Assembly (NCBI GenBank): GCA_011053145.1
Contig: DRLC01000063.1
Location: forward strand, 1 to 44,732
DNA: 44,732 nt
From: Planctomycetota bacterium
GTDB lineage: Bacteria; Planctomycetota; UBA1135; GCA-002686595
Reading direction: 5' to 3'
This document shows, in pieces, positions 1 to 44,732 of this stretch. The notes below the pieces were generated by a model. The model searched no databases and was not told the origin of the DNA. It saw only the letters and a program-made list of their open reading frames with translations. Numbering within the stretch: position 1 is the stretch's first letter; each line of letters begins with the position of its first letter. Position numbers and translations under genes: made by a program.

Positions 1-1705
1 CCTGCCCTTCGCGCGTGAGCAGGATCAGAGAGAAACGCACCGCATCGGCACCATAGGAGTCGATCATCTCGATCGGATCGATTCCGTTGCCGAGGCTCTT
101 CGACATGCGCCGCCCCTTGGCGTCGAGCACGTTGGCGTGGACGTAACAGGTCGCGAACGGGCAGCGCTCCTCCATCGGAAGCTCGTCGAGGAGTTCATAG
201 CCCGCCATGACCATGCGCGCGACCCAGAGATAGATGATGTCGCGCCCGGTGGACAGAAACTGGGTCGGGTAGAAGCGCGCGAGGTCGTCGCTCTTCTCCG
301 GCCAGCCGAGGGTCGCGAACGGCCAAAGCCACGAGGACGCCCAGGTGTCGAGCACGTCCTCGTCCTGGCTCACGATCGGCTTGCCGGTTTTCGGGTGCGG
401 CGACCCGATCTCTAGGTCCTCGCGCGAAGCGACGGGCACGCCGTCCTCGTCGTACCAGACCGGAATGCGGTGGCCCCACCAGAGCTGACGCGAGATGCAC
501 CAATCCTGGACGTTTTCGAGCCAGTCGAGGTACACCTTTGCCCAACGCGCGGGCTTCAGGACCAGCGCCCCCGAACGCACGGCTTCGATCGCGGGGCCGG
601 CGAGCGGTTCCATGCGCACGAACCACTGCTCGCTGATCAGGGGCTCGATCGGTGTCTTGGAACGATCGCTGAGCGGAACGTTGTGGACGTGGTTCTCGGT
701 CTTCTCGAGCAGCCCGAGCTCCTCCATCCGCTTCACGACCTCCTTCCGGGCCTTCTCGCGCGACATCCCTGCGAACGGTCCCGTGTTCTCCGACATGGTT
801 CCGTCCTTCTCGAGGATCGTCAGCACCTCGAGCCCGTGGCGCGAACCCCGCTCGTAGTCGGCCGGATCGTGGCCCGGCGTCACCTTGACGGCTCCGGTTC
901 CGAACTCGGGGTCCACCGAATCGTCCGCGACGATCGGGATCCGCCGGCCCACGAAGGGCAGCACGCAGAACTTGCCGACGAGATCACCGTACCGCTCGTC
1001 CTCGGGGTGCACGGCGACCCCAGTGTCCCCGAGCATCGTCTCGGGCCGCGTGGTTGCGACGACCAGCGCGCGATCGGTCCCCTCCACCGGATAGCGCAGG
1101 TAGTAGAGCTTGCCCTTCATGGACTTCATCTCGACCTCGTCGTCCGAGACGGCGGTCCCGAGGACGCAGTCCCAATTCACGAGGCGCGCGCCCCGGTAGA
1201 CCAGCCCCTTGTCCCACAGTCGGCAGAAGGACTCGCGGACGGCTCGCGACAGGTCCTCGTCGAGCGTGAACGCGGTGCGCGACCAGTCACACGAGGCCCC
1301 GAGGCGCTTGAACTGCTCGAAGATCCGGTTGCCGTGCAGTTCCTTCCATTCCCACACGCGCCGGATCAACTCGTCGCGCCCGATCTCCTGGCGGGTCTTG
1401 CCCTCCTCGTCGAGGATCTTGCGCTCGACCACGGCCTGGGTCGCGATGCCCGCGTGGTCGGTGCCCGGAAGCCAGAGCGCATCCTTGCCGAGCATGCGCT
1501 GGAAGCGGATCACGATGTCCTGGATCGTGCCGTTCAGCGCGTGCCCCATGTGCAGGACACCCGTGACGTTCGGGGGGGGGATGACGATCGTGAAGGTCTC
1601 CCGGTCGCCGGCCTCTGCGGAGGGACGGAACGCCCCCGCCTCGGTCCAGGCCCGGTAGACGTCGGCTTCGTGGGCGTGGGGGTCGTACTTGGGGGGCAGA
1701 CTCAT
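1..1705 (-). CDS. valS: Valine--tRNA ligase, 3' end cut by window
   Basis: Class I aminoacyl-tRNA synthetase that charges tRNA-Val in the cytoplasm. Reading the minus strand from the ATG at 1705, the protein opens with MSLPPKYDPHAHE and soon shows the HIGH-type motif PPNVTGVLHMGH, then the editing-domain segment TTRPETMLGDTGVAVHP, the DWCISRQLWWGHRIP block typical of ValRS, and the KMSKS-type motif RRMSKSLGNGIDP close to the window edge. About 568 residues are present; the anticodon-binding domain and the C-terminal coiled coil lie beyond base 1. The reading frame is open throughout with no sign of a frameshift. It lies downstream of the RmlD-like gene on the same strand, 130 bp away. The identification is secure; only the C-terminus is unseen. 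Confidence 0.97.
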   Translation of the reverse strand, partial: MSLPPKYDPHAHEADVYRAWTEAGAFRPSAEAGDRETFTIVIPPPNVTGVLHMGHALNGTIQDIVIRFQRMLGKDALWLPGTDHAGIATQAVVERKILDEEGKTRQEIGRDELIRRVWEWKELHGNRIFEQFKRLGASCDWSRTAFTLDEDLSRAVRESFCRLWDKGLVYRGARLVNWDCVLGTAVSDDEVEMKSMKGKLYYLRYPVEGTDRALVVATTRPETMLGDTGVAVHPEDERYGDLVGKFCVLPFVGRRIPIVADDSVDPEFGTGAVKVTPGHDPADYERGSRHGLEVLTILEKDGTMSENTGPFAGMSREKARKEVVKRMEELGLLEKTENHVHNVPLSDRSKTPIEPLISEQWFVRMEPLAGPAIEAVRSGALVLKPARWAKVYLDWLENVQDWCISRQLWWGHRIPVWYDEDGVPVASREDLEIGSPHPKTGKPIVSQDEDVLDTWASSWLWPFATLGWPEKSDDLARFYPTQFLSTGRDIIYLWVARMVMAGYELLDELPMEERCPFATCYVHANVLDAKGRRMSKSLGNGIDPIEMIDSYGADAVRFSLILLTREGQ

Positions 1706-1814
1706 GGGAAGGTCCGGCGTGCGCGGGGAGGGGAAGAGCGGGGAAATCGGCCACACAGTTCACTCCCCGGTGCGGAGCCGGTCAAGCCGAGCCGGTCGGA
1801 GCAAGTGGGTAGCG

Positions 1815-1831
1815 CGGCCTCTCCAAGGCCG
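1815..1831 (-). terminator. Hairpin after RmlD-like gene
   Basis: A 6-bp GC stem CGGCCT/AGGCCG with loop CTCCA, starting 5 bp after the stop of the RmlD-like gene and ahead of valS. There is no T-tract on either strand, so it may be a weak or Rho-assisted terminator. Its core matches the centre of the long palindrome at 30227-30281 at 17 of 18 positions. Confidence 0.35.
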
Positions 1832-1835
1832 TGGA

Positions 1836-2711
1836 TCACAGTTCTGCGTCGTCTTGTCCCAGGCCCGACGAGAGGGGACTCGTGAGGATCGAGCGTGCGA
1901 GGCCCGTGTCCAGGGAAACATCGCGGGGTCGCAGACGCTCGAGCCCGAGGTCCGCCCGCCGGCCCCGCCGGACCGCACCGGCACGTGCTCCGAGAACCCG
2001 CACCCCGAGTTCGAACCGGGAGAGTCGCTCGGGACCGGCGATGTGCAGGAGTCCGGACACCCCGAGTCGAATCGCTTCGAGGCATGCGTCCGCGGCGATT
2101 CCCACGTCGAGGGGAGTCCGCCACTCGTCTTCGAACAGCGTCACCTCCTCGCCCGCATCGATGGCGGCGATCAGGCTGTCCGACCCTCCGCGACCGCTTC
2201 CGTGGGAGTCCCCCACGAGGAGCGGGAGCCGAACGACCAGGGCGCCGGGGGACCGGGCGAGAACCCGCTGTTCCCCGCGCGCTTTGCTCTCCCCGTAGAC
2301 GCTCATCGGCGAGGGAGGATCGGTCTCGAGGTAGCGCACCCCGCTCGGAGGACTCGCGCCGAAGACGAGGTCCGTGGAGACGTGCAGCAGGCGAAACCCG
2401 AACTCGAGCCCGAGTTCCGCCAACTCGGCCGGGAGATCGCTGTTCAGGAGGCGCGCGCGTTCGGGATCCCGTTCACAGCCGGCGAGGCTCGAAAGTGCGG
2501 CCGCATTGAGGACGTGGCGTGGACGAACGCGGGAGAGGAGTTCGCACGTCGCCCCCGGCCGCTCCGCATCCCAGGCATGGAGGCGGACGGTGGACATCGG
2601 GGTGGCCCCTCGAAGGCCGCTGCGAGCCGCCAACTCGACCGAACCACCCGCGCGGCGCGCGAGTTCGGTGCCGAGGAATCCGCTCGCTCCGAGAATCAGG
2701 AAGTCGACCAC
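1836..2711 (-). CDS. RmlD-like NAD(P)-dependent sugar-nucleotide reductase (SDR family)
   Basis: Extended short-chain dehydrogenase of 291 residues in the RmlD (dTDP-4-dehydrorhamnose reductase) group. The N-terminus [17 protein letters not shown] is a Rossmann GxxGxxG site. The [16 protein letters not shown] segment matches the RmlD pattern of 'NAAAYTxVDxAE'. The Tyr-Lys catalytic pair is visible in [10 protein letters not shown], with the preceding catalytic STD in [12 protein letters not shown]. Family members reduce a 4-keto sugar nucleotide for O-antigen or exopolysaccharide synthesis. None of the other rml genes (rmlA, B, C) is nearby, so the substrate cannot be fixed. It could also be a general nucleoside-diphosphate-sugar epimerase. 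It lies divergent from the lipid kinase gene with about 108 bp between the starts. Confidence 0.8.
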
Positions 2712-2819
2712 CCCCCGAATCTAACGGGAAACCGCTCCCGTGCCTCGGGGGGTGCGCTGGGCCGATCCTCATCCTTCTCCACTGCTTCCGGCCCCCCGGA
2801 TCGCTATCCTCCGCGGCCC

Positions 2820-3746
2820 ATGAAGGACTTCCTCCCAGGCGAGGGGAGCGGCCACGGCTACCGCAGCGCGCTCATCGTCGCCAATCCGATCTCGGGGCGC
2901 GGGCTCGGTCGGCGCGCGGCCGAGGAGCTCTCCACCGGGCTACGTCAGCGCGGCATTCCGTGCGAAGTCCACCTGACCGGGGGGCGTGGCGATGCGTTCG
3001 AAAAGCTGCGCACGATGGAGCAGCCCGCGGACCTCGTCGTCGCGGTCGGAGGGGACGGCACGGTGCGGGAGGTGCTCGACGGCCTCGTCGACCCCTCGAC
3101 CCATGTGGGGCTGCTCCCGATCGGAACGGCGAACGTGCTCGCCACCGAACTCGGGCTCCCGCGCGATGTCCATCACGCACTCGACATCCTGATCGGGGGC
3201 CGGGCGATGGAAATCGACGTCCTGCGCGTGAACGGCACACTGGCCACCTTCGTCGTCGGCGTCGGAATCGACGCCCTGACCGTACGCGAGCTCGAACGAC
3301 GCCGCCGCGGCCCGATTCGAAAGTCCCACTACCTCCCTGCAGCGTTCCGGGCACTGCGTGGCTACCGCCCCCCCGAACTCGCGGTCGAACTGGATGGGAG
3401 CGTGGTGGAGGGCACCTTCGGCTTCGTACTGGTGTCGAACACGACGGGCTACGGCGCCGTCCTGCACCTCAGCCCCGATGCCCGCATGGACGACGGGGAA
3501 CTCGAGGTCTACCTGTTTCCCAAGGGCACGAAGCGCGAACTCCTCGGCGCGTTCGTGCGGGGAGTCGTCGGGCACCTCCCCGCCGGAGCCGTCCGCATGG
3601 AAAGGGCCCGCTCGATCCGTATCCGGTCCCGCGAAGAAGTCCCCTACCAAGTGGACGGCGACCTGGGGGGCGTCACCCCCGTGGAGGTCGCCCTCGCGCC
3701 GAACCGCTATACGGTGCTCGTCCCCCGGGTAGAATCCTCGCCATGA
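2820..3746 (+). CDS. Diacylglycerol/sphingosine kinase family protein (YegS-like)
   Basis: A 308-residue DAGKc-domain lipid kinase. The nucleotide-binding signature appears as [11 protein letters not shown] near residue 20 and [16 protein letters not shown] near residue 80, followed by [17 protein letters not shown], the typical GTxND-like segment (here GTANVLA). The C-terminal half shows the beta-rich DAGK accessory region ending in [27 protein letters not shown]. Family members phosphorylate diacylglycerol, sphingoid bases or similar lipids at the membrane. The ATG at 2820 was chosen because the protein homology starts there; the open frame extends far upstream without a plausible gene. Its TGA overlaps the kdsA ATG (ATGA), so the two genes are translationally coupled, hinting at a role in envelope lipid metabolism. 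The exact lipid is not determinable. Confidence 0.88.
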
Positions 3747-4582
3747 GCCGACCCGAAGAACGTCCGTCGGTCCCGCTCGACGGCTGCAGCCTCGGAGGGG
3801 GGTCGCTCTTCGTCCTCGCGGGTCCCTGCGTACTCGAGACCCTGGACCTCACGCTCGAGATCGCGTCGGCACTGAAGGAACTCGCCGACTCGCGGGGCAT
3901 CCCGCTCGTCTTCAAGGCGAGCTTCGACAAGGCGAACCGCACCAGCTTGCACTCGGGGCGCGGCCCGGGGCTCGAGGAAGGCATCGCGATGCTCGCGGAG
4001 GTGAAGGAGCGAATCGGGCTGCCCGTTCTCACCGATGTTCACCTCCCCGAGCAGTGTGCTCCAGCGGCCGAGGTCTGCGACATCCTCCAGATCCCCGCAT
4101 TCCTCTGCCGCCAGACCGACCTCATCGTGGCGGCGGCCCGGACGGGCCGATGCGTGAACGTGAAGAAGGGCCAGTTCCTCGCACCGTGGGACATGCGCCA
4201 TGTGACCGAGAAGTGCGTCCAGGCCGGCAATGAACGCGTGCTCGTCACCGAGCGGGGCTCCTCCTTCGGCTACGGCCGCCTCGTCGTGGACATGGCGGGA
4301 CTTGCCGACCTCGCCGCCACCGGGCACCCGGTGGTCTTCGACGCGACCCATTCCGTCCAGCGCCCGGGCGGGGCGGACGGACGGACCGGGGGCGACCGCA
4401 CCCTCGCCCCACTCCTCGCGCGCGCCGCGATCGCGACGGGATGCGTGGACGGGGTCTTCTTCGAAGTCCACCCCGACCCCAACTCCTCCCCCTCCGACGG
4501 CGCGAACATGGTGCGGCTCGAGGAGTTCGGTGCGGTGCTCGACTCCCTGCTCGCGGTCCACCGCGCCCTGGCGAGCCGCTGA
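3743..4582 (+). CDS. kdsA: 3-deoxy-8-phosphooctulonate synthase
   Basis: Condenses arabinose 5-phosphate with phosphoenolpyruvate to give KDO-8-phosphate, the first committed step to the KDO of lipopolysaccharide. The 279-residue protein has the family blocks [75 protein letters not shown] and [18 protein letters not shown]. Cys29 in AGPC sits where metal-dependent KDO8P synthases carry their metal ligand and the E. coli enzyme has Asn, so this is probably the metal-dependent class (inference). It starts inside the stop of the lipid kinase gene (ATGA). Its presence is the best single sign of an LPS-bearing outer membrane. No other LPS gene is adjacent. Confidence 0.96.
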
Positions 4583-4632
4583 CCCGGGCTCTTCATGGGC
4601 CTGTGCACCAGACACAGCACTCGTTCCCTGAT

Positions 4633-4885
4633 GGTGCTTTGCGGCTTCTGACCCCGGAGGGGAAGCACCGGTCCGCGAAGCGGATTCCAGGGGTCCAGTG
4701 GGCCCCCGGAAAGGGGGGCGGGTCGAAAGAGGACGGCAGGAGGCGCAACGTGCCGTCTGGGGACGAGAAACCGCCGAAGGCGGTCGATTGCGAAGTCTGG
4801 GGCGCAGGCTCGTGGAGAATCCGGGCCAAGCCCGGAAATCGCTTCTGAGAGCGGGAGAATCCGCCTCTGTCGAGAAACCTCGACA
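4633..4885 (+). ncRNA. Hairpin-rich non-coding stretch, possible structured RNA
   Basis: No convincing protein gene lies between kdsA and 5000. Instead this stretch carries seven closely spaced inverted repeats: GGTGCTT/AAGCACC (4633-4639, 4663-4669) enclosing CCCC-GGA-GGGG; TCCGC-GAA-GCGGA (4672-4684); CCCCC-GGAAA-GGGGG (4703-4717); ACCGCC-GAA-GGCGGT (4770-4784); TCCGGGC-CAA-GCCCGGA (4820-4836); AGAG/CTCT enclosing CGG/CCG (4848-4868); and TGTCGAG-AAAC-CTCGACA (4868-4885). The loops are purine-rich when read on the plus strand, which favours plus-strand transcription. I do not recognise an RNA family; RNase P, tmRNA and group II intron core motifs are not seen. It could be a structured ncRNA, a kdsA 3' UTR or mere GC-rich repeats. 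Confidence 0.3.
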
Positions 4886-4959
4886 CAGGCCTAAGCCCTT
4901 GAATTCAGGAGACTTGCATTCGCTCCGCGCTGGCGCATGCGAGAAGTCTCCACTCCGAT

Positions 4960-4987
4960 TTGCCCATTGCGAAATCGAAGGTATGGT
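4960..4987 (+). promoter_or_regulatory. Putative sigma-70-type promoter of riboswitch transcript
   Basis: TTGCCC (4960-4965), a 16-bp spacer and TATGGT (4982-4987), each 4 of 6 to consensus. Transcription would begin near 4994, a few bases ahead of the riboswitch P1 stem at 5001, which is the expected geometry. Confidence 0.45.
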
Positions 4988-5000
4988 TCGTCGCTCCCAA

Positions 5001-5088
5001 CGATGACACGACAAAGGCAAACCGGCCGTGAGGCCGGGACGCAAAGCCACGGGACCCTCCGGGTCAGCCGAGCCGCCGAACGTCGTCG
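5001..5088 (+). promoter_or_regulatory. Cyclic di-GMP-I (GEMM-I) riboswitch aptamer
   Basis: The aptamer shows the conserved GEMM-I core: ACAAAGGCAAACC at 5011-5023, a CCGGCC-GUGA-GGCCGG stem with a GNRA tetraloop, GGGACGCAAAGCCACGGG at 5036-5053, a short GACCC-UCC-GGGUC stem and the closing AGCCGCCGAA. The outer P1 helix pairs CGAUGAC (5001-5007) with GUCGUCG (5082-5088), including one G-U pair, as expected of a folded RNA. The G that contacts one guanine of the ligand in the Vc2 aptamer appears to be retained (the AGGC context), which argues for c-di-GMP rather than cGAMP specificity; this position was aligned by eye. Such aptamers normally sit in the 5' UTR of motility, surface or secretion genes. 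Here no clear protein gene follows on the same strand, so the controlled output is unknown. Confidence 0.88.
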
Positions 5089-5118
5089 AACCCATCCAGG
5101 CGTCATCCGAGGGGCGAC

Positions 5119-5212
5119 ACGGGACTGCTGTCCCGTTCCGCGCGAAGGCGCCGGGATGTGAAGCCAACTCTTCCCATCCCGTCGGGCTCGGGTCCGAAAA
5201 CGGACCCGAGCC
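5119..5212 (+). other. Hairpins downstream of riboswitch (candidate expression platform)
   Basis: Three perfect inverted repeats follow the aptamer: ACGGGAC-TGCT-GTCCCGT (5119-5136), CGGGATG/CATCCCG (5152-5158 with 5175-5181) and a 12-bp stem GGCTCGGGTCCG-AAAA-CGGACCCGAGCC (5185-5212). The last is very stable and resembles a terminator but is followed by TGGCACCTCC instead of a T-tract. These may be the switching element, or the body of a c-di-GMP-responsive small RNA. Confidence 0.45.
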
Positions 5213-5675
5213 TGGCACCTCCTCCCGGGACGGACGGCATCCCCAGCGAACGCCATGAGGATGTCGAAACGAAACGAGACTAGGCCCGCGATGGGGTGGC
5301 AGCCCGTGCATTGCCGCTGCACCCCCGTGAGGACTCGCATTCGGAGCGAGATCGGCGTTCGCCCCTTCACGTGCACGGACCCGCAGCCCCCCCGGGATTC
5401 GGTTCGTCCGTGCAGCGAAGTCGTGCCCTCCCCCGTCCGCCGGGACGTGGAAGGGCTGGAGAGCCGGGAGGGACGGGGAAGCTCGCCTCGAAACTTCCGG
5501 ACCGAGAATGTCCGCGCCGCCTCGTGGGGACTGGGCTGGCGCGGGCGCGTTGGAGGAGATGTTTCGTCGGAGGACGGATGGGGACCCGTACCTCCGGCAC
5601 CATTCCCGCTCGCATTCTCTTTGGGGAAGGAGAAGGCTTTGCCGCTTCGCTAGAAGTCGGCCTCAGCGGGAATCA
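5213..5675 (+). other. Stretch without a convincing gene between riboswitch and terminator
   Basis: The best open frame on the transcript strand is 5255-5653 (132 codons, ATGAGGATGTCG start, TAG stop 22 bp before the terminator). It has no Shine-Dalgarno sequence, no recognisable domain, unusual Cys/Trp/Arg content and a third-codon-position GC content visibly lower than the neighbouring genes, so I do not call it a gene. A shorter start at 5560 follows GGAGGAG immediately but has no spacing for a ribosome site. The minus-strand frames look like shadows. If the riboswitch controls a protein, it would be a small undescribed one in this interval. Confidence 0.3.
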
Positions 5676-5716
5676 CGAGGGTACGGGGCCGCACCCCGTA
5701 CCCTCGCCTTTTTTTT
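5676..5716 (+). terminator. Strong intrinsic terminator (plus strand)
   Basis: Perfect 13-bp stem CGAGGGTACGGGG/CCCCGTACCCTCG with loop CCGCA, then CC and eight T residues (5709-5716). The T-tract is only on the plus-strand side, so it stops plus-strand transcription, either from the riboswitch promoter or readthrough from kdsA. It lies 10 bp beyond the stop of the convergent sigma gene and would shield it from antisense transcription. Confidence 0.9.
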
Positions 5717-5725
5717 CGGGCCCCC

Positions 5726-6508
5726 TCAGTGTGCGCGGAAGCGATCCTTCAACCGCTCCAGAAGGCTGCTGTGGATCTTGCAGACGCGCGATTCGGAGAG
5801 GCCGATCAGGAGGCCGATCTCGCGCATCGGCAGCTCTTCCCAGTACTTGAGGTAGACGATGCGGTACTCCTGCTCGGTCATGCGCTGGGCGGCGAGGTGC
5901 AGGAGCTCCGTTCGCGTGAGGCGGTCCCCGGGGCTGTCCAGGCTGCGGTCGGGAACGACATCGAGGCCGTCGTCAGGATCCTCCCCCGCCGGTACGGATC
6001 CTGTCGGGGCCTTCGGAATCCCGATCCCGAACAGGAACTCGTAGTCGTCGTAGGAAAGCCCGAGGGCATCGGCGATCTCGTCGTCGATCGGCTCGCGTCC
6101 GAGTTCGGATCGCAGGCGCTCGACGGTGCGCTTTTGCTGTTCGATCCTGCGGCGCCAGGGTCGCGGCAGCCAGTCTTCACTGCGAAGCTCGTCCAGGAGG
6201 GCGCCGCGAACACGAGGCTCGGCGAACGGCTCGAAGGGTACCCCCCGCTCGGGATCGAAACTCGCGATCGCAGAGATGAGCCCCACGTTCGCGGCGGTCT
6301 CGAGATCGCCGCGGTCCACGGTTCGCGGAAGCCGCTGCGCGAAGCGCGCGACGATGCGCCGAACCAGGCGCTGGTAGTGCACGACGAGCTGGTTTCGGGT
6401 GTCGCTCGAGCGCGTCACCCAATAGGCCTGCCACAGTGGACCGCCGTCGTCGCGGTGGGTCTCCGGGTTGTTCGGTGAAGCCTGTCCGGCTTCCGCGATG
6501 GTTGCCAT
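5726..6508 (-). CDS. fliA: FliA/WhiG-type (sigma-28) RNA polymerase sigma factor
   Basis: A 260-residue group 3 sigma factor. Region 2 reads TRNQLVVHYQRLVRRIVARF and VDRGDLETAANVGLISAIASFDPERGVPFE, followed by RVRGALLDELRSEDWLPRPWRR, a segment diagnostic of FliA/WhiG. Region 3 has the ELGREPIDDEIADALGLS helix, and region 4 ends with MREIGLLIGLSESRVCKIHSSLLERLKDRF, the -35 recognition helix-turn-helix. These sigma factors drive flagellar late genes or, in some lineages, developmental genes. The start at 6508 is chosen because GGAGG lies five bases upstream; longer in-frame starts lack this and add non-homologous sequence. No anti-sigma FlgM or flagellar gene is adjacent. The gene converges on the c-di-GMP riboswitch transcript. 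The symbol reflects the family; a non-flagellar role is possible. Confidence 0.88.
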   Translation of the reverse strand: MATIAEAGQASPNNPETHRDDGGPLWQAYWVTRSSDTRNQLVVHYQRLVRRIVARFAQRLPRTVDRGDLETAANVGLISAIASFDPERGVPFEPFAEPRVRGALLDELRSEDWLPRPWRRRIEQQKRTVERLRSELGREPIDDEIADALGLSYDDYEFLFGIGIPKAPTGSVPAGEDPDDGLDVVPDRSLDSPGDRLTRTELLHLAAQRMTEQEYRIVYLKYWEELPMREIGLLIGLSESRVCKIHSSLLERLKDRFRAH

Positions 6509-6546
6509 GCGCTCCTCCGCAAGCATGGACTCGTCGCTTCGGTTTC

Positions 6547-6564
6547 CGGGTCCGGGCGGACCCG
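6547..6564 (-). other. Hairpin in leader of sigma gene
   Basis: A perfect 7-bp inverted repeat, CGGGTCC/GGACCCG with a 4-nt loop, about 40 bp upstream of the sigma gene start. It could be an operator or a 5' UTR stem. I see nothing else definite in the roughly 275 bp between this gene and ybeY. Confidence 0.25.
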
Positions 6565-6784
6565 CAAGCCCTTGAATCCGAAAACCGTCCCCTCGATGCA
6601 AGCAACTCTTTTTCGGCCAGCCCCGGAAACATGACGGCGACCGGCCCGCGTCGATCCACCGAAAGTGCCGAATCCGGATCCCATTTCGCCCGAAGAGGCC
6701 GAACTCGGATCCGGGCCACACGCCCGTGGGGCGGGGCGAAAAACGTGCGCGAAAAACGTTTCCCAGGCCGGGCCGCGTCCCAGC

Positions 6785-7240
6785 TCAGTCCAAACCGTAC
6801 TCGTGATCGAGGTCGTCGGACGGGAATCCGAGCGCACTCAGCACCTTCGCCTCGGCCGCGCGCATCCGCGCACGCTCTTCCCCGGTCCCATCGTCGAATC
6901 CGCACAGGTGCAGAGCGCCGTGCACCAGGTAGAGCGAGAGTTCCCTCGCCACCGACACGCCGCGCCTGTGCGCCAGGCGGCGCGCGCGCTCCACGCTGAC
7001 GTACAACTCCCCGACCGGCCCCTCCCCTTCCCCGAGATCGAAGGTGATCACATCGGTTTCGGTCGGGTCTCCGAGGTGTTCGTCGTGGAGCGTGGCCAGG
7101 GTGGCGTCGTCGACGAAGACGATCGAGAGGGATGCGCCTTCGCGCCCCCCGAAACGCAACGCCTCCTCCACCGCTCCGACCACGTCTTCCTCGCCGAGCG
7201 GTCGCTCCGCGTCGTCGAGGTCCCAGGTCACCTCGATCAT
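6785..7240 (-). CDS. ybeY: Endoribonuclease YbeY (rRNA maturation factor)
   Basis: A 151-residue YbeY-family metalloprotein involved in 16S rRNA 3' processing and ribosome quality control. Characteristic blocks are LSIVFVDDATLATLHDEHLGDPTETDVITFD and the metal motif LYLVHGALHLCGFDD. In E. coli the motif is HGxLHLxGYDH with three histidine ligands; here the third is Asp117 (His107 and His111 are kept). I recall this substitution from planctomycete proteins but could not check. The ATG overlaps the phoH stop (bases 7237-7240), matching the widespread phoH-ybeY gene pair. Length is normal for the family. Confidence 0.92.
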   Translation of the reverse strand: MIEVTWDLDDAERPLGEEDVVGAVEEALRFGGREGASLSIVFVDDATLATLHDEHLGDPTETDVITFDLGEGEGPVGELYVSVERARRLAHRRGVSVARELSLYLVHGALHLCGFDDGTGEERARMRAAEAKVLSALGFPSDDLDHEYGLD

Positions 7241-8265
7241 GAGCCGTGGCGATGGAGCTCCGCCCCTTCGTAGGCGCGGACGATGCGCTCCACGAGCGGA
7301 TGGCGGACGATGTCGTCGGTATCGAACTCGACCACGGCGATGCCCGCCTGGCCGCGGAGCCTCCGGACCGCGTCGAGCAGCCCGCTCGTCTGCCCCCCGT
7401 CGAGGTCGGACTGCGTGGGATCGCCGGTGACGACCATGCAGGACCCTTCGCCGAGCCGCGTCAGAAACATCTTCATCTGGGACACGGTGGTGTTCTGGGC
7501 TTCGTCCAGGATCACGAAGGCATCGGACAGCGTGCGGCCGCGCATGTAGGCGAGGGGAGCCACCTCGATCACCCCGGCATCTTCGAGCTCACTCGTCTCC
7601 TCGAACCCGACCAGGTCGAACAGCGCGTCGTACACCGGTCGCATGTACGGGTTGAGCTTGGCCTGCAGGTCCCCCGGCAGGAATCCGAGATGCTCCCCCG
7701 CCTCGACGACCGGGCGGGTAATGATCAGCCTGCGGCACTCACCCGCGCGCAACCGGTCCACAGCCGCCGACACCGCAAGGAATGTCTTGCCCGTCCCGGC
7801 GACGCCGACGCCCAGGGTCAGGGTGTGCCGCGCGATCGCGTCGAGGTAGTGTCGCTGGTTCTCGGTGCGGGGAACGACGGGACGACGCCGCGGCCCGGTG
7901 TGCACGAGCGCCTTGACTCCCGCCCAGGGGTCACCCCCGCGGTTGGAGGAGGTTCCGGAACCGCGCGCTGCCCCATCCCCGCGCTCGCTCGCCCCACTCC
8001 CCGATGGCTTGGATGGTTCCCCGGCCAGGATCAGCTCCGCCTCCTGGGGTTCGATGGGCTTTCCCTTGCGGAGCTTCCCGAGCAGGTGCTCGACACGCTC
8101 CTTCGCGAGGGCGACTTCCTTCTCACCGCCGCGGATCCTGAGATTCCCGTTGCGCGTGTACAGTTCGATGCCGAGATCCCGCCTCAAGAACTTCGCGTTG
8201 CGGTCGTAGGGACCGAGCACATGGATGGCCTCCTCGTGGGAGCGCAGGGGAATCGTCACCTCCAT
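7237..8265 (-). CDS. phoH: PhoH family P-loop ATPase
   Basis: A 342-residue PhoH-like protein (PhoH/YbeZ group). The N-terminal third resembles the KH-like region of YbeZ/PhoL proteins (ELYTRNGNLRIRGGEKEVALA), followed by a low-complexity Ser/Gly linker and the ATPase core: Walker A GVGVAGTGKTFLAV, the RPVVEAGEHLGFLPGD block, AYMRGRTLSDAFVILDEAQNTT (Walker B) and VVTGDPTQSDL. YbeZ partners YbeY in rRNA metabolism, and the genes overlap by 4 bp. I chose ATG 8265 with AGGA ten bases upstream over a TTG at 8271. It sits 12 bp downstream of cdsA in a minus-strand operon. Confidence 0.93.
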   Translation of the reverse strand: MEVTIPLRSHEEAIHVLGPYDRNAKFLRRDLGIELYTRNGNLRIRGGEKEVALAKERVEHLLGKLRKGKPIEPQEAELILAGEPSKPSGSGASERGDGAARGSGTSSNRGGDPWAGVKALVHTGPRRRPVVPRTENQRHYLDAIARHTLTLGVGVAGTGKTFLAVSAAVDRLRAGECRRLIITRPVVEAGEHLGFLPGDLQAKLNPYMRPVYDALFDLVGFEETSELEDAGVIEVAPLAYMRGRTLSDAFVILDEAQNTTVSQMKMFLTRLGEGSCMVVTGDPTQSDLDGGQTSGLLDAVRRLRGQAGIAVVEFDTDDIVRHPLVERIVRAYEGAELHRHGS

Positions 8266-8277
8266 CGTCAAACCATC

Positions 8278-9114
8278 CTATCCGAAGAGCCAGGGCCAGA
8301 CGGCAAGCGCCGTGGGAAGGGAGAGCAGGAGACTGTCCACAACGTCCAGGACCCCCCCTGCGGGACCGAAGAGCGTCCCCGAATCCTTCACGCCACCGGT
8401 GCGCTTCACCTTGCTCTCGAGGAGGTCCCCGGCTTGGGAAGCGAGGTTGAGGACGAGGCCCGCGATTGCGCCCGTGACCCAACCGCTCGCTTCGCCGGGA
8501 AGGACGCCGAAGCCGCCGAGCAGCGCTCCGGTGAGGATCGCGGAGAGAAGGGAGGCCACGCACCCGGCGACCGTCTTCCCCGGAGAGAGATTCGGGAAGG
8601 GGCGCCGCTCGCCGATCGCACGCCCGACGAAGTAGCCGAAGATGTCGCCCACCTTCGAGAGCAGGATCAAGATGAGGAGCCCGCGGGTCCCCCACTGTGA
8701 CCCGAGCGCGACGAGACCGAACAGCGGGACGGCCACCCAGACCGCGAGAAGAGCGCTCCGCTTCCGCGCTTGCCCGGACACGACGAGCGCTGCGAGTCCG
8801 ACGAAAAGGGCCGCGAGCAGTAGCGCTGCCCACGGCGTCTCCAAAGCGGGGACGCCGCCGATTCCGGCGCGCCCCCACCAGACGAGTCCGGCGGTGAGGA
8901 CGACCGAGCCACGGAGCAGGGCCGTGAAACCAGGCCTCTGGAACCCTCCCATTGCCGCCACCTCACCGGCCCCGAGCCACGAGAGGACCAGCGCCACCCC
9001 CCAGGGCACGCCAGCGCGCCAGCGAACCGGGGAGGCCTCATAGCCGAAGAGGAGAAGCGCGACACCGACCACGAGGGTCGTGCCCATCAGGATCCGCTTG
9101 GTGACCGACCCCAT
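8278..9114 (-). CDS. cdsA: Phosphatidate cytidylyltransferase
   Basis: Makes CDP-diacylglycerol from phosphatidate and CTP at the inner membrane, the entry point to phospholipid synthesis. The 278-residue protein is very hydrophobic with about seven to eight membrane segments. The C-terminal signature is recognisable: SKVKRTGGVKDSGTLFGPAGGVLDVVDS (first part residues 234-246, second 247-261 in two runs). The usual PGHGG is GPAGG and LDRxDS is LDVVDS, so the conserved His and Arg are replaced; the KR and KDSG residues remain. The position directly after uppS, 10 bp away, is the classical uppS-cdsA arrangement and supports the call. Confidence 0.88.
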   Translation of the reverse strand: MGSVTKRILMGTTLVVGVALLLFGYEASPVRWRAGVPWGVALVLSWLGAGEVAAMGGFQRPGFTALLRGSVVLTAGLVWWGRAGIGGVPALETPWAALLLAALFVGLAALVVSGQARKRSALLAVWVAVPLFGLVALGSQWGTRGLLILILLSKVGDIFGYFVGRAIGERRPFPNLSPGKTVAGCVASLLSAILTGALLGGFGVLPGEASGWVTGAIAGLVLNLASQAGDLLESKVKRTGGVKDSGTLFGPAGGVLDVVDSLLLSLPTALAVWPWLFG

Positions 9115-9124
9115 GCCGGCGGCG

Positions 9125-11409
<2,285 letters not shown>

Positions 11410-11441
11410 CTAATCCAGGTGCGCGGGGCGGAGACGCGAGT

Positions 11442-13040
11442 TCAGCCCTCTTCCCCTCGCCCCGGCCTTCCAAAGCCCCCGCCACCGGGGGTCCGCACCT
11501 CGATCTCCGCCCCCTCCCCGAGGGCGAGCACGACCCCGTCCCCGAGCCGCTTCCAGCGTGCCCCCCGAAGCCGGTAGCGGAACCCGCCGGGCTGCCCGGC
11601 CCCCCCACCCCGGGCACCCCAGGGACCCCGCCGCATGCGCTCGGCGGTGAACGACACCTGGACGGGAGCGAGGAAACGCAGGCGCTTTCGGATGCCGTCG
11701 CCCCCGGGACTCTCCCCTGCCCCGCCGGATCCACGGCGCAGGGTCGACGCGAGCACACGGACGGGGTAGCTGAGTTCGAGTTCCTCGATCGGCGTGTTGC
11801 GCGTGTTCGTCATGTGCGTCTGGATGCCGTGCGCCCCGGGACGACCGCGGCCGGCGCCGGCGCCGCCTCCGATCGTCTCGTAATAGGCGAAGGTCCCGCC
11901 CGAGGCGTCCAGCCCGCCGAAGGTCAGGTTGCTCATCGTGCCCGCGCTCGCCGCCGGCGCATCGGGCACGAGCCCCTTCCCGAACGCGCCGAGCAGAACG
12001 TCCACCAGGCGCTGGCTCGTCTCGACGTTCCCGGCAGCCACTCCCGAGGGGTAGACGGCATCCACGAGGGTCCCCGGCTCGGTCAGGATCGTCACGGGCC
12101 GCAAGATTCCCGCGTTCGTGGGAGTGCCCGCGGGAAGGAAGAGGCGAAGCACGTAGAAGACCGCCGACACGGTCACGGCGCGCACGGTGTTGCGGGCGCT
12201 CCCAGGCCGCCGGTCGGTCCCGCGGAAATCGAACGTGATCGCCTCCCCGCGCTTCTCTAGGCGCAGGCGGATCTTCGGGCGGTCGCCCTTCGGCCCCTCC
12301 AGCTCGTCCTCGAACTGCCAGCATCCGTCCGGAAGCGAGCGCAGGAGCTCCCGGGTGAGCCGCTCGGTCCAATCGATGAGCTCTCGCGCGCGTCCGACGA
12401 GCTCGCCCTTGCCGTACTCCTCGGCCAGCGCGGTCAGCCTTCGAACACCGAGCTGGTTCGTCGACCACTGTGCGAGGAGGTCCCCCTCGCGTTCCCGCGT
12501 CGCGCGCATGTTCGCGAGCAGGAGCTCGACGAGCTCGCGCTCGATCCTCCCGCCCCGCGCGAGGTGCATCGGCGGGATGCGAACCCCCTCGCCGTGGATG
12601 TCCTTGGCCCCCGCCATCGATCCCGGCTCCGCCCCCCCGACGTCGGCGTGGTGCGCACGGTTCGCGCAGAAGAAGGTCGGCCGCCGGTCCCTTCCGAGGA
12701 ACACGGGTGAGACCAGGGTGAGGTCCGGCAGGTGGGTCCCCCCGGCATAGGGATCATTCAACAGGACCGCGTCCCCCGGCCCCATCTCCACGCGCTCGAT
12801 CGCGGCGGCGACGCTCATCGGGGTCGAACCGAGGTGCACGGGCAGATGTGAGGCCTGACCGATCATCCGCCCCTCACCGTCGAACAGAGCGCAGGAGTAA
12901 TCGCGTCGCTCGCGGATGTTCGGCGAGAAGGACGAGCGCTGGAGCGAAGCCCCCATCTCCTCGGCGACCCCCGCGAAGAGGTGCTGGAAGACGTCCAGAC
13001 GCAGCAGGTCGGCGCCCCTCGCGCGGTCGGCTCGGCTCAT
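11442..13040 (-). CDS. Hydantoinase B / 5-oxoprolinase beta-type subunit
   Basis: A 532-residue HyuB-family protein. Typical motifs are FSPNIRERRDYSCALFDGEGRMIGQA, HLPVHLGSTPMSV, GDAVLLNDPYAGGTHLPDLTLV, CANRAHHADVGGAEPGSM, EGVRIPPMHL, FDFRGTDRRPGSARNT, GNVETSQRLVDVLLGAFG and GGGGFGRPG at the end. Family members act with HyuA in ATP-dependent hydrolysis of hydantoins, 5-oxoproline or acetone-type substrates. No hyuA-like gene is on either side here, so the partner must be elsewhere or the protein works alone. It lies 38 bp downstream of the GspK-like gene's end region on the same strand (transcribed toward purA). The substrate cannot be assigned. Confidence 0.9.
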   Translation of the reverse strand: MSRADRARGADLLRLDVFQHLFAGVAEEMGASLQRSSFSPNIRERRDYSCALFDGEGRMIGQASHLPVHLGSTPMSVAAAIERVEMGPGDAVLLNDPYAGGTHLPDLTLVSPVFLGRDRRPTFFCANRAHHADVGGAEPGSMAGAKDIHGEGVRIPPMHLARGGRIERELVELLLANMRATREREGDLLAQWSTNQLGVRRLTALAEEYGKGELVGRARELIDWTERLTRELLRSLPDGCWQFEDELEGPKGDRPKIRLRLEKRGEAITFDFRGTDRRPGSARNTVRAVTVSAVFYVLRLFLPAGTPTNAGILRPVTILTEPGTLVDAVYPSGVAAGNVETSQRLVDVLLGAFGKGLVPDAPAASAGTMSNLTFGGLDASGGTFAYYETIGGGAGAGRGRPGAHGIQTHMTNTRNTPIEELELSYPVRVLASTLRRGSGGAGESPGGDGIRKRLRFLAPVQVSFTAERMRRGPWGARGGGAGQPGGFRYRLRGARWKRLGDGVVLALGEGAEIEVRTPGGGGFGRPGRGEEG

Positions 13041-13078
13041 CCAGAAGAGGATAGGCCTCGGACGCGACCCCGTCTCCC

Positions 13079-14521
13079 CTACAACCGCCCTTCGGGGTCG
13101 TCGAGGACCTCGTAGGGCACGTAGTCGACCACCTCCCAGCGCACGAGCGGGATGATCTCCACATCGCCCGATTCGCTCGCGCGGCGCCAGACGACCGAGC
13201 GCACGGTCCGCACGAGTCCTTGCCCCTCGGCCTCGTCCCGTTCGACCTCCTCGCGGGTGCGCTCGCCCCGCTCACGCTCTTCTCCGGTGGGTCGGCGAGT
13301 CGTTACGAAGATCGTGAAGACACTGCTCTGCACCTTCAGGAGATTCTGCAGCTCACCCTGGACGATCGGCTCGAGATGATCCCAACCGCGCACCTGGGAG
13401 AGGTCGTCGAAGGAAGAGAAGAACTTGCGGGCGATGATCTCCTCGCCGAACTCATCCCGAGGGACGTCTTCGGGATCCACGTCCTCCTGGTCTTCCTGGG
13501 GTTCGTTGCGGTAGCGAATCACCTCGTCCCAGAACCCGAAGGGAACGTCGCGGTCATCCACGAGCGCGCGCAGGACCGCGCCCGGCGCGGTGTTCACGTT
13601 GATGCGACCATCCGGCCGGTCGGGCTCGCTCCCTTGGTTCTGACCCGCTTGACCGCCTGCGGCGGCGCCCGGCGCGTTGGCCGGATCGTCGGGTGTGGGC
13701 GCGCCCTGGTTCTGGCCCTCCCCGTCGGAAGCGATCTCCCCGGCCGTGGTCAGGCAACTGTAGACGGTCAGGAACGAGCCGAGGGAGTGAACGATGCGAT
13801 CGTCCTCATCCCGCACGTCCGCGAAGAGAGTGGAGGGAAAGAGCGCCGGATCGATCGCGTGGAACTCCCGCAGGGTCAGGGGCAGGCCGATGTCCTCGTT
13901 GTCGGGATCGTCCGAGACCAGGGACGGGCGCGGGAGGATCTGGTCGCGACGACGATTCATGTATTCGAGGATGACCGTGGCCATCTGACGCGCCGTGCTG
14001 TGGTCCAGTTCGAGCCGGGTCCCCGCCCGCGCGAACTCGAGCACGCGGACGAACCGCTCGAAGGCTGCTTGGGCCTGTTCCTCGTCCTCGGTCAGGATCG
14101 AGAGGATGTTGAACTTCGAGTCCTCGTCCTGGACGAGCACGCGCACCTGCAGCCCGTTCATCTCGGTGCGCTGCGGGTGCGCCCAATCGTCCTCATGGGA
14201 GTCCGTGGGACCTCCCTCCCCCTCGCTCGCACCGGCGAACGGGTTCCCACCACCTCCGGCGCCGCCCTCGAGCCCACCGCTCCCGCCGCCTCCGGCCCCA
14301 TCCGAAGCCAGGTCGTCGTAGACCTGCAGGAGCACGGACTCGATCGTCTGGTCCATCGTCAGGAGCGCCTCCTCGTTCCGGGAGATGCGCGCGTCCGTCT
14401 TCGTCGAGTAGGAAATCTGGGCGACGATCAGGATCAGGACGATCAGGACCAGGAAGGACAGCATCAGGGCGGCGCCTCGCCTGGCGGCGGGGGCCGTTCC
14501 GGGTCGGCCGAGGATCCTCAT
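13079..14521 (-). CDS. Type II secretion GspK-like minor pseudopilin
   Basis: A 480-residue protein with an N-terminal RRGAALMLSFLVLIVLILIV segment that matches the short leader plus hydrophobic helix of a pseudopilin, though Glu at +5 is not obvious. Residues 75-105 form a Gly/Ser-rich insert. The body contains the GspK features SKFNILSIL, the RINVNTAPGAVLRALVDD helix-hairpin segment and FSSFDDLSQVRGWDHLEPI, then a VFTIFVTTRR strand. GspK caps the pseudopilus tip in type II secretion. It follows the secretin gene by about 110 bp on the same strand. It is longer than the usual 320-350 residues because of low-complexity acidic insertions. No other gsp genes are nearby. Confidence 0.75.
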   Translation of the reverse strand: MRILGRPGTAPAARRGAALMLSFLVLIVLILIVAQISYSTKTDARISRNEEALLTMDQTIESVLLQVYDDLASDGAGGGGSGGLEGGAGGGGNPFAGASEGEGGPTDSHEDDWAHPQRTEMNGLQVRVLVQDEDSKFNILSILTEDEEQAQAAFERFVRVLEFARAGTRLELDHSTARQMATVILEYMNRRRDQILPRPSLVSDDPDNEDIGLPLTLREFHAIDPALFPSTLFADVRDEDDRIVHSLGSFLTVYSCLTTAGEIASDGEGQNQGAPTPDDPANAPGAAAGGQAGQNQGSEPDRPDGRINVNTAPGAVLRALVDDRDVPFGFWDEVIRYRNEPQEDQEDVDPEDVPRDEFGEEIIARKFFSSFDDLSQVRGWDHLEPIVQGELQNLLKVQSSVFTIFVTTRRPTGEERERGERTREEVERDEAEGQGLVRTVRSVVWRRASESGDVEIIPLVRWEVVDYVPYEVLDDPEGRL

Positions 14522-14633
14522 GACGGGTCGCCTACGAGCGAGCCCCGCCGTTCTTCCCCGGGACCCGCGAGGGAAGGGGTAGCCCCCGGATCGTGCGGGG
14601 GGGCGACCGGCGCGATCGGCTCACCCGTGGGTC

Positions 14634-16067
14634 TCACAGCTCGCTGTCGAAGTCCGAGCGCTGGATGATCCGTGGACTGATCGCGAAGATCACGTGCTGG
14701 CGCTCCTTGACCCGCAGGGTCGAGGTGAAGAGCCACCCCAGGATCGGGATCTCACCGAGGATCGGAACCTTGCTCGTGATCTCCTGCTCCTTCTCCTGGG
14801 TCATCCCCCCGATCACGAGGGTCTGTCCCGGCTTGAGGTGCACGACGGTCTTCGCCGTGCGGTAGGCGATGATCGGGATCTCGATCGGCGTCGCGGAACC
14901 CTGGGCCTGGAGGACGGCCTGGGTGCCGACCGCCTGGGAGCCCACGAGCTTCACATCGAGTGCGAGGGTCTTCGACCCGACTCGCCGCGGCGAGATCCAA
15001 AGCTGCGTGCCGATCTTCTTGTAGGTCGTCGAGGTCGTGAAGAAGCCCTTCGCGTCCAGGGTCTTGAACTCGATGAACGGGATGTCGCGCGAGGCGTCGA
15101 CCATCGCGACCCCGCCGGAACGCACGACGGTCTTCGGCCGCGTCTCGATCGATACGTTCTGCCAGCCCTTGATCGCCTCGAGGATCGCGCTGAAGTTGAC
15201 CTGGTCCTGGAGGGTCCCGAGCGTCAGCAAGGCGTCGGTGCTGCTGCCCAGGTTCGGCAGCGAAAAGTCGAGCGAGTTCACGAAGTTCCCGTCCCCGAAG
15301 ATCAGGCTTCCGCTCGATCCGTAGTCGAAGGATTCGGTCTCGACGATCTCGATGATCTTGGCCTCGAGTTCGATCTGTGGAACCCCTCCGCCGGCGAAGA
15401 GGTCGAGGAAGTCCTCGAACTGTTCCAGGATGTCCGGCACCGCGGTGACGATCATCACATCGTTGAGCGCGGTCGTCTTGGAGACGGGTCCCTGGGCATC
15501 GAAGGCACCGAAGTTCGTGTAGTACTCGTCATCGAACCCGCCGAGGATCTCGTACTCGAGGACGTTCGGATCCTGGGCCGGGCTCGCGACCGTGCCCTCC
15601 ACGGGGGCGCGCTTTTGGAACGGGAAGGGCTTCAGCGCCTTCATCAGCGCCACGACCTTGTCGGGCCGGCCCGGCGGCAATGTGAACGGCTTGGTGACGA
15701 ACGTGAAGCCGTCCCTCTCGCGGACGATGATGCGCTCTCCGAAACGAAGATAGGGGCTCTCCTCGATCTCGGGCACGGGCTCTTCCGCCGCTTGGGCGGC
15801 TTCGAGCATCGCGGCCGCGAGCTGGGGGTCGATCTCCTCGGGCGACTCCTCGAGGCCGGCTCCCTCCCCGGGCTCGGCGTCGAGGACCTCTGCGGTCCCG
15901 GTGACCGGTGTCCCTCCCGACGCTTCGAGGAGCTCTCCAAACTCCTCCATGCTGCCCTGGGTCCCCTCGCTCCGGGGCGCGAGGCACGATCCGCTGGCGA
16001 GCGCGCACCAAAGCCCCCCCAGGGCGAGCGGGATTCGGAAGGCTCTCTGCGTGCGGGTACGACTCAT
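14634..16067 (-). CDS. Secretin (GspD/PilQ-type outer-membrane channel)
   Basis: A 477-residue secretin-like protein. The N-terminus is a signal peptide (RIPLALGGLWCALASGSC) followed by an acidic, disordered region. The C-terminal half has NVSIETRPKTVVRSGGVAMVD, VHLKPGQTLVIGGM, TQEKEQEITSKVPILGEIP, ILGWLFTSTLRVKERQHVIF and AISPRIIQ, the typical secretin beta-barrel signature. It would form the outer-membrane pore of a type II secretion or type IV pilus-like system. It is shorter than classical GspD (about 650) and appears to have fewer N-domains. The start at 16067 is where the signal peptide begins. The GspK-like gene downstream supports a type II system rather than a pilus. Confidence 0.85.
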   Translation of the reverse strand: MSRTRTQRAFRIPLALGGLWCALASGSCLAPRSEGTQGSMEEFGELLEASGGTPVTGTAEVLDAEPGEGAGLEESPEEIDPQLAAAMLEAAQAAEEPVPEIEESPYLRFGERIIVRERDGFTFVTKPFTLPPGRPDKVVALMKALKPFPFQKRAPVEGTVASPAQDPNVLEYEILGGFDDEYYTNFGAFDAQGPVSKTTALNDVMIVTAVPDILEQFEDFLDLFAGGGVPQIELEAKIIEIVETESFDYGSSGSLIFGDGNFVNSLDFSLPNLGSSTDALLTLGTLQDQVNFSAILEAIKGWQNVSIETRPKTVVRSGGVAMVDASRDIPFIEFKTLDAKGFFTTSTTYKKIGTQLWISPRRVGSKTLALDVKLVGSQAVGTQAVLQAQGSATPIEIPIIAYRTAKTVVHLKPGQTLVIGGMTQEKEQEITSKVPILGEIPILGWLFTSTLRVKERQHVIFAISPRIIQRSDFDSEL

Positions 16068-16200
16068 CCTGGAGGCTGGGCGGAGTCCCCTTCCTACAGA
16101 AACTGCACCGCCAGCGCGAGGAATTGGGGACCGGATCGAGGGATGGGATCCCTCTCCGCGGGGGTGAACCATGCGACGGCGCGCGCGCCGGTTCGCGGAT

Positions 16201-16641
16201 TCAGCCCTCGATCAGATCGAGGACCCGGTCGGTCAGGTCCGGAACGGCCCGCCCGTCGCTGCTCGTGATCGCCTTCCAGACCGAGCAGTAGCCGCCGGAA
16301 CGACGGACGGCATCGCACTTCTTCGTGACGAGGATCCTGGCGCCCTTGCGGAGCGCCTTGCCCTCGGGCGAATTCGGGTCGAGGTCACGCCGACGGATTT
16401 CACGCATCTGGGGCGTGGCCTCCATCAGGGCGTCGTAATCGACCCGCGCGGGGCGCGAAACCTTCGAGAGGTCGCAGATGCCCGCGATGTTGTCTTCCTC
16501 GTTCGCGATCCAGCGCTGGCCGGGATCCGCAAGGCCGATCGTGATCGCCGCGCTCGAAGCCGCCACATCGGCGGACTGGGCGTGAACGAACCCCCCGGTG
16601 CTCGCGCAAAACATCGCAAGAAGCACACTCTTCATCTTCAT
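16201..16641 (-). CDS. Small secreted protein of unknown function
   Basis: A 146-residue protein with a clear signal peptide, MKMKSVLLAMFCASTGGFVHA, cleaved before QSADVAA. The mature part has three cysteines (ICDLSKV, KKCDAV, GYCSVW) and a Lys/Arg-rich middle (MREIRRRDLDPNSPEGKALR), and ends DLTDRVLDLIEG. I recognise no domain. The start at 16641 is set by the signal peptide; the open frame continues upstream without sense. It is 133 bp upstream of the secretin gene on the same strand and may be a periplasmic partner or cargo, but there is no direct evidence. Confidence 0.7.
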   Translation of the reverse strand: MKMKSVLLAMFCASTGGFVHAQSADVAASSAAITIGLADPGQRWIANEEDNIAGICDLSKVSRPARVDYDALMEATPQMREIRRRDLDPNSPEGKALRKGARILVTKKCDAVRRSGGYCSVWKAITSSDGRAVPDLTDRVLDLIEG

Positions 16642-16813
16642 GATTCGAAACTCGATGGCCCGGACTCGTCGACTCCGTCTCCCGGAAGGGGACGCACAAG
16701 GCTCGGACACGATGGAAAAAAGGTCGCTGGGATGGGGATCCGCTGGTCGGGTCCGCTCCGGACAGACGGCAGGGAGCCGGAACTCCTCCAACTATCGGCT
16801 CGGACCACGCTCC

Positions 16814-16827
16814 TAGGGTAAGCCCTA
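16814..16827. promoter_or_regulatory. Inverted repeat TAGGG-TAAG-CCCTA, possible operator
   Basis: A 5-bp perfect inverted repeat with a 4-bp spacer, AT-richer than its surroundings, about 175 bp upstream of the small secreted protein gene. The next bases include TATAC and an A7 run flanked by CGCG (16850s). The 333 bp between this gene and pnp otherwise hold only the pnp terminator. The regulator is unknown. Confidence 0.25.
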
Positions 16828-16894
16828 TACCGATCTTGCCGCGAAAAAAACGCGTATCAGTTCCGAAAGCGGGCGGGGGCCAGGCGGATACACA

Positions 16895-16930
16895 CAGGGG
16901 CCCGGTCCGCCACAGCGAACCGGGCCCCTG
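16895..16930 (-). terminator. Hairpin downstream of pnp
   Basis: Perfect 12-bp stem CAGGGGCCCGGT/ACCGGGCCCCTG with a 12-nt loop, starting 44 bp after the pnp stop. There is no T-tract on the minus strand (TGTGTGT follows), so termination may be Rho-dependent, or the stem may protect the 3' end. Confidence 0.5.
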
Positions 16931-16974
16931 CCGGACCAGGGAATACCCTCAGCAGGCTCCCATCGGCGTGAGAC

Positions 16975-19083
16975 TCAGGCCTCCTGGAGTGCCTGGCGGT
17001 GGGAGAGCTTCACCTTGCCGCGATCATCGACGTTGATGACCACGACCTCGATCTCATCGCCGACCTTGACGACGTCTTCGACCTTCTCGACGTAGCCTTC
17101 GGCGAGTTCCGAGATGTGGCACATGCCTTCGGTCCCCGGGAGGATCTCGATGAACGCCCCGAAGTCCTTGGTGCTCTTCACGACGCCCTTGTAGCGCGTT
17201 CCGATCTTCGGGGTTTCGGTCATGGCCTGAATCGTGCGCAGGCACTCCTCCACCTTCTCGCGGTCGAGCCCGGATACGGTGACATCGCCCTCGTCGTTCA
17301 GGATCGCGATGCGAACGTTGTACTGGGCCTGCATCGCCTTGATCGTCTTGCCGCCGGGGCCGATCAGGAAGCCGATCCGGTCCGAGGGGATCTTGATCAG
17401 CTCCATCGCGGGAGCGTAGCGCGAGACCTCGCTGGCCGGACGCGGGACCACCTCGAGCATCTTGCGCAGGATGTGCACGCGACCCAACCGGGCTCGCTCG
17501 AGGGCCTCTTCGAGGAGCTCCCGGGTGACGCCCTTGATCTTGATGTCCATCTGGATCGCGGTCACCCCGATCCCCGACCCGGCGACCTTGAAGTCCATGT
17601 CGCCGTTGTGGTCCTCGGACCCGAGGATGTCGGTCAGGATCACCTGGGTGTCCCCCTCCTCGATCAGCCCCATCGCGATCCCCGCGACCGGCTGAGCGAT
17701 CGGAACGCCCGCGCTCATCATCGAGAGGCAACCCCCGCAGACCGAGGCCATCGACGAAGAGCCGTTCGACTCAGTGATCTCCGACACGATGCGGATCGTG
17801 TAGGGGAACTTCTCCGAGTCCGGCAACACCGCGGTGAGAGCGCGCTCGGCGAGCATCCCGTGTCCGATCTCACGGCGGCCCGGCCCCATGATGCGGCGCG
17901 TTTCGCCGACGCTGTAGGGCGGGAAGTTGTAGTGCAGGTAGAAGCGCTTCTTGTACTCCTCCTCGATGCCATCGATGATCGCCTGGTCGTCCGGCGTTCC
18001 GAGCGTGCAGGACACCAACGCCTGGGTCTCGCCGCGCGTGAAGAGCGACGAGCCGTGCTGGCGGGGAATGAAGTCGGGGAAGATCGTGATCGGGCGCACC
18101 TCGTCGTGGGCACGGCCGTCGATGCGCGTCCCGGAGAGGATCATCGCACGCTCCACCGCCGACTCGAGGTCGTGGAACGCCCCCTTGACGGCCTTCGTGT
18201 AGGCCTTCAGATCGGCTCCTTCCTCGCAGTCCTCGAGCAGCGCCTCGACGCACTCCTTGCGGACCGCATCGACGGCCTCCTGGCGCTCGTGCTTGCCCTC
18301 GGTGCGCATGGCCTCCTCGAGACGCGGGCGGTAGGCCGCGACGGCCTCCTCCATCTGGCGATCCGGCTCGGGCGGCGTGAAGGGCATTTTCTCCTTGCCG
18401 GCCTTTTCGCGCAGCTCCTCGACCGCACCGATGATCGTCTTGATCGCATCGTGGGCCATCTCGAGAGCGTCGATGATCTCGGACTCGGGAAGCTGGTTGG
18501 CGGCTCCTTCGACCATCACGATCGCGTCCTTGTGTCCCGCGACGACGAGGTCGAGGTCGGACTCCACGCGGCGCTGGGTGTCCGAAGGCATCAGGCACAA
18601 TTCGCCGTCGATCTTGCCGACCCGCATCGCCCCGAGGGCGCCGTGGAACGGGATGTTCGACACGTGCAGCGAGGCGAAGCCGGCGATCATCGCGAGGATG
18701 TCGGCCGAGTGCTCCCCGTCGTAGCCGAAGACGCGCGAGAGGACCTGGACCTCCTGCTTGAAGCCGTTCGGGAACAGCGGGCGGATCGAGCGGTCGATCA
18801 GCCGCATCGTGAGGATCTCCTTGGTCGTCGGACGACCCTCGCGCTTGAAGAAGCCGCCGGGGATCTTGCCGGCGGAGTCGGGCTTCTCGCGGTAGTCCAC
18901 CGTGAGGGGGAAGAAGTCGAGGTCGTCACGACCTCCGGAGGTGCAGCTCGCGGCGAAGCACTGGGTCTCGCCGTAGGTCACGAGGACCGCGCCGTGCGCC
19001 TGGCGCGCCACCTGTCCGGTCTCGAGGGTCAGAGTCTTGCCGGCGACCTCACAGGTTACGCGTACGGGTTCTAGGTTCGTCAT
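16975..19083 (-). CDS. pnp: Polyribonucleotide nucleotidyltransferase (PNPase)
   Basis: Phosphorolytic 3'-5' exoribonuclease of the RNA degradosome, 702 residues. It has two RNase PH domains: the first with FPLTVDYREKPDSAGKIPGG and DRSIRPLFP, the second with GTRIDGRAHDEVRPI, SLFTRGETQALVSCTLG, RREIGHGMLAERAL and SEITESNGSSSMASVCGG. These are followed by a KH domain (IPSDRIGFLIGPGGKTIK) and a C-terminal S1 domain (GTRYKGVVKSTKDFGAFIE). The ATG at 19083 (MTNLEPVRV) gives the usual N-terminus; an upstream ATG at 19122 is less likely. It lies downstream of rpsO as in most bacteria, with 268 bp between, where PNPase autoregulation often acts. Confidence 0.97.
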   Translation of the reverse strand: MTNLEPVRVTCEVAGKTLTLETGQVARQAHGAVLVTYGETQCFAASCTSGGRDDLDFFPLTVDYREKPDSAGKIPGGFFKREGRPTTKEILTMRLIDRSIRPLFPNGFKQEVQVLSRVFGYDGEHSADILAMIAGFASLHVSNIPFHGALGAMRVGKIDGELCLMPSDTQRRVESDLDLVVAGHKDAIVMVEGAANQLPESEIIDALEMAHDAIKTIIGAVEELREKAGKEKMPFTPPEPDRQMEEAVAAYRPRLEEAMRTEGKHERQEAVDAVRKECVEALLEDCEEGADLKAYTKAVKGAFHDLESAVERAMILSGTRIDGRAHDEVRPITIFPDFIPRQHGSSLFTRGETQALVSCTLGTPDDQAIIDGIEEEYKKRFYLHYNFPPYSVGETRRIMGPGRREIGHGMLAERALTAVLPDSEKFPYTIRIVSEITESNGSSSMASVCGGCLSMMSAGVPIAQPVAGIAMGLIEEGDTQVILTDILGSEDHNGDMDFKVAGSGIGVTAIQMDIKIKGVTRELLEEALERARLGRVHILRKMLEVVPRPASEVSRYAPAMELIKIPSDRIGFLIGPGGKTIKAMQAQYNVRIAILNDEGDVTVSGLDREKVEECLRTIQAMTETPKIGTRYKGVVKSTKDFGAFIEILPGTEGMCHISELAEGYVEKVEDVVKVGDEIEVVVINVDDRGKVKLSHRQALQEA

Positions 19084-19351
19084 TCTTTGCTTTCGTCCTG
19101 CAGGCATCTGGCGCCTGCTCATCGTCTATGCGTGTGTCAGAGTTCTTTTCCGTCAGTCTTGTTCGTCGGCGAGGCGCACGGATGGCGCTCGCACTGGGAC
19201 CGCGCCCCACTCACGGGCGATCGAGGCGGCCCTGTTCTCCCCGGTTCGGACTCTCCTCCGAAGCGTGCGGCACGCGCGTCCCGGGCCGTGCGGCGCCCCG
19301 ATCGATCTCGGAGATGCCGTACCCGGGAGACACCGCGGGGACCACCGAGCC

Positions 19352-19621
19352 CTAGCGCCTGAGGCCTAGCCGTTTGATGAGGGTCTGGTAGCGCTGCACG
19401 TCGCACTTGCGGAGGTACCGCAGGAGCTTGCTCCGCTGTCCGACCATCATCAGCAGACCCCGGCGCGAGCCGAAGTCCTTCTTGTGCACCTTCAGGTGCT
19501 CGGTCAGGTTCTTGATGTGCTCCGTCAGGATCGCGACCTGCACTTCGGGGGAACCGGTGTCCCCCTCCGCCGTGGCGAACTCCTGAATCAGCTCCTTCTT
19601 GCGTTCGGCTGCAATGGCCAT
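19352..19621 (-). CDS. rpsO: 30S ribosomal protein S15
   Basis: An 89-residue primary 16S rRNA binding protein. The sequence [20 protein letters not shown] is followed by [40 protein letters not shown] and [20 protein letters not shown], matching S15 along its full length. The ATG at 19621 is preceded by GAGGA about ten bases upstream. The frame is open further upstream but without homology. It forms the standard rpsO-pnp pair with the downstream gene. Confidence 0.97.
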
Positions 19622-19807
19622 CGCTTCATCATCCTCTTGCGGGCTGAGGCCCGCGCTGGGGGTCGACTTGCCACGTCCCCAGGGGAAGGTTCTCCGGGGG
19701 CGAGGTGCGCCACCCCGAAGCAACGCGCTCCGGGCGTGACTCGGGCCCGACGGGCCCCGGGGGGCTCGTCCGAAGCGGCAGAACATGCCGCGGACCCGAC
19801 CGACGAA

Positions 19808-19827
19808 AAGCCCGCATGGACGGGCTT
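19808..19827 (-). terminator. Intrinsic terminator after lipoprotein gene
   Basis: Stem AAGCCCG/CGGGCTT with a 6-nt loop. On the minus strand the 3' arm runs straight into further T residues (CGGGCTTTTCG). It lies about 90 bp beyond the stop of the lipoprotein gene at 19915 and upstream of rpsO. Confidence 0.55.
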
Positions 19828-19914
19828 CCCGAGCCGGGAAGTCTAGCGAGCCCCTCCCCGGGCACAAGCTCCGGGTCGAAATCGGCTGCCCGGGAGCTCT
19901 GCTCCCTTCCTGGG

Positions 19915-20508
19915 CTAGGGGTGGGCCCGGACGGGGTCGCGGGTGGGCAGGTCGGAGAGGATTTGGGTCGCGAAGAGCTCCGCGGCCCGGGGCAGGAGAG
20001 ACTCCGAGGGCCGCGGCGGGTTGCCGCTGGCGTCGCCGAGTTCGACCGTCGCGCTCCTGTGGACGCTCCACAGCGGGGTTCCGGTGGTGCTCCCCCCCTC
20101 GAAGAGAACGACCTCGGCCGCCCCGGTCACCTTCCCGGTCGAGAAGAGGCGGCTGGTGTCCCACTCGGTCATCGCGACGACGAGCAGCGCATCCGGCCCC
20201 GGGGTGCCCCGGAACGAAGACTCGACCCAGTTGCTATCGACGTAGGCGCTCGAGAGCGGGCTGTAGAGCCTCTTCACCAGGGCCTCGGAAAAGCCCTCTC
20301 GCAGCGCCGCCACGGGCACCTCCTCGATCCCCGTCTGGTTGCGGACCGGCGCCACGGCGATGTCTCCGGGCTGCAGGTCCGCGAGGCGTTGGACGTCCCC
20401 GACGAAGGGCGCCGCCTCGGGTTTCCCCGGGGTCGCGTTGCACGCGGCGAAGCTCGCGAGGAGGACCGAGGCGAAGAGGAAGGACGGTGCGTTCTTGGGT
20501 GCGATCAT
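19915..20508 (-). CDS. Putative lipoprotein, LpoB/GNA1162-like
   Basis: A 197-residue protein with a lipoprotein signal peptide ([14 protein letters not shown]; lipid Cys near residue 23). After the anchor, [20 protein letters not shown] and the following [27 protein letters not shown] have the layout of LpoB/CsgG-like and GNA1162 (DUF799-like) lipoproteins, which carry an 'IAVxPxxNxTG' first strand and then a long helix. A later strand [15 protein letters not shown] and [16 protein letters not shown] fit the same fold. The role is unknown; relatives modulate penicillin-binding proteins or envelope export. It stands alone between rpsO and the large Ig-like lipoprotein gene. Fold assignment is by eye. 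Confidence 0.65.
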
Positions 20509-20654
20509 CGGAGGGAGCCGCCGGCCCCGGATAGGGAGCGGAACGAAGCGGAGGGGAGCGGGTCGACTGCGGGGGATTCTACGACGCCGAGCCCGGAGCG
20601 GCGAGGGAATCGGTCGCTCCTCGCCGAGAACGGCCTCGAATCGGCCGTTCTCCA

Positions 20655-23600
20655 TCAGGGCAGCGTGAACTGGAGCGGGGCGGAGCGCGCCGTGGCCTCC
20701 TGCTTGCGCTCCACGTCGCTGAAGAGGAAGCGCGCGGGGTCCATTCCGGTCCACGCGTGCGACGAGACCTGCAACGCGATCGAGCCGTCCGCGAGCCCGC
20801 TCGTCCCGAGGGGGCTGAGATCGACGATGCGGGCGCGGACCTCGCCGGTGCCCGACGGGTCGCGCCGCCACAGGGTCCAGGCGCGTCCCGCCCCGTCGGT
20901 GAGTTCCACTCGATAGACCCCGGCCCATCCGGCCACGTCCCCCATCGTATCGGGGAAGCGAACGTCGAAGGCGCGCCCCGCGCTCGAGCCCCCCTGGACC
21001 GGAAAAACGGGAACGGGCACGTCGGGCGGAACCGCCACGCCCCCCGGGAGCGAGGCGAGCGAACTCAGCGTCGGACGGGCCGCAGCGACGTTCCCGGCGA
21101 GGTCGCGCAGCTCGCAGCGCACGAAGGCATCGGTGTCCACCGCTCCCCGACCCCCGAAGAACCCGGCCGCCGCGGCTGCGCCGGGACGCACGGAGCGCAC
21201 CGTGGAAAGCCCCCCTCCCTGATCGAACGCGAGCCCCGGCCCGATCGCCAGCGCCCCCGCGAGCCCGGGAACCGTGGTCTCCACCGTCACCCGCGGCTCA
21301 CCGGTCGTGTCGGGATCGTCATCCAGGTTGGCGAGGTCGAGACCGCTGACGGTGTCGGTGCGCAGCGAAAACGCGGCGAGGTCCTCCGGCAGCTCCGTCG
21401 GATCCACGGTCGGGTCGATCAGCAGGAACGGCAACTCGATCGTCGTGTCCTCGACGCCTCCGAGGGAGAGGGGCGGGAGCGCGAGTTCGAGGCAGAACAC
21501 CTGCAGCACGTTGACCGGGTCGTAGGCTGCTTCGGTCGGCCCGAAGTCTCCGGCGAAGTAGCTCCGCGCACCGCGCCGCGCGATCTCCACGGGCTCGGGA
21601 CCGAAGGGGCACGCAACCTGGGTACCGAAGGTGCAGGCGCCGGTGGCGAAGGTGCGCGCGGGGATCGGGGAGCGGCGCGTGTCGTCGAGGCGACCGGAGA
21701 GCGAGGGAAGCAGGAAGAGCGCCAGAACATCATCGCTCTCGACGCTCCCCATCACGCTCGCCCCCGCGCCGGTGCCGCTCGGCCGCAGCCCGAGGGACAC
21801 GCGCGAGGACGTCAGCCCGTGCACCGAGACGATGTCATACCCGGCGCGCTCGGCGGTCACGATCACCTCGCTCGCCGCCGCGTCGCTCGTCCCGACGAAG
21901 GTCCCGTCGCTCGCCGTGGTCCCGGAAACCGTGAGCGGATAGTTCACGCCGTCGCCGAGATCCGCGTGGAGTGCGACGTTCGCGCCGGCGAGGGGGGCGA
22001 GGGTCTGGGCGTCGAAGACCTCGACCGTGACCGCGTCTCCGGGAACGAACGCCCCCGGGCCCACCCCACCGCGCTGGCGGAAGGTGCCGGTGAACGGGGC
22101 CGAGGCATTGAGCGCCACGTCGTACGCGACGGCGCTGTAGGTCGCCGTGCCGTCCTCGAGCACGCCGAGCGGAACGGGCGCGGCGAGGAAGGTTCCGTCC
22201 GCGGCGCTCGCGGGCATCGGCGCGAGGGACCCGTTGTCGAGGGTCGTCGCTCCCGAGGTGGCCGTGACGTCGAGGGCGCGCAGGGGCTCATCGGCCTGGC
22301 CGATCAATACGAGGTCCCCGACGTCCGAGACGGGGGACGTGAGCGATGCGCCGCTGCCGTCGAGGGTCAGCACGGTCGGGGGAACGGTATCGAGCACCGC
22401 GTCCTGGGCTCCCGTGAGGGCGGGATCGGCGTCGAGGAGACGCAGTGGACTGACGCTGTTGAGATGGCGGATTCGCGCTCCGATCCGGATTGGACCGTCG
22501 AGGAAGCGCGGCTGCGTCGGATCTCCCCCGACGGTCAGATCCACCTCGGTCGCATCGAGCTGGCGCACGAGGATCGGCGAGGAGCCGCTGAGGGGAAAGT
22601 CGCGCCGCAACGCGATCAGGTCGGCGCTCGTTCCGATCGCGTCGACTCCGAACAGGAACAGCTCCAGCGTGTCCCCGTCCACCGCGTCGAGGAGGTCCAC
22701 CTGGAGCGCGAGGTCCTCCGTCCCGTCGAGGGTCAGGTTCGCCAGCCCGATCGCGTCGGAGGGCTGGGAGAGGAGCGAGAGTGCGGTCGGCGCCGAGAAC
22801 GGCGCGATCGTGAACGAGACGGTCGTGTCGGGCAGCGGGTCGCCGTCGAGGTCGGTGAGCTTCGACCCCGTCGCCGAAAGCAACACGTCGACGTTCGCGC
22901 CGGCGGTGAGATCGAAGCGGTTGCCGAATGCGTCGGTCGAACGCCACGAGTAGACGCGCGTGTCCGCGGTCCCGGCGACATCGACCGCGGTGGCGAGCGG
23001 ATCGTTCGCGGGATCCGCGCCCGCGACGAGGACGTTGAAGGAGGATGCGGTCACGCTCGCCGGATCGAGGGCACGATCGAAGACCACGACGATCTCGCCC
23101 CCGGCTCCGGCGGCCGTGTCCCCTTCGGCCGGGAAGGTCGTCACGATCGCGGGGTCGGTCGGCTGGTTGAACGGGACGGTGAAGACGCTCCCGAGGAGCG
23201 CGCCGGGGAGAAGGTCGAGTTCCTGTCCGGTGACGTCCGTGGCGACCGGCGCGCTTCCCCCGGAGAGGCCCGCGGTCGAGACGCGCACGCGGTAGCCGTT
23301 CGCGGGCAGCGAACTCTCCGGAAAGAGCAAGAAGAGCCGCCCGTCCCCGACGAGCACCTCGTTCGCGATCGTGACCGGCGCGAGGAAGTTCAGCCCGTCG
23401 AAAGGGACGAGTTCGAACGCTCCGGCGAGGCTGGCCTCGTTCATCGACTCGTTGAACAGGATCGCGATCGGGGTGTCGGCGCCGACGGACGCCCCCTTCG
23501 GGAACACGTCCTCGATCACCGGGGGCAGGTTCGAGATCCAGGCCCCGGGAGGCGGAAACGCCGCGGGCTGCGTCCCGGCCGGACCTCCCCCGGTGCTGTC

Positions 23601-23711
23601 CCCGCGGCACCCGGTCGTGAACACGCAGGTCGGATCCTGGCGGCAGCCGGTGAGGAGCGGGGCCAGTGCGAGCGCGATGGCGATTCGGGAGCGATGGAAC
23701 GAGGGGGACAA
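20655..23711 (-). CDS. Large lipoprotein with bacterial Ig-like (SbsA-type) domains
   Basis: A 1018-residue surface or periplasmic lipoprotein. The signal is SRIAIALALAPLLTGC with the lipid Cys followed by RQDPTCVFTTGCRG. The segment VIEDVFPKGASVGADTPIAI and FNESMNEASLAGAFELVP is a Big_5/SbsA Ig-like domain, repeated as IVTTFPAEGDTAAGAGGEIV and VFDRALDPASVTASSFNVLV. Later parts are beta-rich, with a carboxypeptidase-regulatory-like segment (LAGANVALHADLGDG, TTASDGTFVGT). No ATG is available near the signal; the TTG at 23711 has AAGGAG seven bases upstream and gives a good lipoprotein N-terminus. The minus-strand frame stays open for 4 kb further upstream, antisense to the TPR genes, which is a codon-bias artefact. 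It is divergent from the TPR operon. Confidence 0.8.
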   Translation of the reverse strand: MSPSFHRSRIAIALALAPLLTGCRQDPTCVFTTGCRGDSTGGGPAGTQPAAFPPPGAWISNLPPVIEDVFPKGASVGADTPIAILFNESMNEASLAGAFELVPFDGLNFLAPVTIANEVLVGDGRLFLLFPESSLPANGYRVRVSTAGLSGGSAPVATDVTGQELDLLPGALLGSVFTVPFNQPTDPAIVTTFPAEGDTAAGAGGEIVVVFDRALDPASVTASSFNVLVAGADPANDPLATAVDVAGTADTRVYSWRSTDAFGNRFDLTAGANVDVLLSATGSKLTDLDGDPLPDTTVSFTIAPFSAPTALSLLSQPSDAIGLANLTLDGTEDLALQVDLLDAVDGDTLELFLFGVDAIGTSADLIALRRDFPLSGSSPILVRQLDATEVDLTVGGDPTQPRFLDGPIRIGARIRHLNSVSPLRLLDADPALTGAQDAVLDTVPPTVLTLDGSGASLTSPVSDVGDLVLIGQADEPLRALDVTATSGATTLDNGSLAPMPASAADGTFLAAPVPLGVLEDGTATYSAVAYDVALNASAPFTGTFRQRGGVGPGAFVPGDAVTVEVFDAQTLAPLAGANVALHADLGDGVNYPLTVSGTTASDGTFVGTSDAAASEVIVTAERAGYDIVSVHGLTSSRVSLGLRPSGTGAGASVMGSVESDDVLALFLLPSLSGRLDDTRRSPIPARTFATGACTFGTQVACPFGPEPVEIARRGARSYFAGDFGPTEAAYDPVNVLQVFCLELALPPLSLGGVEDTTIELPFLLIDPTVDPTELPEDLAAFSLRTDTVSGLDLANLDDDPDTTGEPRVTVETTVPGLAGALAIGPGLAFDQGGGLSTVRSVRPGAAAAAGFFGGRGAVDTDAFVRCELRDLAGNVAAARPTLSSLASLPGGVAVPPDVPVPVFPVQGGSSAGRAFDVRFPDTMGDVAGWAGVYRVELTDGAGRAWTLWRRDPSGTGEVRARIVDLSPLGTSGLADGSIALQVSSHAWTGMDPARFLFSDVERKQEATARSAPLQFTLP

Positions 23712-23867
23712 GAACCGTCTCCTTTTCGAAACGGGAGAGCGTGGACGGGATCCGGAGACGCCCGGGGCCGGGCGGTCTTGCACAGAAACTACCGGGGAAA
23801 CGGCCGAGAGTGCGCAAGCCCCGCAGGAAGAAGGTATCCCCGCCCACCGCTCCCGTGTAGAGGCGAT

Positions 23868-23896
23868 ACGACAGGCGGGGGGCGGATGGGTAGAAT
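23868..23896 (+). promoter_or_regulatory. Putative promoter of TPR operon
   Basis: ACGACA (23868-23873, 4 of 6), a 17-bp spacer and TAGAAT (23891-23896, 5 of 6). It lies about 105 bp upstream of the first TPR gene in the 291-bp divergent intergenic region. No equally good promoter was seen for the opposite gene. Confidence 0.45.
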
Positions 23897-24002
23897 CCCG
23901 CGCCCCGTCCGGGATTCGGGCGGCGAGGGGCACGACGCCCCTCTTCCGGATGCCTCCGACGCGCCTCTGCCACCCGGTCCAGCGACCCGCCCGCTCCCCC
24001 GA

Positions 24003-26126
24003 ATGACGAAGCTCCACCCCCTGGCGATCACCCTCTCCATCCTGGTTCCCGCTTGCCGGGGTCCCGAGGTGTCTGCCTCGCACGAGGCCCCCGCGCCGAA
24101 TCCGCCCGCGACGGCCGAAGATCCGTGCCCCACCTCGGCGCCGGAGCCCTCCCCCACCGAAGAGATCATCGAGCTCATTCGGGCCGGATCCCTTCGCGAT
24201 GCGCGCGCGGCGATCGACCGGCTTCTCGTCGACCGCGACTTGGGTCGAGCCCGGGAGCTCCTCGCCGCGGGTTCGCCGGAGGATGCGCTGATCGCGATCG
24301 ACCGTGCCCTCGAGGTGGACCCCGAGGACACCGGGACAGAACTCCTGAAGGCCGAGGCGAGCCTCGCCCTCGCCGAGAAGGCGATCGCGGAACGGGGCTC
24401 GGGGATGCTGATCGAAGGCGTGCTCCAGGATGCGCGCGATTTCTTCCGCCGCGTCGTGTCCACGGTGCCGAGCGCGAGCATCGGCCTGTCCCGGGCCGCC
24501 TACCTCGCCGGCGACCAGGAAGAAGCCACGCGCTTCGCTCGCCGGGCGCGCCGCGCCCTCGCCGACGGAGCGATCGATCCCTCGGCGCTGACCGACCAGG
24601 ACCGCCGCCACCTCGCCGACGTACTCTACGGCGCGTACGCGCGGGCCCGTGGAAACGATGACCTCGCCGAAGAGCGTGCGGCACTGTTCTCCGAAGCGGT
24701 CGACGCGTACGGCGAGCTCCTGGGCCGCCGGCCGGACGACTCCGCGGCATGGGCCAGGCTCTCCGACCTGCTGGAGTGGGAGGGACGGCCTGGGGATGCT
24801 CGCAAGAGGCTCGAGGAGGGGCTCGCCCGCGATCCGCGCAACGGGGACCTCCTCCAGCGACTCGCACGGGTGGCGCGCGCGGAGGGCGGCTTCGAACAGT
24901 CCGTTCGCACGCTCCGGCGACACGTCGCCGCCGATCCCAACGGCGCGCTCGGTTTCTGGTACCTCGGCGTCGAGCAGTTCGAGCAGGCCCTGGGAGCGAT
25001 GGAGCAGGACCAGAACTACGACCCCGCTCCGTTCACCGCCGCGGAGCAGAGCTTCGCGACCTGCCGCCGGCTCGTGGCCGCCGCCCCCGCGGGGGAACCG
25101 GCCGGGGGAGGCGATACCGCGTCGGCCCCCCTCGAAGGCTCGGGCAACGCCGACGTGATCGCCTCCTGCAAGGGGTACGAGGTCATGTGCCGGGATGCTC
25201 GGGGCTGGTGCGCGTTCTATTCCGACCGCCTCGAGGACGCGATGGCCGAGTTCCTCTCGATGAACGAGCTGATCGAGGACGGGGCGCGGTGGCAGCTCCA
25301 GGGGCGCCTGCTCTCGGGGGTCATGGGGATCGCCTTCGTCGGAGACCGCTACAACCAACTCGAGGACAACCTGCACGCCGCCCTCGCGTTCGAAACCGCG
25401 TTCCACCTCGAACCGGACAACGCGGACTGGGCGAACAACGCGGGCTTCTTCCTGCGGGACGCCGCTTACGAGATGGAGCTCGAAGCGCGCCAGCTCTGCA
25501 AGGCGGCTCGCGGCCTCCTCAAGACCGAGGAGAGCCTCGGCGAGCTGCGCCGGCTCGACGGCGTCGAGCTGGACGGGATCGAGCCTGGAAGCGAGGAGGA
25601 GCGCAGCGCCTTCCGCCGCGCGGCCGACGCACGCGCGGCTCGGGCACGGGACTTGATGGAGCGGAGCTGGACCGCCTACCAGGTGGCCGCCGAGCTCATG
25701 CCCGACGACATCCGAACCGTGAACGATGCCGGCCTCGTGCAGGACTACTACCTGCACACCGACCTCGAACCCGCCAAGGCCCTGCTCCTGCGCGCCGCCA
25801 GGCTCGGAGACGAGCAGGTGCCCCCGCTCAAGGAGAAGCTCGACGCGGGCGGACTCTCCGAAGAGGACCGAGCGGCCCTCGAGGAGGAGTACCTGCAAAA
25901 GGCCGAAGCCTGGGGCGACGCTTACCAGAACCTGGGCGTCTTCGCCTGGCTGCATGACAAGGACGACGAGGCCGCCGTCCGCTATCTCGAACGGGCCGTG
26001 GAGATCGGTCCCCGACCGCGCACCCAGCTCACGAACAACCTGATCCCGTGGATCCAGGGCACCTACACCCCGGGCGAGGACGAGTATTTCGACCTCGCGC
26101 ACTGGGGTGAGCCCTGCCGCGACTAG
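24003..26126 (+). CDS. TPR-repeat lipoprotein
   Basis: A 707-residue protein starting MTKLHPLAITLSILVPACRG, a lipoprotein signal with lipid Cys18. The mature part has multiple tetratricopeptide repeats: for example RELLAAGSPEDALIAIDRAL, LAYL-type pairs such as AAWARLSDLLEWEGRPGDAR and KRLEEGLARDPRNGDLLQRL, HAALAFETAFHLEPDNADWA, and a last AVRYLERAVEIGPRPRT. The acidic C-terminus is YTPGEDEYFDLAHWGEPC. TPR proteins scaffold protein complexes; the partner is unknown. The next gene, 12 bp downstream, encodes a related TPR protein with a similar ending pattern (NNAGFFLRDAAYEMELEA here, NNVGLFLRDEADAMRIAA there), suggesting duplication. Confidence 0.8.
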   Translation: MTKLHPLAITLSILVPACRGPEVSASHEAPAPNPPATAEDPCPTSAPEPSPTEEIIELIRAGSLRDARAAIDRLLVDRDLGRARELLAAGSPEDALIAIDRALEVDPEDTGTELLKAEASLALAEKAIAERGSGMLIEGVLQDARDFFRRVVSTVPSASIGLSRAAYLAGDQEEATRFARRARRALADGAIDPSALTDQDRRHLADVLYGAYARARGNDDLAEERAALFSEAVDAYGELLGRRPDDSAAWARLSDLLEWEGRPGDARKRLEEGLARDPRNGDLLQRLARVARAEGGFEQSVRTLRRHVAADPNGALGFWYLGVEQFEQALGAMEQDQNYDPAPFTAAEQSFATCRRLVAAAPAGEPAGGGDTASAPLEGSGNADVIASCKGYEVMCRDARGWCAFYSDRLEDAMAEFLSMNELIEDGARWQLQGRLLSGVMGIAFVGDRYNQLEDNLHAALAFETAFHLEPDNADWANNAGFFLRDAAYEMELEARQLCKAARGLLKTEESLGELRRLDGVELDGIEPGSEEERSAFRRAADARAARARDLMERSWTAYQVAAELMPDDIRTVNDAGLVQDYYLHTDLEPAKALLLRAARLGDEQVPPLKEKLDAGGLSEEDRAALEEEYLQKAEAWGDAYQNLGVFAWLHDKDDEAAVRYLERAVEIGPRPRTQLTNNLIPWIQGTYTPGEDEYFDLAHWGEPCRD

Positions 26127-26138
26127 CCCCAACAGCCG

Positions 26139-27935
26139 ATGCGATTCCAACCCTTCCTCCTCGCCCTCCCCCTCTCCGTCGCCCCGGTCCTCGTCACCGC
26201 CCAGGAACCCGCGGCATCGGACGAAGTCACCTCGCTCGTGCGCGAGGGACGCGCGCTCCTCGACCAGGGCAAGCCCGCCGAAGCGCTGCCGCTCTTCGAG
26301 AAGGCCGCCCGCGCCGACGAGAACAGACTGCGCACCCGCATGTGGGTGTTGCGCGCCTGGATGGATTCCGGACGCAGCAACGACACGCTGAACACGCTCG
26401 ACGAGCTGGACGCGAAGGGGGTCAAGGGTCCCGAGATGGACTACCTCTACGGGATGGCCTTCGCGCGGCGCGCGCAGCAGAACATCGCCGCCGGCGTCAC
26501 CGATGCCTCGATCCAGATCAACTTCCTCGACGCGGTGGAGTTCCTCGGCCGTGCGGTGAAGCAGGACGCCGAGCGCTTCTACGACGCCCACCTCGCGCTC
26601 GCCACCGCGGCCTGGTACACGCAGGACCTCGAGACCGCCCGCAGCGCCGCCGAAGGTGCCGTGAAGGCACAGCCCGAGAACGGCGCGGCCTGGCTCCAGC
26701 TCGGCAAGATCGCGATGAGCCAGTTCCAGGTCGCCCAGAGCGAAGAGGCCTGGGGCGAGGAGGCCGAGGGGCACTGGAAGGCCGCGAAGGAAGCCTTCTC
26801 GCGCGCGGTCGAGGCCTTCGGCACGCCGAAGGACGACGCGAACGCCCAGGTGCAGCTCTCCCAGGCCGCGCTCGAGCTCGGCCACGCACTGGTCTGGAAG
26901 GGGCGGCTCGCGGAGGCCGCCGACGCCTACGCGGTCGCGATCGGATGGAATCCCGCGGCCCAGAACTACGGGCAGATGAACGGCCTCCTCACGCCGCCCA
27001 GGACCGCCGACACCCCCGCTCCCTCGATGCCCGATGACGGGTCGGGGGACGCGACGGGCGGCGAGGATCTCCCCGCCAACCAGGGCACGTACTTCCTGCG
27101 CGCCCTCGAACAGGGCGAGAAGCTCTTCGTGAAGAACTTCGGCGCGGAGGACAGGCGCGATGCGACACTGCTCTGGTGGCTCGGCTGGGCCCAACTCACC
27201 TGGGGCGACGCGCAGCAGGCGGCCGCAACCCTCGAGACCACCCTCGAGAAGGCGCCGAACTACACGAACACCTGGTTCTATCTCGCCCTCGCGCGCGCGA
27301 AGAACGAGGAGTGGAAGGCCGCATCCGACGCGATCGCGCGGGGCTGGGACGCGGATCCGCCCGCGATGGTCGCCGCGATGCAGTCGAACCTCGACTTCAA
27401 CGTCTGGACCCTCGAGCGACTGATCGGCAAGAGCTTCGAGGAGAACGATCTCGCCCGCTGCGCCCTCCTCGCCGAGGTCTGTGCCGAGGCGAAAAAGGAC
27501 GACCCGCGCCACTGGAACAACGTTGGCCTGTTCCTCCGGGACGAAGCCGATGCGATGCGAATCGCCGCCGAGAACGGCGAGGGCGAGGAACCCGACCCGG
27601 AGGTGCTCTCGGATCTCTACGAGCGTTCCTACGAGGCCTACTCGCGCGCGCTGCGCCTCGATCCGGAGAACCCGCAGCTCCTCAACGACACCGCTGTCCT
27701 CCTGCAGTACTACCTCGACCGCGATCTGGAGAAGGCGCTCGAGATGTACGACCGCGCCCACGCCGGAGCCGAAGCCGCCCTCGCCCAGCCCGATCTCGAC
27801 GAAGACACGCGGGCGACGATGGAGACCGTGCTGCGCGATTCGGCGAACAACAAGGCGCTGCTCCTCGAGACGATGAAGGGCGACGCGGAGGACGAGACGA
27901 GCGGGAGCGAAGACGGCGAGGCCCAGTCCTCCTGA
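26139..27935 (+). CDS. Secreted TPR-repeat protein
   Basis: A 598-residue protein with a Sec signal peptide (FLLALPLSVAPVLVTAQ, cut before EPAASDEV). TPR-like helical pairs run throughout: LVREGRALLDQGKPAEALPL, TAWYTQDLETARSAAEGAVK-like units, ALVWKGRLAEAADAYAVAIG, QQAAATLETTLEKAPNYTNT and YEAYSRALRLDPENPQLLND. The tail is strongly acidic (DAEDETSGSEDGEAQSS). It is probably paralogous to the preceding gene, 12 bp upstream, and both are likely periplasmic. The third gene of the set starts 26 bp after its stop. No enzyme domain is visible and the function is unknown. Confidence 0.8.
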   Translation: MRFQPFLLALPLSVAPVLVTAQEPAASDEVTSLVREGRALLDQGKPAEALPLFEKAARADENRLRTRMWVLRAWMDSGRSNDTLNTLDELDAKGVKGPEMDYLYGMAFARRAQQNIAAGVTDASIQINFLDAVEFLGRAVKQDAERFYDAHLALATAAWYTQDLETARSAAEGAVKAQPENGAAWLQLGKIAMSQFQVAQSEEAWGEEAEGHWKAAKEAFSRAVEAFGTPKDDANAQVQLSQAALELGHALVWKGRLAEAADAYAVAIGWNPAAQNYGQMNGLLTPPRTADTPAPSMPDDGSGDATGGEDLPANQGTYFLRALEQGEKLFVKNFGAEDRRDATLLWWLGWAQLTWGDAQQAAATLETTLEKAPNYTNTWFYLALARAKNEEWKAASDAIARGWDADPPAMVAAMQSNLDFNVWTLERLIGKSFEENDLARCALLAEVCAEAKKDDPRHWNNVGLFLRDEADAMRIAAENGEGEEPDPEVLSDLYERSYEAYSRALRLDPENPQLLNDTAVLLQYYLDRDLEKALEMYDRAHAGAEAALAQPDLDEDTRATMETVLRDSANNKALLLETMKGDAEDETSGSEDGEAQSS

Positions 27936-27961
27936 CCCCTCCCTCCGAGCCGGTCCCCGCA

Positions 27962-28972
27962 ATGGACCTCCCGGTCCGCATCCTCGCGGCTCCGCTCCGC
28001 GAACCCGTCGTGTTCGTCGACGGGCTCGCGGAGCCGGGCGAAGCGGCCGTCCTCGAACTCTCCCACTGGCCGGGGAACCACACGCCGGTCCAGTTTCGGC
28101 ACGACCTCTCGAGCGGCGCCGCGCTGCGCTTCGCCCAGCTCGACGAGGCTCGCCGGGCGGAACTCACGCGCGGCGCGAGCGCGGTCGCGAACGACCACTT
28201 CGACACCGACGGCTGCCTCGCGCTCTTCGTCCTCTCCCAGCCCGAGCTCGCGCTGGCGCGGCGCGGCGCGATCCTCGACGCGGCCGCGGCGGGCGACTTC
28301 TTCCAGTGGCCGACGGACCGAGCCTTGGCGATCGACGCGATCGTGAGCGGCCTCTCGCACGCACCCGGCTCTCCCCTCGGCGCCGGACCGGAGGGTGAGG
28401 ACGATCTCGCGCGCTGGAACCGAGCCCTCTCGTTCCTCCTCGAGCACTTCCCCACCCTGCTCGACGGGGACCTGACGGGCTTCGAACCCATCTTCGAACC
28501 GGTTCTCGAGCGCGCGCGCGAAGACCGCTCCTGTCTCGCCGACGCGCGCCGGGAGGAGGTCGCGAGCGCGGACCTCACCCTCTGGCACTTCGCCAAGGGG
28601 GCCGTCACCCGTCCCGGCCTCCCGGGGCGCCACGCGCTCTTCGGAACGACCTCCTCGGACCGCTCCTTGCTCCTCGCCGAGACCGGCGACGGCACCCTCG
28701 CGCGCCTCGTCGTCTCCACGCGATCCTGGTTCGATCTCGAGAGCCCGGCTCCGCTGCCGCGTCCGGACCTCGAGGCCATGGCCCGCACGCTCAACGAACT
28801 CGAGGGAACCGAGCAGCAGGAAGAACTCGCCTGGCGCGCGCAATCCAGCGACGGTGCCTCGCCCGAACTCTGGTTCGGGACCGCGGAACTCGACGCCTTC
28901 GCCGAACACAACGACGCGCTCGCCCCGAGCCGCCTCTCTCCGGACCAGGTCCGCGCGGTTCTGACACGCTGA
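27962..28972 (+). CDS. Uncharacterised protein with HFDTDG motif (DUF6687-like)
   Basis: A 336-residue soluble protein with no signal peptide. It begins MDLPVRILAAPLREPVVFVD, has LELSHWPGNHTPVQFRHDLS, and then a conserved-looking block ANDHFDTDGCLALFVLSQPE followed by AAAAGDFFQWPTDRALAIDA. The HFDxDG block and the 'aaGDF' block resemble a family of unknown function that I know as DUF6687; this is from memory. A chain of acidic and histidine residues (NDHFDTDG) could bind metal. It follows the TPR pair by 26 bp and may belong to the same transcript, though it looks cytoplasmic. I do not assign a function. Confidence 0.7.
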   Translation: MDLPVRILAAPLREPVVFVDGLAEPGEAAVLELSHWPGNHTPVQFRHDLSSGAALRFAQLDEARRAELTRGASAVANDHFDTDGCLALFVLSQPELALARRGAILDAAAAGDFFQWPTDRALAIDAIVSGLSHAPGSPLGAGPEGEDDLARWNRALSFLLEHFPTLLDGDLTGFEPIFEPVLERAREDRSCLADARREEVASADLTLWHFAKGAVTRPGLPGRHALFGTTSSDRSLLLAETGDGTLARLVVSTRSWFDLESPAPLPRPDLEAMARTLNELEGTEQQEELAWRAQSSDGASPELWFGTAELDAFAEHNDALAPSRLSPDQVRAVLTR

Positions 28973-28988
28973 TCCGGACCGCAGGGGC

Positions 28989-30230
28989 TTGCGCCGATCC
29001 CCGCCAGGGCGCACCCTGCCGGGCTTGGCTCCCTGGCGACGCACCTATTGGGTGGTGTTCTCATCGAACCTGATCACCGCGATCGGGATGATGAGTTTCC
29101 TGCCGTTCTTCCCGGCTCTGCTCCGGAATCTCGGCATCGAGGACCCTGGACAGCGCATGGCGTGGACGGGGATCCTGACCGGCGCGGCGCCGTTCATGGC
29201 GGCCTGCATGGGACCGATTTGGGGCTCGATCGGGGACCGTGTCGGCCGCAAGCCGATGCTGATCCGATCCCTCCTGGCGATCTCCATCTTCGTCGGAGCG
29301 ATGGGCTTTGCGACGAGCCCGTGGCAGCTTCTGGCCCTGCGTCTGGGGCAGGGACTCTTCTCGGGGTTCGTGCCGCCGAGCATCACGCTGGTCAGCGTCG
29401 GCGCACCGGAGGCCGTCCAAGGGAGGCTCACCGGCAGACTGCAGGCCGCGCTCCCGGTCGGCATGATCGCGGGCCCCTTCGTCGGGGCGTACATCCAATC
29501 GAACCTCGGCTTCGGAGAGCTCTTCGCATTCGTCTCCACGGCCGCGACGGTGAGCGCCCTCGCGGTCGCGCGTTTCGCCCACGAAGACCCGAGCCTCAGG
29601 ATGAGCCTCGAGGGCTTCTCGCCCACCTCGATCCTCTCCCACACCGCGCGGGACCTGGGTGAGATCCTGCGGCGGCCGGCGATCCGCCGCGCGCTCCTGA
29701 CGCTGGCCACGGCGCAGTTCGCGGTCGCCTCGACCACGCCGCAACTGCAGCTCTTCGTGGAGGAGCTCATCGGCGGAAGCGCCGCCGAGGTGGCATCTCG
29801 CACCGGCTGGCTCTTCACCGCGATGGCGGTGGCGGGCGTGATCTCGACCCCGCTGTGGGGTGCGGCGGGCGATCGCTTCGGTCACGCGTGGGCGCTCGCT
29901 GCCGCGTCGCTCGCGACTTCCCTCGTCCTCGGCGCGACCTCCCTGGTCCCGGTCTTCACCTTGCTCTTCGCGGCTCGCGTCGTGCTGGGCTGCACGAACC
30001 CCGGCGTCGGCGTCGCGGCCTTCGGGCTCGCCGCCACGAACACGCCGGACGAACGTCGCGGCGGAGCGATGGGCGCGATCTTCAGCGTGCGCGCCCTCTC
30101 GTTGTCGTTCGGCTCGATGGTCGGTGGTTTGCTCGCCCCGCTCCTGGGTCTGCGCGGTCTGTTCGCGGCCAGCGCTCTACTCCTCGCGGTGGTCGTGGTG
30201 GGCACGTACCTGGCCCGCCGAACCCGCTAG
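28989..30230 (+). CDS. MFS transporter
   Basis: A 413-residue major facilitator permease with about 12 membrane helices. The loop between helices 2 and 3 carries the MFS motif A variant GPIWGSIGDRVGRKPMLIRS, and the second half has the matching TPLWGAAGDRFGHAWALAAA. It resembles drug-efflux permeases such as those of the MdtG/TetA group, but the substrate is unknown. The start is uncertain: TTG 28989 (used here) is preceded by a weak GCAGGGG, and other TTG/GTG codons lie at 29025 and beyond. Its TAG stop is inside the left arm of the 30227-30281 palindrome. It lies 16 bp after the HFDTDG gene and could be co-transcribed. Confidence 0.88.
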   Translation: MRRSPPGRTLPGLAPWRRTYWVVFSSNLITAIGMMSFLPFFPALLRNLGIEDPGQRMAWTGILTGAAPFMAACMGPIWGSIGDRVGRKPMLIRSLLAISIFVGAMGFATSPWQLLALRLGQGLFSGFVPPSITLVSVGAPEAVQGRLTGRLQAALPVGMIAGPFVGAYIQSNLGFGELFAFVSTAATVSALAVARFAHEDPSLRMSLEGFSPTSILSHTARDLGEILRRPAIRRALLTLATAQFAVASTTPQLQLFVEELIGGSAAEVASRTGWLFTAMAVAGVISTPLWGAAGDRFGHAWALAAASLATSLVLGATSLVPVFTLLFAARVVLGCTNPGVGVAAFGLAATNTPDERRGGAMGAIFSVRALSLSFGSMVGGLLAPLLGLRGLFAASALLLAVVVVGTYLARRTR

Positions 30231-30281
30231 ACAGAATGGGTGGAGCGGCCTCTTCAAGGCCGCTCCACCCATTCTGTCTAG
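30227..30281. terminator. Perfect 25-bp-stem palindrome between convergent genes
   Basis: Left arm 30227-30251 (CTAGACAGAATGGGTGGAGC then GGCCT), loop CTTCA, right arm 30257-30281, perfectly complementary. The CTAG at each end supplies the TAG stop codon of both flanking convergent genes, so the structure acts identically in both transcripts. No T-tract follows; it is probably a bidirectional terminator or a 3'-end stabiliser. The inner 18 bases recur at 1814-1831 with one difference. Confidence 0.75.
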
Positions 30282-31771
30282 GCCGCCGGACGCATGCGAT
30301 AGTCGTCCGGCGTGTCGGCGAGGCGGGCGCGGATCCTGTCGATCTCCGCCAGGCGCGAGCGGAAGGCCTCGACCACGTCGGGATCGAAGCGCTTGCCGCT
30401 CTCCTGGATCACGTGCGCCACGGCCTCCTGGTGGGACCAAGGTCCGCGGTAGGGGCGCCAGCTCGTCAGCGCATCGTAGCTGTCGGCAACCGCCGCGATG
30501 CGCGCCGCAAGGGGGATGTCGGCTCCTGCGATCCCGCGCGGATACCCGCTGCCATCCCAGTGCTCGTGGTGTGCGAACGCGATGTCGTAGCCCATCCGCA
30601 GGAAGCCCTGTTCCCCGGACTGATCGAGGACTTTGCGAATCGTGCGCGCGCCGATCGTGGTGTGCTTCTCCATGATCCGCCACTCGGCCTCTTCGAGTCC
30701 GTCCGGTTTGAGCAGGATGGAATCGGGAATCCCGACCTTGCCGATGTCGTGCAGCGGGATGGATCCCTCGAGATCGCGCAGGAACGCCTCGTCGATCTCA
30801 TCGGCGTGTCTCCCCTGGTCACGCATCGTCTCGGCCAAGACACGCGAGTACGCGCACATGCGCTCGAGGTGCTTGTCGGTTTCGTCGTCTCGATTGCTCG
30901 CGAGGTTCTTCAGCGCGAGAACAGTGGCATTGTGGGCGAGATCGCGCTGGTGACGTGCCAACTGATTGTTCGCGGCGATCGCGGAAATCGACGCCGCGGT
31001 CAGAAGGGCCTCGCGGTCGCCCTCATCGAGACGCTCCCCGCGCTCGCCCCAGTCGGCGACCTGGATCATCCCCAGCCGTCCGTCGATGACGCGAATCGGC
31101 TCTTCGTGGATCTCGGGGCCGAGATCGCCACCCGCCCCCGCGCAGGCCTCGAATCCGAGCTCCTCGTCGCTCAGACAGACGCGCACGGCTCGATTCGAGA
31201 GCACCTTCGAGACGGTGGAGGCCGTCACCTCGGCGACTTCGGCGAGGGAGCTGGTCCGGGTCAGGCGCAGGGCCAGCCGCTGCAGACCGCGCATGCGACC
31301 GATCTGGTGTGCGAGGCGGTCTTCCAGGGACTCGGTCAGCGAGAGCAGGGACTCCCGTGAGAACTGGAGCTGCTGCGTCAGGATCCTCTCCTCCCGGATG
31401 CGACCGAAGCGCGCCACCGCGCCCTCGACCGCGTCGACGAGTTCGCGCGGGCGAATGGGCTTCTGCAGGAAGCGGAAGATCGCTCCCTCGTGCAGGGCCT
31501 CGATCGCGAGCTCGAGGTCCGCATAACCGGTCATCATGATTCGGATCGTGTCCGGCCAGCCCCTGCGCATGTGCGCGAGGAACTCCGTGCCGTTCATTCC
31601 GGGCATGCCCTGGTCGGTCAGGACGACCGAGAACGGGCCATGCTCGCGACAGCACTCGAGGGCTTCCTTTCCGGATCGCGCGACATGCACCTCATACGTC
31701 TTGGAGAGGAGATGGCGGGCTTCCGCCAAGACGTCGGGCATATCGTCCACGACGAGGATCTTGTGTTTCAA
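30278..31771 (-). CDS. Response regulator with HD-GYP c-di-GMP phosphodiesterase domain (RpfG-like)
   Basis: A 497-residue protein in three parts. Residues 1-125 are a receiver domain (acidic pair Asp9-Asp10, phosphoacceptor Asp53 in LTDQGMPGMNG, Lys104). Residues about 155-290 look like a GAF-type sensor. Residues 295-480 are an HD-GYP domain with His301, the His341-Asp342 pair in PLHDIGKVGIPD, HTTIG at 370-374 and HHEHWDGSGYP at 401-411. HD-GYP enzymes hydrolyse c-di-GMP, so phosphorylation would tune the second messenger. The start is TTG at 31771, nine bases after AGGAG, giving the standard KHKILVVDD receiver start. No histidine kinase is adjacent. The 190-bp upstream region has GC-rich inverted repeats (for example GGGCCC-TCCTTC-GGGCCC near 31838) but no identified site. 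Confidence 0.93.
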   Translation of the reverse strand: MKHKILVVDDMPDVLAEARHLLSKTYEVHVARSGKEALECCREHGPFSVVLTDQGMPGMNGTEFLAHMRRGWPDTIRIMMTGYADLELAIEALHEGAIFRFLQKPIRPRELVDAVEGAVARFGRIREERILTQQLQFSRESLLSLTESLEDRLAHQIGRMRGLQRLALRLTRTSSLAEVAEVTASTVSKVLSNRAVRVCLSDEELGFEACAGAGGDLGPEIHEEPIRVIDGRLGMIQVADWGERGERLDEGDREALLTAASISAIAANNQLARHQRDLAHNATVLALKNLASNRDDETDKHLERMCAYSRVLAETMRDQGRHADEIDEAFLRDLEGSIPLHDIGKVGIPDSILLKPDGLEEAEWRIMEKHTTIGARTIRKVLDQSGEQGFLRMGYDIAFAHHEHWDGSGYPRGIAGADIPLAARIAAVADSYDALTSWRPYRGPWSHQEAVAHVIQESGKRFDPDVVEAFRSRLAEIDRIRARLADTPDDYRMRPAA

Positions 31772-31961
31772 TTGGGGACGCTCCTGGAGAGAGAGGAGGT
31801 TTGTTGCGGGAGGGGGATACTCCCGGGCCCTCCTTCGGGCCCTCGCCCGAGGTCCCTTGAGGAGAGCCCCAGGCAGCGGGCCCTGGCTTCCCGGTCGCAG
31901 GATGCGGGCCGGAAAGACTTTCGGAATCAGGACCATTCCTTCCTGATGACTCCCTACCCCC

Positions 31962-32525
31962 CTACTCGCCCCGGATCCTTCCCGCGTGGTCCGCGGCACG
32001 CTCCATGGTCGGACTGCGGTTGTAGGCTTCCGAGCCTCCCGGCGGGATCGTGAGGAAGCGCCAGTCCTCGCCGCGCAGCGCCCGGGCCGTGAGGACGATC
32101 TGCCCCACGTGGTAGGCGATGTGGCCGAGGGAGCGAAGCAGCGCTTCGTCGACGCGCAGCTCCACACCACGGATCTTTACGCTGCGCGCGAGGTCCTCGT
32201 CACCGAGCTCCTCCAGGGCCCCCGCAAGGGCCGCCCAGCCCCGCTCCCAGTGCTCCATCAGCATCGCGCGATCGTCTCCCCAGGGACGCTCGGCAAACTC
32301 GCCCTCTCGGTCGCGCCAGGGCTTCTCCCCATCGCTCGTGAGAAAGTCGGTGAAGCGCGAGCGCAGGTTCCCGCCGATGTGCCACAGCAGGGTTCCGACG
32401 GAGTTGCCCATCCAGGCCTCCGTCCGACCGAGCTCCTCGTCGCCGAGCTGCGCCGCAGCCGCCTCGGCCATCGCCTTGTACCGGCGGAACTCCGCCCCGA
32501 TCGGATCCAGTGCAACGCTCTTCAT
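31962..32525 (-). CDS. DinB-like four-helix protein (DUF1572 type)
   Basis: A 187-residue member of the DinB/YfiT-like four-helix-bundle superfamily. The metal-binding triad is His49 (VGTLLWHIGGNLRSRF), His135 and His139 (SLGHIAYHVGQIV). The order of the blocks, including KPWRDREGEF between, matches DUF1572. Relatives include mycothiol- or bacillithiol-dependent transferases, but most are uncharacterised. The ATG at 32525 gives a full-length domain. It lies 59 bp downstream of the small lipoprotein gene on the same strand; no functional link is evident. Confidence 0.82.
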   Translation of the reverse strand: MKSVALDPIGAEFRRYKAMAEAAAAQLGDEELGRTEAWMGNSVGTLLWHIGGNLRSRFTDFLTSDGEKPWRDREGEFAERPWGDDRAMLMEHWERGWAALAGALEELGDEDLARSVKIRGVELRVDEALLRSLGHIAYHVGQIVLTARALRGEDWRFLTIPPGGSEAYNRSPTMERAADHAGRIRGE

Positions 32526-32584
32526 TGAGGTCAGGATAACGGGTCCGAAGGAGCCCGTGGCTCCGTACGCCCGGGAGCGAGCCG

Positions 32585-32803
32585 TCAGTTCCCGCCGGAG
32601 ATCTCGTCCTCGAGTTGCTGGAGCGCCTCGTCGGCGTTCGACTCGTTGATCTCCGCGGCGGCCTCCGCGGCCCTCTGGTCGAGGTCCACGGCTTCCGCGG
32701 ATCCCGCCGCGCTCGCTGGGGCGGAGGCTTCGTCCGGTTCGGTGCAGGAGGTCGCGAGGCCGAGGCACACGAAGACGGCGATCGAGAAGGGGTAGAGCTT
32801 CAT
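32585..32803 (-). CDS. Small lipoprotein
   Basis: A 72-residue protein with a lipoprotein signal, MKLYPFSIAVFVCLGLATSC (lipid Cys20). The mature part is Ala/Glu-rich and probably helical (RAAEAAAEINESNADEALQQ, LEDEISGGN). Unknown function; small acidic helical lipoproteins of this kind are common and fast-evolving. It is 57 bp downstream of the Arg/Asp-rich secreted protein gene. Confidence 0.65.
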   Translation of the reverse strand: MKLYPFSIAVFVCLGLATSCTEPDEASAPASAAGSAEAVDLDQRAAEAAAEINESNADEALQQLEDEISGGN

Positions 32804-32860
32804 CTTCTTCCGGTTCGGTATCGGGGATTGGAATTGGCGGAGGCGAGAGCTTCGCACGGG

Positions 32861-33589
32861 TCAAGAATCGCGGTCCGGGTGACCTTCGGACCGCTTGCCG
32901 TCGCGAACGCGCTCGTCCTGGGCACGCTTCCCATCGCGAGGCCCCTCCCCATCACGAACGGCCGGATGGTCGGTTGCGCGCCTGTCTCGGGTCACGGTGT
33001 TTCGGGCCTGGATCGCCTCGACCGCGTCGGCGCCGAGGTTCTTGCGGAAACGTTCCATCGCGGCCCGGTGGCGCGCCATTTCCTTCTCGCGCAACCTGCG
33101 CACGCGCCCGAGCTTTTCCTCGGAGGCCTTGTCCTTGGGCTTGGCCCCGAAGATCTCGGAGAGCCTTTCGAGCTTCGCGAGACGCTCGCGGTGCTGCACG
33201 AGCTCCTCGACGAGGGCCCGTTCCTGGCCGCGAGCCCCGTCGACGGCGGGACGGCCCTTGTCCCGGGGCCGATCCACGTCCTGGCCCTCCGCGCGCCTCC
33301 GGTCCCGGGCCTTGTCGCGCACTTCCTCGCGCGCGCCATCGCGGACCCCATCGCGCGCCCGGTCCGTCTGGCGCTCGGCGCCCCGCGCGGCGTCACGCAC
33401 GACGGGTCTGTCCTCGTCGGCCCGCCTCGCGCGATCCCTGCTGCCGCCCGTGTCCCGCTCCTCCTGGACCTCGCGCCCACCGCGAGCATCGTGCGCCTTG
33501 GACCTGCCCCGGTCGGCCTGGGCCGCCGAGGTGCCGGAGAGAAGGACGAGCAAGGAGAGAGCGAGGGCCGGGAACGCGGGACGCTTCAT
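32861..33589 (-). CDS. Secreted Arg/Asp-rich low-complexity protein
   Basis: A 242-residue protein with a signal peptide (FPALALSLLVLLSGTSAAQA). The mature chain is dominated by Arg, Asp, Glu and Ala in short repeats such as RDGVRDGAREEVRDKARDRR. The middle, RALVEELVQHRERLAKLERL then RRLREKEMARHRAAMERFRK, is a likely coiled coil. The end returns to RDGxR repeats (VRDGEGPRDGKRAQDERVRD). The high mixed charge suggests a disordered polyampholyte flanking a helical segment. It is unrelated in sequence to known domains I recognise. It sits 122 bp downstream of the BMC operon's last gene, and a functional link is unproven. Confidence 0.6.
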   Translation of the reverse strand: MKRPAFPALALSLLVLLSGTSAAQADRGRSKAHDARGGREVQEERDTGGSRDRARRADEDRPVVRDAARGAERQTDRARDGVRDGAREEVRDKARDRRRAEGQDVDRPRDKGRPAVDGARGQERALVEELVQHRERLAKLERLSEIFGAKPKDKASEEKLGRVRRLREKEMARHRAAMERFRKNLGADAVEAIQARNTVTRDRRATDHPAVRDGEGPRDGKRAQDERVRDGKRSEGHPDRDS

Positions 33590-33711
33590 GGGGTTCTCTG
33601 GGGGGGGGTCGAAAGGGATCCGGGCTCGCAACGAGCCGATCCGGAGTCTACTCCTCGGCCCCCTGGTCTCCCACGGCGGGATGCCCAGGCTCAGGCTCCG
33701 TACGCCCAGGC

Positions 33712-35076
33712 TCAGTTGCGATACCCCTGCAACGGGGCGGGAATCCGACCGCCGCGGGCGGAGAACGCGCTGCAGCCGAACTTGCCGGGGTCCTGGACGA
33801 TCGCGGTGCCGAGCAGGCCGCCCCACTCCACGGTCTCGCCGGGCCCCTTGCCCGGGACCGGGATGATCCGCACCGCGGTCGTCTTCGCGTTCACCATCCC
33901 GATCGCCATCTCGTCCGCGACGATGCCGACGATCGTCGACGCCGGCGTATCGCCGGGGACCGCGATCATGTCGAGGCCGACCGAACACACGGCGGTCATC
34001 GCCTCCATCTTGTCGAGCGAGAGGGCACCCGCCTCGACCGCCGCGATCATGCCGCGGTCCTCGGAGACCGGGATGAAGGCGCCCGAGAGACCGCCCACGC
34101 TCGAAGAGGCCATCGCACCCCCCTTCTTGACCGCATCGGTGAGCAGCGCGAGCGCGCAGGTCGTCCCGTTGCCGCCGGTCTTGTCGATGCCGATCAACTC
34201 GAGGATGTCCGCGACCGAGTCTCCCACCGCGGGCGTCGGGGCGAGCGAGACGTCGACGATCCCGAACAGCGTCCCGAGGCGCTTGGCGGCCTCGCGGCCG
34301 ACGAGCTCGCCCATGCGCGTGATCTTGAAAGCCGTGCGCTTGATCGTCTCCGCCACCGCGAGCAGGTCGGGCTCGGGACCGAGGCGCTCGAGGGCCGAGC
34401 GCACGACGCCGGGACCGGAGACTCCGACGTTCAGGACCGTTTCCGGCTCACCCACGCCGATGTGCGCCCCGGCCACGAACGGGTTGTCCTGCACCGCATT
34501 GCAAAAGCAGACGAGCTTCGCGCATCCGAGCCCGCCCGTCTCCCGCGTCCGCGCCGCCGCCCCGAGGACCGCGTCCGCGAAGCGTCGCACCGCATCGATG
34601 TTGATGCCCGCGCGCGTGCTGCCGACCGCGACCGACGCGCAGACGTGGTCGGTGACCTCGAGGGCCGCGGGGATCGAGTCGAAGAGCGCACGGTCCGCAT
34701 TCGTGAAGCCCTTCTCGACGTACGCGGAGAATCCGCCGATGAAGTCGACGCCCACCTCCTTCGCAGCCGCGTCCATCGCGCGTGCGAAGGGCACGAGGTC
34801 GTCGGTTCCGCTCGCGGCGGCGACCCACGCGATCGGCGTCACCGCGATGCGCTTGTTCACGATCGGAACGCCGTAATCGGCGCTGATCGATTCCGCCACC
34901 TCGACGAGATGGCGCGCATGGTGGCAGACCTTGGTGTAGATCTTCTCGCAGGCGCTTTCCGCGTCGGGGTCGGCGCAATCGAAGAGCGAAATGCCGAGGG
35001 TCGTCGTGCGGATGTCGAGCGTCTCGAGCTCGACCATGCGCACGGTCTCGAGGATTTCGCGGTCGGAGTAGCTCAT
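33712..35076 (-). CDS. UPF0210 (DUF711, PFL-like) protein in BMC operon
   Basis: A 454-residue UPF0210 protein matching the family from end to end: [112 protein letters not shown] and the C-terminal [17 protein letters not shown]. The family has a pyruvate-formate-lyase-like barrel, but the glycyl radical motif is absent and its reaction is not established to my knowledge. Elsewhere UPF0210 genes are typically paired with a small ACT-domain gene; here the ACT gene is 12 bp upstream and both end a BMC operon. There is no N- or C-terminal extension that would serve as an encapsulation peptide. It is a candidate core enzyme of the compartment, or a regulator-linked accessory. Confidence 0.9.
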
Positions 35077-35088
35077 GGAGAATCCGGG

Positions 35089-35607
35089 CTAGACGCGGTG
35101 CATGAAGCGGAAGACGCGCTCGTTCATCACGCGCACCGCGAGTTCGTCCGGGCGACCCATGCACTCGAGGCTCTCCTTGAAAGCGCCGAAGTCGCCGGCA
35201 TCGCCGAGCTGGACCGTGAGGATGATGTGGAAGAAGTCGTCGACCACCTTTTGGGAGACGTCGTGCACGTTGCCGCCGAGCTCGGCCACGGCCGCGGTGA
35301 TCTCCGCGAGGACGCCCGGGCGGTTGCGCCCCACGGCCGTGACGATCGCGGTGGAGGCCAGCTCGGGATTCTCCTCGGGCTCGGGCAGGTGCGGGAGCGA
35401 ACGCACCGCGCGCGCCGCGTCCGGACCGCGGTCGGGAGCGGGTTCGGTCCACACGTTGCCGTCGGTCGTTCGGATCGCGAGGCCGCGCGCCTCGGCCGCC
35501 TCGGCCGCCTGGGGCGTGACGACGGTGTTCGGCTCGACGACGAGGTCCCCGTCGGTGGACTCCGCGTGCCGGCGCACATCCTCGGCGGTCAGAAATCTTC
35601 GGTTCAT
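35089..35607 (-). CDS. ACT-domain protein with BMC-associated-like N-terminal extension
   Basis: A 172-residue protein. Residues about 86-172 (STAIVTAVGRNRPGVLAEIT, AVAELGGNVHDVSQKVVDDF, FHIILTVQLGD) match the UPF0237-type ACT protein that accompanies UPF0210. ACT domains bind small ligands, often amino acids. The first 50 residues (RFLTAEDVRRHAES, then LVVEPNTVVTPQAAEAAEAR, GLAIR) resemble the short 'LVVxPGxxVTPxAxExAxxxGI' unit found at the start of EutQ/EutT-type BMC proteins; this likeness is from memory. A Pro/Glu-rich linker joins the two. Standard UPF0237 proteins are only about 90 residues, so this is a fusion. It lies 18 bp downstream of the BMC-T gene and 12 bp upstream of UPF0210. 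Confidence 0.85.
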   Translation of the reverse strand: MNRRFLTAEDVRRHAESTDGDLVVEPNTVVTPQAAEAAEARGLAIRTTDGNVWTEPAPDRGPDAARAVRSLPHLPEPEENPELASTAIVTAVGRNRPGVLAEITAAVAELGGNVHDVSQKVVDDFFHIILTVQLGDAGDFGAFKESLECMGRPDELAVRVMNERVFRFMHRV

Positions 35608-35625
35608 CGGGAAGGGTCTCGCGCG

Positions 35626-36243
35626 CTAGAGATGACGGACGAGGTCGGGGTGCGGGCGCGGGATCACGACCTCGCGCTCGAGGTGGCCGCAACCAGAGGC
35701 CTTCTTGGCACCGGCCTGGATCGCCGAGCGCACATCGCTGACCTCCCCGGTGACCGAGAGGAAACTCTTGCCGCCGAGCCCGTTCGCGATGCGCAGGTCG
35801 AACAGATCGACGGTCGCCGTCTTGAGCGCGACGTCCGCGGCCTGGATCGCCGAAGCGACCGTGGCGGTTTCGATCACGCCGATCGCGTCGAGTTCGCCGT
35901 CGATCCTCCCACCGCGCCGCCGCAGTCCGCGCAGGACCTGGGGGTGGACCTGCTGGATGTGCAGGCGGTCGACGAGGTCGCAGCGCGCGACCTCCGCGGC
36001 GCGATCGAGCGCCGCGGCCACGTCCTGCACCGAGCCCGTGAACAGGCTGACGTACTTGCCGGGCTGAACCGGGGTCGAGAAGACCATCTCGACCGCGCCC
36101 TGCCAGAGGATCGCGTCCGCGACCTCCACGCCGCGCGCGACCGAGGAGAGCTCGACGAGCCCGATGCAGGGGGCGAGTTCACAGTCCTCGACGAGGACGG
36201 GGTTCATGTCGTTGGGGTTCGTCATCGCATCATTCGTCGTCAT
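35626..36243 (-). CDS. Tandem BMC-domain shell protein (BMC-T)
   Basis: A 205-residue trimeric shell protein with two BMC domains. Domain 1 is APCIGLVELSSVARGVEVAD then AILWQGAVEMVFSTPVQPGK and YVSLFTGSVQDVAAALDRAA. Domain 2 is DAIGVIETATVASAIQAADV then ALKTATVDLFDLRIANGLGG and KSFLSVTGEVSDVRSAIQAG. BMC-T trimers form pseudo-hexagonal facet tiles, some with gated central pores. The start is ambiguous: ATG 36243 (used) overlaps the upstream BMC-P gene by 14 bp, while ATG 36225 starts just after its TGA. Neither has a clear ribosome site, consistent with translational coupling. Confidence 0.94.
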   Translation of the reverse strand: MTTNDAMTNPNDMNPVLVEDCELAPCIGLVELSSVARGVEVADAILWQGAVEMVFSTPVQPGKYVSLFTGSVQDVAAALDRAAEVARCDLVDRLHIQQVHPQVLRGLRRRGGRIDGELDAIGVIETATVASAIQAADVALKTATVDLFDLRIANGLGGKSFLSVTGEVSDVRSAIQAGAKKASGCGHLEREVVIPRPHPDLVRHL

Positions 36244-36535
36244 GCGCCGTCTGTCCGACGCGCCTTCCTCCGAGGTCCATCCCGTCCACCACCGCGACGA
36301 TCGCCGACTGGAAGGCGATGTCGTGTCCCTTGCCGATCGCGTGGCGTGCGGCCCGTCCATAGACGACGAGCACGCGTTCGCCGGTGTCCGCGCCGATCGT
36401 GTCCACCGCGACGATCGTCTCCGCCGTCTCCGCGCCACCGAGGAGATACGGCTGCACGACGAGCAGACGCAGCCCGCCGAGGGTCTCCTCCTTGCGCGTC
36501 GCCCAGACCTGTCCGACCACCGTGCCCACTAGCAT
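36230..36535 (-). CDS. BMC pentameric vertex protein (EutN/CcmL family)
   Basis: A 101-residue BMC-P protein that caps the vertices of the shell. It begins MLVGTVVGQVWATRKEETLG, then LRLLVVQPYLLGG, TIVAVDTIGADTGERVLVVY and GRAARHA, and ends IVAVVDGMDLGG, the usual EutN/CcmL pattern. ATG 36535 is preceded by GAGGAG nine bases upstream. It is 13 bp downstream of a second BMC-P gene; two or three different pentamer paralogues are common in BMC loci. Confidence 0.94.
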   Translation of the reverse strand: MLVGTVVGQVWATRKEETLGGLRLLVVQPYLLGGAETAETIVAVDTIGADTGERVLVVYGRAARHAIGKGHDIAFQSAIVAVVDGMDLGGRRVGQTAHDDE

Positions 36536-36548
36536 CGTCCGTCGCTCC

Positions 36549-36869
36549 TCATCGTTGTTCCCCGGGGTCCGCTCCCCAGCTCCCGGGCGCACCCGGCACC
36601 TCGAGGTCGTCCACGATCCCGACCACCGCCGCCTCGAGGGCGATGTCCCCGTCCCCGCCCGTCGCGACGCGCGCGGCCTTGCCGAAGGCCACGATGACGC
36701 GCTCGCCGAGGTCGGCCCCCAGGGGATCGACCGCGACGACCGGACGCACCATGTCCGCCGCGCGACCGCCGGGGTCGTCGAGCGGATCGATCACGAGCAA
36801 GCGCCGACCCTCGAGATCACGGCTCTTGCGGGTCGCCCAGAGCTCCCCCACGACGCGTCCGACGAACAT
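36549..36869 (-). CDS. BMC pentameric vertex protein (EutN/CcmL family), second copy
   Basis: A 106-residue BMC-P protein starting MFVGRVVGELWATRKSRDLE, with RRLLVIDPLDDPGG, VVAVDPLGADLGERVIVAFG, KAARVATGGDGDIALEAAVV and GIVDDLEV. It is a clear paralogue of the following gene, with a different loop (GGRAADM) and a short Gly/Pro-rich tail. Its ATG immediately follows the upstream BMC-T-like stop codon (zero-base gap), which indicates tight coupling. Confidence 0.94.
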   Translation of the reverse strand: MFVGRVVGELWATRKSRDLEGRRLLVIDPLDDPGGRAADMVRPVVAVDPLGADLGERVIVAFGKAARVATGGDGDIALEAAVVGIVDDLEVPGAPGSWGADPGEQR

Positions 36870-37514
36870 CTAGTCCACCCCCCGGTTCGCGCGGCCCGTG
36901 ATCCGTTCGAGCGCGTGGTGCACGGCGTCGACGGCCGCATTGATCTCCGCGTCACCGCCCGCGAGCCGGAGGCGCCCCACAGCCCCGTTGTTCCCGAGCC
37001 CGACGATGCGCACCGGCGAAGCCTTCTCGGCCTCGTTCGCGGCAACGAGCACCCAGATCGCGGGGTTCACCTCGAGGGTGTAGAGCGTGTCGCCGCCGAG
37101 GACCAGCATCCCCGCCCGGGTGCGATTGATCAGCATCGCTTGGTGGTGGTCGATCTTGCGGATGATCTCATCGGTGAGGAGGTGCGGCAGGAGGCCGTCG
37201 TCGGACTCGACCCCCGCGGCGGCGAGCATCCTGCGTCCGGCCTCGCGCACTTGCCCCTGATCGGGGCCGTGCACCTCGAGGGTTCCGTAGGAGCGCTCGG
37301 TGAGGAGCGCGCCGGGTTTCACCTCGCAGCTCTTCAGCGCCACGTCCATGAGCCGGTTCACGACGATGCCCGGGCGCACCTCGAGCCAGAACGCGCTCTC
37401 CCCCGCGACCGGGAAGTAGCCGTCCGAATTCGCGGCGACGGTGGCCGCGAACTGCGGCTGCATGCTGTCGATGCAGAGCGCGCCGCGCAGCTCGATGGCG
37501 AAGGTATCCGACAC
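36870..37514 (-). CDS. Divergent tandem BMC-domain protein (EutL/BMC-T-like)
   Basis: A 214-residue protein that I read as two diverged BMC domains. Near residues 39-102, ESAFWLEVRPGIVVNRLMDV followed by ALKSCEVKPGALLTERSYGT and LEVHGPDQGQVREAGRRMLA aligns with the BMC pattern of '[25 protein letters not shown]...GxVxGDVxAVxxAxxA'. Near residues 140-205, TLYTLEVNPAIWVLVAANEA then EKASPVRIVGLGNNGAVGRL and RLAGGDAEINAAVDAVHHAL does the same. The length is close to EutL. The N-terminal 38 residues (RGALCIDSMQPQFAATVAAN) are not typical. The assignment is by eye but the operon position, between BMC-H and BMC-P genes, supports it. ATG 37514 gives the full domain. Confidence 0.72.
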   Translation of the reverse strand: MSDTFAIELRGALCIDSMQPQFAATVAANSDGYFPVAGESAFWLEVRPGIVVNRLMDVALKSCEVKPGALLTERSYGTLEVHGPDQGQVREAGRRMLAAAGVESDDGLLPHLLTDEIIRKIDHHQAMLINRTRAGMLVLGGDTLYTLEVNPAIWVLVAANEAEKASPVRIVGLGNNGAVGRLRLAGGDAEINAAVDAVHHALERITGRANRGVD

Positions 37515-37527
37515 GGGTCGGGGCGTC

Positions 37528-37824
37528 CTACTCGGGGATGTCCGGGAGGAAACCCTCGAGGTCCACCGCCGGGCGCGGAATGACGTGCACCGAGAGGAGC
37601 TCGCCCACGCGCTTGGCCGCGGCGGCGCCGGCGTCGGTGGCGGCCTTCACGGCTCCCACCTCACCGCGCACCATCACGGTGACGAGGCCGCCACCGGAGA
37701 TCTCCTTCCCGAGGAGCGTCACCTTCGCGGCCTTGCACATCGCGTCGGCGGCCTCGATGGCACCGACCATTCCCTTGGTTTCGATCAGCCCGAGGGCGAT
37801 CAGACTTGCGTCGACTTCGGCCAT
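37528..37824 (-). CDS. BMC hexameric shell protein (BMC-H)
   Basis: A 98-residue single-BMC-domain protein: [60 protein letters not shown], then [14 protein letters not shown]. Hexamers tile the shell facets; the pore loop is likely ISGGG, small and uncharged. The C-terminus [13 protein letters not shown] is acidic and differs from that of the other BMC-H. It lies 46 bp after the aldehyde dehydrogenase and 13 bp before the divergent BMC-T gene. Confidence 0.97.
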
Positions 37825-37870
37825 GGCTCTTGGGTCTCGCTCGTTCGTCTAAGAGGTGGGTGGACGAGGG

Positions 37871-39721
37871 TCAGGCCGTGCAGGCGCTGGTCCTCGCGTC
37901 GTGGTGCGGGCACCCCTTGCAGGGGCCCATGGGGCAGCCGGAACCGGCGTGCGCCAGGATGTCTTGGATCTCGCCGGGCCGAAGGGCCATGCCCGCGAAG
38001 GGGCCGGCGCTCTTCTCGGCGGGCTTGGGAGCGGGGGCCGCGGGGGGAGCGGCGCGGGGCACGGGGCGCGGGGCCGCGTGTTGCGGCGTCTTCGCTCCGC
38101 CCTGGGGCGTGGTGAAGCGCGGGGCGCGGCGCGGCGTACGCGCGGGGGTGAGCGTCGCGTCGCTCGGCGGGTTCCCGCGCCAGTTGCTCGTCGCGGATTC
38201 CGTGTCCTCGGGACCAGCGGGCGCAGCCGGGCTCTTCGCGCTCGCACGCGGGGATGCGGCGGGGACCCGATCGGAAAGCGCGGGATCCCCGACGAGGCCC
38301 GAGCCGCGCGGCGCCTCGTCCCCGGTGTAGCGGGCGGCCCGCGCGAGGTCGGCGCGGTAGCGCTCGTCCCAGTCCTCGGTCACGACGCCCACGCGCTTCA
38401 CATGGATCAAGTGGCGCGCGGTGATGTTGTCCGAGGTGATGTTTCCCGCGTGCGGACCGCAGCCGAGGCTGAAGGCCGGCATCAGCCCGGTGCTGTAGCC
38501 GACCGCGCCCTGGGACGTCGGGCCGTTGACGATGATGCGGCTCGCGGGCTTCTCGAGGAACCACGCATCGAGCACGCGCTGGTCGGTGGCCCAGAGCCCG
38601 ATCGTGTGCCCGAGCCCGCCGTAGTTCAGGATCTCGAGCGAGCGCTCGCAGCCCGCCTCCCATCCCTCTTCGACGTGCACCGAGAGCACCGGGCACAGGA
38701 TTTCGCCCGAGAGCGGATACTCGCGGCCGACCCCTGCCTGGTGCGCGAGCAGCACCGTCGTCTCACGCGGAACCTCGAAGCCCGCTCCCGCGGCGATCTT
38801 CCAGGGATCCTGGCCGACGACCTCCGCGCGCATCGCGCCGTTGCGGGTGCAATAGGCCCCGAGCAGCGCGGCCTCTCGGTCGTCGCACAGGTGCGCGCCA
38901 CGCCGCGCCATCTGCGCGAGGAACGCGTCCGCGATCGGCCGGTCGAGCACGAGCGCCTGCTCCGAACAGCACAGCGTCGCGTTGTCGAAGCTCTGGCTCG
39001 CGACGATCCACTTCGCCGCGCTCTCCACGCTCGCGGAGCGATCGATCCAAACCGGCACGTTGCCGGGTCCCACACCGTAGGCGGGCTTGCCAGAGCTGTA
39101 GGCCGAACGCACGAGCCCCGAGCCCCCGGTGGCGAGGATCAGCGCCACCTTGCGGTGCCGCATCAGCGCCGAGGTGGATTCGATCGTCGGGTTCGAGAGC
39201 GCGATCACGAGGTCGGCCGGCCCTCCCGCTCGCTCGATCGCGCGGCGCAACACCTCGGCGGTCTCGGCGATGCAGCGGCGCGAGCGCGGATGCGGGCTGA
39301 TGACGATCGCGTTGCGGCCCTTGAGCGCGATCAGTGCGTTGTTCAGAACCGTCGAGGTGGGGTTCGTGGTCGGGATGACCGCGGCGATCACCCCCGAAGG
39401 CGCTCCGATCTCGATCACGCCGTCCCGCGGGTTCGAACGCAGGATCCCGACCGTGCGCTCGTCGCGGATCGAGTTCCACGTGCCCTCCGAGCCGAAGAGG
39501 TTCTTCAGCACCTTGTAGTGCACCCGCCCGATGCCCGTCTCCTCGACCGCCAGGCGGGCGAGGTCGTGGGACGCGCGGGCGCCGGCCTGGGCCATCGTCG
39601 CGCAGACGCGGTCGGTCTCCTCCTGGGACCAATGCGCGGCCTGCGCCTGGGCGAGGGCGGCGCGTTCGACGGCGTCGCGCACCTCCTGGAGGGCGGCGAG
39701 ATCGGGATCGAGGGTGGACAC
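37871..39721 (-). CDS. BMC CoA-acylating aldehyde dehydrogenase with Cys-rich C-terminal tail
   Basis: A 616-residue PduP/EutE-type enzyme, predicted to oxidise an aldehyde to its acyl-CoA with NAD+ and CoA inside the compartment. The core (residues 1-465) has PSGVIAAVIPTTNPTSTVLN, ATGGSGLVRSAYSSGKPAYG, VGPGNVPVWID and the catalytic loop SFDNATLCCSEQALVLD (probable nucleophile Cys251). Residues 470-572 are a Pro/Ala-rich linker. The end has an amphipathic helix, FAGMALRPGEIQDILAHAGS, typical of an encapsulation peptide, followed by a Cys cluster (Cys596, 601, 604, 614 and His606-His607) in SGCPMGPCKGCPHHD. No alcohol dehydrogenase or phosphotransacylase is encoded nearby, so cofactor recycling is unexplained. 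It is the only recognised enzyme of known reaction in the operon. Confidence 0.95.
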   Translation of the reverse strand: MSTLDPDLAALQEVRDAVERAALAQAQAAHWSQEETDRVCATMAQAGARASHDLARLAVEETGIGRVHYKVLKNLFGSEGTWNSIRDERTVGILRSNPRDGVIEIGAPSGVIAAVIPTTNPTSTVLNNALIALKGRNAIVISPHPRSRRCIAETAEVLRRAIERAGGPADLVIALSNPTIESTSALMRHRKVALILATGGSGLVRSAYSSGKPAYGVGPGNVPVWIDRSASVESAAKWIVASQSFDNATLCCSEQALVLDRPIADAFLAQMARRGAHLCDDREAALLGAYCTRNGAMRAEVVGQDPWKIAAGAGFEVPRETTVLLAHQAGVGREYPLSGEILCPVLSVHVEEGWEAGCERSLEILNYGGLGHTIGLWATDQRVLDAWFLEKPASRIIVNGPTSQGAVGYSTGLMPAFSLGCGPHAGNITSDNITARHLIHVKRVGVVTEDWDERYRADLARAARYTGDEAPRGSGLVGDPALSDRVPAASPRASAKSPAAPAGPEDTESATSNWRGNPPSDATLTPARTPRRAPRFTTPQGGAKTPQHAAPRPVPRAAPPAAPAPKPAEKSAGPFAGMALRPGEIQDILAHAGSGCPMGPCKGCPHHDARTSACTA

Positions 39722-39770
39722 GGGGAAGAGGAGCGAAGCCCTGTGCGGGCGACGCTGTCAGGGCGGTCCG

Positions 39771-40067
39771 TCAGGAACCCTGCGGCGCCTTCATCGGCGG
39801 CAGGAGGCGTTCCACGACCTGGTCGTGGGGGCGCGGAATCACGTGCACGCTGACGAGTTCGCCGACGCGGCGGGCGGCGGCTGCGCCGGCATCGGTCGCG
39901 GCCTTGACGGCCCCGACCTCACCGCAGACGTACATCGTGACGAGGCCGGCGGTGGCCTTTTCCTTGCCGAACAGGTCGACCTTGGCGGCCTTGACCATCG
40001 CGTCGGCGGCTTCGATGGATCCGACGAGACCGCGGGTCTCGATCATCCCTAGCGCTCGCTTTTGCAC
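39771..40067 (-). CDS. BMC hexameric shell protein (BMC-H), first gene of operon
   Basis: A 98-residue [64 protein letters not shown] and [14 protein letters not shown]. The pore segment EKATAGL differs from the ISGGG of the second BMC-H, so the two hexamers probably pass different molecules. A Cys (MYVCGE) sits in the strand after the pore. The start is GTG at 40067 with GAGGA six bases upstream. It is the most upstream gene of the nine-gene BMC operon. Confidence 0.95.
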
Positions 40068-40303
40068 AGGGGTCCTCGCTGGGAAATGGGGACGAGAAGG
40101 AGGGGAAAGAGGCGGGGAGTGTAGCGCCGCTCCGGCCCAAATCCATCGGGGGCCTCACCGCATGGCCCGTTGCAGGCCAATTGCTGGAAAGCTGGAGGAC
40201 AGATAGGGGGCGCGAAACCCCGCTTTCCCCGGAGCCGGCAGCGGTCGATGGTGGCGGAATCCGGTCCGCCCCGTAGGATGGAAGAACCCAGGAGACATGC
40301 CGA
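40068..40303. other. Divergent intergenic region of BMC operon and amidohydrolase
   Basis: This 236-bp region must hold both promoters. On the minus strand a TACACT hexamer lies near 40120, about 50 bp upstream of the BMC-H GTG, but without a good -35 box. Several GC-rich inverted repeats occur (around 40206-40230, GGGGGCGCGAAACCCCGC). I see no known riboswitch, no adenosylcobalamin element and no obvious operator. No BMC-type regulator gene is adjacent. Confidence 0.3.
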
Positions 40304-41800
40304 TTGGAGTCCAAGCGACCCAGACCCAGGACCGCCTTCCGCGCTGTGCTCCTCGCCCTGCCCCTCTCGATCGGCTCCCTTGCCACCTCGGCCCGCCCCG
40401 CGGGCCCGTCGCCCGAGCGCGCGCCGGTGAGGAGTGCTTCTTCCGTTGGAGAAGGGACCGGCGATCGCGCCGCTCGCTCCTCCTGTGACCTCGTCCTGGT
40501 CGGCCAGGTCTTCACGGGCGATCCGAACGTCCCCTGGAGCAGCGTCGTGGCGGTGCGCGAAGGTCGCATCGCGTACCTCGGGAACACCTCCAACCTCTCC
40601 CGCCTCGTCGGTCGGCACACGCGGGTGATCCGCGCGCGCGCGGGAACGATCCTGGCAGGCTTCCGCGATGCCCACCTCCACCTCGGGACCGGACTCCTCG
40701 GGAGCGGGGTCGTGGATCTGCGCGGAGCCGAGTCGGAAGCGGCGATCGCGGACCGGGTGCGGACCCACCTCGCCCAGCACCCCGGTCTTGACCCGGTGCT
40801 CGGCTTCGGGTGGCGGCTCGATGACCTCGGGGTGGGGCGTAGCGAGCGCCTCGATGGAATCACGCTCGAACGGGAACTCTTCCTCCTCGGACGAAGCCCG
40901 TTCGCGCTCTGGGCCAACCCGCGCGCGATCGACGCCGCGAGGATCGAAGAGCGCTTCCCGGTGGGAGCGGATCCCGCCGGGACGTGGATCGTCCGGGACG
41001 ACGCGGGCAAGCCGAGCGGAATCTTCCTCGGGACCGATTTCGCCGACCTCTTCCCCCATCTCCCCGTGCCCGATGCCCAGGCGCAGCGCGCCGCGCTCAC
41101 GCGGGAACTGGGAGAGCTCTCACGCCATGGAATCACCGCTGTTCGCGGGCCCCTCTCCGCATCCTGCGCGGAACTCCTCGAGGCCCTGAGGGAGCGCGGC
41201 GACCTGCACGTGCGCGTGGAGGCCGAGGCGCTCCGCGAGAACTCTCCCCTCCAGGCCCTCGGGGACGATCCGCGCCTCGTGGCGATCTTGGAAGCGCACT
41301 TCGATCGCACCGGCCGGCGCGTGACCACCACGGTCGAAGCCTCCCACCGCGTTGCCGCCGCACCGCAGCGCTCCCTCCTGCTCTCCGCGACCGAAACCGT
41401 CCCCCGCGACACGCGACGCCTCGCGCGCCCGGCCTTGCTCCTCGACGCCTGTTGGCGGAACACGACCTTCCTCGGGACCGCGTGCGGCCTCTCCGCCGAC
41501 CTGCTGCGCCTCCCGCTGCGCCGCTTCGAGGAAGCCGGCAACCGACTCGAGTTCGGCAGCGACTACCCCCTCGCCCCCCTCGACCCCCTGCTCGCGGTCG
41601 ACGTCGCGATGCACCACGCCGACGAGCCGCTGACCCTCGAGGAAGCCCTCCGCGCGGCCACCGGCGCCGTGCTCACGGTCGGCGCCCCCGCGGACCTGGT
41701 CGTCCTCGACCGCAACATCTCCGCCTTCGCCGACGCCGACCTCTCCCGCGTCGGCGTCCAGATGACGATCGTGGGCGGCAAGGTCGTGTTCGAGCGTTAG
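40304..41800 (+). CDS. Secreted amidohydrolase family 3 (YtcJ-like) protein, atypical
   Basis: A 498-residue amidohydrolase with a probable signal peptide (AFRAVLLALPLSIGSLATSA). The composite beta domain (LVLVGQVFTGDPNVPWSSVV, VREGRIAYLG) and the metal motif FRDAHLHLGTG (His124, His126) match YtcJ-type Amidohydro_3 proteins. The C-terminus has the LEFGSDYPLAPLDPLLAVDV block and LTVGAPADLVVLDRN. The central part, where relatives carry the other metal-binding histidines, appears shortened or degenerate (VPRDTRRLARPALLLDACWR), so activity is doubtful. The start is TTG 40304, nine bases after GGAG; a nearby ATG at 40297 is out of frame. It is divergent from the BMC operon. Neighbours downstream are unrelated. 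Confidence 0.8.
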   Translation: MESKRPRPRTAFRAVLLALPLSIGSLATSARPAGPSPERAPVRSASSVGEGTGDRAARSSCDLVLVGQVFTGDPNVPWSSVVAVREGRIAYLGNTSNLSRLVGRHTRVIRARAGTILAGFRDAHLHLGTGLLGSGVVDLRGAESEAAIADRVRTHLAQHPGLDPVLGFGWRLDDLGVGRSERLDGITLERELFLLGRSPFALWANPRAIDAARIEERFPVGADPAGTWIVRDDAGKPSGIFLGTDFADLFPHLPVPDAQAQRAALTRELGELSRHGITAVRGPLSASCAELLEALRERGDLHVRVEAEALRENSPLQALGDDPRLVAILEAHFDRTGRRVTTTVEASHRVAAAPQRSLLLSATETVPRDTRRLARPALLLDACWRNTTFLGTACGLSADLLRLPLRRFEEAGNRLEFGSDYPLAPLDPLLAVDVAMHHADEPLTLEEALRAATGAVLTVGAPADLVVLDRNISAFADADLSRVGVQMTIVGGKVVFER

Positions 41801-41818
41801 AGACGTGTACGCCGAATC

Positions 41819-41844
41819 CAGTTCGTTGCGGACGCAACGAATTG
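41819..41844. promoter_or_regulatory. Palindromic operator upstream of MarR gene
   Basis: An 11-bp inverted repeat with one mismatch and a 4-bp spacer, CAGTTCGTTGC-GGAC-GCAACGAATTG. It ends 16 bp before the ATG of the MarR-family gene, the usual place for an autoregulatory site. The GTTGC/GCAAC core is typical in form of MarR dimer sites. A promoter probably overlaps it. Confidence 0.7.
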
Positions 41845-41860
41845 TCCCTAGGCTTCCGCG

Positions 41861-42319
41861 ATGCCCGATCAGACGGAACGCCTTCGCTCCGCGACGCACC
41901 TCTTCCTGCGATCCTTCGGGGTCCTCGACGCGGCCCGGACCCCCTGCGGCCAGCCCCTCGCACTGTCGGAGGCCCACGCGCTCTTGCACCTCCTCGACTG
42001 CAAGGCGGAGCGCGCCGCCCCGACGGTGACCGAACTCGCGCGGGTGCTCTGCATCGACAAGAGCAATGCCACACGCCTCTGCCAGCGCATGCTCCGCTCG
42101 GGACACCTCACGCTGCGCCCCTGCCCCCAGGACGGGCGCGCGAAACGCATCTCGTTGACGGCGAAGGGCACGCGACTCGCGCGGAGCGTTTCCGAGTCCA
42201 GCCGCAAGCGATTCCAGACCCTCCTCTCGGGGATCCCACGCAAGAAGCGCGCCCAGGTCCTCGAGTCCTTGCACCTCCTGAACGAGAGCCTCCTCGGATG
42301 CACACTCCCCACGCCCTAG
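41861..42319 (+). CDS. MarR-family transcriptional regulator
   Basis: A 152-residue winged-helix repressor. The DNA-binding part reads PTVTELARVLCIDKSNATRL then CQRMLRSGHLTLRPCPQDGR and AKRISLTAKG, the standard MarR recognition helix and wing, flanked by N- and C-terminal dimerisation helices. MarR proteins respond to phenolic compounds, oxidants or metals. The only start with good family fit is ATG 41861, which has no strong ribosome site. A palindrome directly upstream suggests autorepression. The next gene overlaps by 22 bp, so the pair is one operon. Two Cys (PCGQ, LCIDK) near the DNA-binding domain could be redox-sensing; this is speculation. Confidence 0.92.
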   Translation: MPDQTERLRSATHLFLRSFGVLDAARTPCGQPLALSEAHALLHLLDCKAERAAPTVTELARVLCIDKSNATRLCQRMLRSGHLTLRPCPQDGRAKRISLTAKGTRLARSVSESSRKRFQTLLSGIPRKKRAQVLESLHLLNESLLGCTLPTP

Positions 42320-43155
42320 TCCTCACCCTGCTCCTCCTGGTCGCCGGATGCCGGACCGCCTCGCCGAGTTCGACGTCCCCCCAGTCCGCCCACCCCACCT
42401 GCGCCCTCTGCGACAAGCCGATCCCCGATGGAAAGGCGGTCACCCTCGTCCTGGGGGACACGACGAGCTTCTACCGCTGTCCCCATTGCGCGCTGACCGC
42501 CCAGGCCGGGCTGCGCGAACGCTCCGTCCTGCATGCTCGCTCCGGGGTCGACGGCCGCGAGATCGAGGTCACCCACGACGGAGCCGCATGGGAGGTCGAG
42601 CCGCGGACGGCGGTCTTCCTGAGCCTTCCGGAAACGGCGGGCGAATGCCTGCAGCGGCACAAGGCCTTCACCGACGAGGACGAGTACGAGCGCTACCTGT
42701 CCGATCACCCGGAGTTCGGCGCGCTGGGCCCCAAGCCCTACACGATCGATGAGATCGCGCGGGTGCTCGCCGCGGGTCTCCCGGAGGATGGATCCACCCG
42801 GGTTGCCGCCGCTCCGGACGCGCCCCACGTGCTCGTCGTCGGCATGGTCACGCACCTGCCCTTCAAGACCGACGTCCTGCCCGCGATCGAGGAGGCGACG
42901 GCTCCGCTCGCGGGGCGCATCCATCTGCAGTTCGTCGACGCGACCGGCGCTCCCGGCAAGGCGATCCTCGGGGCCCACGGGATCCACGAGCACTTGCCGG
43001 TGGTGATCTTCGTCGACGACCGCTCGCAGTTCGAAGTGGCCGGGCACAGCGTCGATTTCCGGGGCTTTCCGGGTGAGGAAAGCTGGACCGCCGCGGACCT
43101 CTCCGCGGTCCTGCATGCCGAGCTCGAGCGCGGCGGCACCGGGTCCCAAAGGTGA
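42298..43155 (+). CDS. NosL-like lipoprotein with thioredoxin-like C-terminal domain
   Basis: A 285-residue lipoprotein (signal HALVLTLLLLVAGC, lipid Cys18). The N-terminal domain has two CxxC pairs: Cys35-Cys38 in TCALCDKPIPDG and Cys61-Cys64 in FYRCPHCALTAQAG, with the layout of a metal-binding NosL-like domain; relatives chaperone copper. Residues about 185-280 (HVLVVGMVTHLPFKTDVLPA, IEEATAPLAGRIHLQFVDAT, HLPVVIFVDDRSQFEVAG) look like a thioredoxin fold, without a CxxC there. It overlaps the MarR gene by 22 bp. Together they suggest a periplasmic metal or redox response, though neither the metal nor the partner is known. Confidence 0.68.
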   Translation: MHTPHALVLTLLLLVAGCRTASPSSTSPQSAHPTCALCDKPIPDGKAVTLVLGDTTSFYRCPHCALTAQAGLRERSVLHARSGVDGREIEVTHDGAAWEVEPRTAVFLSLPETAGECLQRHKAFTDEDEYERYLSDHPEFGALGPKPYTIDEIARVLAAGLPEDGSTRVAAAPDAPHVLVVGMVTHLPFKTDVLPAIEEATAPLAGRIHLQFVDATGAPGKAILGAHGIHEHLPVVIFVDDRSQFEVAGHSVDFRGFPGEESWTAADLSAVLHAELERGGTGSQR

Positions 43156-43285
43156 TGTGGACGAGAGAGTTCGCTCGACCGGACGATCCGGCGCAGTTCG
43201 GTGGGGCCGACCCACCGGGAGTGGGGTAGGCTTCTCCCCCCCCCCGATCGCTCCGCTCCCGTCCCCTACCGCCGATTCCATCCCG

Positions 43286-44140
43286 ATGCTCGAGTGCAAA
43301 GAAGTCCCCCGCTACCGCGTCACGAGTGTCGAGGAGATCCGGCGCCTCTTCGCGAAGCAGGAGCCCTTCATCACCGAGGAGCAGGACAACCCGGACTTCC
43401 AGGAGTTCGCGAAGATCTGCACGGCCGAGCACATTCGTGAGCTCTGGGCGAACCGCGACTGGCGGGTGCAGGACTTCGAGCAGACCGTGTTCGACCCCTT
43501 CGTGCCGCCCGTGGAGAACACCGCGGTCATGCCGTTCGACACGTTCCTCGAGCGCTTCGAGAACCCGATTCCCGGCCGCCAGAACTACGTGAACATCTGG
43601 CCGACCGAGGGCACCCCCTTCGCGATGGACTTCTTCGCGAAGATGCGTGAATTCGGGAAGAAGCTGCCGCTCACGCAGCCCGACGGCCAAGACCTCAAGA
43701 CCCTCTGGCTCGGCGGCAAGGGGACGATCACGCCGCTGCACTACGACACCTACGCGCGCTCCCACGGGACCGTGCGCGGAGAGAAGCTCTACATCTTCTT
43801 CCCCCCCGATCGCCACCACCTGAAGAAGCTCGAGGCGTACCCGGTGCGCACGACCCAGGGCTGGTGGAGCCGGATCGGCTTCGGCCCCCTCGACCCCGAG
43901 CTCTTCCCGCAACTCGAGGGGACGAAGCCCTGGCGCGCGCTCTGCAAGCCGGGGGACTTCGTCTGGCTGCCGCCGTGTTGGTGGCACCACGTCTCGATCC
44001 CGGAGAGCCCGACGATCACGATCAGCGCGACGCACCATGACCCGCACTCGAAGCGGTACTACTACCACTGGCGCATGCGGACGACGCGCTGGCTCGGACG
44101 GCGTCAGGGTGTGCTGCGGAAGGTCCTGGCGACGCACTGA
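43286..44140 (+). CDS. Cupin/JmjC-like Fe(II)/2-oxoglutarate oxygenase family protein
   Basis: A 284-residue protein of the cupin_8/JmjC group. The double-stranded beta-helix carries the facial triad: TITPLHYDTYARSHG (His152, Asp154) and LPPCWWHHVSIPE (His234 or His235). Other family blocks are QNYVNIWPTEGTPF, VRGEKLYIFFPPDRHHL, and PGDFVWLPPCWWHH. Relatives hydroxylate protein Asn/Asp/Arg or small molecules. ATG 43286 gives the full domain; the frame is open earlier without homology. It is 130 bp from the NosL-like gene and likely transcribed separately. The substrate is unknown. Confidence 0.82.
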   Translation: MLECKEVPRYRVTSVEEIRRLFAKQEPFITEEQDNPDFQEFAKICTAEHIRELWANRDWRVQDFEQTVFDPFVPPVENTAVMPFDTFLERFENPIPGRQNYVNIWPTEGTPFAMDFFAKMREFGKKLPLTQPDGQDLKTLWLGGKGTITPLHYDTYARSHGTVRGEKLYIFFPPDRHHLKKLEAYPVRTTQGWWSRIGFGPLDPELFPQLEGTKPWRALCKPGDFVWLPPCWWHHVSIPESPTITISATHHDPHSKRYYYHWRMRTTRWLGRRQGVLRKVLATH

Positions 44141-44145
44141 TCCAT

Positions 44146-44168
44146 CCCGGGGAGATCTTCCTCCCGGG
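44146..44168. terminator. Hairpin between convergent genes
   Basis: CCCGGGGAG-ATCTTC-CTCCCGGG, nine against eight bases with one bulged G, in the 36-bp gap between the JmjC-like gene and the convergent FtsW/RodA gene. No T-tract. Probably a bidirectional terminator. Confidence 0.45.
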
Positions 44169-44176
44169 CTGGATCC

Positions 44177-44732
44177 CTATCCCCGGAACGCGTCGAGGTC
44201 GAGCGACGGTTCGCGGCGGGCGGAGAGGCCCAGGGCGAGGCCCAGGGCGGCGAAGCTCGCCATCAGCGAGGAGCCGCCGGTGGAGATCAGCGGGAGGGTC
44301 AACCCGGTCATCGGCAACAGCCCGAGGTTCACGCCCACGTTGATGAAGAAGTGCGCGGCGAAGTAGAACGCGACCCCCGACACCACGAGCCGACTGAAGC
44401 GTTCGCGGGTGCGCGCCGCGGCGACGACCAGCAGTGAGGTGAACGCGAGGTAGAGCAACACGAGCATCCCGGCGCCGACGAACCCGCTCTCTTCGGCGAT
44501 GACCGCGAAGATCGAGTCGGACTCCCGCTCCGGAAGGTGCCCCGCCTCGTTCGCGACCCCGTGGCCGATCCCGGTCCCGAGCACCCCGCCGTTCCCGATC
44601 GAGACGCGTGCGTGGTACGCGTGGTAGGCGGGACCGTTGCGCTCCTCCCGGAGCGTCGCCCCGTCGAAGCAGCGCGCCCACACCTCGATGCGCTCGGCCT
44701 GGTAGCCGTGTACCCAATCGAGCTGCCACGCG
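44177..44732 (-). CDS. FtsW/RodA/SpoVE-type peptidoglycan polymerase, 5' end cut by window
   Basis: The C-terminal 184 residues of a SEDS-family glycosyltransferase. Reading in from the window edge, WVHGYQAERIEVWARCFDGA precedes VSIGNGGVLGTGIGHGVANE, HLPERESDSIFAVIAEESGF, then membrane segments and the signature GLTLPLISTGGSSLMASFAA. These are standard FtsW/RodA features; the Pro-Glu and Ser-Thr motifs are intact. Whether it is the divisome (FtsW) or elongasome (RodA) enzyme cannot be decided from this end alone. The N-terminal half, with the first membrane helices, lies beyond base 44732. Confidence 0.92.
   Translation of the reverse strand, partial: AWQLDWVHGYQAERIEVWARCFDGATLREERNGPAYHAYHARVSIGNGGVLGTGIGHGVANEAGHLPERESDSIFAVIAEESGFVGAGMLVLLYLAFTSLLVVAAARTRERFSRLVVSGVAFYFAAHFFINVGVNLGLLPMTGLTLPLISTGGSSLMASFAALGLALGLSARREPSLDLDAFRG

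Follow-up and report, generated by a model that had tools for sequence, protein, structure and literature searches.

The window, that is, the whole stretch of 44,732 nucleotides that was analysed, belongs to a Planctomycetota genome of 400 contigs (GCA_011053145.1), the relatives of which include Planctomycetes bacterium Pla86. On its forward strand a c-di-GMP-I aptamer, single copy in the genome, stands at the beginning of an RNA predicted to be about 700-720 nt long, and the RNA runs towards a sigma-factor gene on the reverse strand (5726-6508). The promoter (TTGCC, 16-17 nt and GTATGGT, about 4960-4987) was missed by a generic sigma-70 scan, but the same block is seen in 31 of 32 homologous loci, and transcription would start at about 4993-4996, with 4994 taken for the length estimate. 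The RNA ends at 5716 in an intrinsic terminator (5676-5716), a 13-bp stem at 5676-5706 followed by T8 at 5709-5716, and of the 31 homologous loci long enough to test, 30 have a terminator at a distance of 587-902 nt from the aptamer start. A promoter in this place, and a transcript of about 700 nt running to a strong terminator, had been proposed in the preliminary description, and both are borne out by the homologues.

The aptamer itself (5007-5081) matches the Rfam model RF03167, c-di-GMP-I-GGC, with 63.8 bits (cut-off 59, E-value 6.8e-13 for the window) and RF01051, c-di-GMP-I, with 60.2 bits (cut-off 35). Both curated cut-offs are passed, and the covariance scores thus confirm the class-I c-di-GMP aptamer with a well-paired P1 that had been suggested. 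The P1 helix is extended by 7 bp, CGAUGAC at 5001-5007 with GUCGUCG at 5082-5088, contiguous with the P1 of the Rfam model, which explains the limits 5001-5088 first given to the aptamer. In the c-di-GMP-I aptamer the ligand is contacted by G20, A47 and C92 (PMC9049102). RF03167 is the best-scoring Rfam model for the aptamer of the window. The change that defines this model is a G variant within the consensus segment GCGAAGCC, which we take to be A47G. In the model alignment the window does not have this G and reads GCAAAGCC where the consensus has GCGAAgCc, and in our alignment to Vc2 the positions presumed to match G20, A47 and C92 carry G, A and C. By score the aptamer thus agrees with RF03167, by the variant base it does not, and by its letters the presumed A47 is an ordinary A, which makes c-di-GMP the most likely ligand.

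The 5' strand of P1 is also a possible switching strand, as it can pair either with 5082-5088 or with 5102-5107. The latter positions belong to GUCAUCCGAGGGGC (5102-5115), which joins the alternative partner to a purine-rich motif and is, the aptamer apart, among the best conserved blocks of the aligned loci. Both partners of the strand are kept at a minimum of 6 bp in 21 of 27 homologues, as compared to 27 of 162 control windows. It is conceivable that c-di-GMP selects between P1 (CGAUGAC/GUCGUCG) and the alternative helix GAUGAC/GUCAUC just downstream, and that the block is a putative expression platform, but we propose this strand swap as the switch only tentatively and would put it a little short of even. 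No early terminator was found close to the aptamer.

The predicted fold of the 715-nt RNA is much more stable than those of shuffled sequences (z -6.5), and three to four near-identical hairpins form a tandem array that makes up its 3' half. Hairpins B (5510-5546) and C (5567-5597) present the hexaloop UGGGGA at 5525-5530 and 5579-5584, and hairpin D (5615-5635, 9 pairs), found in a subset of the homologues, presents it at 5622-5627. Between B and C, about 25-27 nt past loop B, lies a conserved single-stranded linker, GGAGGAG (5552-5558), and several GGA motifs occur both in the hairpin loops and in the single-stranded linkers of the array RNA. The stems of B and C covary, with changes on both sides in 11 of 11 counted pairs (5/5 in B, 6/6 in C). 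Paired cells in the two hairpins amounted to 83%, as compared to 53% when shuffled (0 of 500 shuffles reached as high), and slid-partner controls brought them down to 28-50%. The distance from loop B to loop C is usually 50-55 nt although the sequence has diverged. When all possible hexaloops of well-formed hairpins were counted in 28 RNAs, UGGGGA came to 54 occurrences spread over 26 of the RNAs, where dinucleotide shuffles predict 0.6, and the runner-up occurred 11 times. A covariance model of B, linker and C (R1) has matches in 52 genomes of the family, with one extra weak match among the matches listed, and those in genomes with an aptamer sit at the aptamer locus, G068 excepted. In Rfam 15 the part downstream of the aptamer has no match over cut-off, the best being Scr4115 with 29.6 bits against a cut-off of 58.

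Between the aptamer and the array, a long-range helix pairs GCGAACGCC (5246-5254) with GGCGUUCGC (5354-5362), and several homologues have compensatory changes in it, for instance GGCGGACA/TGTCCGCC. It was absent from the aptamer-less RNAs that we read. Another long-range pairing, AGGGGC/GCCCCU, was rejected after inspection of the aligned loci by eye, which gave no compensating changes. An explanation of the RNA as regulatory accounts poorly for the roughly 400 nt that separate the aptamer from the array.

Pfam gave no significant match for any of nine ORFs from both strands, and an all-against-all comparison of the homologues gave no conserved ORF, in agreement with the earlier view that the transcript holds no convincing coding sequence. 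Over the RNA, two homologues (G019 and G085) share 87% identity with 22 gaps, mostly of 1-2 nt, and their substitutions are spread evenly across the three frame positions (27/36/33), without any 3-base periodicity. The array is almost identical between the two despite the gaps elsewhere in the RNA, and the spacing between the conserved hairpin loops does not preserve a reading frame. Taken together, the comparisons show the RNA to be non-coding. In three congeneric genomes (genus g23; L134, L212 and L214) a frame starting ATG-A(A/G)C-ACG-CCC spans the aptamer-less RNA, with many amino-acid changes, and this open frame is probably due to chance.

Most genomes of the planctomycete family to which the window belongs have a single copy of the unit of promoter, aptamer, RNA and terminator. 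The RNA is also carried by Pla86 (CP036296), a relative that is in culture. The aptamer was found in 57 of the 81 genomes of the family, one copy each, and in many genomes in the rest of the order; most of the genomes are metagenome assemblies, some of them incomplete, so that an absence from a single genome is weak evidence. Aligned loci conserve the promoter, the aptamer, the GUCAUCCGAGGGGC block, the long-range helix, the repeated hairpins and the terminator. Eight genomes of five genera (G005, G012, G020, G022, G035, G068, G076 and G077) have the promoter, the array and the terminator but no aptamer. Placed on the tree of the neighbouring sigma protein, the loss of the aptamer calls for some five changes, three or more of them forced by well-supported branches. 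The retention of promoter, array and terminator after aptamer loss is the strongest argument that the array is the functional output; comparison of these loci shows selection on the array independent of the aptamer, which would then be an add-on control. In G068 the array RNA lacks an aptamer, and an aptamer was observed on another contig, near the contig end (L188, G068:C85:171-246). The preliminary description had left two guesses, a small undescribed protein or a c-di-GMP-responsive regulatory RNA. The protein did not survive the lack of a conserved ORF, the indels that are not multiples of three and the loop spacing out of frame, while the covarying hairpins, the near-invariant loops, the promoter and terminator kept throughout the family and the hairpins that outlast the aptamer make it very probable that the RNA is regulatory and responds to c-di-GMP.

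The gene that the RNA faces encodes a sigma factor that scores 173 bits against TIGR02479, below the cut-off of 189.6, and by this score it is a divergent member of the FliA/WhiG type. In most genomes of the family the RNA converges on this gene, which ends a phoH-ybeY-sigma cluster. Eleven genomes of sister families (L099, L100, L102, L103 and L105-L111) have the aptamer in the 5' leader of a gene in the sense orientation, with a protein product that matches the window's sigma factor. Seven of them were searched genome-wide, and in these the aptamer-led gene came out as the best match to that sigma factor (34-37% identity). Among the eleven proteins, that of G049 (L100, 5246-6292) has a long N-terminal tail rich in lysine, alanine and serine. 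The pairing in both the family and its sister families suggests that aptamer and sigma factor belong together in two architectures. The RNA had been called an orphan riboswitch without an obvious target gene, and this was only half right: it faces the reverse-strand sigma gene in most of the family, and the best match of that gene is led by the aptamer in the sister families. Since the RNA has its ancestry beside this sigma gene, and the sister families have the match of that gene under cis control of the aptamer, the RNA most likely belongs to the lifestyle-switch circuit of the sigma factor. c-di-GMP is tied to a FliA/WhiG-family sigma factor also in actinobacteria, where the anti-sigma protein RsiG wires c-di-GMP to WhiG (PMC8325347), whereas here the connection would be a cis riboswitch in the sister families and, by inference, a separate RNA in the family of the window.

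All 154 genomes of the order have GGDEF domains. Flagellin is present in 38 of 42 aptamer-bearing genomes as compared to 9 of 19 others. Array RNAs persist in G005 and G022, both flagellin-less, which implies that flagella are not the whole story. In G039, where no flagellin was found, two aptamer copies (L101 and L112) lie upstream of genes that by eye look lipoprotein-like and pilus-assembly-like.

Our explanation is that this is a c-di-GMP-responsive, trans-acting, non-coding RNA with a protein-binding hairpin array, and we give it a probability of roughly 0.6. The aptamer would open the transcript and sense c-di-GMP, and the outcome of the switch may be a change in how much of the array is made, is stable or is exposed. 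The array would in turn trap an RNA-binding protein that recognises G-rich or GGA loops, much as CsrB/RsmZ or EutX do, so that c-di-GMP sets how much of the protein is soaked up, with a presumed effect on the sigma circuit. What leads us to a protein trap is the near-invariance of the G-rich loops on diverged stems together with the GGA linkers, as in RsmZ, and the riboswitch placed before hexaloops, as in EutX; by these analogies we consider sequestration the mode of action with slightly better than even confidence. Two lineages without the RNA still have the sigma gene, and this counts against the explanation.

Class-I c-di-GMP riboswitches (RF01051, RF03167) ordinarily act in cis on a downstream gene, whereas the aptamer of the window, although it passes both cut-offs, is followed by a non-coding RNA. 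The closest arrangement is that of EutX/Rli55, an RNA gated by a B12 (adenosylcobalamin) riboswitch that sequesters the ANTAR protein EutV (PMC5821096). There, too, a non-coding RNA begins with the aptamer, hexaloop hairpins serve as the protein trap, and the RNA can lie reverse to the genes of its circuit (PMC5821096). The differences are that the ligand here would be c-di-GMP and not adenosylcobalamin, that there are three to four hairpins, that no early terminator follows the aptamer, and that the loop lacks the A1 preferred by ANTAR proteins. Hexaloops bound by ANTAR proteins have an A1 and a G4 (PMC7496416), and UGGGGA has U1 and G4. An ANTAR protein is an unlikely partner from the loop sequence, which begins with U and not A; an ANTAR gene was found in 0 of 61 genomes, an absence that is weak as the control genomes gave no match either. 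With CsrB/RsmZ the array shares tandem hairpins and GGA both in loops and in single-stranded linkers, as described for RsmZ (PMC13287468), but here the entire hexaloop is near-fixed, a riboswitch aptamer is present, the RNA is about 700 nt as compared to 127 nt for RsmZ, and CsrA is missing from 60 of the 61 genomes searched.

An alternative to a protein trap is that the UGGGGA loops are repeated seeds of a base-pairing sRNA for UCCCCA sites in mRNAs, with c-di-GMP controlling the sRNA. Some base-pairing sRNAs do have repeated identical loops, and a loop that is almost invariant while its stems vary fits such a role. The conserved GGAGGAG linkers and the near-fixed spacing are better suited to protein binding, however, and UCCCCA was found in 1 of 29 leaders of the sigma gene where about 2.6 are expected, so that we regard base pairing as unlikely. 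With neither UCCCC nor UCCCCA in excess the sigma leader was rejected as a target; the count for CCCCA in the sigma leaders was 14 against 7. Flagellin leaders were also rejected, UGGGGA being rare there and a consistent hairpin not seen. Upstream of many of the flagellin genes (loci L075-L098), at roughly 100 nt from the start, stands a block resembling TCCGAGAAC that may be a -10 element of the FliA type.

The RNA could also be a cis-antisense RNA, lowering the sigma factor under c-di-GMP control by read-through or by 3' overlap with its mRNA. The convergent arrangement is tight in most genomes of the family, the matching sigma of the sister families is controlled by the same aptamer, and c-di-GMP riboswitches have a published tendency to antisense positions (PMC9943018). 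Against this, one genus (G019 and G085) has the RNA and the sigma gene on separate contigs, G093 has about 4 kb between them, and all three genomes keep the full RNA with aptamer and array intact, which suggests that the RNA probably acts in trans rather than through antisense overlap. The terminator is moreover strong and conserved, and overlap alone does not explain the UGGGGA loops. Antisense action is therefore improbable in our view.

A true CsrB/RsmZ-type sponge for CsrA would have the same look, with GGA in hairpin loops and single-stranded linkers, but it is very improbable and was ruled out as such for want of CsrA. CsrA (PF02599) was found in 1 of the 61 genomes searched, and neither in the source genome nor in any of 30 near-complete genomes, and a relaxed search with TIGR00202 gave none over cut-off, only weak partial matches, nearly all of them, G033 apart, inside large ORFs. 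These weak matches, often repeated within one protein, were taken for S1-like repeats. From this absence in 60 of 61 genomes, the source genome included, any binding partner of the array is by gene content not CsrA. The only clear CsrA among the 61 genomes is in G033 (L068, G033:C7:13638-13778), which also has the aptamer RNA. In the window, a 715-aa ORF on the reverse strand (16975-19122) with a weak partial match to the CsrA profile is probably an S1-like repeat protein. Least probable is the mRNA of a small protein under an ordinary c-di-GMP riboswitch, for although short ORFs exist, such as 5255-5653, and three genomes of one genus (G022, G076 and G077) keep an open frame across the array, it is contradicted by the lack of a conserved ORF, of a significant Pfam match and of codon periodicity, the last in the presence of numerous 1-2 nt indels.

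In the open-licence papers searched we found no earlier account of a trans-acting RNA with a hairpin array that is controlled by a c-di-GMP riboswitch. With the protein trap as the preferred reading, the RNA may be a family-wide, c-di-GMP-gated sponge for an unrecognised RNA-binding protein that takes the place of CsrA in planctomycetes without it, and may go back to a riboswitch that had cis control of a FliA/WhiG-type sigma gene and turned into, or joined, a separate trans-acting RNA; this wider scenario is possible rather than probable. The matching sigma factor of the sister families has this aptamer wired to it in cis, and the approximately five losses of the aptamer make up a natural experiment on how sensor modules are joined to regulatory RNAs. 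The array would also point to an RNA-binding protein in bacteria without CsrA, and could be the bait with which to find it.
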